Shown here piece by piece: positions 1 through 64,000 of a stretch of 64,000 bases of DNA. The stretch comes from Moesziomyces globuligerus (taxonomy: Eukaryota > Basidiomycota > Ustilaginomycetes > Ustilaginales > Ustilaginaceae), in NCBI GenBank assembly GCA_030849465.1, contig JARVLF010000013.1:930001-994000 (forward strand). Direction: 5' to 3'. The notes beneath the pieces are model-generated. The model saw only the letters and a program-made list of their open reading frames with translations, ran no database searches and was not told where the DNA came from. Within the stretch, counting starts at the first letter, position 1. Every line of letters starts with the position of its first letter. Position numbers and translations under genes: made by a program.

Positions 1-128
1 GAAACCCCTACGACGCCTCGTCGATGTATGCGGACCATCACACTGTCGCCGCCCACGGTCACAACGACTGGGCCGCTCACAAAAAGTGGGACCCCTCCCT
101 CACGCTCTACGTCCACCCCGCCGTCTGA
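1..128 (+). CDS. 3' end of an unidentified protein-coding gene (partial)
   Basis: Reading from base 3 gives an open frame of 41 residues ending LTLYVHPAV and a TGA at 126-128; bases 1-2 finish the previous codon. The frame has the C/G-ending codon pattern of the real genes here and a mix of aromatic, His and Asp residues, unlike the low-complexity alternative frame beginning with an ATG at 28. The rest of the gene lies left of the window. I do not recognise the family from this tail. It converges on eIF-5A, whose stop codon lies about 1 kb downstream on the other strand. Confidence 0.6.
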   Translation, partial: NPYDASSMYADHHTVAAHGHNDWAAHKKWDPSLTLYVHPAV

Positions 129-1175
129 GCATCCGCTCATCTCGCCCTCTCGCTTGTCATATCCACCTTTGCTTTTGGATCCCTTCTCCTGTCTTAGTCG
201 TCTAGTCATTGTTAGCATAGTCGCGTCGCTCCGCTTGCAGTTATCCATGTCCTGTTTCCGTTTCCGCCTCCGTCTCGGTCTGCAGTGTGATGTTGATTTG
301 TGTTGTGATGCTGATGGGATTCTTTACGGGCTGCTAGGAGATTCTTTGTGGAAGGAAGGCGGATGGGATCAGTCACTGGGCGGCTCGACTTGACTGTATG
401 CGTCGTATTTTTGGCTGCGATTGCATGGGGGAAGGGGCTTGGGGGGGAGGGTGAGTTTGTAAGGGGCATTGAGCTTGTACGGCTGGCGTGCTGGGGAATG
501 CAAGTGCGCTGCTGGCTTTCAAGCCCTTCTTGCTCTTTTGAAGAGACGGTTGATCCGACGGTGGTGATGGTGTCTGCGTGTATGCGCTTGTGCATCTGGC
601 GGAGGCGGTGGCTTGGATGGATGCAGATCGACAACTTTCCACCCCCGAGTCTGAAAGATCGAGACTGGTTCGCCGAGTCGGTGGCTTGTAGCTACCAGAT
701 CTGGATCCGACTGTCTCAGCAGTCCCCAATCCGACCGTCGGAACTTCCACACTGCATCATAACCCCACTGACCTTCCCCCCCATCAACACGAGTTCTTGC
801 CCTCACTTCCTCGAAGCCTCGAGCAAACCTCCGACCATCCACCACGTTCATCTCGAGCAACCTCGCCAACCCCCCCGAGACTACAACTTCATAGCCATCG
901 GTCCACACGTGCCCTTATTGCACCAACTTCCCTAGCAGAAGCAGAAGTCTTGCATCGACAAGATCTCTTTCTCTCATCCAATTCTCTCAGATCCTCTCTG
1001 TCGTTCACTCTGTGGATGTCGCTCGGTCCAAGCCACGAATGGGTGTAGGATTGCGATGGGACGCTAAAAGTCAAAGGAGGATAAGAGACGATGCAGGTCG
1101 GTGGGAGCCTGCAGGCAGTGCCGGGCTGCCGACCGCGTTGCATGCTACAGCGCAATGACGTTTTGGAGGAGGAGC
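129..1175. other. Intergenic region between convergent genes
   Basis: About 1.05 kb between the stop of the left-edge gene and the stop of eIF-5A. It should contain both 3' UTRs. Several open frames of 80-195 codons overlap on both strands, but they are Cys/Trp/Pro-rich, lack recognisable domains and do not follow the local codon bias. I see no tRNA, transposon or conserved gene. Confidence 0.5.
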
Positions 1176-2301
1176 TTACTTGCCCTGGGGAGCGTCCTTG
1201 AACGAGAGGCAGTGCTCCTCGCCCATGGCGGAGACGATGGTGACCATGAGGTCCTTGCCGTCGTCGAAGGCGGCCTGGATCTGGTCGCCGAGCTCACCGT
1301 CGGGGACGCGGACGTCGTCCTTGGTGTCACCGTCGTTGGTCATGAGGTTGAGGTAGCCGTCGTCAATGTTGACGAGCTGGAACTCGTTACGGGCGACGTT
1401 GGGGACGTCCATGTTGTGGGTCGAGGGCGAGATGTCCTCGTACTTCTTCGAGGTGAAGATGTCGACGGCGACAAGGTGGACCTTGGCGTGACCGTGCTTG
1501 CCGGTCTTGGAGGTGGACATGTCGACGATCTGCAAAGTGGTCCACAGCCAATGCGAGTTAAGTCAGTTGGACAATTCTCGAGCGGGTGCGGAGTGGTCAC
1601 GAAATGGCGTTACGGAACGAGGCGATGCTGTGCCATGCCATCGCGAGCTCCTTGGCTTGCATCCCTCGCTGGGGCATCCAGATGCAAGGGGAGGAGGCGA
1701 TTGATGCCAACTGCGGTCTCGACGAGGACTCGTGAAGCCGACATCGCTTCCGAGCTTCGAGATGCGAGTGCCGCGGCCCAATTGAGTGGGATGGTTGCAC
1801 CTCGGATCCGATGATTGGTGGGGGAATGCAAGAAGGAACTTACCTTGCACGGGCGGCCCTTGATGACGACGTGACCGTTCTTACGCAGAGCAGAGCACTG
1901 CATAGGGAAGGTCAGCGAGGAGCCGGCATCGGCGGACTCGAAGGTGGCGTTGTGCTGCTCGTCGTCGGAGGCGGACTGATGTGTGGCAAGGGGAGAAGCG
2001 AGGAAAGGAATGTCAGTAACAGTTGCAAGAACGAACGGCATGCTTGGTAGCCTCGTGCGTCGGCCATTCGAAGCACAATGATGCGAGCAAGCGAAGCAGA
2101 ACCATCGAGGCTGCAGGGAGAGGAATAGCGAGGTGACGGATGAAAGCAGATCGCTGCTTCTGTCGCGGCCGCCAGGGCCGGGGCCACGCGGCATCCGTTC
2201 TCCGATGCGATAGCGCCGCTGTGGATTGCTCGTTGCCCGATGATGTGCGGTGTTCGAAACGACGCTGACGGCAACGACGGCGAGGCGCGGAGACGTACCA
2301 T
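1176..2301 (-). CDS. Translation initiation factor eIF-5A (hypusine-containing)
   Basis: Three exons on the minus strand: 2301..2299 (only the ATG), 1975..1844 and 1529..1176, coding for 162 aa. Introns are 2298..1976 (GTACGT...CAG) and 1843..1530 (GTAAGT...CAG). The product matches eIF-5A along its length: [15 protein letters not shown], then the hypusination loop [12 protein letters not shown], in which K56 is the expected site of deoxyhypusine synthase modification, and then the OB-fold domain ending FKDAPQGK. The factor promotes elongation at proline-rich stretches and termination in the cytoplasm. The start was chosen because [10 protein letters not shown] is the expected short acidic leader and exon 2 has no other ATG. 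The arrangement is odd: the initiator codon is followed at once by a splice donor, so the ATG sits in an otherwise 5'-UTR exon. It is divergent from the bHLH gene at 3506. Confidence 0.93.
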
Positions 2302-3505
2302 TTTGACTGATTGATCTACGGGTGGTAGGTGGTGGAGTGGAAGGAGAAGCTGGTGATCGCGAGCGGGTAGGAGGCTGTCCAGCTGGCGCTCGTCTGCCTC
2401 TCTCCTGGCACCACTTGGCTGAGGGAGTGCCCCCAGTAGCTCAGCAGCAGCGGCGGCAGCGGCTGCCAGGTGAAAAAATAGACGCAGCTCGAAATCGCCT
2501 TTTTGGAGGTGGGCGTGTGCCTGTCGTGCGCTCCTTCGAGAAGATCGGCTTCGCCCGCCCAGCCGCTGCTGCTTTGGCCACGTCTGTTTGCCCGCCCCAC
2601 AGACCGTGGCCATTGAATTCCAATTCATTCCTTTCGCTTTGGACTGCACAGCTCCTGAGAGCGAGATTGGCCCTCTCGATTTTTCTTCTTTTTTTCTCGA
2701 CCTGTCTGGAGCGAGCGACTTGCGCCCAAGCCAAATGATCACACTTCAAAGAAAAAGTTTTTCAAATGCAGAGCACCGCATGGATTTGTATTGAAGTCAA
2801 GCTCGTGTGATTACAAGCCGAGGCAGCTCGTGCAGCTGCGGTGACCAATCGATCCGCTCTGAGGAGGAGTGGTTCGGCCACAAGCCAAGAGAGTCACGCT
2901 GCCACCGAGCAGATCTGGTATATCGGGGAGTCAGCAGGCGGTGCACCGATAACAACGCCAAGCGAGCAGAATCATGTCAAAGGAGGGAGCGACCAAGTAC
3001 TGTACTGTATCATGGTATCATGGGTTTGACTGAGATACTTGGGCCCGGGCAGGGACGGCAGCGTGAGATCGGGGTCTGTTCCAGATCGCGTGCGTCTCTC
3101 GCACGAGACTCACTTGGGCTTGGCGCGGCTTGGCTGGGCGCGCGTGCTGAGCCAGACAGGGCGCCCGAAAAGAAACGTGACCTGCTCGCCATCCAACCAT
3201 CATCCCGTGACCTGGATGCGAATATTCACGACTCGCAGCGCCAATCAACGCTCTACGCGACGCCGCACGCGAGATCGACACCGGCTCCACTCCTAGTCCA
3301 ACACTCGCTTCCTCTCTGGCTCTTCACGCCCCTAGGACCTACGTTGGCCTTCCGACACAGTCCCAGCCTCCTCTGCGCCCGGGCTCTTCGCCATCCGCGC
3401 TCTGAGCAGCGTCCAGAGGACGCGTCTCTCGTGTCGTCTCGCGGGTGCGATCGTGTTCGCGCCCTCGCCACACGTCTTACCCTTCGCCTCAGGAATCCCA
3501 AAGCG
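2302..3505. promoter_or_regulatory. Shared upstream region of eIF-5A and the CBF1-like gene
   Basis: A 1.2-kb divergent intergenic region that should carry both promoters and 5' UTRs. It has a pyrimidine-rich tract around 2680-2705 and a GCAGC-rich stretch near 2440-2470. The CBF1 frame stays open upstream of its ATG to about 2807, but that part has no ATG at its apparent start and looks non-coding. I cannot identify specific operators. Confidence 0.4.
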
Positions 3506-4591
3506 ATGCCGGTCCTGCAGTACCAGCAAGGCATGTCGGACGCGTCGTCACAATCGGTCTCTCAAGACCAACAGCAGGCGGCGGTGCACAACGGATCAGG
3601 CCAACACGCGGATGATGCTGGGGTGCGCAGCGAGCCGAGTTCGGCGGCGGTGGTCGCGGCGGCTGCGGCCGCGCTCGATCCGAATGCGGATCCGGCGGAT
3701 CGCGACCACATCGAGCGCGACGTGTCCAACATCCTGGCCGGGTTGAACCAGGAGCAGCTGGCGTCGATCGTGGCGGCGGCACGCGCGTCCGAGGCGCGCA
3801 ACGGCGACGCTGCGGATGGAGAAGGATTCGGCCAAGGCGATGCGCCCGGGCTCGGCCAGGCCGCGAGCGCGCTTACCAGCATCGCGTCTGGCTTGAAACG
3901 ATCCGCGGCAGTCGAGCGCGCTGACGGCGAGAACAAGGATCTGGGCGATGCACCTCCGCCACCCGGTTACGCGCCCGATCCCTTGGGCGAGGACAAGGAG
4001 CTGGACGCTGACACGACCGCCGCGATCGCAGCGGTCAAGTCGGCCACCGACTCGGCGACTGCGGCTGCGATCGCCAGCTTAGGCTCGCTGGCCGCAGCGT
4101 CTCATCTTCAACCACCGTCGGCGGCGCCGCAGCACTCGGCGCACCATGCGGATGGCGAGGCGGACGAGTCGATGGACTACGACTCTGCGGGCGAGTCCGC
4201 CTCTCCCTCGCGCGGCCTCAAGCGTCCTCGCGGTCCCGAACTCGACCGCCAACGCAAGGACAACCACAAGGAGGTCGAACGTCGTCGTCGCAGCGCCATC
4301 AACGACGGCATCACCCAACTCTCCCACATCGTCCCCGGCTGCGATGCCAAGAACACCAACAAGGGCGCCATCATCCACGCCGCCGTACGCTACATCCAGG
4401 ACCTCAAACACAACGAGGCCAGCAACATCGAAAAGTGGACGCTCGAAAAACTCCTCATGGACCAGGCCATGGGCGACCTCACCGCCCAGCTCGACGACGC
4501 CCGCGCCCAGATCGACAGACTCAGAGCAGAGCTCGACGACAGATACGCAGACCCGCACGATCCAAATCAACCAGACCACCAAAAGGCCTAA
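3506..4591 (+). CDS. CBF1: bHLH transcription factor, Cbf1 (centromere-binding factor 1) type
   Basis: Single exon, 361 aa from the ATG at 3506. The N-terminal 240 residues are Ala/Gln/Asp-rich and probably disordered. The bHLH lies at about 249-305. Its basic region RKDNHKEVERRRR has the class-B H254/E258/R262 pattern that reads E-boxes of the CACGTG type. Helix 2 is followed by NIEKWTLEKLL and a coiled coil to about 345. The segment NIEKW-LxKLL just after the HLH is a hallmark of Cbf1, which in yeasts binds CDE I at centromeres and promotes sulfur-metabolism genes as a homodimer in the nucleus. The open frame extends 233 codons further upstream without a stop, but those codons look like leader sequence, so I use the ATG before PVLQYQQ. 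The centromere role in a smut is inferred. Confidence 0.82.
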   Translation: MPVLQYQQGMSDASSQSVSQDQQQAAVHNGSGQHADDAGVRSEPSSAAVVAAAAAALDPNADPADRDHIERDVSNILAGLNQEQLASIVAAARASEARNGDAADGEGFGQGDAPGLGQAASALTSIASGLKRSAAVERADGENKDLGDAPPPPGYAPDPLGEDKELDADTTAAIAAVKSATDSATAAAIASLGSLAAASHLQPPSAAPQHSAHHADGEADESMDYDSAGESASPSRGLKRPRGPELDRQRKDNHKEVERRRRSAINDGITQLSHIVPGCDAKNTNKGAIIHAAVRYIQDLKHNEASNIEKWTLEKLLMDQAMGDLTAQLDDARAQIDRLRAELDDRYADPHDPNQPDHQKA

Positions 4592-4758
4592 CACACCTAC
4601 CATCCCCATCGCTCTCCTTGGATCCCTTGAATCCTTCCTTCTCTTTCTCACTCCGTGTCCTCTTATTGTATTCTAGCACAGTGGCCTTGAGGCCCCATCT
4701 CCGAACGCATGTATACCTGTTTCTGATTCCAGCACTTGTAAGGGTCGAGGGCAGCATA

Positions 4759-7700
4759 TCACCATCGGAGGGAGAGGTTTTTGTTGCGGACCATGGGCCG
4801 CGTGACGGCGATGCCGACCGAGAGGATGGCGAGGGTGAGCAGCAGCTGCGGCTTGTTGAACGACTGCTGGAGGATGTCGAACTGGCCCGAGGGGCTGACG
4901 CGCGTGGCGAACGAGTCGAGTCCGTACGCGTACACGGTTGCCGTGCTCTCGAGCAGCGCCGCGCCCGTGGCGATGGCCTGGATCCCCGCAGCAGGGAATG
5001 CATGGTTGACGATCCACTTGGGGTCCTCGGGAATCAGCGGGGCGTAGGGAATGTTGTACTCCTCGGCTTCGGTCTTGCTCGGCTTGCCGATCGGTCGGCG
5101 CGGATCGAGCAGCTTGCGCGGGATCGAGACGATCGACTCCTGCTCGGTCGCCACGAGCAGGTTCTTGAGCGCGATGCCGAACTTGGTCGTTGTCGTAGCG
5201 AGCGCCTGGATGTTGCCGCCTCCATACAGGAACGACTGCAGGTACGCGACGGGGAGCACGCTCTTCCCGGCCAGGCTCGTGTCACCAGTGAAGCTGCTGA
5301 AGTTGCCCGTCAGCCCGCCCCACGACGCGGCGATGGAGCGCTTCGCCTTCTTGTCGTCCGCGGGCGAGTCGGGCTGCTCGTAGAGCTCAACGGTGATGAG
5401 GCGGCTGGCGAGACCCTCATCCGCGTTGCGGACGGCGTAGGTAGCCGTGATCCAATTCTCGACGACGTGCGCACGCACAGGATGCGCAATGTCGACATCG
5501 TCCAGCTGCAGCTCGTACAGGACGCTGCCGATGACCGTGTCGAGCAGGTACAGATGGGCTTGGTTGCTGGCGTGCGCCACGGTCACGACGAGCTGGGCAT
5601 GCGGGTTGAGATACTTGTAGAGCGTCGAGCGGTCGCCGAGCACACGGCCGTACGAGGCGATGACATCCTTGTGCGGCGCTTGCACCACCTGCACCACCTC
5701 CTCGCCCGCGGGCACCGACCACGTCCACACCTGCTTGGACTTGTGGGCGCTGCTCACGCCCTTCTCCACGGCGTAGCCTGCGAACTTGGCAGACGCACCT
5801 GCCTTGGACGCGGGCTCCTGCACCGAGAAGTAGTAGCGGCCCGACAGCGGCTCGAAGCGCTCAGCGACGGCGAGCGTGTCGGGGTAGAGGAAGAGGTTGT
5901 TGTTCTGGTCCACCAGTCCGAGCGACTGCTGCCTCTCGACGGGATCCTCGGCAGCCTGGGGCAGCAGGAAGGCGTCCTGGCAGCGCCCGACGAACACATT
6001 CTGGCCCGACGAGGCTTCGTTCAAAAACTCGCCCGTGAGCGGGTTGAGCTCAAAGACGCGCGTGCTGAACAGGCCGGGCTGGAGCTCGACCTCGGCGACG
6101 ATGGCGAGCAAAGGGCTCTTGCCGTCGGTCGAGAGCTCGCGCACCGTCTGCATGAGCTTGATGGTGATGCGAGGCTCGGGCTCACCCTCGCCATCACCGT
6201 AGCCGACGAGCGACTTTTCCCACACGATGGTGTCCTTGGCGATGGTGTCGAGCGCGTAAAGCTTGCCCTTGGCGGTGGCGACGACGACGAGCTTACGGAA
6301 GCCGAAGGGGTCGCGGAACAGGGTGGACGTGGTGTTGGCCGAGGCTACGCGTGGCGCGAGCGAAGTAGGCTTCTGCTCCTGGTCGGCCTTCTTGCGCGCG
6401 GGCTTGTTGCCCTCCTTGACCATTGTGGTCGTTGCCGCCGCTGCGCTCACCGAGGCCGAGGCGGACTTGCTCAAGCCAAGCTGCTCGAGACTGCCGTAAG
6501 AGCCCGTGGCGAAGCGGGTGGCAAAGGCGATGGTGTACTGCGGCAGGTCCTTGAGCGAGAGGGTGTGTCGAATGATGCGACGCACGAAGCCCTCGTGATC
6601 GAGACTGGCGGCACCGCCTGGGATGTCGGTGAGCTTCTTTTCGGGCAAATCGACAAAGACGGCGTGGGTGGTCTGGGTGAGGCCCTCCTCGAGGATCCAC
6701 TGGTGCTGGTCTTCGAGGAGCATGCGGACCGAGCCGCTCGAGGTGACGACGACGGTGCGCGTGGCCAACTGGTACTGGCCGACCTGGCTGGCCTCGAAGG
6801 TGGCGGCGTTGACGTTTCCGTGGAGGTCGTGGTCCCACTGGAAGGAGAAGCCGCTGACCTGGCCCTCGCCGCCGTTGTTGGCGTCGGCCCAGAGGAAGTG
6901 GAAGTTGAGCAGATGCTGGGAGCGCGAGAAGAAGATGCGCTGGAGGTAGGCGCGGCCCTGTCGGTCGTAGGTACCGGCGTAGACGGCATCGTGAGCATCC
7001 TCCTCGAACTCCCAGAAGCTGGTGAACTTTGCGTCGGCGGAAACTTTGAGAACCTCGGCGAGGCCGTCAGAGCGGCGAGCGACGAAGAGACCCTTGTTGC
7101 TGAGGCCGGCATCGACGAGGCCAGTAAAGGTAGACTCGGGGCGTTTGGAGTAGACGACCTGGGGCTGTGCGAAGCGCTTGTTGGGGGGATCGAGCGGAGC
7201 GGCACGGACGGTGCCGTCCTTGTTTAGCCAAGCGACCCAAGAGCCGGGGTTGGCGGTGGGAGGGAGGTTGGGAAGCGGGTTCCAGGCGAGGACAAGGACA
7301 TCGGCGGGAGAGCTGAGGCCGGAGGGGATCTCGTTGGTTGCGAGGAGTTGGCCGTTATGTGCCGAGAGGGTGGAGATGGAGAGAGAGCTGTAGGTGGAAC
7401 CAGAGCTGCGGACGAGGGAGACGACATGGATCTTGTCCTTGTTGACGACGACGCGAATGAGGGAGCGGCGAGAAATGTCGTCTTCGGGCTGCCACTTCCA
7501 GACCTCCTTGCCATAGGCTCCATCAAGTCTGCGGACGGCCTGGGCGTTGGAGATGACGACGACATCGGGCGGCCTCTCGGCAGTCGCGCCATCGGTGAGG
7601 AAGGCGGCGTCGGCGGCGGGGAAGCCAGGCACGGGAAGGAGGCCGTCGGCAATGGAGTGCTGCGTCGACTCCCAGATGAGAAATCCGGTGAAGCCATGGT

Positions 7701-8130
7701 AGAGACGAACGTTGGCGCCGCCGTTACCTGAGACGGTGAGCGCCACCTCTCCGAACTGCTTGTGAAGGAGCAGCTGGTCGTTTTTGTCGAGGATCTGACG
7801 CCAAACGATGGCACCGTTGCGCGGGTTGAGGGCGCCGACTGTGTTGGACTCGGTGGCGACAAAGATGGCGGTGTGGGCCTTGTCCTTGATGTCGGCGTCG
7901 GGCTTGATGATGCGGTGGAAGCGCGGAGCGAGGTATGGGGTGGCGGAGTCGTTGGAGGCGAGGGGTACGCCGAGACGAGGAACGTGCCAGTCGATGGTGC
8001 CGGCCTCGGCCTTGGACAGGGCGTCGACGCTGTTGGTGCCGAGGAGAAGCGCAAGCAACGAGGCGAGCAGGGCGAGCGAGGCCCAGCTGGCCCAGCTGCG
8101 CCGCGCAGATGTGGACGGCGGAGCGTGCAT
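4759..8130 (-). CDS. EMC1: ER membrane protein complex subunit 1 (EMC1)
   Basis: Single exon, 1123 aa. It starts with a typical secretory signal (basic residues, then a hydrophobic stretch at 13-30, SLALLASLLALLLG) followed by a mature part beginning near DALSKAEAGTIDW. The body has the beta-propeller (PQQ-like) repeats of EMC1, including ATESNTVGALNPRNGAIVWR. The C-terminal DUF1620-type region contains YAYGLDSFATRVSPSGQFD, then one membrane segment near 1098-1116 and a short cytosolic tail ending LSLRW. EMC1 is the large lumenal scaffold of the EMC, which inserts tail-anchored and polytopic proteins into the ER membrane. The frame stays open 76 codons upstream to 8358, but the ATG at 8130 directly precedes the signal peptide and is preferred. 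The tail converges on CBF1 with a 167-bp gap. Confidence 0.92.
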   Translation of the reverse strand: MHAPPSTSARRSWASWASLALLASLLALLLGTNSVDALSKAEAGTIDWHVPRLGVPLASNDSATPYLAPRFHRIIKPDADIKDKAHTAIFVATESNTVGALNPRNGAIVWRQILDKNDQLLLHKQFGEVALTVSGNGGANVRLYHGFTGFLIWESTQHSIADGLLPVPGFPAADAAFLTDGATAERPPDVVVISNAQAVRRLDGAYGKEVWKWQPEDDISRRSLIRVVVNKDKIHVVSLVRSSGSTYSSLSISTLSAHNGQLLATNEIPSGLSSPADVLVLAWNPLPNLPPTANPGSWVAWLNKDGTVRAAPLDPPNKRFAQPQVVYSKRPESTFTGLVDAGLSNKGLFVARRSDGLAEVLKVSADAKFTSFWEFEEDAHDAVYAGTYDRQGRAYLQRIFFSRSQHLLNFHFLWADANNGGEGQVSGFSFQWDHDLHGNVNAATFEASQVGQYQLATRTVVVTSSGSVRMLLEDQHQWILEEGLTQTTHAVFVDLPEKKLTDIPGGAASLDHEGFVRRIIRHTLSLKDLPQYTIAFATRFATGSYGSLEQLGLSKSASASVSAAAATTTMVKEGNKPARKKADQEQKPTSLAPRVASANTTSTLFRDPFGFRKLVVVATAKGKLYALDTIAKDTIVWEKSLVGYGDGEGEPEPRITIKLMQTVRELSTDGKSPLLAIVAEVELQPGLFSTRVFELNPLTGEFLNEASSGQNVFVGRCQDAFLLPQAAEDPVERQQSLGLVDQNNNLFLYPDTLAVAERFEPLSGRYYFSVQEPASKAGASAKFAGYAVEKGVSSAHKSKQVWTWSVPAGEEVVQVVQAPHKDVIASYGRVLGDRSTLYKYLNPHAQLVVTVAHASNQAHLYLLDTVIGSVLYELQLDDVDIAHPVRAHVVENWITATYAVRNADEGLASRLITVELYEQPDSPADDKKAKRSIAASWGGLTGNFSSFTGDTSLAGKSVLPVAYLQSFLYGGGNIQALATTTTKFGIALKNLLVATEQESIVSIPRKLLDPRRPIGKPSKTEAEEYNIPYAPLIPEDPKWIVNHAFPAAGIQAIATGAALLESTATVYAYGLDSFATRVSPSGQFDILQQSFNKPQLLLTLAILSVGIAVTRPMVRNKNLSLRW

Positions 8131-9344
8131 CTTGAGGATGGCGACAACGTCGAGCAGCCGCGTTGTGGTGGTGATACGCAGAGGAGAGGGAGGCGTGCGC
8201 AAGCTCCAATCGACAGATGGTAGAACCAGTGCCGCTCCAAAGCTTCTCGCCCGTGCGCAACTAACACTCGCTGGCCAGGCGAAAAGGTGTGACGCTCCAC
8301 GCGTGCGTTTCCAAAGCGACTGACCGGTTGAGAAGCGCGATCTGATCAGTGCACGCATCGCACCGAGGCTGCGAAATCTGACATTGAGCCGAATCGGCGT
8401 TCGAGCGAACGAGTGAACGACTAATCGGGTGATGATGCACGCGAGCTCTCGGATCGATTCCCCAACTGTCCGCTGCCGTCTGCGCTGCGCTCGAGGAGGA
8501 CCCTGCGCATCGGCAGGGTGCAGACGGCAGAGTTGGATTTCCCATTTTCAACGGGCCAACAAATGGCAGTCTGGCAGTCAGCAGTCACACAGGACACCCG
8601 CGCTCGGCTGACGCGGGCATCGGCAGAGCGGGGGCGTCCATTCAGAGCCAAGAGCGGGCCCAACGCGCATCTCTGGAAGCGTCGCGCCATAAGCACGGAG
8701 CGCACTTTTGCTCGAACATACTGTATGCAGCCGCCTCGGTCGAGCCTCGCTCTTGCTTCGCTCCCGCACTGCATCCGCTACCATCATTTTGTCGCATCTC
8801 CCATCGGCACGCTTCCGTCATTGACCTTCTTCTCGCGGAGCCGAGTGCCTGCAGCTGCTCTTGCAACCACGATCGGCCGCACACTGGGGTGTTGCGCACG
8901 AGTTTGGAGCATATTCGATCGCAGCGCACGGAGGCGGAACGGTCCATCTGCGTGTCGTCTGCATTCCAGCATCCCGACCATCCCACCCGCCGCTGTCGAC
9001 TCTGCATCGGCTGCATACGCCTCGCCTCGCCCGAACCGGCAGAACGTTGGCTCAACCACACGAGCGTCGGCGCTTGCGCTGCTTCCGCACTTCGGCTGGC
9101 TCCGAAGCTGTCCTTCTCGCGTGACGGCTTCATCTTGGCTCTGATCGATCACATCCGTGTTCGTTCGGTCGCGGACAGCCGCTGAGCCTGCCAGACTCGC
9201 CGGTATCTGGCTGCCGTAGCCGCCGTCGCCGCCGCTACCGCTGTTGCCGTTGCTCCTGGTGAGCTTGTCGCTCGGTCCCCTCACTTTCAGCGCCGGTCAG
9301 ACAACCGCATCGGATCGGAGTCGTCCCGACGTGTCTCCACCATC
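8131..9344. promoter_or_regulatory. Shared upstream region of EMC1 and a Zn2Cys6 factor
   Basis: A 1.2-kb divergent region expected to hold both promoters and a long 5' leader for the transcription factor. Open frames of 60-208 codons occur on both strands but overlap one another and show no known domain. I see no clear TATA box or repeat. Confidence 0.4.
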
Positions 9345-12254
9345 ATGCCCAAAGACGACTCAAAGGCGTTTCGCCAGGATGCTAGCACATCGGCTAGCAA
9401 CGACGATGATTCCAAGGACAAACCCAAAAAGGTTCTCCGCGCCTGCGACGCCTGTCACCATCGCCGAGTGCGCTGCAACCATGAGAACCCTTGCGACAAC
9501 TGCATTCGCCTCAACATCAGCTGCACCTGGATCAAGGCTTCCAAGGGCAAGCAGGCTTCCGGCCGCCGCATCGACCTCCTTCGCAAAGGTCACAATCCCG
9601 CCGCCGCCGCCGAGCTCGCTCAATCACCACCGGGCGCAAGGCTCCCCGCCGACCATGCGGCTGTCACCAACCCCAGCCCTTCCGCCTCCCGCGGCATCCT
9701 CCCGCCTCCCGCACACTCGCATTCTCCGCGTCACTATCCTCCGCCTCCTTCCGCTAGCACTGCGATGAGTCCACCCGGCATGCCACCCAGCGCAGCCTCA
9801 CCATCCCAGATGATGGGCTCCAGCCTCTATTCTCGTGATGCCCCGCCACCCTCCTCTCGCGGATCCTACGGCGGCTACAGCAGGTTCGATCCCGCCTCCT
9901 CCGGCCCTGGCCCACCGGGCCCCGCACAACAACCCTCACCATCTTCCCACTGGTCCAGCCCCTCGGCTCGCTCCCCTTCCCATCGCTATTCGTCTCACGG
10001 CTCCTACCCCCAAACCGACTACCCGCCCTCGCATCTCGCCGCCTCCGCCTCCGCCTCCGCCTCCGCCTCCGCCTCCGCCTCCGCCTCCGCCTCCGCCTCT
10101 TCCTCCGGCCACCATGCGCCCCATCAGCCATACCCCCACCATTCGCCTTTGCATCCCTACCCATCCCACCCGTCCTTTCAACCGCCGCTTCCACCAGCCC
10201 ACCACCAACGCCCGTCGTCTGCTGCCGCCGGCCCTTCCAACTCCGGTTCCAACTTCGGCTTCGCCCCCAGCGAGTCCTTCTCAGAGGGCCTCGGTGGCTC
10301 CTTCTCTGAGCTCGCTCCGGATGTCGCCGCCAGCCTTCGCCTGCCGGACTTTGGCACTTCGCTCGCCGACTCCTACCTCAACCCGCACGAGGGGGGCGGC
10401 GACCGCCGCCGCAACGTCTTGCTCGACATGAACTCGGGCGCTATCCCCAACGATGGCGGCCCGGGCAACTCGGACAACGGCATGGGAGGCCACGCCAACG
10501 GCTACAACCACAGCTACACCCCCTACGGCAACGGCTCCGCCCCAGGACGCCAGACCTTCCTCGACGTCCTCGGCCAGAACAGCCAGATGTTCGGTGGGCC
10601 CTCGTCGACGCCCGGCTCGGTCACCTATTCCGAGAGCGAGGCCGCCGCCAACGAGGCGCATCCGCTGTCCGACTCGGTGCTCATCCCCAACATCGCCATC
10701 TTCTTTGAGCGCCTCCAGTCCATCATGCCCGTCTTCACGCGCGCCTGGGTGTTTGGCAAGATCGACCGCGGAGAGCACCGCGCCGACCCGCAGCTCGGCG
10801 CCATGCTCATCGCGCTCTCGGCCTTTGCGCTCTGCCAGCCCGTCGACTCGGCCGACCCCGTAGACAGCTCCTCGCGCAAGCGCAAGATTCGCCGCCTGCT
10901 CGAAGAGTCGGTCAGGATGCGCAACAGCGCGCTGCTCGGCAGCCATCCGTCGCTCGAGGCCATCATGGCGTCGTTCTTCATCTTTGGCACCCTCTTTGGC
11001 CTCGGCGAGGAGAACGCGGCCTGGTTCCGCCTGCGCGAGGCCGTGACGCTCGGCTACCTGTTGCGCATCCACGAGACTTCATCCTACGAGAACCTCGACA
11101 AGGACGAGCAGGAGCGTCGCCTCCGCGCCTATCTGCTGCTCGCCATCACCGAGCGCGCCTATGCGATCCAGTCCGGCTCGTCGATCACCTTCCGCGGCAA
11201 TCCGCGCAAGGCGACCGACTCGATCCGCAGGAAGTTCGACGTCGCCCAGCTGCAGGACTTTCCCAACCTGCAGAGCAGGCTGTTTGATGTGGTCGACGAG
11301 AAGTTTGTCGATTGCTGGAACCGCAAGTGTCCGGGGCCGGGGTGCGACTATTTGGATGCGAAGCGGGCGGTGCAGCTGCACCGCGCCATCAAGGAGAGCG
11401 ACGAGGACGAGCAGAAGGAGAAGGAGTCGTTCCGTCGCGATCGCGCCAGCAGCGGGCCCGTGCGTAGGGAGAGCTCGTACAACGAGCGTAGGCACCATCC
11501 GTACGGCAGCCACATGTCGTCCGGCGCCAAGATGGAGGATGCGGGGGCGGGAGTCGGTGCTGGTGCGCCGCACTCCAAGTCGGACTGGGACAAGAGCAAG
11601 GTGCAGAAGGCGGATGTCGAGGTGACGCGCCAGTGGCTGCTCAACCGGCTGTGGATGACGTGTCGCTCGCACGGCCTGCTGCATGCGGATGCGGAGGAGA
11701 AGCCGCTGCGCATCGACTATGCCATCGACATTGCACGCGAGACGCTGCGCGTATGCAACTCGCTCTCGCTCCGCTCCATGGAGGCGCACGGCATCGGACT
11801 CACGCGCAAGCTCAACGACATTGCGCAGACGCTCGTCATCGTCTGTCGCGACTATCCCGCGACCGCCGTGTCGGTGCCGTTCGAGGGCGATCCGATCAAG
11901 ACCGATCCTACGCTCTTTGGACCCTACTTTGGGCCCTCGCCTCCGGACGCGAGCAGTGTCGGACAGCAGTACCAGAGCCCATCGTCGGCCTCGGCTATGG
12001 ACGTCGCCATCGACCATCCGTCGACGTCGTCCACCAGTGCTACCGCGCCGACGCTCGGCGGCATGCCGCTCGACAAGGCCTTTTCGCCCTCGTACGCCAT
12101 CGAGGCCATCCTGCACAAGTACCTCGACATCTTCAAACGCTTCCGCGCCGGAGACCATCCGTACCTCCCCCAGCTCGTAGAGGCGGTCAAGGAGCTCCCC
12201 AAGATGGCAGAACTCTCCTTCGATCGCTTCCTCCGCGAAATGGGTCTCTTTTGA
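9345..12254 (+). CDS. Zn(II)2Cys6 fungal-type transcription factor
   Basis: Single exon, 969 aa. The binuclear zinc cluster is at 34-60: C34-x2-C37-x6-C44-x5-C50-x2-C53-x6-C60, with basic residues HHRRVR between the second and third cysteines, followed by a basic linker GRRIDLLRKG. Residues 85-300 are Ser/Pro/His-rich and include an (Ala-Ser) run encoded by a hexanucleotide repeat. The region from about 445 (SVLIPNIAIFFERLQSIMPVFTRAW) to 620 has the helical pattern of the fungal-specific transcription-factor domain, with a further helical region at about 760-965. It should be a nuclear DNA-binding regulator. The cluster resembles sugar-metabolism regulators in outline, but I cannot assign a target pathway. 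It is divergent from EMC1 and convergent with RPC2. Confidence 0.88.
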   Translation: MPKDDSKAFRQDASTSASNDDDSKDKPKKVLRACDACHHRRVRCNHENPCDNCIRLNISCTWIKASKGKQASGRRIDLLRKGHNPAAAAELAQSPPGARLPADHAAVTNPSPSASRGILPPPAHSHSPRHYPPPPSASTAMSPPGMPPSAASPSQMMGSSLYSRDAPPPSSRGSYGGYSRFDPASSGPGPPGPAQQPSPSSHWSSPSARSPSHRYSSHGSYPQTDYPPSHLAASASASASASASASASASASSSGHHAPHQPYPHHSPLHPYPSHPSFQPPLPPAHHQRPSSAAAGPSNSGSNFGFAPSESFSEGLGGSFSELAPDVAASLRLPDFGTSLADSYLNPHEGGGDRRRNVLLDMNSGAIPNDGGPGNSDNGMGGHANGYNHSYTPYGNGSAPGRQTFLDVLGQNSQMFGGPSSTPGSVTYSESEAAANEAHPLSDSVLIPNIAIFFERLQSIMPVFTRAWVFGKIDRGEHRADPQLGAMLIALSAFALCQPVDSADPVDSSSRKRKIRRLLEESVRMRNSALLGSHPSLEAIMASFFIFGTLFGLGEENAAWFRLREAVTLGYLLRIHETSSYENLDKDEQERRLRAYLLLAITERAYAIQSGSSITFRGNPRKATDSIRRKFDVAQLQDFPNLQSRLFDVVDEKFVDCWNRKCPGPGCDYLDAKRAVQLHRAIKESDEDEQKEKESFRRDRASSGPVRRESSYNERRHHPYGSHMSSGAKMEDAGAGVGAGAPHSKSDWDKSKVQKADVEVTRQWLLNRLWMTCRSHGLLHADAEEKPLRIDYAIDIARETLRVCNSLSLRSMEAHGIGLTRKLNDIAQTLVIVCRDYPATAVSVPFEGDPIKTDPTLFGPYFGPSPPDASSVGQQYQSPSSASAMDVAIDHPSTSSTSATAPTLGGMPLDKAFSPSYAIEAILHKYLDIFKRFRAGDHPYLPQLVEAVKELPKMAELSFDRFLREMGLF
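10041..10100 (+). repeat. GCCTCC hexanucleotide repeat coding for (Ala-Ser)n
   Basis: Nine perfect GCCTCC units at 10041-10094 followed by one GCCTCT variant. In the transcription-factor frame they encode alternating Ala and Ser near residues 233-252. Slippage in whole units would change repeat length without a frameshift. Confidence 0.95.
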
Positions 12255-12995
12255 ACGGGGCAGCGTCGACAAGGTGCGTTGATAACAGTGGAACGTATCG
12301 CGTTGATAGCCAGCCTTTGCCATTCGACATTGCTTGCGTGCGTGTGTGTCTCTTCTTGGGCGCTCCGGCTAAGAGTCGGGTCGTGGGCTGTGGAAAGTGA
12401 AGTTGCGGACAAGTTAGGTTTGGTTTATGTTTCGAGTGTTGGGGCGGCATCGTGTGGCTTTGTGTAAGTCAGTGCTGCATTTCAAGCTAGCCTGCTCTGC
12501 TTAGTTTGGCGGAGTTGGGACATTGCTGCTTTACGCTGAAGCTTGGCTTGGTCTGCTTGTATGTAGAGCGTTCAAGCTCAGGAAGTTAGCTGCATGATTG
12601 TCTCTCTCTAGATCTTGGCGCTGTTGCGGAAACGTGCCAAGCGCGGCAAGGAACCAGAGTGGCGTGAGCCCATGTCGAGCTCAGACGTGTGCAGAGAGAG
12701 AGAGATCGGCGCTCGAACTCACAACTCCAGAGTTCTCCACCACATGCCCGGGGTTTCACCGCGCAACTCACAACCCCCGAAGCTTTGCAGCTCCGTCTGG
12801 TGGCGCTCACGTCGAAAAAATCCGACTGAAAAAGTCACTCTTCGCTCGGCAATGGATGTCAGGGCGGGGTTTTGGATGGACCCTGCATAAATCCAAACGC
12901 CTGATGGCTTTTCTCTGACATCTGGCTGTGATGCAAAAGGTTTGACATGATGACGGACACCTGGACTAAGAATACATTGAAGAATCGGATGCGGA
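12255..12995. other. Intergenic region between convergent Zn2Cys6 factor and RPC2
   Basis: About 740 bp, lower in GC than the flanking genes, that should contain the two 3' UTRs. Short frames here (60-106 codons) have no recognisable similarity. No RNA gene seen. Confidence 0.5.
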
Positions 12996-15900
12996 CTAGA
13001 TGGCGTCTTCGAGGACGAGACGTGGGACGACTTGCATGGCCATGAGCTCCTGGAGCATGAGCTTTGTGCCGTAGGGGATGGTGAGTTGGACGACGTGCTT
13101 GCTGCTCGAGCAGTAAGGGCAGAATCCGTTGTAGCCCATCAGACCACAGCGCTGGCAGGCATGGACAGTAAACGCATCGGAACTGATCATCAGACGCTCG
13201 AGAAGCAGCTGCGTAGCACCGTATCCGATCAGACAATCGCGCTCCATCTCTCCCAGTCGAAGACCACCATCGCGCGAACGTCCCTCGGTAGGCTGACGCG
13301 TAAGCACGGCACGAGGTCCACGCGCACGCGCGTGCATCTTGTCCTGCACCATGTGCTTCAGACGCTGGTAGTAGATCGGTCCAAAGTACACGTAGCACTC
13401 CAGAGGCTGACCCGTGATGCCCGAAGTCAGCGTCTCCTTGCCTCCGTAGTTGTACCCATTCTCCACCAACAGCCGCGACATGTCCTCGACCTTGGACCCG
13501 CCGAACGCAGTACCGTACTGCAGCGTACCCGTGATGACACCCGCCTTGCCCGACAGCAGCTCGATCATCTTTCCGACCGTCATGCGTGACGGGAAACCGT
13601 GCGGGTTCATGATGATATCCGGGTTGATCCCGCGATCGCTGAACGGCATGTCCTCCTGCGGCACGATCAATCCGCACACACCCTTCTGACCGTGACGGGA
13701 GGAGAACTTGTCGCCCAGCTCGGGTCGACGGGTCTGACGGATGAGCGCCTTGATGAGCGTCTGATCCGAGTCCGTGTCCGTGATGAGCACCTGATCGACG
13801 TAACCATACACCGGCGGCTTGTACGACAGCGGGGCCGACTTGTACGCCACGCTCGCCGCGGCGTTGGACGCGCCAATCATGATCGCTGCCGACGAGTTGT
13901 CGTTCGCATTCACGGGCGTCTGCTTGTTGACGTACACGTCGCCCTGTTCCACGCGCTCGCCGACGCCCGCAATACCGTCCGCCTCGAGAATGTCGTATCG
14001 CTTCTGACGCTTGCCCGTCGTCTCGTCCACCGGCGCATCTGCCAGTCGATCGTGCGTGCCGTTCGGGTACTTGCGGATCACCGTCGACGACTTTTTCATC
14101 GTCTGACATCGTCCAAAGCCGCGGTCGAGCGATGCCTTGTTGAGCAGCAGCGCATCCTCGATATCGTAGCCCGAGAATGACATCACGGCCACCATGGCGT
14201 TCTGTCCCGCGGGCAGCTTGTCGTAGCCGATCAACTCGATCGTTCGTGTCTTGACCATCGGCTCCTGCGGGTAGACCATCAGATACAGCAGCGTATCGAT
14301 GCGTAGCAGCTGATTGTAGGCGATGGCTCCCTGTGCTTGCTTTCCCATGGCGCAGTTGCCCGTGAAGTAGGGGCGACTATTAATGGCGCGGACCGTGCGG
14401 TCTTCCTGATTCCACTCCATAGCTCGTCTGGCCAGGAAGTTGCTGTTGGGCAACGTCAGGCAATAAACGTAGCCATCGTGGCGAGGATTATCGTACAGCA
14501 CTGGCTGGGGCAGCCCCAGCCAGTGCTCGAGCTCGGCGTAGGCCCACGACACCCTCCAGCAGATGCTGGTTGCGCGTGTGATGCCCGTGTTGTCGCCCTT
14601 CCGATGATGAAGGGCTAGCGCTGTGTGGCCCCCGGCCATCTGGGCGAGGAGCAGCAGATCCTCGGCCATCGGCCTCGAGCTCGTAAAGGCGTTCAGAGAT
14701 CGCGTCTGTGCAAGGGGCGGGTTGGAGCAGTCGACGCGTGCCACCGCTGCCGGGTCGAGCTCGTCCCTGCCGCCGCGTCCACGCACCCCAGTGCCGCTCC
14801 ACGAGTCCTCGAGGTATTGCCAAGCGCCGTCCGCCGCAGAATGGCCCTCGAGGATGGCGCGGGCTGACACCGCGTCCAGATCGCCAATCCACGGGCCATA
14901 CCACCGCCGCAGGTACATCCACTTGCCAATCGTTTTGGCCTCGCTTGGCGTGGGCATGGGCACGTCCAGAGGCGTGCCCTCTATGCGGCGATGGTGCGTC
15001 GCATCGTACGATTGCACCTGCGCATCGTCCAGCGGATTGTACCGCTGGGGCCCGCGCATCATCGGCACAAAGAAGTCGCGAAGGCGCTGCGACTTAATTA
15101 TAAACACGAACATGGGGTCCGTCACCGTCTTGCGCGCCTTCTGCGGCTTGTTCGGGCTGACGACACGCTTGCGGATCGCCGTGCCCTCGCCGCGGCTGCT
15201 AAGGCGGCTGTAGCGCATGGCGTCGGCAGGGCTGTGCGCGTGGCTCGCAGTTGCCTGCGGCGGGGCAGGCGTCTCGGCAAGGGGACGACGGAGGGCATGG
15301 CCGATGGCAGCAGGCGCGACGGCAGTGGCGGCAGGCGTGGACGCAGGAGCGGCGGCGGCGTGGGTGGTTGGGGCGGGTGCAACGGCCGCGCGGGCGGTTT
15401 CAAATGCTGTCTGGGCGGTTAGGGCGGCATGGGCAGGTGGAGCGAGAGGAGCGACGGCGGCGGGCGGAGGGATCGCGGAGGCTGCGGAGGCTGCGGAGGC
15501 GTCCACGGAGGCTCCAGCGGAAGCGGCAGCAGAAGAGCGGGCGGCGACAGAGGCGGCCCACTGGACCGGATCAATGTACTCGATCTCGTCCGAATCGTGG
15601 TCCTCGCCGCCGGCCACAACGTCGCCGGGCGCAGCCTCGCTAGCGCTGGCGCCAGCGGTAGGCGCCACGTTCTCTTCGTTGCCGTCAAGATCGCCGCGGC
15701 CCTCGCCATCGTCCCACCTGAGCTCGCCAAGCTCCTCCTCGGCCTCCTCCTTCGCCTCTGAGGGCGACGCCGATCGCAACGGAGGCGTCAGGCTGTCTTC
15801 GTCGTCGTCATCATCGTCGATGACGATGTCATCATCATCGACGATGAACGACGACTCGCCAGGGCCTGGCGCTTGGATCCTCGGCTCGTGCGAGCGCTCC

Positions 15901-18695
15901 GCATACGAGAACCACGGCAGCGCGGCAGACAGACGGTCCAGCAAACCGCGAACATACCGGACCGCGTTGGGCTTAGCTTCCGACTGGAAGATGCGCACCC
16001 AGCCGCCGTACCGCTCCGTCTCGCGGTCGTTTGACACGCCGCCGTCGCCCATCACGAAGCCGACAAAGCGGCACCAGTCGATGCGGTTCTGCTCGACGGC
16101 CAGGAACTCGGCCGGCAGGAACGGGCAGCCCGGCCACAGGTACGGCTCGTTGGCGTTCGTGCCCACCGCCGGCACACGGTGGTTCTTGTGCGTCGTGCTG
16201 CCGTGGCGCCGCTCCCACTGGCCCTTGTTGACGCCGCGGACGCGGGAGGGCTCCAGGCCGATGTTGTGCGCCACGTCCTTCGTGATGTGCACGCGCAGCT
16301 CGCCGCGGGCGTCCCGAGTGTCCGCGTACCACCGGTGGTCCGGCGTACAGATCGCGTCCATGCTGTCGCTGTACAGCCGCATCATCTTCTTGCCGTCGAA
16401 CTTCTTGCTAAACGCCGCAGTCGGCTTCTGCCACGTCTGCACAAGCGTCTCCGTGTCCAGCGTCATCACCTCGTCCTCCGTCGTCACCAGCGCAATCCTC
16501 TTCCAGCCAAGCTTCGTCAAGACGTCGTGGTCTTGCGATAGGCACTGGTACGTCAGTCTGGGCGATTGGTTGTGATGAGGGTAGGGGATGAGGCCAGCGA
16601 CGGCGCCGAGAATGGTGAAGGGTTCGATCTCCAAGTGGGTGGTGTAGTCGAGTTTGATGTCGCGCTCGTACAGCGCGATGTTGGAGTCATTTTCCTCGTT
16701 GACGTCGAGGTACTCTAACAGTCCGTTTTGCAAAAAATCGTCGAATCGACGGACACCGGCTTTGAGTTGGTTGATGTGATCCTCCTTGACGCGGGGTTGG
16801 CCGGTGATGGGATCGACGATGATGAGTGGACGACAGATGCGACCGCCGTCCGAGGCGATGTAGACGGTCTGGTGGTGGTTGTTGGTGTAGATCGAGACGA
16901 ACTCAGAGATGCGGCCGGCGCGGCGGAGGCGTCGGAATTGCATCACGAAGCGCTGCGGAAAGCGGGTCAGGCCCAGCACGTTGCCGTTGAGGTATACGAC
17001 GTACGAGTCGGGACGGTACAGCTCAGCACCTGTGAGCAGGTGAATGTCCTCCACGCCGAGAGTGAAGGCGATGCGTGCGATGGGCTCCTCCTCGACATCG
17101 GTGGTGATGTGGGTGGTGAGGGCGAGGTTCTTGACGAGACCACAGGCTTCACCCTCGGGCGTGTCCGAGGGACACAGCATACCCCACTGCGAGTTCTGCA
17201 GCGCACGCGGGCCAGACACCTTGCGGGTCTTCTCGAATTGCGAGCTGATGCGGGTCATCATACCGAGCGCTGCGATGTACGATAGACGGCTAAGGACGTG
17301 AGTGACACCGGCACGCTCCATCTTGAAACGCTTCAGACTCCAGTTTCCCGTGGAAATGGCGCGGACGAAGCCGGAGGTGATGTAGTCGCCGTTGAAGTGG
17401 AACTGGTTGAAGGCGTCGAACTCGACAGTACGGTTGGGCTTTTTGAGGATCTTGTCGATGTTGAGCTTCAAGTCCGAGTTGAACTTTTTGAAGAGATCCT
17501 CGAAGAGGAGGGCGAGGAGTTGGCCGGCGAGCTCGAGCCTCTTGTTACCGACGTAGTCGCGGTCGTCAACCTTCTTCTCGTCCTGCATGGCCATGAGTAC
17601 CCTGCGCACCATGGAGGCGATGTAGATGGCCTTGGGGCGGAAGTTGAGACGTTCTACGGGCACGTGGGCCATGATGACGGTGGCGAGCACATCGAGGGCC
17701 TCTTCAGCAAGCGGTCGTCGCATCGAGAGTGGCTTGCGGGAAGCCTTTGCGCGCGCGCCGATGAAGTCGAGCGCCTGCTTGCGAGTGTAGATACCAAGAC
17801 GGGCGGCATCTTCGAGATTGATGGCGAAGAGCTCCTTGAAACTGTCATCGTGACCAGCAACGAGCTGGAGAATCTCACGATCTGCCTGGATGCCCATGGC
17901 CTTGAAAGCGACGGCGATCGGGATGTCCTCGTGGAGCGAGTTGTGCTTGAGGTAGATCTTGCCGTGCTTGGTGAGGACGTAGGACTTGGACTTGCGCTCG
18001 TGGGTGGACGAGGTGACCGATGCTGAAACGTTGCCCTTCTTGGTGTCGGCCTCGACGATGATTCGATTCTTGCTAAGCTGCTCTTGAACGAGGATGACCT
18101 TCTCGGTACCCTTGACGACGAAGTATCCTCCTGGGTCGAGGGGGCACTCGCTCATCTTGGCGAGCTCCTTTTCCGACTTGTTGGCCAACACACACTTGTT
18201 GCTGCGAAGCATGACCGGGATGCGGCCGATGGCGACGTTCTTGCGGCGGATGATTTTGGTGCCCCTCGTGTACTCGATGTTGACAAAGATGTGGGCGGAG
18301 TAGGTGATGTCGCGCAGACGGCACTCGTGCGGGGTGATGGGCCGCTGCAGAGCATCGCCATCGTACCTCCGTGGCTCTCCGACGGTGATGTCGGTGTACT
18401 TGAGGTAGAACTTCGGGTCGATGTCGGAGGTGATCTTCTCGTTTGCCTTGATGATGTTTTTGAGATCATGGTCGACAAAGTAGTTGTACGAGTCGATGTG
18501 CTGCTTGACGAGACCTTTCACCTGGAGAAAAGCAGGAACGAGCTGCCATTTATCCTCGACGGTCTTGATAGGGTCCATCAGACCTTTTCCCTTGTAGTTG
18601 GCAGCCTTGAGGGCGGCGATGGGGTCGTCGGAGGCGGCAGAGGGGAGATGGCCCGTGGCCTGGGCCATCTCTGCGAGGCTGGAGGGAAGCGCCAT
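12996..18695 (-). CDS. RPC2: RNA polymerase III second-largest subunit (RPC2/Ret1) with an in-frame intein
   Basis: Single 1899-codon frame. Removing residues 718-1447 (the intein) leaves an extein of 1169 aa, close to the usual RPC2 length of about 1150. Pol III identity follows from [59 protein letters not shown] and [13 protein letters not shown]. The C-terminal zinc ribbon uses C1847/C1850/C1859/C1862 (intein-containing numbering). The protein forms, with RPC1, the catalytic cleft of Pol III, which makes tRNAs, 5S and U6 RNA in the nucleus. The ATG at 18695 begins [12 protein letters not shown], a short acidic leader before the conserved [19 protein letters not shown]. The gene is divergent from SIT4. 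Without protein splicing this essential enzyme would carry a 730-residue insert next to its catalytic region, so splicing is presumably required. Confidence 0.95.
   Translation of the reverse strand: [1899 protein letters not shown]
14497..14527. repeat. 31-bp near-perfect palindrome inside the intein
   Basis: Two 15-base arms, AGCACTGGCTGGGGC at 14497-14511 and its exact reverse complement at 14513-14527, flank a single A at 14512. It lies in coding sequence for intein residues 673-683 ([11 protein letters not shown]), between blocks H and F. It can form a very stable hairpin in DNA or RNA. Confidence 0.9.
15135..15884 (-). other. Low-complexity insertion in the intein endonuclease domain
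   Basis: Encodes intein residues about 221-470, between block C and the second LAGLIDADG half. The first part is Asp/Glu-rich, with runs of four and six Asp from GAT/GAC codons (15780-15850). The second part is Ala/Pro/Thr-rich, and the end is basic ([16 protein letters not shown]). It has no predicted fold and probably forms a disordered loop. The boundaries are approximate. Confidence 0.75.
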
Positions 18696-19815
18696 TGTGT
18701 CGCGTCCTCGTCAAGACACCCGGTGCGCCTGTAGGTGCAAATGGCCCGCTTTTGGTGTTACGATATGCGATGTATGCAGTGGAGGATGCCAAGTGCGAGG
18801 TCGGATGGGCCAGCGACTCTGACCAGGAGGGCCAAATTGCCCCCGAAGTTGTTGGCTTGGGTTTGTACAAACGTGGACAAGGAGCGGTGGCGGTGCTGGT
18901 CGGAGGAGCGATGATGCTACGAGTGGATTGGAAGGGAATAGAGGCTGGAGATGGGTCGGCAGAACGAGGAATAGGGTATTGGCAGGTCGTTGAGCCAAAA
19001 AAGGCAAGTGGAAGCAGTCTGTCCTACGTTTTCGCCAGTTTCGCTAAAGCTTCGCATGCCCTTCGATTTTTGTTGCGCTGCGCCCTGGCTACATTGCCGA
19101 CTCCCGCGCAATCGGATCACCCGATAAGACGGGTTTTCGCGAAGAATTCTAGCCGATCAAACAACTCAACCAAGCTCTCCTGTCGACATCACGGCGCCTC
19201 ACTTTGCTGAATGTACCTATCTGCTTGCACTGTCTGCTCTGACTGTTCGAGGAGGTGAGTCAGATAGGCTCACTGATGGCCACCTTGGAGGTAGAGCTTA
19301 TTCGGACTTCGGTGTAGCGGCATGAAGAACACGACCAGAGTCCGTGGAGCAAAGGAGCAAAGTGTGAGACCCGAGTCGGAAACACTTTAGGTCCGCGGCG
19401 ACGCGCACACCGAGAGCCTCCCCTTGCGACACCTGCAGGCTGAGCGGTTGAGTGCCGGTTCAGACAGGGAAAACCGTTTCGGCTGCACTGCTCGCATCGG
19501 ACGCTCCGACCTCCAACCCAGCTCATCTCAACCACATCGCTGCCGCCACGCTCGTCTCTGCCTTGCGTAGTGCCCACAGGTCTGCGCGATCCGGAAGCCC
19601 TCCTCATCGTCCACTGTCCAGAACTCCACGGCAGATCCGCTTCTCACGACTCACGACTTGATTCCGCGCTCTCCTTGGTCAGCACTGCTCAGCTCGACCC
19701 TGCGCTTCTCTTCTCTCGCTCTCGCTGGCGAAGCACCCTTCAACAATAACGAAGCAAGCAGCTCAGCTGGCGTGAGCTTGCGCTACACTGCGGCGCTTGA
19801 CGTGCTTCCTCCACC
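18696..19815. promoter_or_regulatory. Shared upstream region of RPC2 and SIT4
   Basis: A 1.1-kb divergent intergenic region. A 171-codon plus-strand frame begins at 18695 overlapping the RPC2 start, but its composition is not protein-like and it has no domain. The 200 bases before 19816 are pyrimidine-rich, as expected for a SIT4 leader. Confidence 0.4.
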
Positions 19816-21023
19816 ATGGCCATCGGCAATCCAGACAGCTGGATCGAGCAGCTGCGACAATGCAAGTATCTTCCAGAGCCCGACATCAAGGCGTTATGCG
19901 AGATGGTTCGAGGCATTCTCATGGAGGAGAGCAATATTCAGCCCGTCTCCAGCCCAGTGACGGTGTGCGGTGATATCCACGGCCAGTTCTGGGACCTCCT
20001 CGAGCTCTTCCGCGTCGGCGGAGAGCCTCCGGACACATCCTACGTCTTCATGGTGAGTTCCAACCTGCCGCTGACTGCATCGACGCACGCATACAGGAGG
20101 TGGAAAGCTGATGGTTTCCATTCTTGCATCTCTGCAGGGTGATTTCGTGGACCGAGGCTACTTCAGCTTGGAGACCTTCTCGCTGCTCATGGCGCTCAAG
20201 GCGAGACATCCGTCGCGCATCACGCTGCTGCGAGGCAACCACGAGAGCCGACAGATCACGCAGGTCTACGGCTTCTACGACGAGTGCCAGCGCAAGTACG
20301 GCAACGCCAACGTGTGGAAGAGCTGCTGCCAGGTGTTTGACTATCTCAACCTGGCGGCCATCATCGACGGCCGCGTGCTCTGCGTGCATGGCGGTCTGAG
20401 TCCCGACGTGAGGACGCTGGATCAGATCCGCATCATTGCTCGTGCTCAAGAAGTGCCTCACGAAGGTGCCTTTTGCGGTGAGTCGTCCGCGCTTCTTTGC
20501 TTTTGTTTGCAGGTATTGTTTCAGCCACTGACTTGTCCGCTTTGTTGGAACAGATCTGATGTGGAGTGATCCGGACGATATCGAGACGTGGCGGGTTTCG
20601 CCACGAGGTGCTGGATGGTTGTTCGGCGGAGCGGTGACCAAGGAGTTCAACCACGTCAACGGCTTGTCGCTCATAGCGCGTGCGCACCAGCTCGTGCAGG
20701 AGGGCTACAAGCTCATGCACGACAACAACATCGTCACGGTTTGGTCGGCACCCAACTACTGCTATCGCTGCGGCAACGTGGCTTCGATCTTTGCGGTGGA
20801 TGATCTTATCGCCTACGAGAGCAAGAACGGCGCTTCTGCTCTCGTCGCCAACGCATCATCGGGTCAGGAGGAAGAACAAGATAGCACGACCAAACCAACA
20901 GGCGCATCCGACAACGAGTCCAGTCCACGCCCGTGGGAGGCGACCCAGTCCAACTTCAAGATCTTTGACGCCGTACCAGATCAAACGAGAACAGTACCCA
21001 TGCACAGCCAGTACTTCCTCTGA
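19816..21023 (+). CDS. SIT4: Serine/threonine protein phosphatase, SIT4/PP6 catalytic subunit
   Basis: Three exons, 19816..20052, 20138..20477 and 20554..21023, giving 348 aa. Introns are 85 and 76 bp with GTGAGT donors and CAG acceptors. Metal-binding PPP motifs are intact: GDIHGQ (52-57), GDFVDRG (80-86, recreated by the first splice), LLRGNHES and [26 protein letters not shown] and [15 protein letters not shown] place it with SIT4/PP6 rather than PP2A or PP4. The tail ends YFL, the carboxyl-methylation type terminus. SIT4 acts with SAP subunits in TORC1 output, G1 progression and trafficking. One unusual feature is an extra acidic, Ser/Thr/Gln-rich stretch of about 50 residues (273-325) between the catalytic core and the conserved FKIFDAVPD. 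The gene converges on DIM1. Confidence 0.93.
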
Positions 21024-21412
21024 TTTCCCCCCGAATCAATCTCTGCATCCCTTGGCATCCCATTTCTTGTCAGAGCAACTCTCCGCGTCGAGCACTCTTG
21101 CCGCACTTCGCACTTGTATTTGTAGCTCCCTTCCCGCCTTTTTCTTCTCCCCCCGCGAGCACCAAGCCAATCCCAAAAAAGTTCCCGGCCATCCTTCATC
21201 GAGTGGCCTCCTCCAAACCGCAGTGTGTGTGAACCCTCCTCTGTTTGGCACTGATGCGGTCGAGTCGCAGACAACAACGAGGAGCGAGACGAATGAGGAT
21301 GCTTTGCAATGACGACGACGTACAAGTACAGGAAACACGCGGCCGTGCGCGAAAAATGCGGGAGGGGTATCTAGAAGTTCGAACGGCAAGGGGCAGATGC
21401 GAGAGAAGGCGA
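21024..21412. other. Intergenic region between convergent SIT4 and DIM1
   Basis: 389 bp containing both 3' ends, with short pyrimidine and A runs (for example AAAAAA near 21176). No gene is supported. Confidence 0.5.
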
Positions 21413-23328
<1,916 letters not shown>

Positions 23329-25590
23329 ATGAGTCGCCCTCGCTTCTTCAACGCTCCCCGCAAGGGCGAGAACTTTGAGCTGCGCGCCGATCTCAACTCC
23401 GAGTACAGAGACCGCAGGAAGGATGCTATCAAGCGCGTCATCGCCAACATGACCGTCGGCAAGGACGTCAGCGGCCTCTTCCCAGACGTGCTCAAGAACA
23501 TGCAGACCGAAGACCTCGAGCAGAAGAAGCTCGTCTACCTCTACCTCATGAACTACGCCAAGACACAGCCCGAACTCGTCATCCTCGCCGTCAACACCTT
23601 CGTCAAGGACTCCGAGGATCCCAACCCGCTCATCCGCGCGCTCGCCATCCGCACCATGGGCTGCCTCCGCGCAGAAAAGATCATCGACTACCTCTCCGAT
23701 CCGCTCGAAAAGGCGTTGCGCGACGACAATCCCTACGTCCGTAAGACCGCCGCCATCTGCGTCGCCAAGCTCTACGACCTCAAGCCCGACCTCGCTGTCG
23801 ACCGCGGCTTCGTCGGCATGCTAAAGGACATGGTTGGCGACAGCAATCCCATGGTCGTCGCCAACGCCGTCACTGCGCTCACCGACATCCATCAGACCGC
23901 TCTCGAGCGCGATCCCACCGGACAGTCGGCAGTCTTTGTCATCGATCCCGAAGTGCTCACCAAGCTGCTCATCGCGCTCAACGAGTGCACAGAGTGGGGC
24001 CGCATCGCCATCCTCAACTCGCTCGCCCGCTACCGCGCCCGCGACGACAAGCAGGCCGAGCACATCTGCGAGCGCGTCATGCCGCAGTTCCAGCACGCCA
24101 ACGGCAGCGTCGTCCTCGGCGCCGTCAAGGTCGTGCTCATCCACATGGCCAAGGTGCGAAACAACGACGAGCTCATCAAGCAGCTCGTCCGCAAGATGGC
24201 GCCGCCCCTCGTCACGCTCATCTCGTCCGCACCCGAGGTGCAGTGGGTGGCGCTGCGCAACATCAACCTCGTGCTGCAGAAGCGCCCGGACATCCTGCAG
24301 AACGAGCTGCGCGTCTTCTTCTGCAAGTACAACGACCCCTCGTACGTCAAGCTCGAAAAGGTCGAGATCATGATCAAGCTCGCCAACGAGCGCAACGTCG
24401 ACATGCTCCTCTCCGAACTCAAGGAGTACGCCTCCGAAGTCGACGTCGACTTTGTCCGCCGCGCCATCCGCGCCATCGGCCAGTGCGCCATCAAGATCGA
24501 CGCGGCCGCAGAGCGATGCGTGCACGTGCTGCTCGATCTGATCGCGACCAAGGTGAGCTACGTGGTGCAGGAGGCGGTGGTGGTGATCAAGGACATCTTC
24601 CGCAAGTATCCGCACAACTACGAGGGCATCATCCCCACGCTCTGCGCCAACCTCGAGGAGCTCGACGAGCCCGAGGCCAAGGCGTCGCTCATCTGGATCC
24701 TCGGCGAGTATGCGGACAAGATCAGCAATGCCGAGGAGCTGCTCGCGCACTTTTTGGACTCGTTCACCGACGAGCCGTATCAGGTGCAGTTCCAGACGCT
24801 CACCGCCATCGTCAAGGCGTTTCTCAAGAAGCCGGACAGCGGCGTGGCGCAGCAGATCGTGCAGCAGGTGTTGGAGAAGGCGACCAAGGAGTGCGACTCG
24901 CCCGACCTGCGCGACCGCGCGTTTATCTACTGGCGTCTGCTCTCGTCGTCCGACTCGGGCGCTGGACGCGGCGTGGTGCTGGCCGAGAGGCCGCCGATCT
25001 CGATCCCGCTGACGACGGTGCCGCCAGGCGTGCTGGACGAGCTCGTGGCCGAGCTCTCGAGTCTCGCGAGTGCGTACCACAAGCCGGCGGCGACGTTCAT
25101 CGGCAAGGTGCGCTTCGGCGCGGATGGCGTGCGGAACCTCGGCGGCGAGGCGGGCGAGGACGAGATCACGCGCGAAAAGGCGCTCGCGACCGTCGTGCAG
25201 GGCCAGAAGTCGGAGAACCTGCTCGACTTTGGCGATGACGACGTCGAGCCTGCGCCGGCGGCGTCGACGGGCAACGCGGCGGGCGGCGCGTTAGGCGCGC
25301 TGGCCGGGCTCGACGATCTCATGATGGGTGCCTCGATCTCGTCGCCGTCGCCACAGCTTGGAGGCGGCGCAAAGGCAGCACCACAGGCTGCGGGCGGGCT
25401 GAATGATCTGCTCGGTCTCTTTGACGCAGCTCCCGGTGCGGAAGAGCCGGGCGCTCAGAGTGGGATGCAGGCCCTCAATGCGCTCTCCCAACCCATGGCA
25501 CCTACCAGCTCCGTACCCAACACCACCGCAAGTCCCAAACCCGCACAGCCGGCACAGTCGCAACAGGACGACCTGCTGGGCTTGTTCTAA
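23329..25590 (+). CDS. APL2: AP-1 complex beta subunit (beta-adaptin)
   Basis: Single exon, 753 aa from the ATG at 23329. The armadillo-like trunk starts with [20 protein letters not shown] and includes [43 protein letters not shown] and [13 protein letters not shown], which are near-identical across beta1/beta2-adaptins. From about 620 a hinge carries clathrin-box-like motifs: NLLDFGDDD (630-638) and two copies of DLLGLF, at 693-698 and as the very C-terminus. The appendage (ear) domain of metazoan beta-adaptins is absent, as in yeast Apl2. The protein links clathrin to AP-1 on trans-Golgi and endosome membranes. AP-1 rather than AP-2 is inferred from trunk similarity and is less certain than the beta-adaptin call itself. 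A probable adaptor chaperone lies about 2 kb downstream. Confidence 0.9.
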
Positions 25591-25720
25591 GCATCTGCGC
25601 ATGCTGCAGCAATCACAGCGATACACACACAGACCGCAGACGCAAGGTTCGGATGAGGCTTATTGGACGTTGCAGTTGTGCTTGGGAAGAAGGATGGTAT
25701 TGTACAGAAAAGGCGGAGGA

Positions 25721-27169
25721 TCAGACGTTGAGCTCGGCCTTACCGGCGGCCTGGATGGCGGACTGGTAAGGAGCGATGGCGGGCTGGACCCACTTTGCGA
25801 GGAAGCTGTCGACCTGCTGTTCGGCGCGGCCGGTGAAGGATTTGGGGTCGAGGAGCTGGTCCATCTGGGGGATGATGGGTTGGAAGTAGGGGTCCTGCTT
25901 GATGCGGGCGATGAGGTCGTTCTCCTGGCCGTGCTCCTTGACCTGAGCCGCAGCCTGGTGCGAGAGAACGCGGATTCGTTCGTGGCACTCCTGCCTATCG
26001 CCACCCGCACGCACCATGGCCATGATGACGTTCTCGGTAGCCATGAACGGCAGCTCGCTCTGGATGCGACGCGCAATGATGGCCGGGTAAACCACCAGAC
26101 CCTCCGAGACATTCTGGAGGATGGTCAGGATGACATCGGCGGTGAGGAAGGCTTCCGGGATCGACAGACGACGGTTGGCAGAGTCGTCGAGCGTACGCTC
26201 CATCCACTGCGAACCGGCCGTCTCGCGCGCCGAGTTGACCGCATTACCCAGCCAGCGAGCCAGACCGCAGACGCGCTCGGAACGCATGGGGTTGCGCTTG
26301 TACGCCATGGCCGACGAACCGATCTGGTCCTTCTCAAACGGCTCCTCGACCTCCTTGAGGTGGCAGAGCAGACGAATGTCGGTGGCCATCTTGAGCGCCG
26401 AGGCGGAGAACGACGAGAGGCTGTTGAGCACGTCGATGTCGACCTTGCGTGAGTAGGTCTGACCGGTGACGGGCATGGCGTGCGGGAAGCCAAAGAGCTC
26501 GGTGACGCGTTCGTCGAGCGCCTCGACCTTTGCGTGGTCGCCGTCGAAGAGCGCGAGGAACGAGGCCTGGGTGCCCGTGGTGCCCTTGACGCCGCGGAAT
26601 CCGAGGTCGTCGCGCGCGCGCTGGATGTTGCGCAGGTCCCAGAGGAGCTCCTGGATCCAGAGCGTGGCGCGCTTGCCGACGGTGGTGAGCTGGGCGGGCT
26701 GCATGTGGGTGAAGCCGAGCGTAGGCAGCGCCTTGTGCTTGTCGGCAAACGCGGCGAGACGCTCGATGACGAGCGCGAGCTTGGGCAGCAAGAGGTCGAG
26801 ACCCTTGCGGAGGAAGATGAGGTCGGCGTTGTCCGTCACGTAGCACGAGGTGGCGCCGAGGTGGATGAAGCCGGCGGCCTTGGGGGCGACGAGGCCGAAG
26901 GTGTGTACGTGGGCCATGACGTCGTGCCTGCGGCGCTTCTCCTCCTCGGCGGCGAGGGCCATCTGGCGCTCGTCGAGGGTGAGGTTGGCCTTCATCTGGT
27001 CGATGGCATCCTGGGGGATGTCGAGGCCGAGCTCGCGCTCGGCGATGGCGAGGTTGAGCCAGAGCTCGCGCCAGGTGGAGAAGCGCGTGGCGTTGGAGAA
27101 GAGGCCAGACATCTCCTTGGATGCATATCGGCTCGAGAGGGGCGACTGCCACGATTCGAACGACGCCAT
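25721..27169 (-). CDS. ADE13: Adenylosuccinate lyase
   Basis: Single exon, 482 aa, the normal length for the eukaryotic enzyme. It starts [17 protein letters not shown]. Fumarase/aspartase superfamily signatures are present: the substrate loop [14 protein letters not shown], the [18 protein letters not shown] histidine region, [14 protein letters not shown], and the flexible catalytic loop [18 protein letters not shown] near 283-300. The enzyme cleaves SAICAR to AICAR and adenylosuccinate to AMP, two steps of purine synthesis in the cytosol. The stop is only 130 bp from that of AP-1 beta on the other strand. Confidence 0.95.
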
Positions 27170-27638
27170 CTTGAAGTTGCGAGGTGGTGGGGAGGTTTCG
27201 GCGGGAGAAAGGGCGAGGATGGATGAGGGTGCCGAGAGGAAAGGAGCAAAGCTCGAATGTGCCTGGAATGATCGGCCTGGACGGTGCGAATGCGGAGGTG
27301 CTGCTGCTGCTGCTGCTGATGTTCGAACGAATCACAATCGATAAGTTAGGGCTTCTCTCCGCATCACCAAAGTCGCAGAGGCGCTGTCTGTGCGGCCTAG
27401 TTCTGTGCGCCATCAAAAAATTTGGCGCTTCTTCCGCCCACCTTTTTTTTTTTCGGCCTGACTCGGCAGCGGTCGCGGATCTTTCCCGACCTCGATCGGG
27501 CCTTTCCAAGATCGGGCTGCATGGACCCTGACGTATCGCTCGACGGTAACACTGACCTTGGAGAAATGCGCTCCGTACCCCGTGCCCTTTGTCTGACCGA
27601 CGACCATACACTCGTCACCTACTGTCGCACCCGGCGCA
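27170..27638. promoter_or_regulatory. Shared upstream region of ADE13 and the AAGAB-like gene
   Basis: 469 bp between divergent starts. It contains a CTG-rich stretch at about 27300-27320 and an 11-base T run near 27446. An antisense frame of 139 codons (27413-27832) overlaps the downstream gene's start and is not supported as a gene. Confidence 0.4.
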
Positions 27639-29228
27639 ATGGCGATACCGAAGTCGGACAGCGACTCGGCGAGTGCGCTCAACACGGTGGCTGTGGTACC
27701 GTACGACGTTGCCCCGACCACTTCGGCGGCCTCTCGTTCTCGGGCTGCTTTGGCCGCCTCGGCGCGTTCCGCAAGCTCGCTCGTCTCGGCAGCGTCGAAT
27801 CTGATCAGTGCCATCGCCCAAGGCTCCTCCACCTATCGGAAGGATGCAGCTCATCCCACCACGGAGTCTTCGGAAGATGTCGACAGCGATGACGGTTCCG
27901 CTTCGTTCACCTACCACGCGCCAGCCGAGGCTTCGAGCAGCTCCCAACCGGCTGGCTGGTATGCTTCGACGCCGTATCACATCTCGAACCGCTACTACGA
28001 CGCCGACATCACACTCAAGGCCACACGTGCAGCACTCTCGTCATCCGAATCCACTTCGTCTGCGCATGTGCCAGAGAGTGTGCTCGCGCAGACCTTTCCG
28101 GCGTACCTCGTAGTCGTGGATCGGAGCCGCAGCCTCGAGCACCACCGCCGGCTCGCATCTTCGCTCGAGTCGAGCATCGGGTCCGGATTCGATGCCGAGA
28201 TCAGCATCGTCGCCGGTGTATCGCTTCTCTCGTCTGCACATCCTCAGCTCGTGAGCAACATCGACGATGAGCCGACATCCGCCGCTGCTTGCCACACCGG
28301 GATTCAGGGCGCAGGCGAGAGGACCAAGATCAGCGACCTTGTGGCGGTCTACGCGGACGTCGGATGGGAGTTCATCGCGATCGATGAGGCCGGTGACGAC
28401 GGTTCGGAGGTCTCGGCCAGCGAGGATGACGCGGACGAGGCCGAGGAGGAGGATCGCGACAGCCATGATGGCATCGAGAGGATCCGCGAAGCGCTCATGA
28501 ACCATATGTGGCATGGTCTGGTGCGCAAAGACCAGCCCATCAGATCTTCTAGACTTGCCTCGGCGGCAGCAGGAGAACAAGGACACGGGCAAGAGCTTGT
28601 CGAAGAGCATGGCGAGTATCAAGACGAGTTGGCGGACGCGGGATTGCCTTCGCTGGGGGTTGATGCGCATGCCGAGGCGAGCGACTTGGACGAGCAGCTG
28701 GCCAAGCTCTTCCTCGCCTCATCCTCGCGTGCCGACGATGTGGCCGAGCTGGAGGCGTTTCTGGCATCGCAAGATCCCTCATGGCCTACTGGCTCTGCCA
28801 CTGCCACTGCCGCCGTCTCTGCGACGCCTGCAGCTGGTGGTGGTGGTAGGTTTGATGCGGAAGCTTGCGAATTCGACGACGACTTTGGCGATTTCCTGCC
28901 CTTCCAATCTGCGCCGTCTGCTGGTTCCGACGGCCGCAGCCTCGAGGGCGAGGATCTTCCTTCGGCGCAAGAGATCGCACGCATGCAGAACGTCCTCTTC
29001 GGCACCTCGGGCTCTCTGCGCACCGCCTCTGCGCCAGGAGAGCGTGCGGGCGACGACGATCTGGTCGGCCAACTCGAGCAGCTTCGGTTCCACGCCGAGC
29101 GCGTCCGCAACATGGCCGACCCAGACCAGCGGCGTCGTCAGGCCGCCCTCATCGCCCTCGCCTTCAGCACACAGTGGTCCGACGACTCGCAAGCTCCGCC
29201 CTCCGACATATCTTCTCTCGCTTTCTAG
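27639..29228 (+). CDS. AAGAB/p34 (Irc6-like) adaptor-binding protein
   Basis: Single exon, 529 aa; an in-frame stop lies just upstream (27594-27596) with no acceptor in between, so the ATG at 27639 is likely. The first 85 residues are Ser/Ala-rich. A Rab-like fold segment includes WYASTPYHISNRYYDADITL and FPAYLVVVDRSRSLEHHR, then the family hallmark VYADVGWEFIAID (about 236-248) and the helix IERIREALMNHMWHGLVRK. An acidic linker follows, then a C-terminal helix LVGQLEQLRFHAERVRNMAD. The mammalian counterpart p34 chaperones assembly of AP-1 and AP-2 adaptors, and yeast Irc6 is related. I see no P-loop GxxxxGK[ST], so nucleotide binding is not expected. The family call rests on these motifs and needs a profile search. 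Confidence 0.68.
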   Translation: MAIPKSDSDSASALNTVAVVPYDVAPTTSAASRSRAALAASARSASSLVSAASNLISAIAQGSSTYRKDAAHPTTESSEDVDSDDGSASFTYHAPAEASSSSQPAGWYASTPYHISNRYYDADITLKATRAALSSSESTSSAHVPESVLAQTFPAYLVVVDRSRSLEHHRRLASSLESSIGSGFDAEISIVAGVSLLSSAHPQLVSNIDDEPTSAAACHTGIQGAGERTKISDLVAVYADVGWEFIAIDEAGDDGSEVSASEDDADEAEEEDRDSHDGIERIREALMNHMWHGLVRKDQPIRSSRLASAAAGEQGHGQELVEEHGEYQDELADAGLPSLGVDAHAEASDLDEQLAKLFLASSSRADDVAELEAFLASQDPSWPTGSATATAAVSATPAAGGGGRFDAEACEFDDDFGDFLPFQSAPSAGSDGRSLEGEDLPSAQEIARMQNVLFGTSGSLRTASAPGERAGDDDLVGQLEQLRFHAERVRNMADPDQRRRQAALIALAFSTQWSDDSQAPPSDISSLAF

Positions 29229-29317
29229 CATCCCACTATGGCAAAAACGCCTGCACAATTCGTGAGGCAACTGACATTTCGCCAGCAGCCGTGCTTGGAT
29301 CGAGAAAGGGACGTTGT

Positions 29318-30070
29318 TTACTGGGCCTTCTTGAGGCGGTCTTCGGCCGCCTTGAAGTTGATCACGTCCCAGATGGCCTTAAAGTAGTCGGCCTTGACGT
29401 TCTGGTACTGGAGGTAGAAGGCGTGCTCCCATGCATCCACGCCGATCAGAGGAACATGAGCTGTCGATGCGAAAGAAGAGGCCATGTCAGTATACAAGCT
29501 CGACGGTCGTCTGAAGGGCGAGGTCTTTTCGAATGGTAACTTACAGAGGAGGGGGTCCTGGTTGGCGGTGGTGACAATGTCGAGTTTCTTGGTCTGCGGG
29601 TTGTAACCGAGCCAGCCCCAGCCGGAGCCCTGAATGGCGGCGATCTGGGCGTTGAACTTCTGCTTGAGACCGTCGAGGCTGCCAAAGTCGCGGTCGATGG
29701 CCTGCTTGAGCGCGCCGCTGGCGAGCTCGCCACCGCCCTGCTTGGGCGGCGCGAGGTTCTCCCAGAAGAGCGTGTGGTTGATGTGGCCGCCGCCGTTGAA
29801 GTTGATCGCCTTCTGCAGCGCGATGGCGGTCTTGACGTCCTTCTTGTGCAGCGCCTCGCCCAGCTGCTCCTCCGCCTGGTTGAGACCGTTGACGTACGTC
29901 TGGTGGTGCTTGGTGTGGTGCAGCTCCATGATCTGCGCCGAGATGGCGGGCTCCAGCGCTCCGTAGTCGTACGAAAGGTCCGGCAGCGTGTGCTTGGCGC
30001 GCACCGAGGCGGCCAGGCCGCGCGAGCCAGCCTTGAGGGCAGAGGTTCGAGTAAGAGCAGTTCGCAGCAT
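29318..30070 (-). CDS. SOD2: Mitochondrial manganese superoxide dismutase
   Basis: Two exons, 30070..29545 and 29460..29318, coding for 222 aa. The 84-bp intron (29544..29461, GTAAGT...ACAG) splits a Ser codon so that NQDPLL joins [13 protein letters not shown]. The N-terminus [20 protein letters not shown] is a basic, amphipathic mitochondrial presequence before [16 protein letters not shown]. Metal ligands are H51, H99, D184 and H188. [13 protein letters not shown] and the pattern [10 protein letters not shown] are typical of Mn enzymes. It converts superoxide to hydrogen peroxide and oxygen in the mitochondrial matrix. The intron is a multiple of three and has no in-frame stop. The stop lies 89 bp from that of the AAGAB-like gene. 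Confidence 0.94.
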
Positions 30071-30616
30071 CGTGATGGTGGGTGTGAGATACAGTCAACG
30101 CTGATGGTGGAAGACAGAGGAGGGTGCTGCGTTCAATACTCGATGCGATTCCAGAGCGTTCTCACGCCGGAGCTAAGAGGGACAAGGCCGGGGCACGGAC
30201 GTCGCCTTTTTCGTCAGCCAACGTTAACCTCCACCGCCGCTGGCGCAAAGAGAAGGCCGATTGCGTCAATTGCGTCAATCGGCGCCGTCGAGGCCCGCGG
30301 CGTTTCCGCACAACGATCACGCGGCACAAGATCGGCAAACTGGTCCGCCCCTTCTCCCGATGTAGGATCTCATCGGGAAAAAGCGGGCCAGATTCGCGTC
30401 GCGTAAAGCGCTGGCGGTGGAAGGTGTCACTTTTTATGGGCGCTGCGCCCAACGCTTTCGCTTTCGCCTACTTTACTGCAGCGCGTGAGCCAAGAGAGCA
30501 ACACCGGCAACCAACACGGCCACCCGCAGCGCAACACTCATCAACCCCACACCCTTCCCCTCGCCGGTAGCGCAGTGATCGCCCACTACATCATGTCCCC
30601 ATAGATACCGAAGTGC
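30071..30616. promoter_or_regulatory. Shared upstream region of SOD2 and the MMS22-like gene
   Basis: 546 bp between divergent starts, including CGTCAATTGCGTCAATCGGC near 30263, a tandem TGCGTCAAT-like pair. Short frames only. No known operator can be assigned with confidence. Confidence 0.35.
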
Positions 30617-33600
30617 ATGCCGGACCCAGACGGGCGACTACCGACAGGAAATGCACGCATGCTCGCTAGACCCAGCATGCAGCTCGACCGTCCGCACAAT
30701 GCGGCTCAGCACAGCGAGGTCGTCCCTACTTCGGACGACGACGACATATTCTTCGTCTCCCAGCCCTCGGACAACCTCGCTTCCAGCTCGGCCAGCCTTT
30801 CCCGACCCGCGCACCCCATACGTCGCACAGATGTCGACAACAACACCGAAGACGAGGACGACGGCGATGAAACGCTACTGCCGCTCCGCCCGAGGCCACC
30901 AACAGACTCAGCTTTCCAACACTCGCTCCATCCGCTCGATACAGGCCTCTTACCAATCGCAGATGCCGCCACCGCTGAGCAGCTCTTGTCTTCGACCCCG
31001 GCAGCATCCTCGCGACCTTCAACCCCTCCGCTTCCGTTCGACTCAATAGAAGCGATACCACAAGATCACCCAGCTAGCTCAAGTAGCTCCGCAGTACATC
31101 TCCTGAACGACGCGGGTATCGAGGAATCACTACCGACCAGCCAGGTAAGCGTCGCTTCGACCCTACCTCTCCCTTCCAGTCAACTCAGCCACCCCGGCCA
31201 CCACTCGCCACCACCGAGCGAGTCAATACCCTCAGCCGTTGCAAACGCCCTTCCGACACAACGATCAAATGACGACCAAGCGTCGTCGATAGCTGCGCAC
31301 ATCCCGCACGAGGCCATGCGGAGTCCAGGCAATGACGAAAGAGGTCCCTTGAGCCCGCTTGCACAATCAGCATCAGACGGTCCCATATCCACTCCTCCGC
31401 TTTCGCCACTTCGCATTCCCAGTCGGCCGGCTGCAGCGCAATCCCCGACTACATCGAGACCTTTGCCCATCTCACCCGTCGCTGCTGAGACAACCACCGT
31501 CGTCAGCCCAGATGCGCACAGTCCCGTACAGCAGGGCTTGTCACTAGCAACTACCCCGCCGCTCTCGCCCCTCCGCATCCCCAGCCACCGCGCAGCACCT
31601 CGATCTCCCCCAATCCAAGCGCAACTCGACCACCCACAGCCATTGGAATCACCGCCGAGCCATCGCATCGTCGACGATGAGCAAGTGGCCCGAGCCGCTG
31701 CTGCGCAGCCTCCTACGCCGCCGCGTCGTCAGCTGCGCGCGAGGAATGCGGCTCAGATCAACCCGTACACGCTCGAGGCGATGCGCTACCAGCGCACCCT
31801 CATCCGCAACGACTGGGAGGACGCCGTAGTCAGCCAGCGCGAGTGGCACCGCCAGGAGCGTAAGCGCCTCGCCGAAGAGGCGGCGCGCGCCAACCGTGAC
31901 CATCCAGGCTCAGACGCGGCCGAGCAGTCGCAGAGCCAGTGGCTCGTTCCCGCCTCGGAACCCAGCTCCCAGGCCGACTACGAGGCAGATCTCCAGCCCT
32001 CGTCCCAGTCCGTGCCCAACGCTCCAGAGGTCTTTGTCGAGCTCCCGGCACCGGACCGTGGGACGGTCGGGCCGCAGGCTGGTCCGTCGCGCTCGCGAGG
32101 CGGATCTCCACTGTCGTCGCAGCAGGAGTCGTTGCCCGATCTCGCCGACATGCTCGGCAAGGCCGCGCGGAGTGCGGTCCGGCCAGCCGCCCAAACAACC
32201 TACAAGCGTCCCCGTAATCTCGTGCTTCCCTCCGTGGACAGTCAGGTCACGCCAAACACCAACGGATCGGTAGCTGTCCCGGAGCAAGAAAGCGGCGGCG
32301 TGGCAGTGCCGCCGCCGAGCAGGCGCAAACATCCTCTGCGGGCCTTGTCGCCTTCGGACACCGAGGCGGCGGGCGAGGAGGCGGGTAGCTCGAGGATGCA
32401 GGGGACGGTCACGATCGAGTCGTCCGAAGACGAACGGCCGGTGCCGAAGCAGAGTGCGCCGCGGGTGCGTCGCAGGAGTCGGTGGTCGGGCGATGGCTCG
32501 AGCAGCGACAGCACCGATTACGAGCGGCGCTTCCGCCAGCTCAAGAAGATGATGCCCGCCGGCATGGCGCGCAAGCACATCCGCGACCTCCGCGCCATGC
32601 GCCACGGAAAGGCCTACCACTCGGACGGCCACCTCTCGTCCTCGTCCACCGAGGCGCGCACGCGCGCGCCCGACAGGCCCAGGCCGCACCAGCCGCACCA
32701 ACTGCACGGCTCGAGCGACGACGAGCTCCAGCCGGGACAGACGAGGAAGCGGCTACGCCGTCACAACAGCACCGAGCACAACGCGCTGCTCATCGACCCG
32801 GACTCGGACTCGGACTCGGACTCGGAATCCTCAGCATCCACTGCCTCGTCTGGGTTGTCGCGCACCGAGCCATTCGTACCGCGCGTCCGTAGCCCCAGTG
32901 TGGCAGAGGAGGAAGAGGCTGAGGAAGCGGAGGAGGGACTTGCGGGCTGGTGGTCCGCGCGCAGGCTCGAAGCCCGCGTGCCCTTCCGCGAACGCGATGC
33001 GATCGATCGTATGCTCAGTCGCACCGCGGGTCGCAAACCCAGCACGAGACCCCACGTCCGCCGTACGAACGGCGTGTCCTCGGTGCATCGACAGGCGAGA
33101 ATCGACGGGTTCCTATCGCATCAGGGCACAAGGCCACGACCGGCGGCCTCGAAGCGGTCGCAGCTGCGCGAACTCGATCAAAACAGAACGAGCGTTAGGG
33201 ATGCCAATGACACGGGCTTGCAACGGCCGAGGAAGAAGCGGAAGAAGAGCAAGAAACTCGATCCGAGGATAGGAAGGACGTCGGGGCCGCGTCACCGCGG
33301 AGGCGCACCGATCGAGCTGCGCAATCCGCCAGTGGTCACGCCGCGCGTCCGTCCACGCCTCGACCTGGAGCATCACAACGTGCTGTTCGCACGACGTCCG
33401 GTCGCTTCGAGTACAGCTGATGGCGACGGCGCAGAGGAGGCGGCCGACGAATCGGATGGCGACGAGCAGTGGCACGTGCTTGGCAGTCTGGCGCTCGACG
33501 GCGCTGCGGAGCTTCCGGACGCGAGGCTGGCACGGCCACGAACGCGACCTGCCGCCGCGCCGCAGCTGCAGCGCGAGGGCGAGGCGACACCGGTCCGGAA

Positions 33601-36600
33601 CGCGCTCTCGTCGCCTTTGGTGAGTCTGGCCTCCGGCGGTGTCTCGAGGCTACATGTCGATGCGGGTCGCAGTCCGAGCACGCCGACGCGCGCAAACCCG
33701 CACCATCCACATGCCCAGCCCAGCCTCGTGCCCGCACAGGCCAGCGAGACCAAGCCCGTCGATGCCTGGGACGACTTTGACGGCATCAGCCTCGACTTTG
33801 GCATGGCGGCGCTCACCGAGGGCCACATGGTCAACGTCGCCGGCTCGGAGCTCTTTGCGCGGCTGGCGGATCTGATCGCGCTGCCCGAGCGGCTGCTCCG
33901 CCGCGAGCCCGCCCCGCGCACGTGGCGCGGCGAGGTGCTTCGTCTCGACGATACACTGCTCAGCATGGACATGGACGCGGACACGCTCGCGTCGAGCCTG
34001 CCGTTCTTCATGGACAGCCTGCGCATCCAGCTCGGGCGCAGCCTCGACGAGCCATTCGACGCCGCTGCCGGCGCTCCGGCGCGCGTGGCCAGCAAGCTGA
34101 TCGGCGACACGGGAGCGTTCTTGGGCTGTTGGCTGGTCCGACAGGCAGAGGCGGCGGTGGAGGCGAGACGCGATGCGGCGCCGCTCTTTGCGTGCTACCG
34201 CACGATGCTGACTACGATCGAGCAGCTGCAGACGTCGATGCTGACGGGCCAGCGCGAGGGAGTCGGGGCGGCAAAGAAGAACCGCAAGCCGGTCGGGATC
34301 CAGCTGGCATGGATGCGTTTCGAGCTTTGCTGGAGAGCGGTGGCGGTGTGCGATGCCGAGGCGGCGTATGCGCTCGAACCCGAGGCACCGACCGTCGAGA
34401 GCCTGCTCGCGTTTGCGCGCGCGCTCATCGCCGTCCTCCTCCACCACGGTCTCCACCGTTCCGTCCGCGCGTTCCGCGCTGCGATCACACAGGAACCCGA
34501 CGCGCTCGAGGAAAGCGAGTCGCTGGACGAGACGGCGACAATGTGGGTCGGGATGATCCATCTTCTGGACGCGTTTGAGCGGAGCCGCGGTGTCGACGAG
34601 GGCCGGCTGTTCTGGACGCAGTTCGAGCACGCGCAGCAGCGGTGGGACGAGTGGATGCCGGCGCGCGCGCCGCTGCTGCGCGCCGAGAGTCTGTGGTACT
34701 GCCTGCTTGCGCTGCCGACGTTTTCGCAGCTCGCGCCCACGGGCGCATGCACGTCGCGGCCGGTGCTGCGCGAGTGCTGGTCGGCGGTAGCGCGCGCGCT
34801 GGCCATGCTCCACTTCCGCACCGACGAGGCGGGCGAGCTCGCCATGGGCTGGCACGTGCTCGCGCGCCGCGACGGCTACGTCCGCGTCGTGCTGCAGCGC
34901 TGCTGCCTCCTGGTGACCGAGTGGCGCTGGCGCATGCACGGCGCCGAACCGGCGCTCGCCAAGCTCTTTGACATCTTCAACGCGCACAAGCTCGCCGATC
35001 TGCCCACCGAGACGCTGCACGACTTTCCCGTCTTCCTGCGCGAGTTGGACGCCACGCGGCTCGCGGTGAGGCTGGACGCCGAGGCGAGCGACGATCCGAC
35101 ATTCCATCTCTTTTTGAGGTTGCTGGCCAGGGCGGCAGACGAGGTTCGGCAGCTGGGGACGGCGCAGAGGGAGCCGGATCGAAGGATCCAGAGGCTCTTT
35201 TCGCGCATGACGCCCGTGCGCGTCATGCCGTTCACCAGGGCCGACGTGCCCACCAGCGCGCAGAGGTCGGTGCTGTTCAACCACTACGCCATCGTCATGC
35301 TGCTGCTCCACCTCGTGCCGTCGTCGTCGGCGCAGCGGCTCAGGCAGATGCAGAGCTTCCTCCCCACATTTGCCGACGCCGATTTCCTCAGCCAGGTCTC
35401 GTGCGTGCGCGCCATGATGTACGTCGCCGTCGAGTTCCGCCACCACCGCCTCGACCTCGCGCCGGTCGTGCGGTGGTTCGGCGACACGGTCTCCGCGCTC
35501 CGCAGGGAGTACGAGCAGCTGGACCGCGCTACGCAGCCGCACGACGAGCGCGGCGCAAGCGTTGCGCCTGTCTTTGCGCACGCGCCTAAGCGACAGGCGG
35601 GCTTGCGGAGGAAGGAGGAAGTAGCGCGTCTGCTCGTCGTCGCGCTACGCTCCATCCAGCACGTCATCCGGCACGCCGATCTGTGCCCGGGCGGGGGGAG
35701 CGAGAGGTTGCCGGACCAACAGCTCTTGCATCCGGCCTGGACGCACGAGCTGCTCGCGGCGCAGATCGCGCTCGAGCCGCGCATCGGTCAGGAGGCGCTG
35801 CGGTGCATCCAGACGTTCCTGCTTGCGCGCATGCAGGTGCTGCACACGCCGTCGCCTCCGAAAGTCGCGGCAGGCGAGGCGGAGGAGGAGAGTCAGGACA
35901 GCTTTGCGGAGCTGTTTGAAGCGGACGAGTTTGACTTTGACGATCCGGTGCTCGCGCACCTGCTCGACGGCGGGATCGCGTCCGATCGACCCGGGCCCGG
36001 GCCTGGTATGGTGGGCAAGGGGTTGCGCGAGGCCGAGGAGCGGAGGCAGTGGGATCGCGAATTTGGCGAGGTGGTCAAGGGTGCGATTTCGCCCGCGCTC
36101 TTCCAGCTGCTGTCCAACGTCTACCATCCGGATGCGAGCGTGGTGATGGGGCTTGGGCTGACGCATGCGCTGGGAGCAGGCGATGTGAGGATGGAGGGCT
36201 TGATTGCAGCCGCCGAGGCGAGGCAGTTTCTCGAGCTCCTCGTGGATTGTTGGGCGGGCTGTGCGCACGTGCTCGTCGTCAACGGACTGCGCGGATGGGC
36301 GTCGTATCTTGGATTTGGTAACGAATCCTGGCGACGAATCGACCATGCCGTCGGCAGGAGAGACGTCGCACTTCGCTTTCTTCACAACATCCTCTCGCTC
36401 GATCCAGACGCTCTCCGACCGAGGGAACTTCAACTCGAGGCGGTGGCGGTTTGGATTCAGGCGGCGGCCGCGCGCGTGCTGAGCGTCCAGAACTCGTACA
36501 CCACCCAGCTCCATGCGCAGGCTCAGAAGCATCACCTCGACCTCGTCCACGCGCTCACATCCCGCTGGACCATTCCGCAACCAGCCGCCGAAATGGGCCT

Positions 36601-36913
36601 GGAAGAGTTCGCACACGCCAGGCTCGGGTTGTTGCAAGAGACGCTCGCCTGGATCAGCGAGTGCGACGATAAGGGGCTCGCGTACACCCTCCTCGCAGCC
36701 CTACTCGCCGCGTTGAGGGCGTATGTCCAAGACACTCCCTCCGAACAACAGACGCAGGGATACTTTGCCTTTGTCCGTCAAGTGCTGCACATGCTCGAGC
36801 CGAGCGTGCACGCCGACTCGCTCGCCTCGCTCGCGCCGCAGCTCGCGCAGCTCAACCTCGTCCTCCAGACCCGGACGCACACCCCCGCGCCCAATCACGT
36901 TCTCACGTCCTGA
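30617..36913 (+). CDS. Large protein resembling Mus7/MMS22 replication-repair factors
   Basis: Single exon, 2098 aa. The first ~1000 residues are Ser/Pro/Asp-rich and disordered, including a (Asp-Ser) run and acidic patches. From about 1050 the protein is mostly helical, beginning FDGISLDFGMAALTEGHMV, similar in pattern to the start of the conserved part of Mus7/MMS22. Near the end, WASYLGFGNESWRRIDHAVGRRD and the following helices fit the conserved C-terminus of that family. MMS22 proteins work with cullin Rtt101/Mms1 (or TONSL in animals) to stabilise stalled replication forks. A PCNA-binding-like motif QARIDGFL occurs at 826-833. The assignment comes from length, architecture and remembered motif patterns, so a profile search could overturn it. 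The stop is 48 bp from that of the next gene. Confidence 0.5.
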   Translation: MPDPDGRLPTGNARMLARPSMQLDRPHNAAQHSEVVPTSDDDDIFFVSQPSDNLASSSASLSRPAHPIRRTDVDNNTEDEDDGDETLLPLRPRPPTDSAFQHSLHPLDTGLLPIADAATAEQLLSSTPAASSRPSTPPLPFDSIEAIPQDHPASSSSSAVHLLNDAGIEESLPTSQVSVASTLPLPSSQLSHPGHHSPPPSESIPSAVANALPTQRSNDDQASSIAAHIPHEAMRSPGNDERGPLSPLAQSASDGPISTPPLSPLRIPSRPAAAQSPTTSRPLPISPVAAETTTVVSPDAHSPVQQGLSLATTPPLSPLRIPSHRAAPRSPPIQAQLDHPQPLESPPSHRIVDDEQVARAAAAQPPTPPRRQLRARNAAQINPYTLEAMRYQRTLIRNDWEDAVVSQREWHRQERKRLAEEAARANRDHPGSDAAEQSQSQWLVPASEPSSQADYEADLQPSSQSVPNAPEVFVELPAPDRGTVGPQAGPSRSRGGSPLSSQQESLPDLADMLGKAARSAVRPAAQTTYKRPRNLVLPSVDSQVTPNTNGSVAVPEQESGGVAVPPPSRRKHPLRALSPSDTEAAGEEAGSSRMQGTVTIESSEDERPVPKQSAPRVRRRSRWSGDGSSSDSTDYERRFRQLKKMMPAGMARKHIRDLRAMRHGKAYHSDGHLSSSSTEARTRAPDRPRPHQPHQLHGSSDDELQPGQTRKRLRRHNSTEHNALLIDPDSDSDSDSESSASTASSGLSRTEPFVPRVRSPSVAEEEEAEEAEEGLAGWWSARRLEARVPFRERDAIDRMLSRTAGRKPSTRPHVRRTNGVSSVHRQARIDGFLSHQGTRPRPAASKRSQLRELDQNRTSVRDANDTGLQRPRKKRKKSKKLDPRIGRTSGPRHRGGAPIELRNPPVVTPRVRPRLDLEHHNVLFARRPVASSTADGDGAEEAADESDGDEQWHVLGSLALDGAAELPDARLARPRTRPAAAPQLQREGEATPVRNALSSPLVSLASGGVSRLHVDAGRSPSTPTRANPHHPHAQPSLVPAQASETKPVDAWDDFDGISLDFGMAALTEGHMVNVAGSELFARLADLIALPERLLRREPAPRTWRGEVLRLDDTLLSMDMDADTLASSLPFFMDSLRIQLGRSLDEPFDAAAGAPARVASKLIGDTGAFLGCWLVRQAEAAVEARRDAAPLFACYRTMLTTIEQLQTSMLTGQREGVGAAKKNRKPVGIQLAWMRFELCWRAVAVCDAEAAYALEPEAPTVESLLAFARALIAVLLHHGLHRSVRAFRAAITQEPDALEESESLDETATMWVGMIHLLDAFERSRGVDEGRLFWTQFEHAQQRWDEWMPARAPLLRAESLWYCLLALPTFSQLAPTGACTSRPVLRECWSAVARALAMLHFRTDEAGELAMGWHVLARRDGYVRVVLQRCCLLVTEWRWRMHGAEPALAKLFDIFNAHKLADLPTETLHDFPVFLRELDATRLAVRLDAEASDDPTFHLFLRLLARAADEVRQLGTAQREPDRRIQRLFSRMTPVRVMPFTRADVPTSAQRSVLFNHYAIVMLLLHLVPSSSAQRLRQMQSFLPTFADADFLSQVSCVRAMMYVAVEFRHHRLDLAPVVRWFGDTVSALRREYEQLDRATQPHDERGASVAPVFAHAPKRQAGLRRKEEVARLLVVALRSIQHVIRHADLCPGGGSERLPDQQLLHPAWTHELLAAQIALEPRIGQEALRCIQTFLLARMQVLHTPSPPKVAAGEAEEESQDSFAELFEADEFDFDDPVLAHLLDGGIASDRPGPGPGMVGKGLREAEERRQWDREFGEVVKGAISPALFQLLSNVYHPDASVVMGLGLTHALGAGDVRMEGLIAAAEARQFLELLVDCWAGCAHVLVVNGLRGWASYLGFGNESWRRIDHAVGRRDVALRFLHNILSLDPDALRPRELQLEAVAVWIQAAAARVLSVQNSYTTQLHAQAQKHHLDLVHALTSRWTIPQPAAEMGLEEFAHARLGLLQETLAWISECDDKGLAYTLLAALLAALRAYVQDTPSEQQTQGYFAFVRQVLHMLEPSVHADSLASLAPQLAQLNLVLQTRTHTPAPNHVLTS
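32801..32824 (+). repeat. GACTCG hexanucleotide repeat coding for (Asp-Ser)n
   Basis: Four perfect GACTCG units inside the MMS22-like frame, encoding Asp-Ser pairs near residues 729-736 and continuing into a Ser-rich stretch. Such runs are typical CK2-type acidic phospho-targets, which is inference. Confidence 0.9.
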
Positions 36914-36961
36914 TACGCTGTGCCCTAAGCAACACTTGTTCTCTAGACTAGCTGTGGTTGA

Positions 36962-37687
36962 TCATGTCTGTCCCGTGGCGGAGTGGAGCTGGTCGAGGAT
37001 GCGTCGTAGGTCGTTGATCGGGTTTTCCGTCGCAGTCAACATCTTGGCTTGGGTATGGACGCCGGCGCTGAGGGCGAGGAGCGCGGATACGAGCGGGGCA
37101 AACGTCGGAGCGGGCGGAGTGTTGAGATGGACGACGAGCACCTCTCCGGCCTTTGTCGCCCTTTTCTCCACCGCCTCGACCGCGTGCGCCAGCTCGTCCA
37201 ACGCGTGCTGGATGGCGTTCAACCTCGCTGCCGCCTCCGGTGGCTCGAGTGTCTGCCGGATCGTCTCTGCCGAAGGACTGGTGAGACGGGGTAGGACGGG
37301 CCAGCCTTCGTGCAGCTTCGGAGGCTCTGCTCCCGCCAGGTCTGCATAGAGCTCGGCGATGGTAGTCGTCAGCGTCGCCGTGGTGGCGAGCGGGTGGAGA
37401 GAGCGACGAAGCCCGTTGAGGCTCCGCCACCAGAGTGCGCTCTTGAACTGCGCCGCGTTCTTGTACCACATCCTCTCGAGCATTGTCCCTTCGTCCCGGA
37501 TCGCCTGCAGCGTCGTGATGAGCGCTCGAAGCGATCGCTTCAGCGCTTTGAGAACGCCCAGATCCACATAAGGCCGTGCATCTCGGGAGGACGGCTCGTG
37601 CCGCGGCTTCTTGGCTGGTTCGGCTTCCGTGCCTAACGCATGCCGCTTCTTGCTGCCCGAACCACCCGCTCGAGCCTTCGTAGACAT
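36962..37687 (-). CDS. Small nucleolar-type protein, NEPRO N-terminal-like (tentative)
   Basis: Single exon, 241 aa from the ATG at 37687. The frame is open for 59 more codons upstream, but those look like leader. The N-terminus is basic (STKARAGGSGSKKRHALG...KKPRHE), suggesting a nuclear or nucleolar location. Then comes LGVLKALKRSLRALI and the segment MLERMWYKNAAQFKSALWW, which resembles the conserved 'xLERLxYKxxxQHRxxLxW' core of the nucleolus and neural progenitor protein (NEPRO) N-terminal domain. The remainder is helical and Ala/Leu-rich. NEPRO-type proteins are linked to nucleolar RNase MRP/P and pre-rRNA processing. The assignment is tentative. It lies tandem with, and downstream of, the Ync13-like gene and converges with the MMS22-like gene. 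Confidence 0.5.
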   Translation of the reverse strand: MSTKARAGGSGSKKRHALGTEAEPAKKPRHEPSSRDARPYVDLGVLKALKRSLRALITTLQAIRDEGTMLERMWYKNAAQFKSALWWRSLNGLRRSLHPLATTATLTTTIAELYADLAGAEPPKLHEGWPVLPRLTSPSAETIRQTLEPPEAAARLNAIQHALDELAHAVEAVEKRATKAGEVLVVHLNTPPAPTFAPLVSALLALSAGVHTQAKMLTATENPINDLRRILDQLHSATGQT

Positions 37688-37950
37688 CTCCGCCGATACC
37701 GAAACTTGCAAGTCGACACACGACGAGTGGTGGTGGAAAGGCAACAACCTAACCCAACGCTTCCCGCCTACCCGCATCAAGGTCAAAAGTGGAGGACCCT
37801 GCCAAAAATTCCCAACCTCCGACTTCCGCACAACCTCCAACTCGCACTCACCGAGCACACTCACAACGTCACTCTCGGTGCAATCACAATCAGGCTGCGG
37901 CGCACACTGGATGTTGCCTTGCTCTAAGGAATATCAACGACTCCGTTAGG

Positions 37951-40900
37951 TTACAACTGTCTCGAGATGCGATTGTACACCGAGTCGGGTGCGCCTGGCG
38001 ATCTGCTTCCCTTGAGATCCGTGTACGGGCTCCTGCCGCCCATCTGCCTTGAGCTCCTCCTCGTCGGCGTATCCGGCACTGCACCTCCGTACACTGAATT
38101 CCTCTGGCCTGGCGATCTCGGTCCTGCAGGCGCAGCACCTGCCATGGGCGCATCGTCTCTGAGCTGGTACGTCTGCTTCTGCGTTCCACCGTTGCCGATC
38201 GGCGCAGCGCTCGCCAAGCCGGCCTGAGGCATGGGCGGGAGCCTGCTCTCTCTCCTCGCCGCCCCGGGTCTTCCCCCTCCGCTCCCTGGCGTGCCCGGCA
38301 TGCTGCCTCCCACTGAGCTCCTCGCAGGACTGCCACCCACCGCGAGCTGCAGCGTATGCATGGTCGCCATCTGCTGCTGCAAGAAATCGCCCGTCCCCGG
38401 CCGCATGCGCAGGAGCTTCATCGCCATATCGAGCGATCCGTTCGCCGCCGCGTCCGAATCCTCCTCCTTCTTCTGCTGCTTGCGCTTCTTGATCGTTCCC
38501 AGCGAGCGCTGCTGCAGCACCGACTTGTTCTTGGCGCGCCGCTGCGTACCCGCGCGCCGCATCTTGGCCTGCATCCCTCGCACGCACTCCATCATCAGCT
38601 CGTCCGTCGACTGATCGTGCAGCAACAGATACGAGAGGATCTCTCTGTACTTGACGCCTTGCAGCACGTCCAGCGGCACACCATGCGTGACCCCGGTCTC
38701 GGGATCAAACGCATTGAAGTAGTTCTTGAGGAAGCCGAGCCATTTGAACACGATGTCGACCTCCTTGTCCGAGAGCTGCGCCATGCTCGACGGCGCGTCC
38801 GACAGCGGCGGCACCAGGATCGTTTCGATGATATTGAGCACCTCCTTCCACACCTTGGTCAGCACCAGCAGCGCCTCGTCCTCGGACAGACTGCCCTTGA
38901 GCGTGGCCAGGCACTCGTCGAGGTAGTCTAGCAGCGGCGTGATGGCCGCCTCGATCTCGTGGTCCGTCAGCTGCGCTGGCCTGTTCTTCGGCTTCGCTTC
39001 CGGCTCCACCGGCGGAATCATCGACGCGTTCGCGTTGGTGCTCGCCAGCGCCGACGCATACAGTGCCTTGACGTTGCCGATCGCCTTGTCCAGGTTGATG
39101 CCGCTCGTCTTGATGAGCGTCTTGAGCAGCGAGCGCGACAGACACTGGCGGATGAACACCGACATCTTGTCGACGATGATGCGCACCATATCACTCTCCG
39201 CGCGCTTGAGCGAGCGGAAGGCGCGTCCGAAGTGGTACAGGATATCATCGCGCTCGCCCTCCATGCTGACGCGCATCAGCAGTCGACCCTGCGTGTCCAG
39301 ATCCATCCACAGCTCGTGCGACAAAAAGTCGCCGAAGTAGCGTGGGTCGAGCCGGAGGTACGCGCGGCCACACAGATTGTGGTCGCCCACCAGCTTGCGG
39401 TCCCACACGGTAGCCGCCAGCCACATGGGCTGCTCGACGTGCACGTCAAACACCTCGTCCCACCTCGGCTCCGACGTCTCGTAGATGGTACGCGTCTTTG
39501 CGATCTTCTGGCCACGCTCGTCGCTGAGCGTGACAAACGAGTCGATGCGCGGATTGCTGCTCGAGTCCCTGATCGGCTGCAGATTCTCGCCCAGCACGAT
39601 CTTGATCGAAAAGATGAAGCGGTCGCCGCTGCGCTTATCCGGCACCTCGGGCGTGTGTCGCTTGACCACCTCGGCCTGCTTGTCCGCATCGATCTTCTGG
39701 TAGAGCTTGTCGAGGAGCACGCGTGCGGCCTCGATATTGTTCAACCGCACGCACGAGGTCGGCTGGAAGTGGAAAGGCTCCACCTTCTTTTCGCCAGAGA
39801 GCGTCTGCTTGGCTTTGACCATCCAGGCCGACTGCTTCTGTGCCATGTCCTGGTCCTCGGCCGTGCGCGGGAACATCTCCTCCATGAACATCTCCTCGAC
39901 GCGACTGCAGTACTGCTCCACCGCACGGCTGACGACCTTGGCGAGCGTAGTGAGGAAGCGCGCGTTCTGGTACGCGTCGGGCCACTTGAGGCCCAAGATG
40001 AAGTCGACGGGCTGCTGCAGCGCACCGAAGAGATCGTCGATGCTGCTGCTGTGCACGGCGCCCTCGCTCTCGATGGGCGTGAAGCTGTCGTTGGCGATGG
40101 CATTGTGCACCCACTCGGCGGTCTTCTTTTCCGAGTTGATGAGCCAGTGGCGAATGTGCGGCTCAAACCAGTCGGTGATGCTGAAGCTGAGCTCAGCGTC
40201 TGGGCAGAACGCCTGGTACATGCGGAGGAGTGCCTTGACGCGGTTGTAGAGCGTAAAGATGTCTTCGAACGCCAACGGGTCGTGTTCGCGAGTGGCGTGG
40301 TCGACCACCTGCTGCTTCATGGACTCGATGTCGTCGAGGAAGAGCGGCACCTGCTTTTCAAGCAGGAGCGATACCGGATCCACCGAGCCGAGCATGGGCT
40401 CGGGGTAGCGCTTGTCGAGACGCTTGGCGCCCTTTTCGAGCCAGTCGAGCAGCTGGACGAGGGGCACGATCTCGTTTGTGACAACCTGTGAAAAGAGTTC
40501 GGTCGTCTTGGCGGTGTATTCATGGATGGCCATGATGCGGATAGCGTCTTGGAGCTCTTCTACGTGGGATTCGATAGCGACCGGTTCGGCATCGAGGCGC
40601 TTGTCCTTACGCACGAAGCCGGTGGCGTGCAGGTCCTGGAGCATGGCGAGGTAGGGCTGGATGTCTTCGGCCTCGACATTGTGGATGTCCTGGAAGGTCT
40701 CGTAGAGATATCGAAGGAACGACTCGAAGAGCGAAGTGTAGAGTTTGACGAGCGTTGTCTGATCGACGCGCATCCAGTAGGTGAAGTCGTTATCGGCCAA
40801 TGTGCGCATGACAGTCGAGAGTGACTCGGAGACGCAGTCGAGCGGCACCTCGCCGTTGTCGAATTTATCCTTGATGACCTGCAGGTTGGATACACCGAGG

Positions 40901-42399
40901 AAGGGCGTCGGCAGGCGCCAGCGCAGCGCACACTCTGCAAGCAGGTCGGTGTGGGACCGGGACAAGATGCTGAGAGAGACTTCCTCCTCCTCAGGCTGAT
41001 GCTTGATCATCTCGAGGTCGTAGTCGATACAGATCTCGAGCGCGCGGCTGTAGTAGGCGCGTGGGTCGGGCGGAATGTAGACAAAGGATGCGTATGGGTC
41101 TTCGTCGCTGGCATCGATGGTAAGACCTGCAAACTCGGCATCAGGCGTCGAAGTGGCGGCAGTGGAGGCTGCGGAGCCTTCGGTGGCGGGCGAGCTGGTG
41201 CTGGCTGCGCCGCCGTACGAGTCGGGGCGGGAATTCGCCGGTCGCGAGGGCGCAAGACCCGGAGCGTCGGCCGAGGTGCTTTTGAGGAGGTCGGGGTTGA
41301 TCTGGCACATCTCCATCATGATTTGAGAGAGGGAGGAGAGCTCCTGCGTCCTCCAGCGCTGGTAGGCGTCGTCCGAGTCGAAATCGTCCGGGCGCCCTGG
41401 CCAGGGCTGTTGGAGATTGACGTTCTTGACGCAGCGTTTGAGGTCGGTCATGGCGGCCTGTTCGGTGCAGGCCTTCTTGACGAACTCGACGTCCTGGCCG
41501 AGCTGGCTGAGGTCGACGGAGAAGAGCGTGCCAACGGTGCGGACCATGCTGCCCTCTGCGAGAGGGTTGGAAGCGGCTGGCAAGGAACTCGCCGAGCTCG
41601 CTCTGCGGCTGTTGCTGGTGGCAGGCGATGGGCTCATGTAGTCCTTGGCCGCGGCGTATCCATTGGAGCCTGCCGAGACGGCCGAGTTGGCGGCGGAGGT
41701 GCTTGAGGAAGCGGCTGCGGACGTGGGGGAGAGCTTGGCAGAGTAGCCCTCGAGCCGATCTGTGAGCTCGCGCGGAACGCCGCTAACCGTCTTGAGGCAT
41801 TCACGGATGATGGTGACGAAGTGGCCGACCTGGTTGTTGAGCTCGTGCTTCCACTCGTCGGCTGTGGAGCGCTTCTTGAGGCTAGCCTGTGCTGTGGTGA
41901 CAAAGATGAGGATGAGCTCTTCGATCTTTCGGTTTTCCTTCATCTGCTTCTGGAAGGAGGCTTCCTTGAAGGTGCCGTAGAAGATGCCGATGGTCTGACG
42001 TAGGCTCTGATCCTTGAAGTTGGCGTCGCGGCCCATGGCGATGAGTTCGAGGCGGTCGTTGAGGCGCTTGATGAGCTTTTCGGGGAAGCGAGCGGATTTG
42101 GAGGAGCCGCCGACGCTGATCATGTCGGCGAGGCCAGCAAACCCCATCCAGCTGTCGCTCTTTGTGGTGGGGTCGGACGCCTTCTTTGCGGTGGAGGACG
42201 AAGCAGCTGAACCCGATGAGCCGGCGACGGTGGCATTGGCGGAGAGGCTCTCGCGAGCCTTTGCCTTGGCCTCCCTGCGCGCTTGGGAGAGATGCGCATG
42301 GTATGCGACTTGAAGGAGGAAGACGTAGACATCGCCGTCGGTCATGGAAGCGGGGGGAGCATATGCGCTGCGGTTGCTCTTGGTGCTGCGAGTCGTCAT
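37951..42399 (-). CDS. Munc13/Ync13-like protein with MHD1, C2 and MHD2 domains
   Basis: Single exon, 1482 aa. An N-terminal region starts near DGDVYVFLLQVAYHAHLSQ. A long helical (MUN-like) part includes MHD1 around 730-860 (TDWFEPHIRHWLINSEKKTAEW, VSRAVEQYCSRVEE). A C2 domain follows at about 925-1045 (FSIKIVLGENLQPI, SFVTLSDERGQKIAKTRTI, EPRWDEVFDV, ATVWDRKLVGDHNLCG), and MHD2 lies around 1150-1280 (LLDYLDECLATLKGSL, LTKVWKEVLNIIE). The tail is Gly/Ser/Arg-rich. This order, MHD1-C2-MHD2, is that of the fungal Ync13 family, which helps exocytic vesicle priming and cell separation in fission yeast. SNARE-priming activity here is inferred. The gene is divergent from OXA1. Confidence 0.8.
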   Translation of the reverse strand: MTTRSTKSNRSAYAPPASMTDGDVYVFLLQVAYHAHLSQARREAKAKARESLSANATVAGSSGSAASSSTAKKASDPTTKSDSWMGFAGLADMISVGGSSKSARFPEKLIKRLNDRLELIAMGRDANFKDQSLRQTIGIFYGTFKEASFQKQMKENRKIEELILIFVTTAQASLKKRSTADEWKHELNNQVGHFVTIIRECLKTVSGVPRELTDRLEGYSAKLSPTSAAASSSTSAANSAVSAGSNGYAAAKDYMSPSPATSNSRRASSASSLPAASNPLAEGSMVRTVGTLFSVDLSQLGQDVEFVKKACTEQAAMTDLKRCVKNVNLQQPWPGRPDDFDSDDAYQRWRTQELSSLSQIMMEMCQINPDLLKSTSADAPGLAPSRPANSRPDSYGGAASTSSPATEGSAASTAATSTPDAEFAGLTIDASDEDPYASFVYIPPDPRAYYSRALEICIDYDLEMIKHQPEEEEVSLSILSRSHTDLLAECALRWRLPTPFLGVSNLQVIKDKFDNGEVPLDCVSESLSTVMRTLADNDFTYWMRVDQTTLVKLYTSLFESFLRYLYETFQDIHNVEAEDIQPYLAMLQDLHATGFVRKDKRLDAEPVAIESHVEELQDAIRIMAIHEYTAKTTELFSQVVTNEIVPLVQLLDWLEKGAKRLDKRYPEPMLGSVDPVSLLLEKQVPLFLDDIESMKQQVVDHATREHDPLAFEDIFTLYNRVKALLRMYQAFCPDAELSFSITDWFEPHIRHWLINSEKKTAEWVHNAIANDSFTPIESEGAVHSSSIDDLFGALQQPVDFILGLKWPDAYQNARFLTTLAKVVSRAVEQYCSRVEEMFMEEMFPRTAEDQDMAQKQSAWMVKAKQTLSGEKKVEPFHFQPTSCVRLNNIEAARVLLDKLYQKIDADKQAEVVKRHTPEVPDKRSGDRFIFSIKIVLGENLQPIRDSSSNPRIDSFVTLSDERGQKIAKTRTIYETSEPRWDEVFDVHVEQPMWLAATVWDRKLVGDHNLCGRAYLRLDPRYFGDFLSHELWMDLDTQGRLLMRVSMEGERDDILYHFGRAFRSLKRAESDMVRIIVDKMSVFIRQCLSRSLLKTLIKTSGINLDKAIGNVKALYASALASTNANASMIPPVEPEAKPKNRPAQLTDHEIEAAITPLLDYLDECLATLKGSLSEDEALLVLTKVWKEVLNIIETILVPPLSDAPSSMAQLSDKEVDIVFKWLGFLKNYFNAFDPETGVTHGVPLDVLQGVKYREILSYLLLHDQSTDELMMECVRGMQAKMRRAGTQRRAKNKSVLQQRSLGTIKKRKQQKKEEDSDAAANGSLDMAMKLLRMRPGTGDFLQQQMATMHTLQLAVGGSPARSSVGGSMPGTPGSGGGRPGAARRESRLPPMPQAGLASAAPIGNGGTQKQTYQLRDDAPMAGAAPAGPRSPGQRNSVYGGAVPDTPTRRSSRQMGGRSPYTDLKGSRSPGAPDSVYNRISRQL

Positions 42400-43041
42400 G
42401 GTGGCGATTGCGTGCGGGTCGGCGGCTTGAGTCGAGATGTGGATGAGCGCGGGATGCCTATGGGCGCAGCAGGGTTCTCAGTCGCATGGACGGGTGGACG
42501 TGAGCATGGCGAAAGGGCGGATGTGGCGAGGGGTTTGATGAGGGTGCTGACAGGTCCGGGGGTATATGGATTGGTCGAGGTGGTGATGGCGCGGCTGAGA
42601 GTTTGGTCCGGCGGTGAGAGAATGCGAGTCCGTCGGCGTTGAGAGCGCAGGAGGCGGAAGTGCCGACACTGTGACTACAGTAACTATGGCTGACGCTGCC
42701 CCACCCTCGCATGTGATGCTTTGGTGAGGCCTGGCTGGCTGGCTGGCTACTGCAGCGACGCGGCCGACGTGAAATCCACACCGAGAGAGAGTGCGTGCGT
42801 CTGTGCGTGCGTCATGGCTATCGGCTAGGCCCGACTGATCCACGCCGTGCTTTGCGCTCATCCGTTTGAGGGTGTTAGAGCGTCCATCCTGCTTCGGTCT
42901 GCTTATGTAATCTCGGAAGGCGGATTTTTGTCCGAGGCGGGCTTCTGGCTTCCTTCCAGTCCTTCTGCTTCAGGATATCGTTGGCGGCGCTCCTCACCTA
43001 GCATCACACCACTCTGGAGCTCCCACTTCCTCTGCATCACC
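42400..43041. promoter_or_regulatory. Shared upstream region of the Ync13-like gene and OXA1
   Basis: 642 bp between divergent starts. The OXA1 frame is open upstream to 42847 but the extra residues look like leader. There is a GGCTG-type tandem repeat at 42730-42748 (TGGCTGGCTGGCTGGCT). No gene is seen. Confidence 0.4.
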
Positions 43042-44592
43042 ATGGCTGCTGCTCGTGCCGCTTCGCTCGCCCAGCGCGCCCAGCTGCGCAGCTCGCCGCT
43101 GCTGGCGCTGCCATCCCGTCCTTCCTCGGCCATCACGCCCGCCATGACCCGCTACCTCTCCACCGCACCCAGAGGCTTCTCGATCGCTTCCTCGTCGCGT
43201 CCGCAGCTCGCCCTGCGCAGCACGCCGTTTGCGACCACCGTCGCGCACCGCAACCTCTCGCTCTGGCCGTTCTCCAAGTCCGCTCCCAAGCAGGACGCCT
43301 CCACTTTCGCCTCCGAGCTCGAGCACAAGAAGGACAGCGCCGTCGAAACCGTCGGCGAGCTCAAGCAATCCGCCGAGCACACCTTCTCCGACGCAAGCGC
43401 CACCGTCTCGGAGAATGCGCAGGCGGCGCAAGATGCCGTCTCGGACGCCGCCTCTTCGCTCTCGGCGAAAGCCTCCGAGCTCGCCCACGAGGCGCAGGAG
43501 AAGCTCGGCGAGGTCGACGCTGCGACGGCCACGACGTTGAGCGAGAACCTGGGCGGAGCGATGGGCATCCGGGCGGGCGAGCTGAGCGAGCTCGGTCTGA
43601 ACCACTGGGTCACGCCTCCCGGATGGCTCACCAACGTGCTCGAGATCGTCGGCGAGACCACCGGCCTCCCCTGGTGGGCGACGATCGCGCTCACCACCGT
43701 GACGCTGCGTACGCTCATCCTGCCCGTCAACGTCGCCGGCCAGAAGAACGCCATCCGACTCGGAAACGTGCAGCCCCAGATGAAGCGCATGATGGACGAC
43801 GTCAAGCACTACAAGGCTGCTGGCGACCAGATGCAGATGCAGAAGTCCATCCTCGCCACCCGAAAGCTTCTCAGTGACAACAATGCCAACCCGCTCGGAT
43901 CGCTCGTTCCGCTTGCGGTGCAGCTGCCATTGATGTTTTCGTTCTACCTCGCGCTTTCGCGCCTTGCCGCGTCCGGATCCGAGACCTTTGCGCACGGTGG
44001 ACCCTTCTGGTCCATGGACCTCACGCAACCGGATCCGACGTGGGTTCTGCCCGTCGTCTCGACCGTTGCTACCGCCATGGTCGCCGAGCTCGGCTTCAAG
44101 TTTGGCACCACCGCGCAGAGCGGTGATCCGGGACAGGCGAATATGATCAAGAACATCTTCCGCGCAATCGTCCCGGTGATCGGTTACTTTTCGACCACCT
44201 TCCCCTCGGGCGTGCTCGTTTACTGGGCGACGACCAACCTCTATTCGGTAGCGCAGCTCCTCGTTCTCCAGATCCCCGTCGTTCGCAGGTTGGCCAAGTT
44301 CCCCAAGCGCATCGTTCATCCCAAGAACCCGTACGCCGAGGAGAAGACCGGTTTCATGGCAAAGATCCGCGCCGCAAGGGAACAGCTCTCGGATTCCAAC
44401 CAGGCTACCCCCAAGCCCGTCGTCTCCGCCGCCACGGGTGCTCAGGCTTCTAGGTCAGATGCGCTCAAGGAGATCTTGGACGATAAGGCTGCCTACGAGG
44501 CCAAGACGCCCCAAGTCGTCGCTGCGGAAAAGGAAGCCACCAGAAACAGGGAGAGGGTCCTCAAGGCTCGTCAGCGCCGCGCACGCAAGTAA
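43042..44592 (+). CDS. OXA1: Mitochondrial inner-membrane insertase Oxa1
   Basis: Single exon, 516 aa. The N-terminus MAAARAASLAQRAQLRSSP is a mitochondrial presequence rich in Arg, Ala and Ser, followed by a low-complexity Ala/Glu region to about 175. The YidC/Oxa1 core starts near GLNHWVTPPGWLTNVLEIV and has membrane segments around 195-235, 295-320, 350-370 and 385-410. It includes the cytosolic-type loop QPQMKRMMDDVKHYKAAGDQ and the conserved MTRYxxx-like GYFSTTFPSGVLVYW. The C-terminal tail is basic and Lys/Arg-rich (ENRERVLKARQRRARK-like), suited to binding mitochondrial ribosomes. Oxa1 inserts mitochondrially made subunits, such as Cox2, into the inner membrane. Confidence 0.92.
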   Translation: MAAARAASLAQRAQLRSSPLLALPSRPSSAITPAMTRYLSTAPRGFSIASSSRPQLALRSTPFATTVAHRNLSLWPFSKSAPKQDASTFASELEHKKDSAVETVGELKQSAEHTFSDASATVSENAQAAQDAVSDAASSLSAKASELAHEAQEKLGEVDAATATTLSENLGGAMGIRAGELSELGLNHWVTPPGWLTNVLEIVGETTGLPWWATIALTTVTLRTLILPVNVAGQKNAIRLGNVQPQMKRMMDDVKHYKAAGDQMQMQKSILATRKLLSDNNANPLGSLVPLAVQLPLMFSFYLALSRLAASGSETFAHGGPFWSMDLTQPDPTWVLPVVSTVATAMVAELGFKFGTTAQSGDPGQANMIKNIFRAIVPVIGYFSTTFPSGVLVYWATTNLYSVAQLLVLQIPVVRRLAKFPKRIVHPKNPYAEEKTGFMAKIRAAREQLSDSNQATPKPVVSAATGAQASRSDALKEILDDKAAYEAKTPQVVAAEKEATRNRERVLKARQRRARK

Positions 44593-44769
44593 GCACAACC
44601 CCACCCAAAAGACAGCATCACACTCCAAATCATCCCCCACTCAGCCATCATGCTCGCCTGTATTCTACCCCATGCACACCGCAAAATCGCCTTTGAGCAG
44701 CAGAATCCATGTCACCATGCAGCGAGTAAGATTGAAAAGAGCCGTGACAAGGGAGCGGGATGCAATCGA

Positions 44770-47700
44770 CTACTCTGTGTTGGTGAGCGGGTTTGGCCTT
44801 GGCTGATCGTCGTCCTGAGCGTCCAGAACGACTTGGACGCCTGCGCTCGGGTCGTCAACTGCCTCGATCGGGTCGTCGGCAACTTGGCTCGGCTCGACTC
44901 CTGGTACGTCCTCGGTCTGCTCCCTCATCAGCCTCTCCCTCGGGGCCTTCCAGATGTTGGGATGAAGCAGACGTTTCCAGTAGGGGATCCTGAGACCCTC
45001 CCTCTTCATGCGCATCAGCTCGTTGCGGCTCTTATCCTTGAGCTGAACGTTGTTCCACCTCGCGAGCGTCGTCGATTCCGTCCCGCCCACGCCGTGCCTC
45101 CGGAGGATCTCGGTATACACCTTGAACTTGGGCGCCACCTTCTTGTACCGCGCCAGCTCGTGCAGCGAGTCGAGCAGACATCCGACCTCGGCCTCGGTCC
45201 AGTACGATCGGCCCGTCATGTTGTGCCCCGTCACGTACAGGTTGGCGCGCTTGTACGGCTCCACCCTCACTGTCTGCCCCGCTGGCTCCCTCGCCCCTCC
45301 GCGTCGCCTCGCACGGCGTGGCGACGGGCCTTCGTCCACAAGCTCGTCGATCTCGTCCCCAGACCCCACTACGGGATCTGCCTCTTCCGCATGAGACCGA
45401 TTACGCGGGTTGCGCGGACGATAAGGTCCAATGCGGCGGTGTGGGATCGCGTCCGAGGAGCGTAAGATCCGCTCCACTGTGTCGGCATTGCGCATCGCAA
45501 TCGCATCCACATCCTCGCCGTCGATCGGCGCATCGTCCAGACCGAGCGCTATCGGCTCGTCCTCCGGCTCCGGCCGGTAGAACTGCAGCGTACCAGGGCG
45601 CGGTCTGCGTGCCGCTAACGCTGCATCCAACGCGGCACGCCGGTCGAGGATGGCATCGTCTTCGTCGCCGACAAATTGCTCGTCCGGCGTCGCGCGCACC
45701 GCATCCAGCTCCTCGTCCATCCGCTCGACCCGACTGCGCGTCGTCGCATCCCCCTCCTCGCTCCCCTCGCCCTCCTCCAGCAGTCGCCCAGACGCCGTCG
45801 ACAGGATCCGTGCTTCCACTTGCGCAGCACCCTCCGGCACCCCCCGCCCGAGGCCCGTTGGCCCAGCACCCCCTGCAGCCCGAGCCGCACTGCGCGTCGT
45901 CCTTCCACTACTCGTCGCCGCCGCAGGCTGCGCGTCCTCGGCGGGTTGAGCCCGCTTCTTGGTCGGGCTCACCGACTCGTGCTTGAGCTGCAGCTGTCTC
46001 GTGACGCTGCGCGACCCCGTCCGTCGCGCCGTGTGTGGCTCGCTCTCTTCGTCCTCTTGCTCCTCGGCTGCACTCGCCGGCTCCCGAGGAGCATTCGACC
46101 GCAGCGTACGCCTTGGCCGTTCCACCGCCTCGGCTTCGACGGCAGCAGCTCGTTTGGCCTTGCGCTTCCCACGCCGGGGCCGGACGGTCTTGTCGAGGAA
46201 GACGTCTTCGTCCTCTTCGCCCTGCGAGTCGAAGCGCGACTCGCGCACGGCGGCGGCCGAGCCATCGAGCATGCGCGCCCTGCTGGCGCCGGCCGACGCA
46301 CGCCGCACCAGCCGGTTCTGACTGTCGAAGCCCAGCCGGCCGGCGCGCGCCTTGGCGGGCGAGTCGAACGGTCCGTCGCGCCGTCCGCGTCCGTCTACCG
46401 GCCCTGTAGCCTCGCTCGTCTCAGATGGCTCCACCACCTCCGCTGGAGCCCGCTCTTGCGTCCTTCCCGAGCTGTGCAGCGCCGCTGACATCCGTGCATT
46501 CAGCCGGCCAGCACGCGGCGGGCTCGAGGCAATGTCGAGATCGACGCTGCTCTCCGCCGCCGCCGCACCAGCCACCTCGGAACCGGACTCCTGCAGCATC
46601 GCATCCAGCTCGCGAACCTTCTGCGTCGCCGTCAGGTCAGCTAGCCCCTCGCCGTTGCGTCCATCTCCCGAAGCGTCCGCGGATGGGCTCTGAGACTCGT
46701 CGTCCAGCATATCGTCCAGCCAGTTGGCATATTCAGAGGCATACGGTTGCGACTGCTGCGTTGGCGGGCGTAGCGCTTTGGGTGTCGACTGGCTCGGCCC
46801 ACCCACGGCGCTGGACGCGTCGTTGATTCGGCCGTCGAGCGCAGAGCTCGAGCTGGGCGGTACGTCCGGTACGTCCGACTCGCTGAAGACGCTCGATTCG
46901 CGTGCGAGCCGGTCGATGATCAGCGGCAGCGTGGTCGAGTGCATGCCGGCATCGACCTCGCGCACGACGTCGCGCACGTAGCCCGACAGGTCGGCTGCCA
47001 TGCTCTGGAACGAAAAGCTGTCGCGCATGGCTGCATAGTCGTACTGCATCGCCTGCAGGTCGATCTGGCGCACATTGGCAAACGTCTCGTAGCGCTGGAC
47101 CAGGCGTTCGATCTCGGCCCGCGACAGTTTGCGTTGGCGCTTGACGCGCTGCAGCGAGTGGCGCACCACGTCTCCGCTCATCAGATCGATAAGATGGTCC
47201 GAGATCGCAGTGCGTGCTTCGTCCTCGGCCATCTCGCCGGCCTGGGCGGCGCGCACGACGCGCTCGAGGCGGTGGATGAAGATCTGGATGCTCATGTCCA
47301 GCAGCATGTTGAGCACCTCATCCGTGAGTTCCCAGTCGAAAGGCAGGATCCATCGCAGGAAGATACGGCGGGCATCGCTGAGCTCGCTGATGTTGCGCAG
47401 CGGCGCACCTAACACATCCTCGCTCGTGATCGCCTGGCCGACGCGACGTCCGTACTCGGCCGGATCCGTCGGCAGCTGGTGGATGTAGTGCACAAACGTC
47501 GCGCAGTTGGCCATCTTCATGGCTTCCTCGAATCCATCCGGAGGCGTCTGCCCTGCAGCGTTGAGCGAGCGCATGACCTCATCGATGTCGATGAAGTGGT
47601 GCATGTACTGCGCCTCGGCGAGCAGCTGGTTGGTCTTGTACGACTCGAAGGGCGCCCAATTGCGCAGCATGTCGTCAAACGATTCGGGTCGCCAGCCGAG

Positions 47701-48519
47701 CGTGTACAGATCCATGTAGAAGTGCAGCACTCCCTTGGCGTTGATCACCAGCGCGGCGCAGCGCTCCTCGATCGTTGGCACATCCAGCCGGCCGTCCGGT
47801 AGCGCCAACGACGGACGCAGCCGCTGTCCTGGCCGCGCCATCGTCGTGTTGCCGTTCGATTCGTCTGCCGAGGTGTCGTCCAAGTCGAGCACCACCGAAC
47901 GCCGCGAAGCGACGTTGGTCGTATTGGATCGTTCGGAGCGTCGGCTGCGCGCCGTTTGCATGCTGCGCGATTCGGACCGTTCTGAGACGGTATTGCGGGC
48001 GAGCGGAGCACTCTGCCTCGAGGCTCTTGACGCCTGCGAGCGCGAGGTGTTGCTTGTGCGGCTTGCGGCGTTGGTCGACGATGGCGGGGCGGCAATCGAG
48101 CGTCGCTCGGGGCGGATGCCGCGCTTCTGCGCAAGGCGGAAGCGATCGAGCGCGGTCTTTGTTGTATCGATATCGAGCTCGACAGGGTCGATCATGACAC
48201 GCCGGTTGGGGCGCGGAGTGACCTGTTCGAGGACGAGCAACTCGTCCATGGCCTCTTCGTCGTCCACGTCGTCCTCGCTCGCGCCATCCTGAATCGGCTG
48301 CAGTGGTGGCCGATCGTTGCTGCTGCCGCTGCTGTCTTCAAGGTCGGAGGCGTCTTGCAAGCGTGAGCGGGAAGCGCGGGACGGAAGGAGCGAGGTAGTC
48401 GTGCGTCTGCGCGAAGCGCGGTCGGTTTGGCTGCGCTCAGCAGGTGCGGATGCGGATGCGGACGTGGATGCCGCCATCGACGCGCGCGTCCTTCTGACCG
48501 CAGATGCTCTGCCTTCCAT
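44770..48519 (-). CDS. TRF/Taz1-like telomere-binding protein with C-terminal telobox Myb (candidate)
   Basis: Single exon, 1249 aa. The N-terminal 235 residues are Ser/Arg/Asp-rich. A helical block at about 240-520 (ALVINAKGVLHFYMDLYTLG, FLRWILPFDWELTDEVLNML) is compatible with a TRFH dimerisation domain. Another low-complexity, acidic and basic linker follows. Near 1100-1165 is a Myb/SANT-type domain beginning GRSYWTEAEVGCLLDSL and ending NVQLKDKSRNEL, which matches the telobox signature (VDLKDKxRN) of telomere-repeat Myb proteins. TRF2 of Ustilago and Taz1 of fission yeast share this TRFH plus C-terminal Myb layout and bind double-stranded TTAGGG-type telomeres. The telobox match is the strongest evidence; the TRFH assignment is by position and helicity only. 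The tail converges on OXA1 with a 177-bp gap. Confidence 0.62.
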   Translation of the reverse strand: MEGRASAVRRTRASMAASTSASASAPAERSQTDRASRRRTTTSLLPSRASRSRLQDASDLEDSSGSSNDRPPLQPIQDGASEDDVDDEEAMDELLVLEQVTPRPNRRVMIDPVELDIDTTKTALDRFRLAQKRGIRPERRSIAAPPSSTNAASRTSNTSRSQASRASRQSAPLARNTVSERSESRSMQTARSRRSERSNTTNVASRRSVVLDLDDTSADESNGNTTMARPGQRLRPSLALPDGRLDVPTIEERCAALVINAKGVLHFYMDLYTLGWRPESFDDMLRNWAPFESYKTNQLLAEAQYMHHFIDIDEVMRSLNAAGQTPPDGFEEAMKMANCATFVHYIHQLPTDPAEYGRRVGQAITSEDVLGAPLRNISELSDARRIFLRWILPFDWELTDEVLNMLLDMSIQIFIHRLERVVRAAQAGEMAEDEARTAISDHLIDLMSGDVVRHSLQRVKRQRKLSRAEIERLVQRYETFANVRQIDLQAMQYDYAAMRDSFSFQSMAADLSGYVRDVVREVDAGMHSTTLPLIIDRLARESSVFSESDVPDVPPSSSSALDGRINDASSAVGGPSQSTPKALRPPTQQSQPYASEYANWLDDMLDDESQSPSADASGDGRNGEGLADLTATQKVRELDAMLQESGSEVAGAAAAESSVDLDIASSPPRAGRLNARMSAALHSSGRTQERAPAEVVEPSETSEATGPVDGRGRRDGPFDSPAKARAGRLGFDSQNRLVRRASAGASRARMLDGSAAAVRESRFDSQGEEDEDVFLDKTVRPRRGKRKAKRAAAVEAEAVERPRRTLRSNAPREPASAAEEQEDEESEPHTARRTGSRSVTRQLQLKHESVSPTKKRAQPAEDAQPAAATSSGRTTRSAARAAGGAGPTGLGRGVPEGAAQVEARILSTASGRLLEEGEGSEEGDATTRSRVERMDEELDAVRATPDEQFVGDEDDAILDRRAALDAALAARRPRPGTLQFYRPEPEDEPIALGLDDAPIDGEDVDAIAMRNADTVERILRSSDAIPHRRIGPYRPRNPRNRSHAEEADPVVGSGDEIDELVDEGPSPRRARRRGGAREPAGQTVRVEPYKRANLYVTGHNMTGRSYWTEAEVGCLLDSLHELARYKKVAPKFKVYTEILRRHGVGGTESTTLARWNNVQLKDKSRNELMRMKREGLRIPYWKRLLHPNIWKAPRERLMREQTEDVPGVEPSQVADDPIEAVDDPSAGVQVVLDAQDDDQPRPNPLTNTE

Positions 48520-49185
48520 TGTCGCAGCCCGTTGTCGTCCTTAGTCTTGCCTTCTAAATTGTGTGCGCTGTGGGTATATCGTGCCGCTTTGTAGCAGACT
48601 TGGTGTGAACGAGATCGATCAAGGTCGGTCCATGGTCGGTATCAACGCGGTTATCGGACGCGAGCTCGAGGTGCACTGCAGCGGTGCCGGTGAAGATGCT
48701 TTGGGACTGGTCCCTGCGTGGGACGGTGTGGTCAAAGAAGGTGGGGTGTAGGGAATGAAGAGCGGATGGATGTTGGGAGCAGCGAGTTGGCATGTGCTCA
48801 GATCCAGCTGTCGACGTAATTTGCTGCTGCGCATCCAAAAGTGACACCCACCGACGCGTCGTTTTGTGATTCCGATTTGGCGCCTCGCCGACGCGTCTCG
48901 CCAGCTTGCAACCTCATCTCAGACTCTTCCTCCATTTCCTGCGACTCGATTCGGCTGAGCGCGCTCAGTTGCCACGCGCGTATCAGGTGAAGCTATCATG
49001 ATGTTTTTAGCGAGAAGGCATGAAAGTCTAATGTTACAAGCCATCGACGGCGTCCGGCGAGAGTGATACCCGCCGCGAGGGCTTCCGCTGAATGGCCTCC
49101 ATTCGGAAGATTCGGGACAGACGACAGAGAGTTTCGGCGTCCTGCAGTAAGAGCGCCGGACGTTTTTGGGCATGTAGACCGAGGC
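48520..49185. promoter_or_regulatory. Upstream region of the TRF-like gene, downstream of the permease gene
   Basis: 666 bp between two minus-strand genes, expected to hold the permease 3' UTR and the TRF-like promoter. Only short frames are present and no repeat or RNA gene is evident. Confidence 0.45.
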
Positions 49186-50796
49186 TTAGGAGACCGACGT
49201 GCAGGAGAAGGGGCTGCCGACAGCGCCGTTCTTGTACGAGTCGCGAATCGAAATAGCGCTTGCCCAGACACCGGCGACACAGATGACGGCCGAGATGATG
49301 ATGATGAGCACGGCGACCACGAGACCGACGATCTTCTTCCACGACTCGACCCAGCGGCCCTGGTTGAGATAGAGCCACATGACGGCGCTAAGACCCGTGA
49401 AGAGCGACCAGAAGAGCGCAGCCTCGAGGCCGAGGAACGACGAGAAGAAGGGGATGAGCTCGGCGAGGATGAAGGCGAGCACCCAGGTGAGCGCATTGAT
49501 GAGCGTCCAGACGATCCAGCCGAGTGTGGTTGAGTTGTGGATGTGCTGCGGGCGCGAGCGGAAGACGATGATGTACAGATGCTTGTTGGCCACCTGTCCA
49601 CTCTCGCAGCCGGCGATGAGGATGGTCGGCAGAGCCAGGCCGTAGGCGATGCGGCTCATGGTGAACGAGAGACTGTTGAGACTGGGCGAGGTGGTGTACT
49701 GGCCGAGGTTGTTGTAGATGACACCGCCGACGATGAGGTAGAGCACGAGCTGGACGGCGACGAGCACGAACAGACTCTTGCGGAAGTCGGTAGGCTTGCG
49801 CATCTCCGAGATGATGGGCAGGTAGCTGGGGATGGCACCGAAGCTGACGAAGAGGTTGAGCACGTAGAGGAAGCCGGTGAGGAAGTCGACCTTGATGCCG
49901 GGCGCAGGGCCAAAGGCGACCACCTTGATGGGCGGCGCACCGTCGGGAGCGTTCTGCGGGCCCGTGATGCCGCTAGCGATCATGGCAAAGATGACGACGA
50001 CGACGATCGAGGAGAACGAGACGAAGGCCGAGATCGAGAAGAGCTTGTACGAGCGCGGCAGCGTGAAGAGGAACGAGATGACGGCAAAGACAAAGGCGAG
50101 CGCGATGGCGCACGAGTGCCAGCCGAGCACGTGGAACGCCTGCGCACCGAGCAGCACATGGTTGCCCTGGAGGAAGATGGAGAAGATGAGCTGGGCCGCG
50201 CCGAGGAAGCGCGCACCCCAGGGGCCGAACATGAGGAAGCCGGCATCCTGGAGGTTCTGAACGCCGGGGAAGCGCATCTTGAGCTTCCAGTACTGATCGC
50301 CGGTGTAGAAGCAAATGTAGGCGAAGAGGAAGGTGAGGAAAATGAAGGGCACGACACCGAGCGAGACGGCGACGAGCGGAATGCTCAAGATGCCGAGAGC
50401 GATGGCGTAGGCGACCTGGTTGAAGAAGGCGCCCTTCCAGCCGAGCGTCTTGGGGATGGCTGCATGGTCGTGCGCCTGCTGCTGGGCCTGCTGCACCTTG
50501 GTGACCTCCTCGATGTCGCTCACCTGCACGTTTTGACCCTTCTCCGAGGTCTCGTACATCTGTGCGCCGCGCTCGCCAAGGAGCTCAAAGAGGTAGCTGT
50601 CCTGCCACGACTTGGCGCGCTCGCCAGAGGGGAAGAGGAACGATGAGCCGACGGGCCTGGAAGCAGCTTCGGTCTGCCTTTCGGGCGAGGGCGAGTCGCT
50701 TCTGCGAGAGCGGGCCTGTTCCGGTGCAACGGCGCTGGTAGTGGTGATACTGTCGTGGCTCAGCCGAGCGGGGGTTTCTTGATGAGAGGTCGTCAT
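49186..50796 (-). CDS. Amino-acid permease of the MTR / AAAP family
   Basis: Single exon, 536 aa. A hydrophilic N-terminus of about 120 residues is rich in Ser, Gln and Glu. About eleven membrane segments follow, beginning GWKGAFFNQVAYAIALGILSI, with GDQYWKLKMRFPGVQNLQDAG after the third, as in fungal neutral and aromatic amino-acid permeases of the N. crassa MTR type (transmembrane amino acid transporter family). The tail ends SPFSCTSVS; a terminal Gly/Ser-Phe-Ser-Cys motif is common in these permeases. It should be a proton-coupled plasma-membrane uptake system, but the substrate cannot be read from sequence. The 3.1-kb gene-poor region lies upstream. Confidence 0.85.
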   Translation of the reverse strand: MTTSHQETPARLSHDSITTTSAVAPEQARSRRSDSPSPERQTEAASRPVGSSFLFPSGERAKSWQDSYLFELLGERGAQMYETSEKGQNVQVSDIEEVTKVQQAQQQAHDHAAIPKTLGWKGAFFNQVAYAIALGILSIPLVAVSLGVVPFIFLTFLFAYICFYTGDQYWKLKMRFPGVQNLQDAGFLMFGPWGARFLGAAQLIFSIFLQGNHVLLGAQAFHVLGWHSCAIALAFVFAVISFLFTLPRSYKLFSISAFVSFSSIVVVVIFAMIASGITGPQNAPDGAPPIKVVAFGPAPGIKVDFLTGFLYVLNLFVSFGAIPSYLPIISEMRKPTDFRKSLFVLVAVQLVLYLIVGGVIYNNLGQYTTSPSLNSLSFTMSRIAYGLALPTILIAGCESGQVANKHLYIIVFRSRPQHIHNSTTLGWIVWTLINALTWVLAFILAELIPFFSSFLGLEAALFWSLFTGLSAVMWLYLNQGRWVESWKKIVGLVVAVLIIIISAVICVAGVWASAISIRDSYKNGAVGSPFSCTSVS

Positions 50797-51621
50797 TTTT
50801 TCGTGATGAGATCCTGGCGAGACGCCGGGGATTAAATATTCCAGGAGGAGGGTCCGAACGGAGACTTGGCGATGTTCGAGCTCGAGCGCAGGCGGCGTGA
50901 CCGAACGGTGCTGTACGCGAGATCGAGCGTTGCGAGAAGAAGCGGTGCGCGAGGGATGCGAGCGCCGCGGAAGCTTGAGCTTAAAAGACGAGCTGGAGGT
51001 GCCCTGGCGATGTTCGAGCCGTGACGGAAGAGCCGACGCCGATGCAGATCCCGTGGAAGTAAGGCGCGGGTGTGTGGTGGGAAGGAGCTAAATCAACGCT
51101 GCGCTGGTATTGCGTGATGAGCGGCGGCAGCTGCAGGGAAGCAAAGCCTAATGAACGAGCAGCACGATAGCGGCGGAGGGAAAGGGGCGTATAATAGCCA
51201 GGGAGGGGACAAAGTTGGTGGGCGGAAGGAGGGAAGGGCGCAGCTCGATGGTGGGGTCTCTCAGTGAAGCAGAAGATGCCAGAGTAGGGTGAGGCGGGTG
51301 CCTCAAACGATCTTTTGCGCACGACTCGCATCCCGACAAGGGAAGGGGTGGATGCCTTCGCCACGACTTGCTGCTGTGCGCAACGACGCTCGCGCATTGC
51401 CGTCCACCTGCGCAAGCCGTGGGTTTAGGCAAAAGGGTCTGCTTGCCTTGACTCAACGGCTATCAGATGGGCTTGCTCGCGCCAGAACCGACGTGGGCTG
51501 CGGCCAAGCTCTGGGCATCTGCACGAGCGCGCACACGCTCACTTCGAGCACCGGACATGCTTTGGCCCTTACAGTCTAGTCTGTTGCCTTCCCTCGGCGC
51601 CCTCCGACGCATCTGCCAGTG
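50797..51621. promoter_or_regulatory. Upstream region of the amino-acid permease
   Basis: About 820 bp with no supported gene, probably holding the permease promoter and leader. A few frames of 60-144 codons overlap on opposite strands and look random. An AT-rich spot occurs near 50833 (ATTAAATATT). Confidence 0.4.
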
Positions 51622-52222
51622 ATGCCGTGGCTCAATCGCTTCGCCCAACCCTCAGTCGGGGTCATGTGAGTGCCGTCGGATGCGCCGATCCAGCTTGCCT
51701 CGTGGGTGGCTCGCTTTTTTTCAACCCACGCTAGCATGTCCACGCCGACTCAACGCCTATCTGTTCCGCCTCAAGCATTCCCTGCCGGCCTGATTGAATC
51801 GTTGAGCTCGGATGCTGCCTGGCTGGTCCAAGCTGCTGAATTAAATGGAGGGCTGAGGCCCCAAGCGGGCAGCGAGAGGGATTGGCCTCGCAGCTTTTGG
51901 GCATGTCTGCAGAACATACGTCAACCGCACTAAGAACAGCAACTCTGGACGCTCCGCATTTTTGGCAGCGCAGCAGCAGCAGCAGCAGCCTTCGCAGGTC
52001 CAGGCGGGAAGCTCGGGAAATTTTGCAAACGTGCCGCGCAGATTAAGCCTCGGCAATGCGCGCTCGCCCAAGGCCGCGTCCGCAAGCAGCTCGAATGCAA
52101 CGTCACCTGTTCGACTCAGCTCAGCGGCAAACCCTCCGAAGTCGCCTCGCCTCGAACGATGCGCTCTGGTCGGGTGTGCAGCCCGGATCGGCGCCCTCTC
52201 GCCGCATCCGCGCAACCCCTAA
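51622..52222 (+). CDS. Possible small spliced gene of unknown function
   Basis: A candidate, not a firm gene. The ATG at 51622 opens MPWLNRFAQPSVGV, followed by a canonical GTGAGT donor at 51666 and a pyrimidine-rich acceptor ending CTAG at 51734. Joining restores a frame running MSTPTQRLSVPPQAFPAG. A second open segment in another frame begins at a TCTGCAG acceptor (51912) and reads TYVNRTKNSNSGRSAFLAA, then six Gln and a Ser/Pro-rich tail (RRLSLGNARSP, SPVRLSSAANPPKSPRL) to a TAA at 52220. Linking them needs a weak GTTGAG donor at 51801, giving about 139 aa; without that intron the frame stops at 51931-51933. The Ser-Pro motifs look like kinase targets. I recognise no family. Confidence 0.33.
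51971..51988 (+). repeat. (CAG)6 trinucleotide run
   Basis: Six perfect CAG units. In the candidate small gene they encode six Gln. Confidence 0.95.
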
Positions 52223-53936
52223 GCCCCCCACCCACCCACGTTGATGCCACAAGTTTAGCCACCCCTCCTCAGCCTCATCGGCGCCCTACAGCACAGGGTC
52301 TCATGGTCTTGGTCGGGTCACAATGCCGCGAGCTCGCATCCACCCATTGATGGCGAGTCGGCCTCCCCTGCGCCCAGCTGCACTCTGCTGACCTCGACGC
52401 GATTGGTCGGCTTGGAAGGGTCGGGCCGACTCTTGGCCACACATCCGCTCTGCGTTGCATCCTTGCATCCAAACCCACAGTGACTCGACCTGCCCCACCA
52501 GATAAGAGATGGGGCCACACAATGCTACACTCCTATCCCAGGCCGCATCCATAGCACGCAGGTCCTGAACCCACTTTGGCAACGCCGTCTCGGGGCGGCG
52601 GACAAAAAGCCTATCTCCTGCGGGACGGTTGCGGCGCGTCACGGCATCTTGAGCGGCAAGCTTGTGTGTGCTCGGAAATTTTTTCCTCTCGTCTCGGGAT
52701 CAAAGGGTTGCCAAGAAGTGCGAAGCTTCTCAAATTTGGACAGTCGGAGTTGGGTCGAAAAATAAAAATCGCGGAACGCGCCGATCTACTGCACGGTCTC
52801 TGCGTGCCAAGCGGACAAGGCCCACGCGAATGAGAACAGACATGAAGCGTTGGAGTGACCTTGCATTCACTTCGGCATGGCTTCCGATCAGAACCAATCA
52901 AGTGAAGCGCACGCAGCTTCAGCGCGACCGGCGCGACAAGCCGGATCCCTTTCGCTTGCTCCCCGGCTACAGTAGTGGCAGAAGGGCCAGAAGGCAAAGG
53001 AGGGGAAGGGAATGCATCGAGTAGGGAAAGCCCGATCTCAACACCAGCGATCGGCATCCAGTGGCCGTATGTCGTCTCTCTTAGAGGCTTCGAAAACGTC
53101 GGAGGGACTTGACCACCGTCCGTTCCGTTGGCTATCTACCCCAGTGCGGGGTAAGGTTGATTCTAGTGCACTGATAAAGTGTCCACGGCGTCTGACAGCA
53201 TGGTGCGGGGATGGTTTGCATGTGCGTCAGTGCGGGGGGGATGGCGAGCTGCGATCGAGACGAGCCAAAGCGCTTCATCACGAGACGATGCCGGCGGAGC
53301 AGCGTCATGTCCGAGCTTCTAGTCCGTCGAGTCCGTAATCTCGACCCGAGAGGACCGAAACCTGTCCCGATGCCCGCGCCAACACAGACACCCGATCGAG
53401 TCGAGCAAAGGAGATGATGAGATCTGGCCGTCAAATCCTCCTTCCCCGACCGTCCGACCGCCCGACGGCGCCAAACTCGACGGCCGCCGCATGCCGCTTG
53501 TAGCCGCTCTCTCCATGTCGGTTCGACCGCACCAATCGTCTGGCATCCTTGACAGATCGCGCAGCTCCTGACATGACAGCACTATCACACATCGACGTGG
53601 GGGACCCAACACATGTTCTCGTCCGGGGTAGCATGTCCAAGTTGCCGCGCAAAGCCGCGGGTGCACTTCGAGCCGCGCGTTGCCGGCCCGAACCCGAGCA
53701 CAATCCGACTTGTAGGGCAGAGCCCATGACACCCTCATTGCTTTGACACTGCCTGTGGTCCGTGCAGCTTGGAAGGTAACGCGAGCCGGTGACTTGTACA
53801 GGCTCAAAGTCCCGCCGAGTCAAATGAAGACGATCTACGCTCACCACCGCGGTGGTTGCACGCTACAGATTGATGTGGAGCCACTTGAACAACGTTGCCA
53901 TTCCAGGTGCGGGTAGCCGAGAACTCGGACATTCGC
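52223..53936. other. Gene-poor region upstream of the F-box gene stop
   Basis: About 1.7 kb in which I support no gene. Overlapping frames of 60-162 codons on both strands are Arg/Ser/Cys-rich and lack domains. A short 6-bp-stem inverted repeat (TACCCC...GGGGTA) occurs near 53137-53153. No tRNA, transposon end or long repeat was found by eye. Confidence 0.45.
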
Positions 53937-56366
53937 TCACATCCCGACGAGCCTCTTTGCGACCGAGACCTTGTACATCGGTTCCCACCAGATCTGGATC
54001 TCGTCCAGGGACGAGATGCACGCCAGTGCCGTGGCCCAACCTGGCCCCACAAATCCTTCACCTGCCACTCGGCCGTGAGCTGGCAGTACAATGCCAGGTG
54101 ATCTCTCCTCCTGACTGCCTGTCGCCATCGACGGTCTGAGCGGCCACGGTGTGTGCTTCCGAAATCCATCCGGAGGTGGGCGCCATGCTACGGCGCTGCG
54201 GCCCGGATCGTCGATGAACGCTCTCCACGTCACCTGTCCGCGCGGGATGTTGGGATCGCCGAGCACTTTGACCGCCTCGAGCACGCGCGCACCCACTCGC
54301 GCGGCCGAGCGGCGACTGATTCGAGTCTGCTCGTACATGTCGTCGCTCGACAGCAGCGGTTCCGCCGGCCACGCAGGCAGCCCTTCGTGCGGCTCAAAGT
54401 CGAGCGAGCTCAGTTCGCGCGCGCGGATGTAGAGCAGCTCCATGCCATGCGGACCGTACGTCATGCTGTACAGCCCCTCGATCAGGCTCCAGTCAAAGTC
54501 GACGTGCGCCGGATCCTGGTGGTTCGGCGGCCTGACGTGTTGATACACCACTGGCGCATCCGACGTCGGTGCTGTTGACGGCCGTGTCACGTCGGCGCCA
54601 AACGACGCCAGTGACGCCGGAACCGCCGCCTCGACGCTCGGCATGCGCTGCGTGACTGAAGGTCTTGTCATGGCAGAGGCGCGGTCAGGATTTCGGATGG
54701 GATAGAAGCGCGGCGGTGTATGCAGCGCATGTGCCTGGATTGGCCACGGCCGATACGGCGGTGGAGGCGTCATGATGAGCGAATCGATCGTCAGACGCTC
54801 GCCCTCTATCAACCACCTGCGCTGAGCAGACATGGACTCCCAGATGCCTGACATGCCGATTTGCACGCTGTCGAGCCGACTCCACGGCACGCTCCGGATC
54901 GCCGGAAGCAGTGCCGGCGGCGGAAAGATGGTCGGAGGCAAGGGCATGACCACCGAGGGTGGCTGGGCGAACGCCGCGTTGCGCATCTCGGCATCTGTAT
55001 ACGGATTCCAGGACGTCACGGAGACCTGCACCGTGCCATCATCGGCCGTATCCGCCGAGCGCGTCGAGACGGCACCCGAGAGGGGATAGATGCGGTGGTC
55101 CAGGTCGCCGACGGTGTGTCGATGCGGACCGACGATGAGGTGACGTAGATTCATGTTGGCAGGGTCATCCTCTACGAGGTCGAAGCCAAAGTTGAAGAAC
55201 GCAGGCGCCTCAGCAGCACGCCGCAGGATGCGGTCGATCTCCTCTGCCTCGTCCTCCAAGAACTCGTCGGCGTCCTCATCGGTATCATCGTCGTCATCGT
55301 CGTCCATCCTATGCCGCCTAGTCCCGCGAGAAGCCCCGCCTGGTTCTAGACTGCGCAGCCACGACTGGCTCGAGATGTGTGCGCGCGCATCGCACAACGC
55401 AGCCGCGTCGGGCCTTTTCAAGTTCGTCCGCCCTGTGGCTTCGGTGGTTGGAGCAATGCTCGACGGAGGTGAATGGCCGCGCCGGGCGTCTTGCCAGCTG
55501 AAGTGCCACAAATTCTCGGTGCGGATGCCCGGTTCGCACAAGTCGGTGCGGATCTGGGTCAGGCTGCGTCGCAGGATGGTCCCCTGTCCGATGACCGCGG
55601 CGCCGCCTGGCATGGGGAATCCGACGACCTCGGACCAGCGTGCCATGTCGCTATCGAGTCCTTGCAGTCGATTAGTCGGATAGACGCGCTGGCACACGAT
55701 CGATGGCGATTGCCGTTGAGAAGGACCCGCTTGAGAAGACGCGCGATCGGCCTGCGAACGGTGCTGCTGCGTTTCTGCTTGTTCGTCGTCATCATCGTGG
55801 GTGAAGTGCATGTCGAGCACGATGCGGACGACCATGCCGTAGAAGGGCACGTCGGAGGCCCACCATCCCAGTAGCGGCTCGACGGGCCTGATGAAGCGCA
55901 CGTATACCTCGTAGAGCGAAGAAGCATCCTCGAAGCGACTGAAATCCGCCTGGGCGAGGCCGTTGGTGTGATGCACCGAGGCCGAGGGGGATTTGGCCGA
56001 GTCCTGGACGAACTCGGGAGCGGTGGGCCAAGAGGGTGGGTGGATGACGTCTGCTTGCAGACCGAAGTCGGGATGCCATAGCGGCAGAGCGGATTCGAGC
56101 GGATGAACGGCGGGCCCGGTTACCGGGGGGCTCAGAGTGTCGATGGCGTGCGAAAGGAACGGCTTCCACAGGACATCTTGCAACGCGACTTGGCGGATGA
56201 GAGAGCTGGTGGCGGCCACCTGCGCCAAAGCAGCAGCATCGAGGTAGCTGAAGATGTCGATGAGCACCTCGTGAGGCAGCTGCTCGATGGCACTGGCTCG
56301 AGGAGCTGCAGCGCCATACCGGGAAACGCTCGCAGCCGAGGCGTCGACTTGCCAGCCACGTTCCAT
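53937..56366 (-). CDS. F-box protein with FBXO31/DUF3506-like region
   Basis: Single exon, 809 aa from the ATG at 56366; the longer upstream frame lacks an ATG. The F-box is at about 26-71 (AIEQLPHEVLIDIFSYLDAA, VALQDVLWKPFL), the Skp1-binding module of SCF ubiquitin ligases. Later segments VEPLLGWWASDVPFYGMVV, LIEGLYSMTYGPHGMELLY (about 620) and the tail GRVAGEGFVGPGWATALACI resemble the conserved pieces of the FBXO31 / cyclin-D1-binding (DUF3506) region found in many fungal F-box proteins. An acidic DDDDDD-type run lies near 350-370. It likely selects an unknown substrate for ubiquitination. The F-box is secure; the second domain is a motif-level call. Confidence 0.8.
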   Translation of the reverse strand: MERGWQVDASAASVSRYGAAAPRASAIEQLPHEVLIDIFSYLDAAALAQVAATSSLIRQVALQDVLWKPFLSHAIDTLSPPVTGPAVHPLESALPLWHPDFGLQADVIHPPSWPTAPEFVQDSAKSPSASVHHTNGLAQADFSRFEDASSLYEVYVRFIRPVEPLLGWWASDVPFYGMVVRIVLDMHFTHDDDDEQAETQQHRSQADRASSQAGPSQRQSPSIVCQRVYPTNRLQGLDSDMARWSEVVGFPMPGGAAVIGQGTILRRSLTQIRTDLCEPGIRTENLWHFSWQDARRGHSPPSSIAPTTEATGRTNLKRPDAAALCDARAHISSQSWLRSLEPGGASRGTRRHRMDDDDDDDTDEDADEFLEDEAEEIDRILRRAAEAPAFFNFGFDLVEDDPANMNLRHLIVGPHRHTVGDLDHRIYPLSGAVSTRSADTADDGTVQVSVTSWNPYTDAEMRNAAFAQPPSVVMPLPPTIFPPPALLPAIRSVPWSRLDSVQIGMSGIWESMSAQRRWLIEGERLTIDSLIMTPPPPYRPWPIQAHALHTPPRFYPIRNPDRASAMTRPSVTQRMPSVEAAVPASLASFGADVTRPSTAPTSDAPVVYQHVRPPNHQDPAHVDFDWSLIEGLYSMTYGPHGMELLYIRARELSSLDFEPHEGLPAWPAEPLLSSDDMYEQTRISRRSAARVGARVLEAVKVLGDPNIPRGQVTWRAFIDDPGRSAVAWRPPPDGFRKHTPWPLRPSMATGSQEERSPGIVLPAHGRVAGEGFVGPGWATALACISSLDEIQIWWEPMYKVSVAKRLVGM

Positions 56367-57691
56367 CGTTGCGACCTTGGCTAGTGGCAACCAGGGCGAT
56401 GCACAAGATTCAGTTCGGAGGACGAAGCAGGCTGCACATCTGCCTCGTGTCAAGGTGCAGGGAAGTTGGATGGTCCTCGATGGATGCCGACGGATTGACA
56501 GGAAGCGCGAGTGTGCTTCAGCGCCTTGTGCTGGGATGCTGCATCAGATGACGAGAGCGCTTGCAAACGCGATGGCGAGCGATGTTGGATGAAGGCAGGG
56601 GGGAAGAGTGGCCACCGCCGTCACTGCGGCAAGACGCGGTCGCGGCTGAGCCGACATGGAAGGGCGATCGCGATGGTGTGGATGGCTCAGGAGCTGCCGC
56701 TTGGTGCCGCTCTATCGATGCGAACCTGACAAAGCTAGCGCTTCGCTCAGCCCCACGCTTTCGGTACTGCCGAAGCTGGGCGGATCTGCTCGCCGGCTTC
56801 CATCCTCGACAGGCGGGGCCGGCCACTGTGCCCACCTTGGTTGAAAATACGCCCCGTTGGGCTGCATCCCCGGAAGGGTCGTGCAGCAAGTCGTTTGGCC
56901 GCATCAAAATGTGGAGGCAGCAGCGCTTACCGCTATCGGGAAGAGGCGGCGATGGGGATCCCGATGCGAGTGAGGCGCCGATGATGGAGGGCGATGTAGC
57001 GGATGTCTCCGACCGTCCGACCGGGGCTGGATGGACAGCTTCGGATTCGGCTTCGACGGGCGATCCACACGCGGGAAATGACGGCAGGCAACAGGCAGCG
57101 ATTGTTGGGAGAGCAGCACGCGCTCCAAAATCGACTCGACTCGAATCGACTCTGTCACGACTGCGACTGCCAGCTGCCAGGCACAGCTGACCCTGATCTT
57201 TTTTCGATTTTTCGAGAGTAAGTTGGCGATGCTGACCCTTCTCTCTTACTGGGTACTGTACTGTAGATAGATGCCGCTGGTTGGGGTGAAGGAGCTTTCC
57301 GCCCTTCGAACGCGCGCGAGAACAATCTCAGCATCGGGTTTACCGTGGCAGATCGTGGCTCAGCAACGCGACCTCGCCTCGGCTCAGTTTTGGGAATTTT
57401 GGCAGAAAATCAAGATCACAGGAGGAGGCGCGCCAGCCATTTTGATTTGATTTGGCTCGGTGAGTGGCCGTGCCACTTTGGAAAAGTGCTTTGGATGTGG
57501 GCGTGGCGTGGCGAGTTGAGGCGAGGCGAGTCGGGTCGGGTCGCACCGCATCCTTCCTGCTCGTGCTCGTGGAGAGTAAGTGATTCGACCCTGGACAGCG
57601 GCTGCGCATCTCTCTGGGCCTCTACCACCAACCTCGTCCCCCTTCCATCATCCCTCACCGGCCGTTTGGAAAAGCACATCCCATCGCCACC
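56367..57691. promoter_or_regulatory. Shared upstream region of the F-box gene and LPD1
   Basis: 1.3 kb between divergent starts. A 209-codon plus-strand frame (56561-57190) is Arg/Ala/Ser-rich without domains and is not called. GACTCGACTCGAATCGACTC near 57131 is a short imperfect tandem repeat. The final 100 bases before LPD1 are C-rich leader. Confidence 0.4.
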
Positions 57692-59221
57692 ATGATTTCC
57701 GGTCTGCTCTCGCGATCGTCGGTCGCCCCCGCCGCCCGCGCTTTCCAGCCCTCGACCCTCCCCCGTCTCGTCTCGGCGCTCCCTCGCGTCCAGAGCCGCG
57801 GCCTCGCCACTGGCGCTGACCCATACGATGTCGTCGTCATCGGCGGTGGCCCCGGTGGCTACGTCGCCGCCATCAAGGCTGCCCAGCTCGGTCTCAAGAC
57901 CGCCTGTGTCGAGAAGCGAGGTTCGCTCGGAGGCACCTGCCTCAACGTCGGCTGCATCCCCTCCAAAGCCATGCTGAACAACTCGCACCTCTACCACCAG
58001 GCCCAGCACGACTTCAAGAACCGCGGCATCGACGTCGGCTCCATCTCGCTCAACCTCGACACCATGCTCAAGGCCAAGTCGAGCGCCGTCACCGGCCTCA
58101 CCAAGGGTATCGAGGGTCTCTTCAAGAAGAACAAGGTCGACTACCTCAAGGGCGCAGGCAGCTTCGCCAGCCCCACCACCGTCAAGGTCGCCCTCAACGA
58201 CGGCGGCGAGACCGAGATCGAGGCCAAGAACATCATCATCGCCACCGGCTCCGAGGTCACCCCCTTCCCCGGCATCGAGATCGACGAGAAGCAGATCGTC
58301 AGCTCCACCGGCGCTCTCGAGCTCCAGAAGGTGCCCGAGAAGATGATCGTCATCGGCGCTGGCGTCATCGGGCTCGAGATGGGAAGCGTGTGGAGCCGCC
58401 TCGGCGCCAAGGTCGAGGTCGTCGAGTTCCTCAACAGCGTCGGCGGTGCTGGCATTGACGCCGAGATCGCAAAGAGCTTCAAGAAGACGCTCGAGAAGCA
58501 GGGTCTCAAGTTCCGCATGGGCACCAAGGTCATCGATGCCGAGAAGAAGGACGGCAAGGTCTTGCTCAACGTCGAGGACGCCAAGTCCGGCGACAAGTCG
58601 CAGCTCGACGCCGACGTCGTGCTCGTCGCCATCGGCCGTCGCCCCGTCACCAACGGCCTCAACCTCGAGGCGGTCGGAATCGAGAAGGACGAGCGCGGAC
58701 GCATCGTCGTCGACGACCAGTACAACACCACCTGCAAGGGTGTCAAGTGCATCGGTGACGCTACCTTCGGCCCCATGCTGGCGCACAAGGCCGAGGAGGA
58801 GGGCATCGCTGCCGTCGAGATCATCAAGACCGGCCACGGCCACGTCAACTATGCCGCCATCCCTTCGGTGGTCTACACGCACCCCGAGGTGGCGTGGGTG
58901 GGCAAGACCGAGGAGGACCTGAAGAAGGAGGGCGTCGAGTACAAGACGGGCAAGTTCCCCTTCCTGGCCAACTCGCGTGCCAAGACCAACGCGGACGCCG
59001 AGGGCACCGTCAAGTTCCTCGTCGAGAAGGAGACCGACAAGGTGCTCGGCGTTCACATCATCGGCCCCAACGCCGGTGAGATGATCGCATCGGCAGTGCT
59101 GGCCATCGAGTACCAGGCGTCGGCAGAGGACATTGCACGAACGTGCCACGCGCACCCCACGCTCTCCGAGGCTTTCAAGGAGGCTGCTATGGCCTCCTAC
59201 TCCAAGGCCATCCACTTCTGA
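57692..59221 (+). CDS. LPD1: Mitochondrial dihydrolipoamide dehydrogenase (E3)
   Basis: Single exon, 509 aa. An Arg/Ser/Ala-rich presequence of about 40 residues precedes [20 protein letters not shown], the FAD-binding Rossmann motif. The redox-active disulfide is C83/C88 in [16 protein letters not shown]. The NAD-binding fold follows at [16 protein letters not shown], and the second FAD motif ends [19 protein letters not shown]. The dimerisation domain holds catalytic H488 and E493 in [13 protein letters not shown]. Length and motifs match the shared E3 subunit of pyruvate and 2-oxoglutarate dehydrogenases and the glycine cleavage system in the mitochondrial matrix. It reoxidises dihydrolipoamide with NAD+. 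Confidence 0.97.
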
Positions 59222-60368
59222 TTGCCGGGTAAACCGGGAAGCGGCGGAGCCTTTGACCCTGTGCTCCATCCGTGTAATGTATAGATTGACGGTGAGATCC
59301 CGTCGTACACACCAACCTTGTGATGGCGACGGTGTCGAGTCTATCCGCCTCGTTTGGCTGTTTGGTGTTCGCTTGCAAGAAGTGGGAGAGGCCATCGCCG
59401 TATCTGGATCAATCAAGGGTCCATGTTGAGATCGGGTGTAAGATCCCACAGAAGCCCACACGAGTGCGCGAAGAATTTCGGGCTGCAATTCGTGCATGGA
59501 GCGGCTTGGATTCGCGCATGTCCGACGTTGCTGGTGCATGCAGCGTTTCTAAATCGAGAACATGGCAAGCTTGTCAGCCACGGCGGCTGATCGCGCACCG
59601 TCACAACCTTGCGACGTTCGTCGTCAGTGACTGAAGATTGAGGATGGTGACTTGACAAATAGGAAGAGATGCACAGTGGTGGCGAAGCGGTGTCGGGGCG
59701 CCAAAAGGGTGCAGTGGATGTCTCGCAGGCTTTGAGACCGGGAATCCGGATGTGAATGGCAGCCTGGCGGCCTGGCTGGAGATGACGCGAACTCGGTCGG
59801 CGCGCCCGGTCTCGGCTGCAGTGGACTGTGGTAGCCAGCCGCGCGCTGCGCGTAGCCGATCCGACCGCTAAGATCGCCGTGACCTCTCGCATTTGCTTCG
59901 CACCTAAACTTGGCAGGGATTCTTGAGCTTTAGTTTACTAGAATCGATATCGGATGGGCTGGGTTCAGGACACCGTGGCGGAGGACGAGGAGCCGACGAG
60001 ACGCGCTGCGCGGCTGATCCGAAGCAGATCAGGTCAGAAAAGACCCGCCTCCCAGGCCCGCTCGCCCTGGTCGAGGACGAAAGCGTCGAAAAAGCCCGAA
60101 TTTTTCAAGGTCCGGGGCGCCATTCGCGTTCGTCTCGCCTAGACGTCGTTTGACAGATTTGGGCCTGCAGCCGACGACACGCACGTCCAGCCTCGGTGAG
60201 AGCCCGCAGCGCGCCCTCGCGCCGCCTGGCTGCGGATAAAGCTGCTGCCAGAAGCTGGCAATCGCAGCTGGGGAAAAGGCCATTTTTGGATGCATTTTTT
60301 TCGTGGCTCGGTGCAGCAAGCAGTCTCGACTCGCGTTGCTTTGTCCTCCTGCGGCCCGCCGCTCGCCG

Positions 60369-60369
<1 letters not shown>

Positions 60370-60405
<36 letters not shown>
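60370..60405. repeat. (CTG)12 microsatellite
   Basis: Twelve perfect CTG units followed by CTT, about 1.1 kb upstream of the Zn2Cys6 factor ATG, in sequence with no supported gene. Confidence 0.96.
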
Positions 60406-60408
<3 letters not shown>

Positions 60409-60592
60409 CGCTGATTTGTCCAGTGTTCTGTACCCCGGCTTTCCACAGCCCCTCCTCGCTTGAGCGTGCGTGGCCGCTGGGCCCGCGCCTCGGACGCGAT
60501 GAAGTGTGAAATGTGAAATGTGCGAAGCTGGCCGCCCCAGCGCCGCTGCCGCCGACGGATCAGAAGCAGAGGCGGCCCTTGTGCTTTTCGTG

Positions 60593-60612
60593 CTCGCTCG
60601 CTCGCTCGCTCG
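60593..60612. repeat. (CTCG)5 tetranucleotide repeat
   Basis: Five perfect CTCG units followed by a TTCG variant, in the same non-coding leader region. Confidence 0.92.
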
Positions 60613-61508
60613 TTCGTGGCTCCGTCGCTGCAATCTCGGTTCGGTGGTGTTGGCTTGAGCCTGAGCTTATGGCTGGCTGGCTCGCTCGCTCGCCCGGAAT
60701 AAGCCTATTGGCTTCGTTTACCCTCAGCCGCCTTCATTAAGCCATCCTCCCTCGCCCACCATCACCGAGCAACACTTTCCTTCCAGGCACGCTCTCCCTT
60801 TCGGCACGCTCCCTACACTCAACCTCCCCTCCGCGGCGTCTTGACTGCGCTCATCTCGATCCTTTCAAGCCTGGCGACCTTCCAGACCGTCATCGGCCAA
60901 GCCGCCCCCGCGTGCTTTTTTTTCTCAAGCGGCAGGCCATCCCTCTCCCACGCAGCGAACGTGCATCATTACCCGCTGCTCGCTACCTCGCTCATCTCGA
61001 CACACCGATCGACACTCGCCTGCCGTCATCGCACCGTGCTCGCTTGCTTGTCCGAGCTTCCGTTCCCGCCGCCGCCGCCGCCGCCCGCGCCTTCCGCTTG
61101 GTCTTTGTCGGCGCCACGTCCTTCTCACTCCCACGAGCCACCGCCAGCCTGAATCACACCCGCAGATGAAGGCCTCGCTGCGCTGCTGAGATTGTGAAGC
61201 AAACATACACGCACGCCACCGAAACCAGCCTCTGCTCTCGCTCGGCCCGCAAGCTGACTCCAGGAGATGCATCGCAGCTGAGCTGCCTTGCAACACGAGG
61301 ACGACCGCCGCTCACACCGCTGCTACCACACGACGCAGCCTCGCCGTGCATGCGTTCCTAATTATTGTTCCGTCTGAATCGCTCAACGTTTGGTGCCGTA
61401 TATCTGCGCACATACATCCACCATCCGCCGTCGAAGCAACACCCGTCTGTCTCTCTGGATTGCCACAGTCATTCGCATCGCCATCGAGCGCCTTTGCCAA
61501 TCTCCGAA

Positions 61509-64000
61509 ATGACTTCGACCGCTTCGCCCGGCTCACCGGGCGCAGACTTGGATCTGGACGACAAGCCGCGCGTGCTTGTCGATGGACCCGGAGGTGCCGA
61601 CACCAAGCAGGGCGCCAAGATCGCATGTCTCGAGTGCCGCTCGGCCAAGATCAAGTGTTCGGCGCCCACCGATGGCCAGGTGCCGTGCAAGCGCTGCGTC
61701 AAGCACCAACGAGAGTGCCTCTTTGAAAAGCACAAGCGCGGCCGAAAGCCCAACAAACGCTTCTCGGTGCCTTCCGATCTTCGCGCCGCTCGCAACGGCA
61801 ACGACGCCCATTCCTACGAATCGCCAAATCGCCCAACCTCGTCTGGCGGCCGATCCGATACGCACCACTCCCATTCGCTCCACAAGCAACAGCAGCAACA
61901 GCAGCAGCAACCCCGGAACGGTCACACCACTCCCGATCGGACGCACGTCAAACACGAGGCTGGCTATGCCTCCAACGATGGCGCATCCGGCCGACATACG
62001 TTTGGCGATAAGGCGTGGAACTCGGGCGGTGGCGACTTTGGTCAGTCCACGCAGGGACGAGCAGCCATCGCGCCTCACTATGGTGGCGAGCGCTTCCACG
62101 GCATGAACGCAGGATTGTCGTCATCCATGTCGGCGCCGTCTGGCCTCGCCCATGCTGGCATGCCGTACGGATACGTCCAGCAGCCGAGTCTCCACCATCC
62201 ACCATCCGTGCATTCGCAGACCCACCAGCAGTCCCATCAGCAACACCACTTTGCACAGCAGCACACGCACCATCACCAGCAGCAGCAGTCGGCAAACTAC
62301 AATCACAGCCGTCACAACAACGAGCATGCCAGCCCTGGCCGTTGGCGCGAACACGCTGCCCAGCCTGCAGTATCCTCGCCGCATACCTCGCATCCTGCTC
62401 CTGCTGTGGTCAAGCCGCACGACCCCTACATGCACGGGCGCTCTCGACCCTATTCGCACAATGCGCCCGCGCCTAGCCACAGCTATGCGCACTGGGATAG
62501 CCAGCTAGGCTCCGAGCGAAACAACAAGTCGAGGTTGGACTTGTCGCCCTCGAGGCGCGCCGAATCGGCTGCCGCCACCGGCCAGTCGCAGCAAAAGCCA
62601 GGTGCACATTACGCGGCCAACAACGAACGCAGCAATTCGCAGACGCATTCGTCCGGCTCTAAAGGTCGCAGTCAGCGCCGCGACGCCCCGTCCTCGCACC
62701 ACCACCGCTCCTCCAGCCGTAGCGGCCCCTACGATCAGGATGCCGACGAGGAGTTCGAAGATGAGCAGGACGAGCTCGAGGACGATGCGGACGCCACGCG
62801 CGAGGAACACGACTACGTCCTCTCCAACCCGCTCAAGTTGCTGGCGCAGGCATCCGATGCAGCAGCCGCTAGGATCGAAGGCGGGCGCGTCGAGCCGGGC
62901 AGCCGGAGCTCACTGGCAGCAGTCGAGACCATGGGCCTCCTTCAGCCCAATCAGCCGTCCAACCGCATGGCTGTCAGCGCAGCAGTCAATCTCACGGGTC
63001 TCGGCAGGCCCCTGTACGGTCGCAAGGACGACGAATCCTCGCGAAACCGATGGCCTGCGAACCGCGTCCTGCCGCCGCTGCTGCATGCAAGTCGCAGCAG
63101 TCTGGCAACGGAAGAGGCCAAGAGCGATGCCATCCAGCGCGGTCAGCCTCCATTCCTCAAAGAGAGCATGCGCTCCAAGTCCTTCCCCGAAGGCGAGTTG
63201 CCCAGGATCGACGGACCTACGCCCATGGACGAATCCGACCCCGGCGTCGCGGCCACAGGGCCGTCTGCCAACAGCCAGCTCTCGGCGTCCAAGAGCGTCT
63301 CGGCCGCTTCGCTGGGACGCCCCAACGTGCTGACACCCTCGACGCTCGATCACGACGCGTGGGAGTATCGCGAAGGCAAGGCGCAGGCACGTCGCGGTTA
63401 CGGGTCGGGCGCCAGCCCTGGCGGCCTGAGTGCCGATGCGGGCACGACGTCCAGCAGCGTGTCGGGCGCAGCTGCCAACGGCCAAAAGGGAGGCGGCATC
63501 TCGGCGATCAACGGTGCTTCGCCCGGCGAGATCATCGAGTCGCCCGCGGACGAGGTGACCACGGCCATGCTCGGCAAGCGAAAGCGCGGCCGATCGCGTG
63601 CGAATCGTGGAGGTGGCTTGCCCAGCCGCCGCCGCAGGCTAGCCGAGTGGGATACGGACGCCGAGAATGGTGACGGCCCCGACGATGACGCTACGGCGGA
63701 GGCAGCGGCGGTCAAGGGCAAGCAGGTGACCATCGCCGCGGTCTCGAAGCCAAAGGAAAGCGGAGGCACCATCTCGGGCGGCGAGAGCGAAGCGGGCGCC
63801 TCTCGTAAGGGCTACTTCAACCTGAGTCTCTTCCACAGCAAGAACGACGACACCGAGGGCCTGGATCCTGTGGAGCTCGGGCTGGTCGAGCTGCGCGAGC
63901 TGGAGCGGCTGTTCGACATCTTCTTTGCCCGCATCAATCCGGTGCTGGATCTCTTCGATCCGTTCCTCCACAGCGTGGCCTTCGTACGCATGCGTTCGGC
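61509..64000 (+). CDS. Zn(II)2Cys6 transcription factor, N-terminal part (runs off the window)
   Basis: The ATG at 61509 opens a frame with no stop through base 64000 (830 codons plus two bases). The zinc cluster is near residues 40-70: ACLECRSAKIKC then VPCKRC and a final Cys in HQREC. The spacing is C-x2-C-x6-C, nine residues to the next Cys, then C-x2-C-x6-C, followed by a basic KHKRGRKPNKR linker. Residues 100-400 are Gln/His/Ser-rich with polyglutamine runs. An acidic patch follows near 415-440, and a basic KRKRGRSRANRG stretch near 700 may be a nuclear localisation signal. At the right edge, LGLVELRELERLFDIFFARINPVLDLFD begins the fungal-specific factor domain. The target pathway is unknown. 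Later introns cannot be excluded. Confidence 0.88.
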   Translation, partial: MTSTASPGSPGADLDLDDKPRVLVDGPGGADTKQGAKIACLECRSAKIKCSAPTDGQVPCKRCVKHQRECLFEKHKRGRKPNKRFSVPSDLRAARNGNDAHSYESPNRPTSSGGRSDTHHSHSLHKQQQQQQQQPRNGHTTPDRTHVKHEAGYASNDGASGRHTFGDKAWNSGGGDFGQSTQGRAAIAPHYGGERFHGMNAGLSSSMSAPSGLAHAGMPYGYVQQPSLHHPPSVHSQTHQQSHQQHHFAQQHTHHHQQQQSANYNHSRHNNEHASPGRWREHAAQPAVSSPHTSHPAPAVVKPHDPYMHGRSRPYSHNAPAPSHSYAHWDSQLGSERNNKSRLDLSPSRRAESAAATGQSQQKPGAHYAANNERSNSQTHSSGSKGRSQRRDAPSSHHHRSSSRSGPYDQDADEEFEDEQDELEDDADATREEHDYVLSNPLKLLAQASDAAAARIEGGRVEPGSRSSLAAVETMGLLQPNQPSNRMAVSAAVNLTGLGRPLYGRKDDESSRNRWPANRVLPPLLHASRSSLATEEAKSDAIQRGQPPFLKESMRSKSFPEGELPRIDGPTPMDESDPGVAATGPSANSQLSASKSVSAASLGRPNVLTPSTLDHDAWEYREGKAQARRGYGSGASPGGLSADAGTTSSSVSGAAANGQKGGGISAINGASPGEIIESPADEVTTAMLGKRKRGRSRANRGGGLPSRRRRLAEWDTDAENGDGPDDDATAEAAAVKGKQVTIAAVSKPKESGGTISGGESEAGASRKGYFNLSLFHSKNDDTEGLDPVELGLVELRELERLFDIFFARINPVLDLFDPFLHSVAFVRMRS

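Follow-up and report, generated by a model that had tools for sequence, protein, structure and literature searches.

The RPC2 gene of Moesziomyces globuligerus, which encodes the second-largest subunit of RNA polymerase III, is interrupted by an in-frame insert of 730 codons. The question that this locus raises is whether the insert is an intein and, if so, how it is related to elements in the other nuclear polymerases and what its presence means for the surrounding host sequence. The window, i.e. the whole stretch of DNA that was analysed, comprises 64,000 nucleotides, and all coordinates below refer to it.

The RPC2 gene and its insert

The gene forms a single frame without internal stops on the minus strand; the plus strand at the same coordinates contains stops. 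It is divided as follows.

12996..18695, minus strand: RPC2 gene (RNA polymerase III second-largest subunit), a single open frame of 1899 codons including the predicted intein
16545..18695, minus strand: N-extein, RPC2 residues 1-717, ending in SPRLTYQ
14355..16544, minus strand: predicted intein, 730 codons, Cys1 to Asn730, RPC2 residues 718-1447
12996..14354, minus strand: C-extein, starting with CAMGKQAQG, with the Cys+1 codon at 14352-14354

A domain scan of the product identifies seven Rpb2 domain families, located on both sides of the insert. The translation bears out the coordinates given, with no strand assigned, in an earlier note on this DNA, with an exact 730-codon insert between TYQ and CAMGKQ; the masses estimated there, ~205 and ~128 kDa, come out slightly higher when computed, namely 210.4 kDa for the precursor and 130.8 kDa for the joined exteins, with 79.7 kDa for the intein. 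The GC content at third codon positions is 0.81 in the insert versus 0.79 in the exteins, and the overall GC content is 0.67 versus 0.59. A search of the 18.5-Mb M. globuligerus genome with the insert identifies this copy only.

A chance open frame is excluded because 15 other proteins are interrupted at the homologous junction by a related insert. That the insert is a spliceosomal intron with a fortuitously open frame is exceedingly improbable: although the length of the insert is a multiple of three, as is possible for an in-frame retained intron, none of the 4 boundary positions that keep the same joined frame shows GT-AG, GC-AG or AT-AC ends, and on this ground the intron was rejected. In addition, the catalytic residues are conserved at the protein level in 16 sequences from three host genes.

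Intein motifs, profile searches and fold

The motifs of the splicing domain, with block numbering after the relevant parts of PMC5222942 and PMC3196547, are located as follows.

16260..16544, minus strand: N-terminal part of the splicing (HINT) domain, intein residues about 1-95, with Cys1 at 16542-16544
16329..16346, minus strand: block B, TPDHRW, residues 67-72, with His B:10 at residue 70 and Trp B:12 at residue 72
14433..14468, minus strand: block F, VYCLTLPNSNFL, residues 693-704, with Cys F:4 at residue 695
14355..14366, minus strand: block G, FTGN, residues 727-730, with Thr G:5 at residue 728, Gly rather than His at G:6, and Asn at G:7

Thus, an in-frame insert in a conserved protein, missing from uninterrupted RPC2 homologues, combines a nucleophile of the Cys/Ser/Thr type at position 1 (C1), the block B histidine (H70, within TPDH at 67-70), a terminal asparagine (N730) and a Cys/Ser/Thr residue at +1 (C+1), in agreement with the earlier note, which had named Cys1, a TxxH block B, the terminal Asn and Cys+1.

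When the M. globuligerus copy alone is scanned against Pfam, no intein or LAGLIDADG family is detected on the insert; the corresponding NCBIfam scan likewise yields no such family and one chance match on the insert, and a phmmer search of the PDB reaches E = 1 only. The profile check for HINT similarity, proposed together with the original assignment, therefore fails in its literal, single-sequence form and succeeds in the family-level profile and fold tests. Support for the assignment of a full-length intein in RPC2 comes from the alignment of the family, from a profile comparison with the PDB and from structure modelling. In the profile comparison, the top PDB entry is that of the class 3 AceL NrdHF intein (6zgq), with a match confined to the N-terminal part, and in the fold comparison the highest-scoring separate HINT domain is again that of AceL NrdHF. 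In the structure model, 354 of the 730 residues have a pLDDT below 50. Searches of the M. globuligerus genome with PF14890 and PF14528 detect nothing, which says little on other inteins because both models miss the known copy too.

Given these observations, we regard it as highly probable that the insert represents an in-frame intein of full length, equipped with a LAGLIDADG homing endonuclease of the two-motif type, that its host is RPC2, and that it belongs to a family occupying the same junction of RPA2, RPB2 and RPC2; self-excision and homing are predicted properties. Against this assignment stand the penultimate Gly in place of His, the 240-residue low-complexity segment inside the endonuclease, which could impair the latter, and the single-sequence searches and low pLDDT values described above. 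In the proposed mechanism, RPC2 would be translated as a 210-kDa precursor, from which the HINT domain, formed by residues about 1-95 and 681-730, would excise itself, ligating TYQ to CAMGKQ to give a 131-kDa subunit; the endonuclease nested in this fold would cleave the junction of alleles that lack the intein, and repair would copy the intein in. We infer autocatalytic excision and extein ligation from the conserved catalytic residues and the essential host, because Pol III function requires excision. Endonuclease activity, homing and co-conversion are likewise predicted from sequence.

Splicing chemistry

In the intein family alignment, Trp B:12 is present in all 15 sequences that cover the position (one has a gap), and Cys F:4 and Thr G:5 are present in 16 of 16; the corresponding triplet in M. 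globuligerus is W72, C695 and T728. Cys1 is invariant as well (16/16 members). The position of the block B Thr is variable, with 5 Thr, 9 Asn and 1 Asp among 15. The definitions of class 3 inteins given in PMC3196547 and PMC7891396 require Trp B:12, Cys F:4 and Thr G:5 and, in addition, the lack of an N-terminal nucleophile; the present family has the triplet but also the nucleophile. Accordingly, the Cys1 of the earlier note is real but a class 1 mechanism should not be assumed from it, since the Trp-Cys-Thr triplet is also present; nor do we file the family as class 3, because Cys1 is found in 16 of 16 members. In 2011, Tori and Perler reportedly described class 3 inteins in which an N-terminal nucleophile is retained.

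A class 3-like route, in which Cys695 of block F would attack the N-terminal junction first and Cys1 would be a relic or an alternative nucleophile (a 'mixed-motif' intein), is possible, although we lean against it. Such a route is favoured by the invariance of the triplet, which is the published class 3 signature, by the variability of the block B Thr that is typical of class 1, and by the prominence of AceL NrdHF in both the profile and the fold comparisons; in class 3 inteins, the N3:7 residue is not conserved (as described in PMC7891396 and PMC3196547). The invariance of Cys1, however, suggests that this residue is needed, and the published definition demands the absence of an N-terminal nucleophile. 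Furthermore, Cys F:4 also occurs in class 1 inteins, which are polyphyletic in this respect (PMC3196547, in the part concerned with this residue), the AceL NrdHF profile match spans the N-terminal part alone, and by 2016 a single class 3 intein was known to have Cys+1, as stated in PMC5222942.

The LAGLIDADG endonuclease and its low-complexity segment

The endonuclease part contains three recognizable segments.

16035..16067, minus strand: first LAGLIDADG motif, FVGFVMGDGGV, with Asp167
15120..15839, minus strand: low-complexity Ala/Pro/Asp-rich segment, residues 236-475, identified in alignments and modelled with low confidence
14826..14855, minus strand: second LAGLIDADG motif, ILEGHSAADG, with Asp572

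Each of the two LAGLIDADG helices carries an acidic residue (D167 in FVGFVMGDGG and D572 in ILEGHSAADG), as originally proposed, and both Asp residues are kept in the M. globuligerus copy and in both smut alleles described below. The low-complexity segment (240 residues) is far longer in the M. globuligerus copy than in its 15 relatives. At the DNA level, positions 15120-15839 contain short tandem repeats with periods of 9-12 bases, inside the endonuclease.

The low-complexity expansion may have weakened the endonuclease. That the endonuclease is degenerate and no longer homes, the intein persisting only because it cannot be lost precisely, is a reading whose probability falls somewhat short of even. 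It would account for the large expansion at residues 236-475 and for the divergence of the smut inteins (55-60% identity to each other, or 53-59% when the three sequences are aligned on their own, versus 91-94% for the exteins), and the allelic endonuclease of Parastagonospora nodorum, in which the second Asp is replaced by Asn (P0013), is termed degenerate in the relevant section of Goodwin et al. 2006 (PMC1635734). Conversely, the intact Asp pair in all three smut copies, the LAGLIDADG core helices that were modelled and matched in fold to I-DmoI, and the patchy distribution in Ustilaginaceae, with at least two changes on well-supported branches, argue against degeneration.

Alleles and distribution in smuts

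The first protein search, in which the 8000 candidates sharing most words were scored, yielded 2 matches; with P0002 as the query, 17 matches including P0002 were obtained. The relatives of the M. globuligerus intein among them are two smut RPC2 entries, P0001 from Ustilago esculenta and P0002, and 13 more proteins, all with the insert at the same site in Pol I, Pol II or Pol III subunits. The smut inteins are 37-46% identical to the ascomycete-type inteins (P0003-P0014). The named sources of P0003-P0014 we take to be ascomycete fungi, apart from one record labelled Quercus suber. The earlier note, which knew of no such intein in smuts, is qualified by P0001 and P0002. RNA polymerase inteins are also listed in Ustilaginomycotina in the portion of Green 2018 concerned, and Ustilaginales are named in the legend of an RPB2-intein tree in the 2023 Salmacisia buchloeana paper (PMC10849329). 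The M. globuligerus intein is not the first in smuts. As annotated, the U. esculenta protein P0001 is missing block B and its surroundings (intein residues about 38-85); its gene model is probably wrong because the protein in this form could hardly splice.

An RPC2 search, with protein length restricted to 0.55-1.75 times that of the query, produced 3298 matches, and among the 120 listed, with P0001 and P0002 set aside, 113 of 118 contain the uninterrupted junction motif. Of the other five listed, P0032 is uninterrupted too and has a variant residue upstream of the junction. The remaining four, P0019 (Ustilago loliicola), P0028 (U. trichophora), P0031 (U. bromivora) and P0033 (Moesziomyces antarcticus), are irregular at the junction and, as annotated, too short for an intein. 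P0019 and P0028 have the M. globuligerus downstream flank AQGAIAYNQLLRIDT. These four irregular models may hide inteins mis-called as introns.

In an RPC2 tree built with the junction region removed, the M. globuligerus copy groups with Moesziomyces (96/91) and P0002 with U. trichophora (93/95); the position of U. esculenta, elsewhere in the tree, lacks support. Intein carriage requires 3 changes on this tree, of which the well-supported branches force at least 2, when the irregular models are counted as empty. The most similar C-flanks are those of M. globuligerus and U. esculenta (107/110 residues), for which the identity of the far N-terminal part is 93.7%, rank 14 of 16. Such a flank is what co-conversion would give, but it is a single pair, U. 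loliicola and U. trichophora are one residue behind (106/110), and P0002 differs (90/110).

One junction in three polymerases

The homologous junction, with Y-Q/H before and C/S-x-M-G/A-K-Q after the insertion point, is occupied in 16 of the 18 sequences examined (M. globuligerus and P0001-P0015); the other two, P0016 and P0017, have no insert there. The host is RPA2 in P0005 and P0009-P0015, RPB2 in P0003 and P0008, and RPC2 in P0001, P0002, P0004, P0006, P0007 and M. globuligerus, the polymerase class being assigned from the residues after the junction, in agreement with source names and Pfam domains where these are given. P0016, a metagenome RPB2, apparently contains two inteins at different conserved sites, after GDKFC- and DKIH-type motifs, as judged by eye, with the present junction uninterrupted. 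P0014, the record labelled Quercus suber, is an RPA2 with a fungal-type intein that groups among the Pol I inteins, and it is probably a fungal contamination.

Within the ascomycete-type sequences, inteins from Pol I and Pol III hosts are 62-74% identical (21 pairs), with exteins at 29-31%; for Pol II versus Pol III the values are 63-76% (6 pairs) and 36%, and for Pol I versus Pol II 56-68% (14 pairs) and 27-30%. The split of the three nuclear polymerases is far older than fungi. Because the cross-polymerase inteins are 56-76% identical, versus 27-36% for their hosts, across so ancient a split, these comparisons indicate that the intein has crossed between paralogous polymerase genes among the ascomycete-type members. 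In the intein tree, polymerase classes are clustered, although not cleanly, with 2 changes for Pol I, 3 for Pol III and 2 for Pol II; good support is limited to 4 of the 13 inner branches, and P0015 forms a long branch.

Polymerase inteins are described as occupying different sites, and as not generally closely related, in the pertinent passage of Goodwin et al. 2006 (PMC1635734). In the literature searched, by titles and abstract openings, no statement of the one-site-in-three-polymerases pattern was found. A viral scan with the intein alignment produced 28 pattern matches and one relative, which is phage-like; that one scan provided no link to a eukaryotic virus. The relative is located at L021:2470-4539, on a phage-like contig, and is a protein with an intein-like insert, CLDDSSEVLTRRGW...YVTGN/S, related to the polymerase intein family.

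The homologous sites in RPA2 and RPB2 of M. globuligerus

The M. globuligerus RPA2 gene (L019, G000:C16:938500-943000, minus strand) contains no intein and reads YQ/TQMMKQ at the junction, with Cys+1 replaced by Thr and MGKQ by MMKQ; in the alignment, three Pol I subunits of solved structure and the ascomycete-type sequences have YQ/CQMGKQ. The RPB2 gene (L018, G000:C19:517800-522200, minus strand) has an open frame of 802 codons up to the homologous junction and of 445 codons beyond it; the interruption falls exactly at the junction and apparently consists of two introns (107 and 71 bp) that enclose an exon of 3 nt, as predicted from the sequence.

Neither gene shows a significant excess of changed invariant columns near the junction. 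In RPB2, 6 of 30 are changed with 2-3 references (4.3 expected; 4975 of 20000 shuffles as high) and 16 of 58 with two references (16.6 expected; 12569 of 20000 shuffles). In RPA2, with 8 references, the corresponding figures are 5 of 33, 4.1 expected, and 7677 of 20000 shuffles.

A fast-evolving stretch of RPC2 in Ustilaginaceae

The exteins around the RPC2 junction show an unusual pattern of change in two adjoining segments.

16545..16604, minus strand: upstream part of the fast extein stretch, -20 codons
14175..14354, minus strand: downstream part of the fast extein stretch, +60 codons

In fungi other than Ustilaginaceae, the residues around the junction hardly vary. The reference for this comparison is the set of 532 columns with an invariance of 97% or more among 102 RPC2 sequences from the outgroup, and the test set consists of 14 Ustilaginaceae sequences; P0019, P0028, P0031 and P0033 were left out on account of their gene models, and P0032 is in neither set. 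Of these columns, 37 are changed in Ustilaginaceae, 22 of them within -20..+60 (64 columns, 4.5 expected; hypergeometric p 4e-13), where this and the following p-values are descriptive because related sequences are not independent and the interval was chosen after seeing the list of changes. The excess is found in the 11 intein-free sequences (20/30 changed columns near the junction, p 3e-13) and in the 3 carriers (11/22, p 8e-6), after removal of 7 residues from either side of the junction (17/32, p 7e-11), and for fully invariant columns (8/11, p 2e-6). Sequence by sequence, p ranges from 3e-6 to 0.2, the weakest being M. globuligerus (2/64, 0.8 expected, p 0.2), followed by U. esculenta (4/64, p 0.06).

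Among 22 overlapping non-smut clades used as controls in the same alignment, the lowest p is 0.027 (2/51 columns, 0.3 expected) and 19 of the 22 are below expectation, with the qualification that here the smut sequences are within the reference, hence fewer near columns count as invariant. The number of parsimony changes per column, near versus far, is 0.925/0.244 = 3.8 in Ustilaginaceae, and the ratio is 0.39, 0.04, 0.23 and 0.44 in four other fungal groups with hand-picked sequences. The densest 25-residue bin lies 33-57 residues, or about 100-170 bp, downstream of the junction (10/18), and in a 40-column scan windows centred on the junction tie with windows centred about 45 residues downstream. 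A LAGLIDADG target spans some 20-30 bp. The densest bin is too far away for such a target and more like a repair or conversion tract. A rule by which the presence of an intein entails a footprint was rejected: in the three ascomycete-type RPC2 carriers, 2 of 64 near columns are changed, with 6.7 expected.

Past intein invasion followed by loss is one possible explanation of this pattern. There is an even chance that the fast stretch is unrelated to the intein, resulting from adaptation of Pol III or from escape from an inhibitor near the active centre, and that the overlap is coincidental. The offset of the densest bin and the tie in the 40-column scan are compatible with coincidence, as are the ascomycete-type carriers, the mildly changed M. 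globuligerus allele itself, and the RPA2 and RPB2 results above; moreover, a random junction would fall inside the 77-residue hot stretch (-19..+57, bounds set post hoc) about 1 time in 15 (77/1169), by our estimate. However, the junction lies within the hot stretch, which, of all tested clades, occurs solely in Ustilaginaceae, where the intein is variably present; the two oddities at the homologous RPA2 and RPB2 sites of the same genome also speak against coincidence. In haloarchaeal mcm, host alleles that resist intein invasion and co-conversion of a flanking residue are described in the portion of PMC10643990 that deals with them.

A more inclusive scenario can be sketched, in which one selfish element would take advantage of the catalytic core common to the three nuclear polymerases and hop among Pol I, Pol II and Pol III genes at one site, and in Ustilaginaceae either repeated invasion, co-conversion and loss or selection of uncuttable alleles would have rewritten a stretch of Pol III that otherwise hardly changes, so that the footprint would mark past inteins in species now free of them, perhaps with mixed class 1/class 3 splicing in a eukaryotic nucleus. 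Taken as a whole, this scenario is doubtful, and we offer it tentatively.

Implications

The M. globuligerus intein represents an established type of element, and alleles from other smuts are present in the databases; what is added here is a family that crosses polymerases and a fast-evolving patch of smut Pol III around its site. An intein in an essential polymerase is a natural test of the survival of a selfish element where splicing failure is lethal, and with the one-site family of Pol I, Pol II and Pol III it becomes possible to study the passage of an endonuclease between paralogues, a transition that is usually thought rare. If the fast Pol III stretch is an intein footprint, past invasions would be detectable from host sequence alone, and caution would be appropriate with phylogenetic markers of the RPB2 type.

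Comparison with known inteins

The closest well-described system is the Pno RPA2 intein from Pol I of Parastagonospora nodorum, which is P0013 of the present set and occupies the same junction, YQ/C-x-MGKQ (Goodwin et al. 2006, PMC1635734, in the account of that element). It shares with the M. globuligerus intein Cys1, the FTGN end (Gly-Asn), the LAGLIDADG endonuclease and Cys+1; it differs in its Pol I rather than Pol III host, in its length (455 versus 730 aa) and in the replacement of the second Asp by Asn, both Asp residues being present in M. globuligerus. The Ddi RPC2 intein from Pol III of Dictyostelium discoideum resides in the same subunit and also has low-complexity runs in the endonuclease part, but it ends in His-Asn and interrupts the fork domain, whereas Pno RPA2 interrupts the hybrid-binding domain, according to the site descriptions of Goodwin et al. 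2006 (PMC1635734). The M. globuligerus intein is located at the Pno RPA2 junction rather than in the fork domain, and on these descriptions it is not an allele of Ddi RPC2.

Among smuts, the U. esculenta entry P0001 and entry P0002 contain inteins of 565 and 527 aa, in which the low-complexity segment is much shorter than in M. globuligerus. The interval between the primers bRPB2-7R and bRPB2-7.1R presumably corresponds to the junction of the M. globuligerus intein. In Salmacisia buchloeana, a smut of the Tilletiales, two polymerase inteins from one genome, SbuRPB2i and SbuRPB2-likei (397 and 423 aa, in RPB2 and RPB2-like), fall in this same reverse-primer interval, the typical distance being 6 residues between bRPB2-7R and block A and 1 residue between bRPB2-7.1R and block G (PMC10849329, published in 2023; the comparison is with the descriptions given there).

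With respect to the splicing domain, the class 3 AceL NrdHF intein (6zgq) shares the HINT fold, Cys F:4 and Thr G:5 with the M. globuligerus intein; it is a split intein encoded on a phage-like contig from a metagenome, and its B:12 residue is Met, as described for that intein in PMC7891396, in contrast to the Trp of M. globuligerus. I-DmoI and PI-SceI have other hosts and share the LAGLIDADG fold with the M. globuligerus intein.
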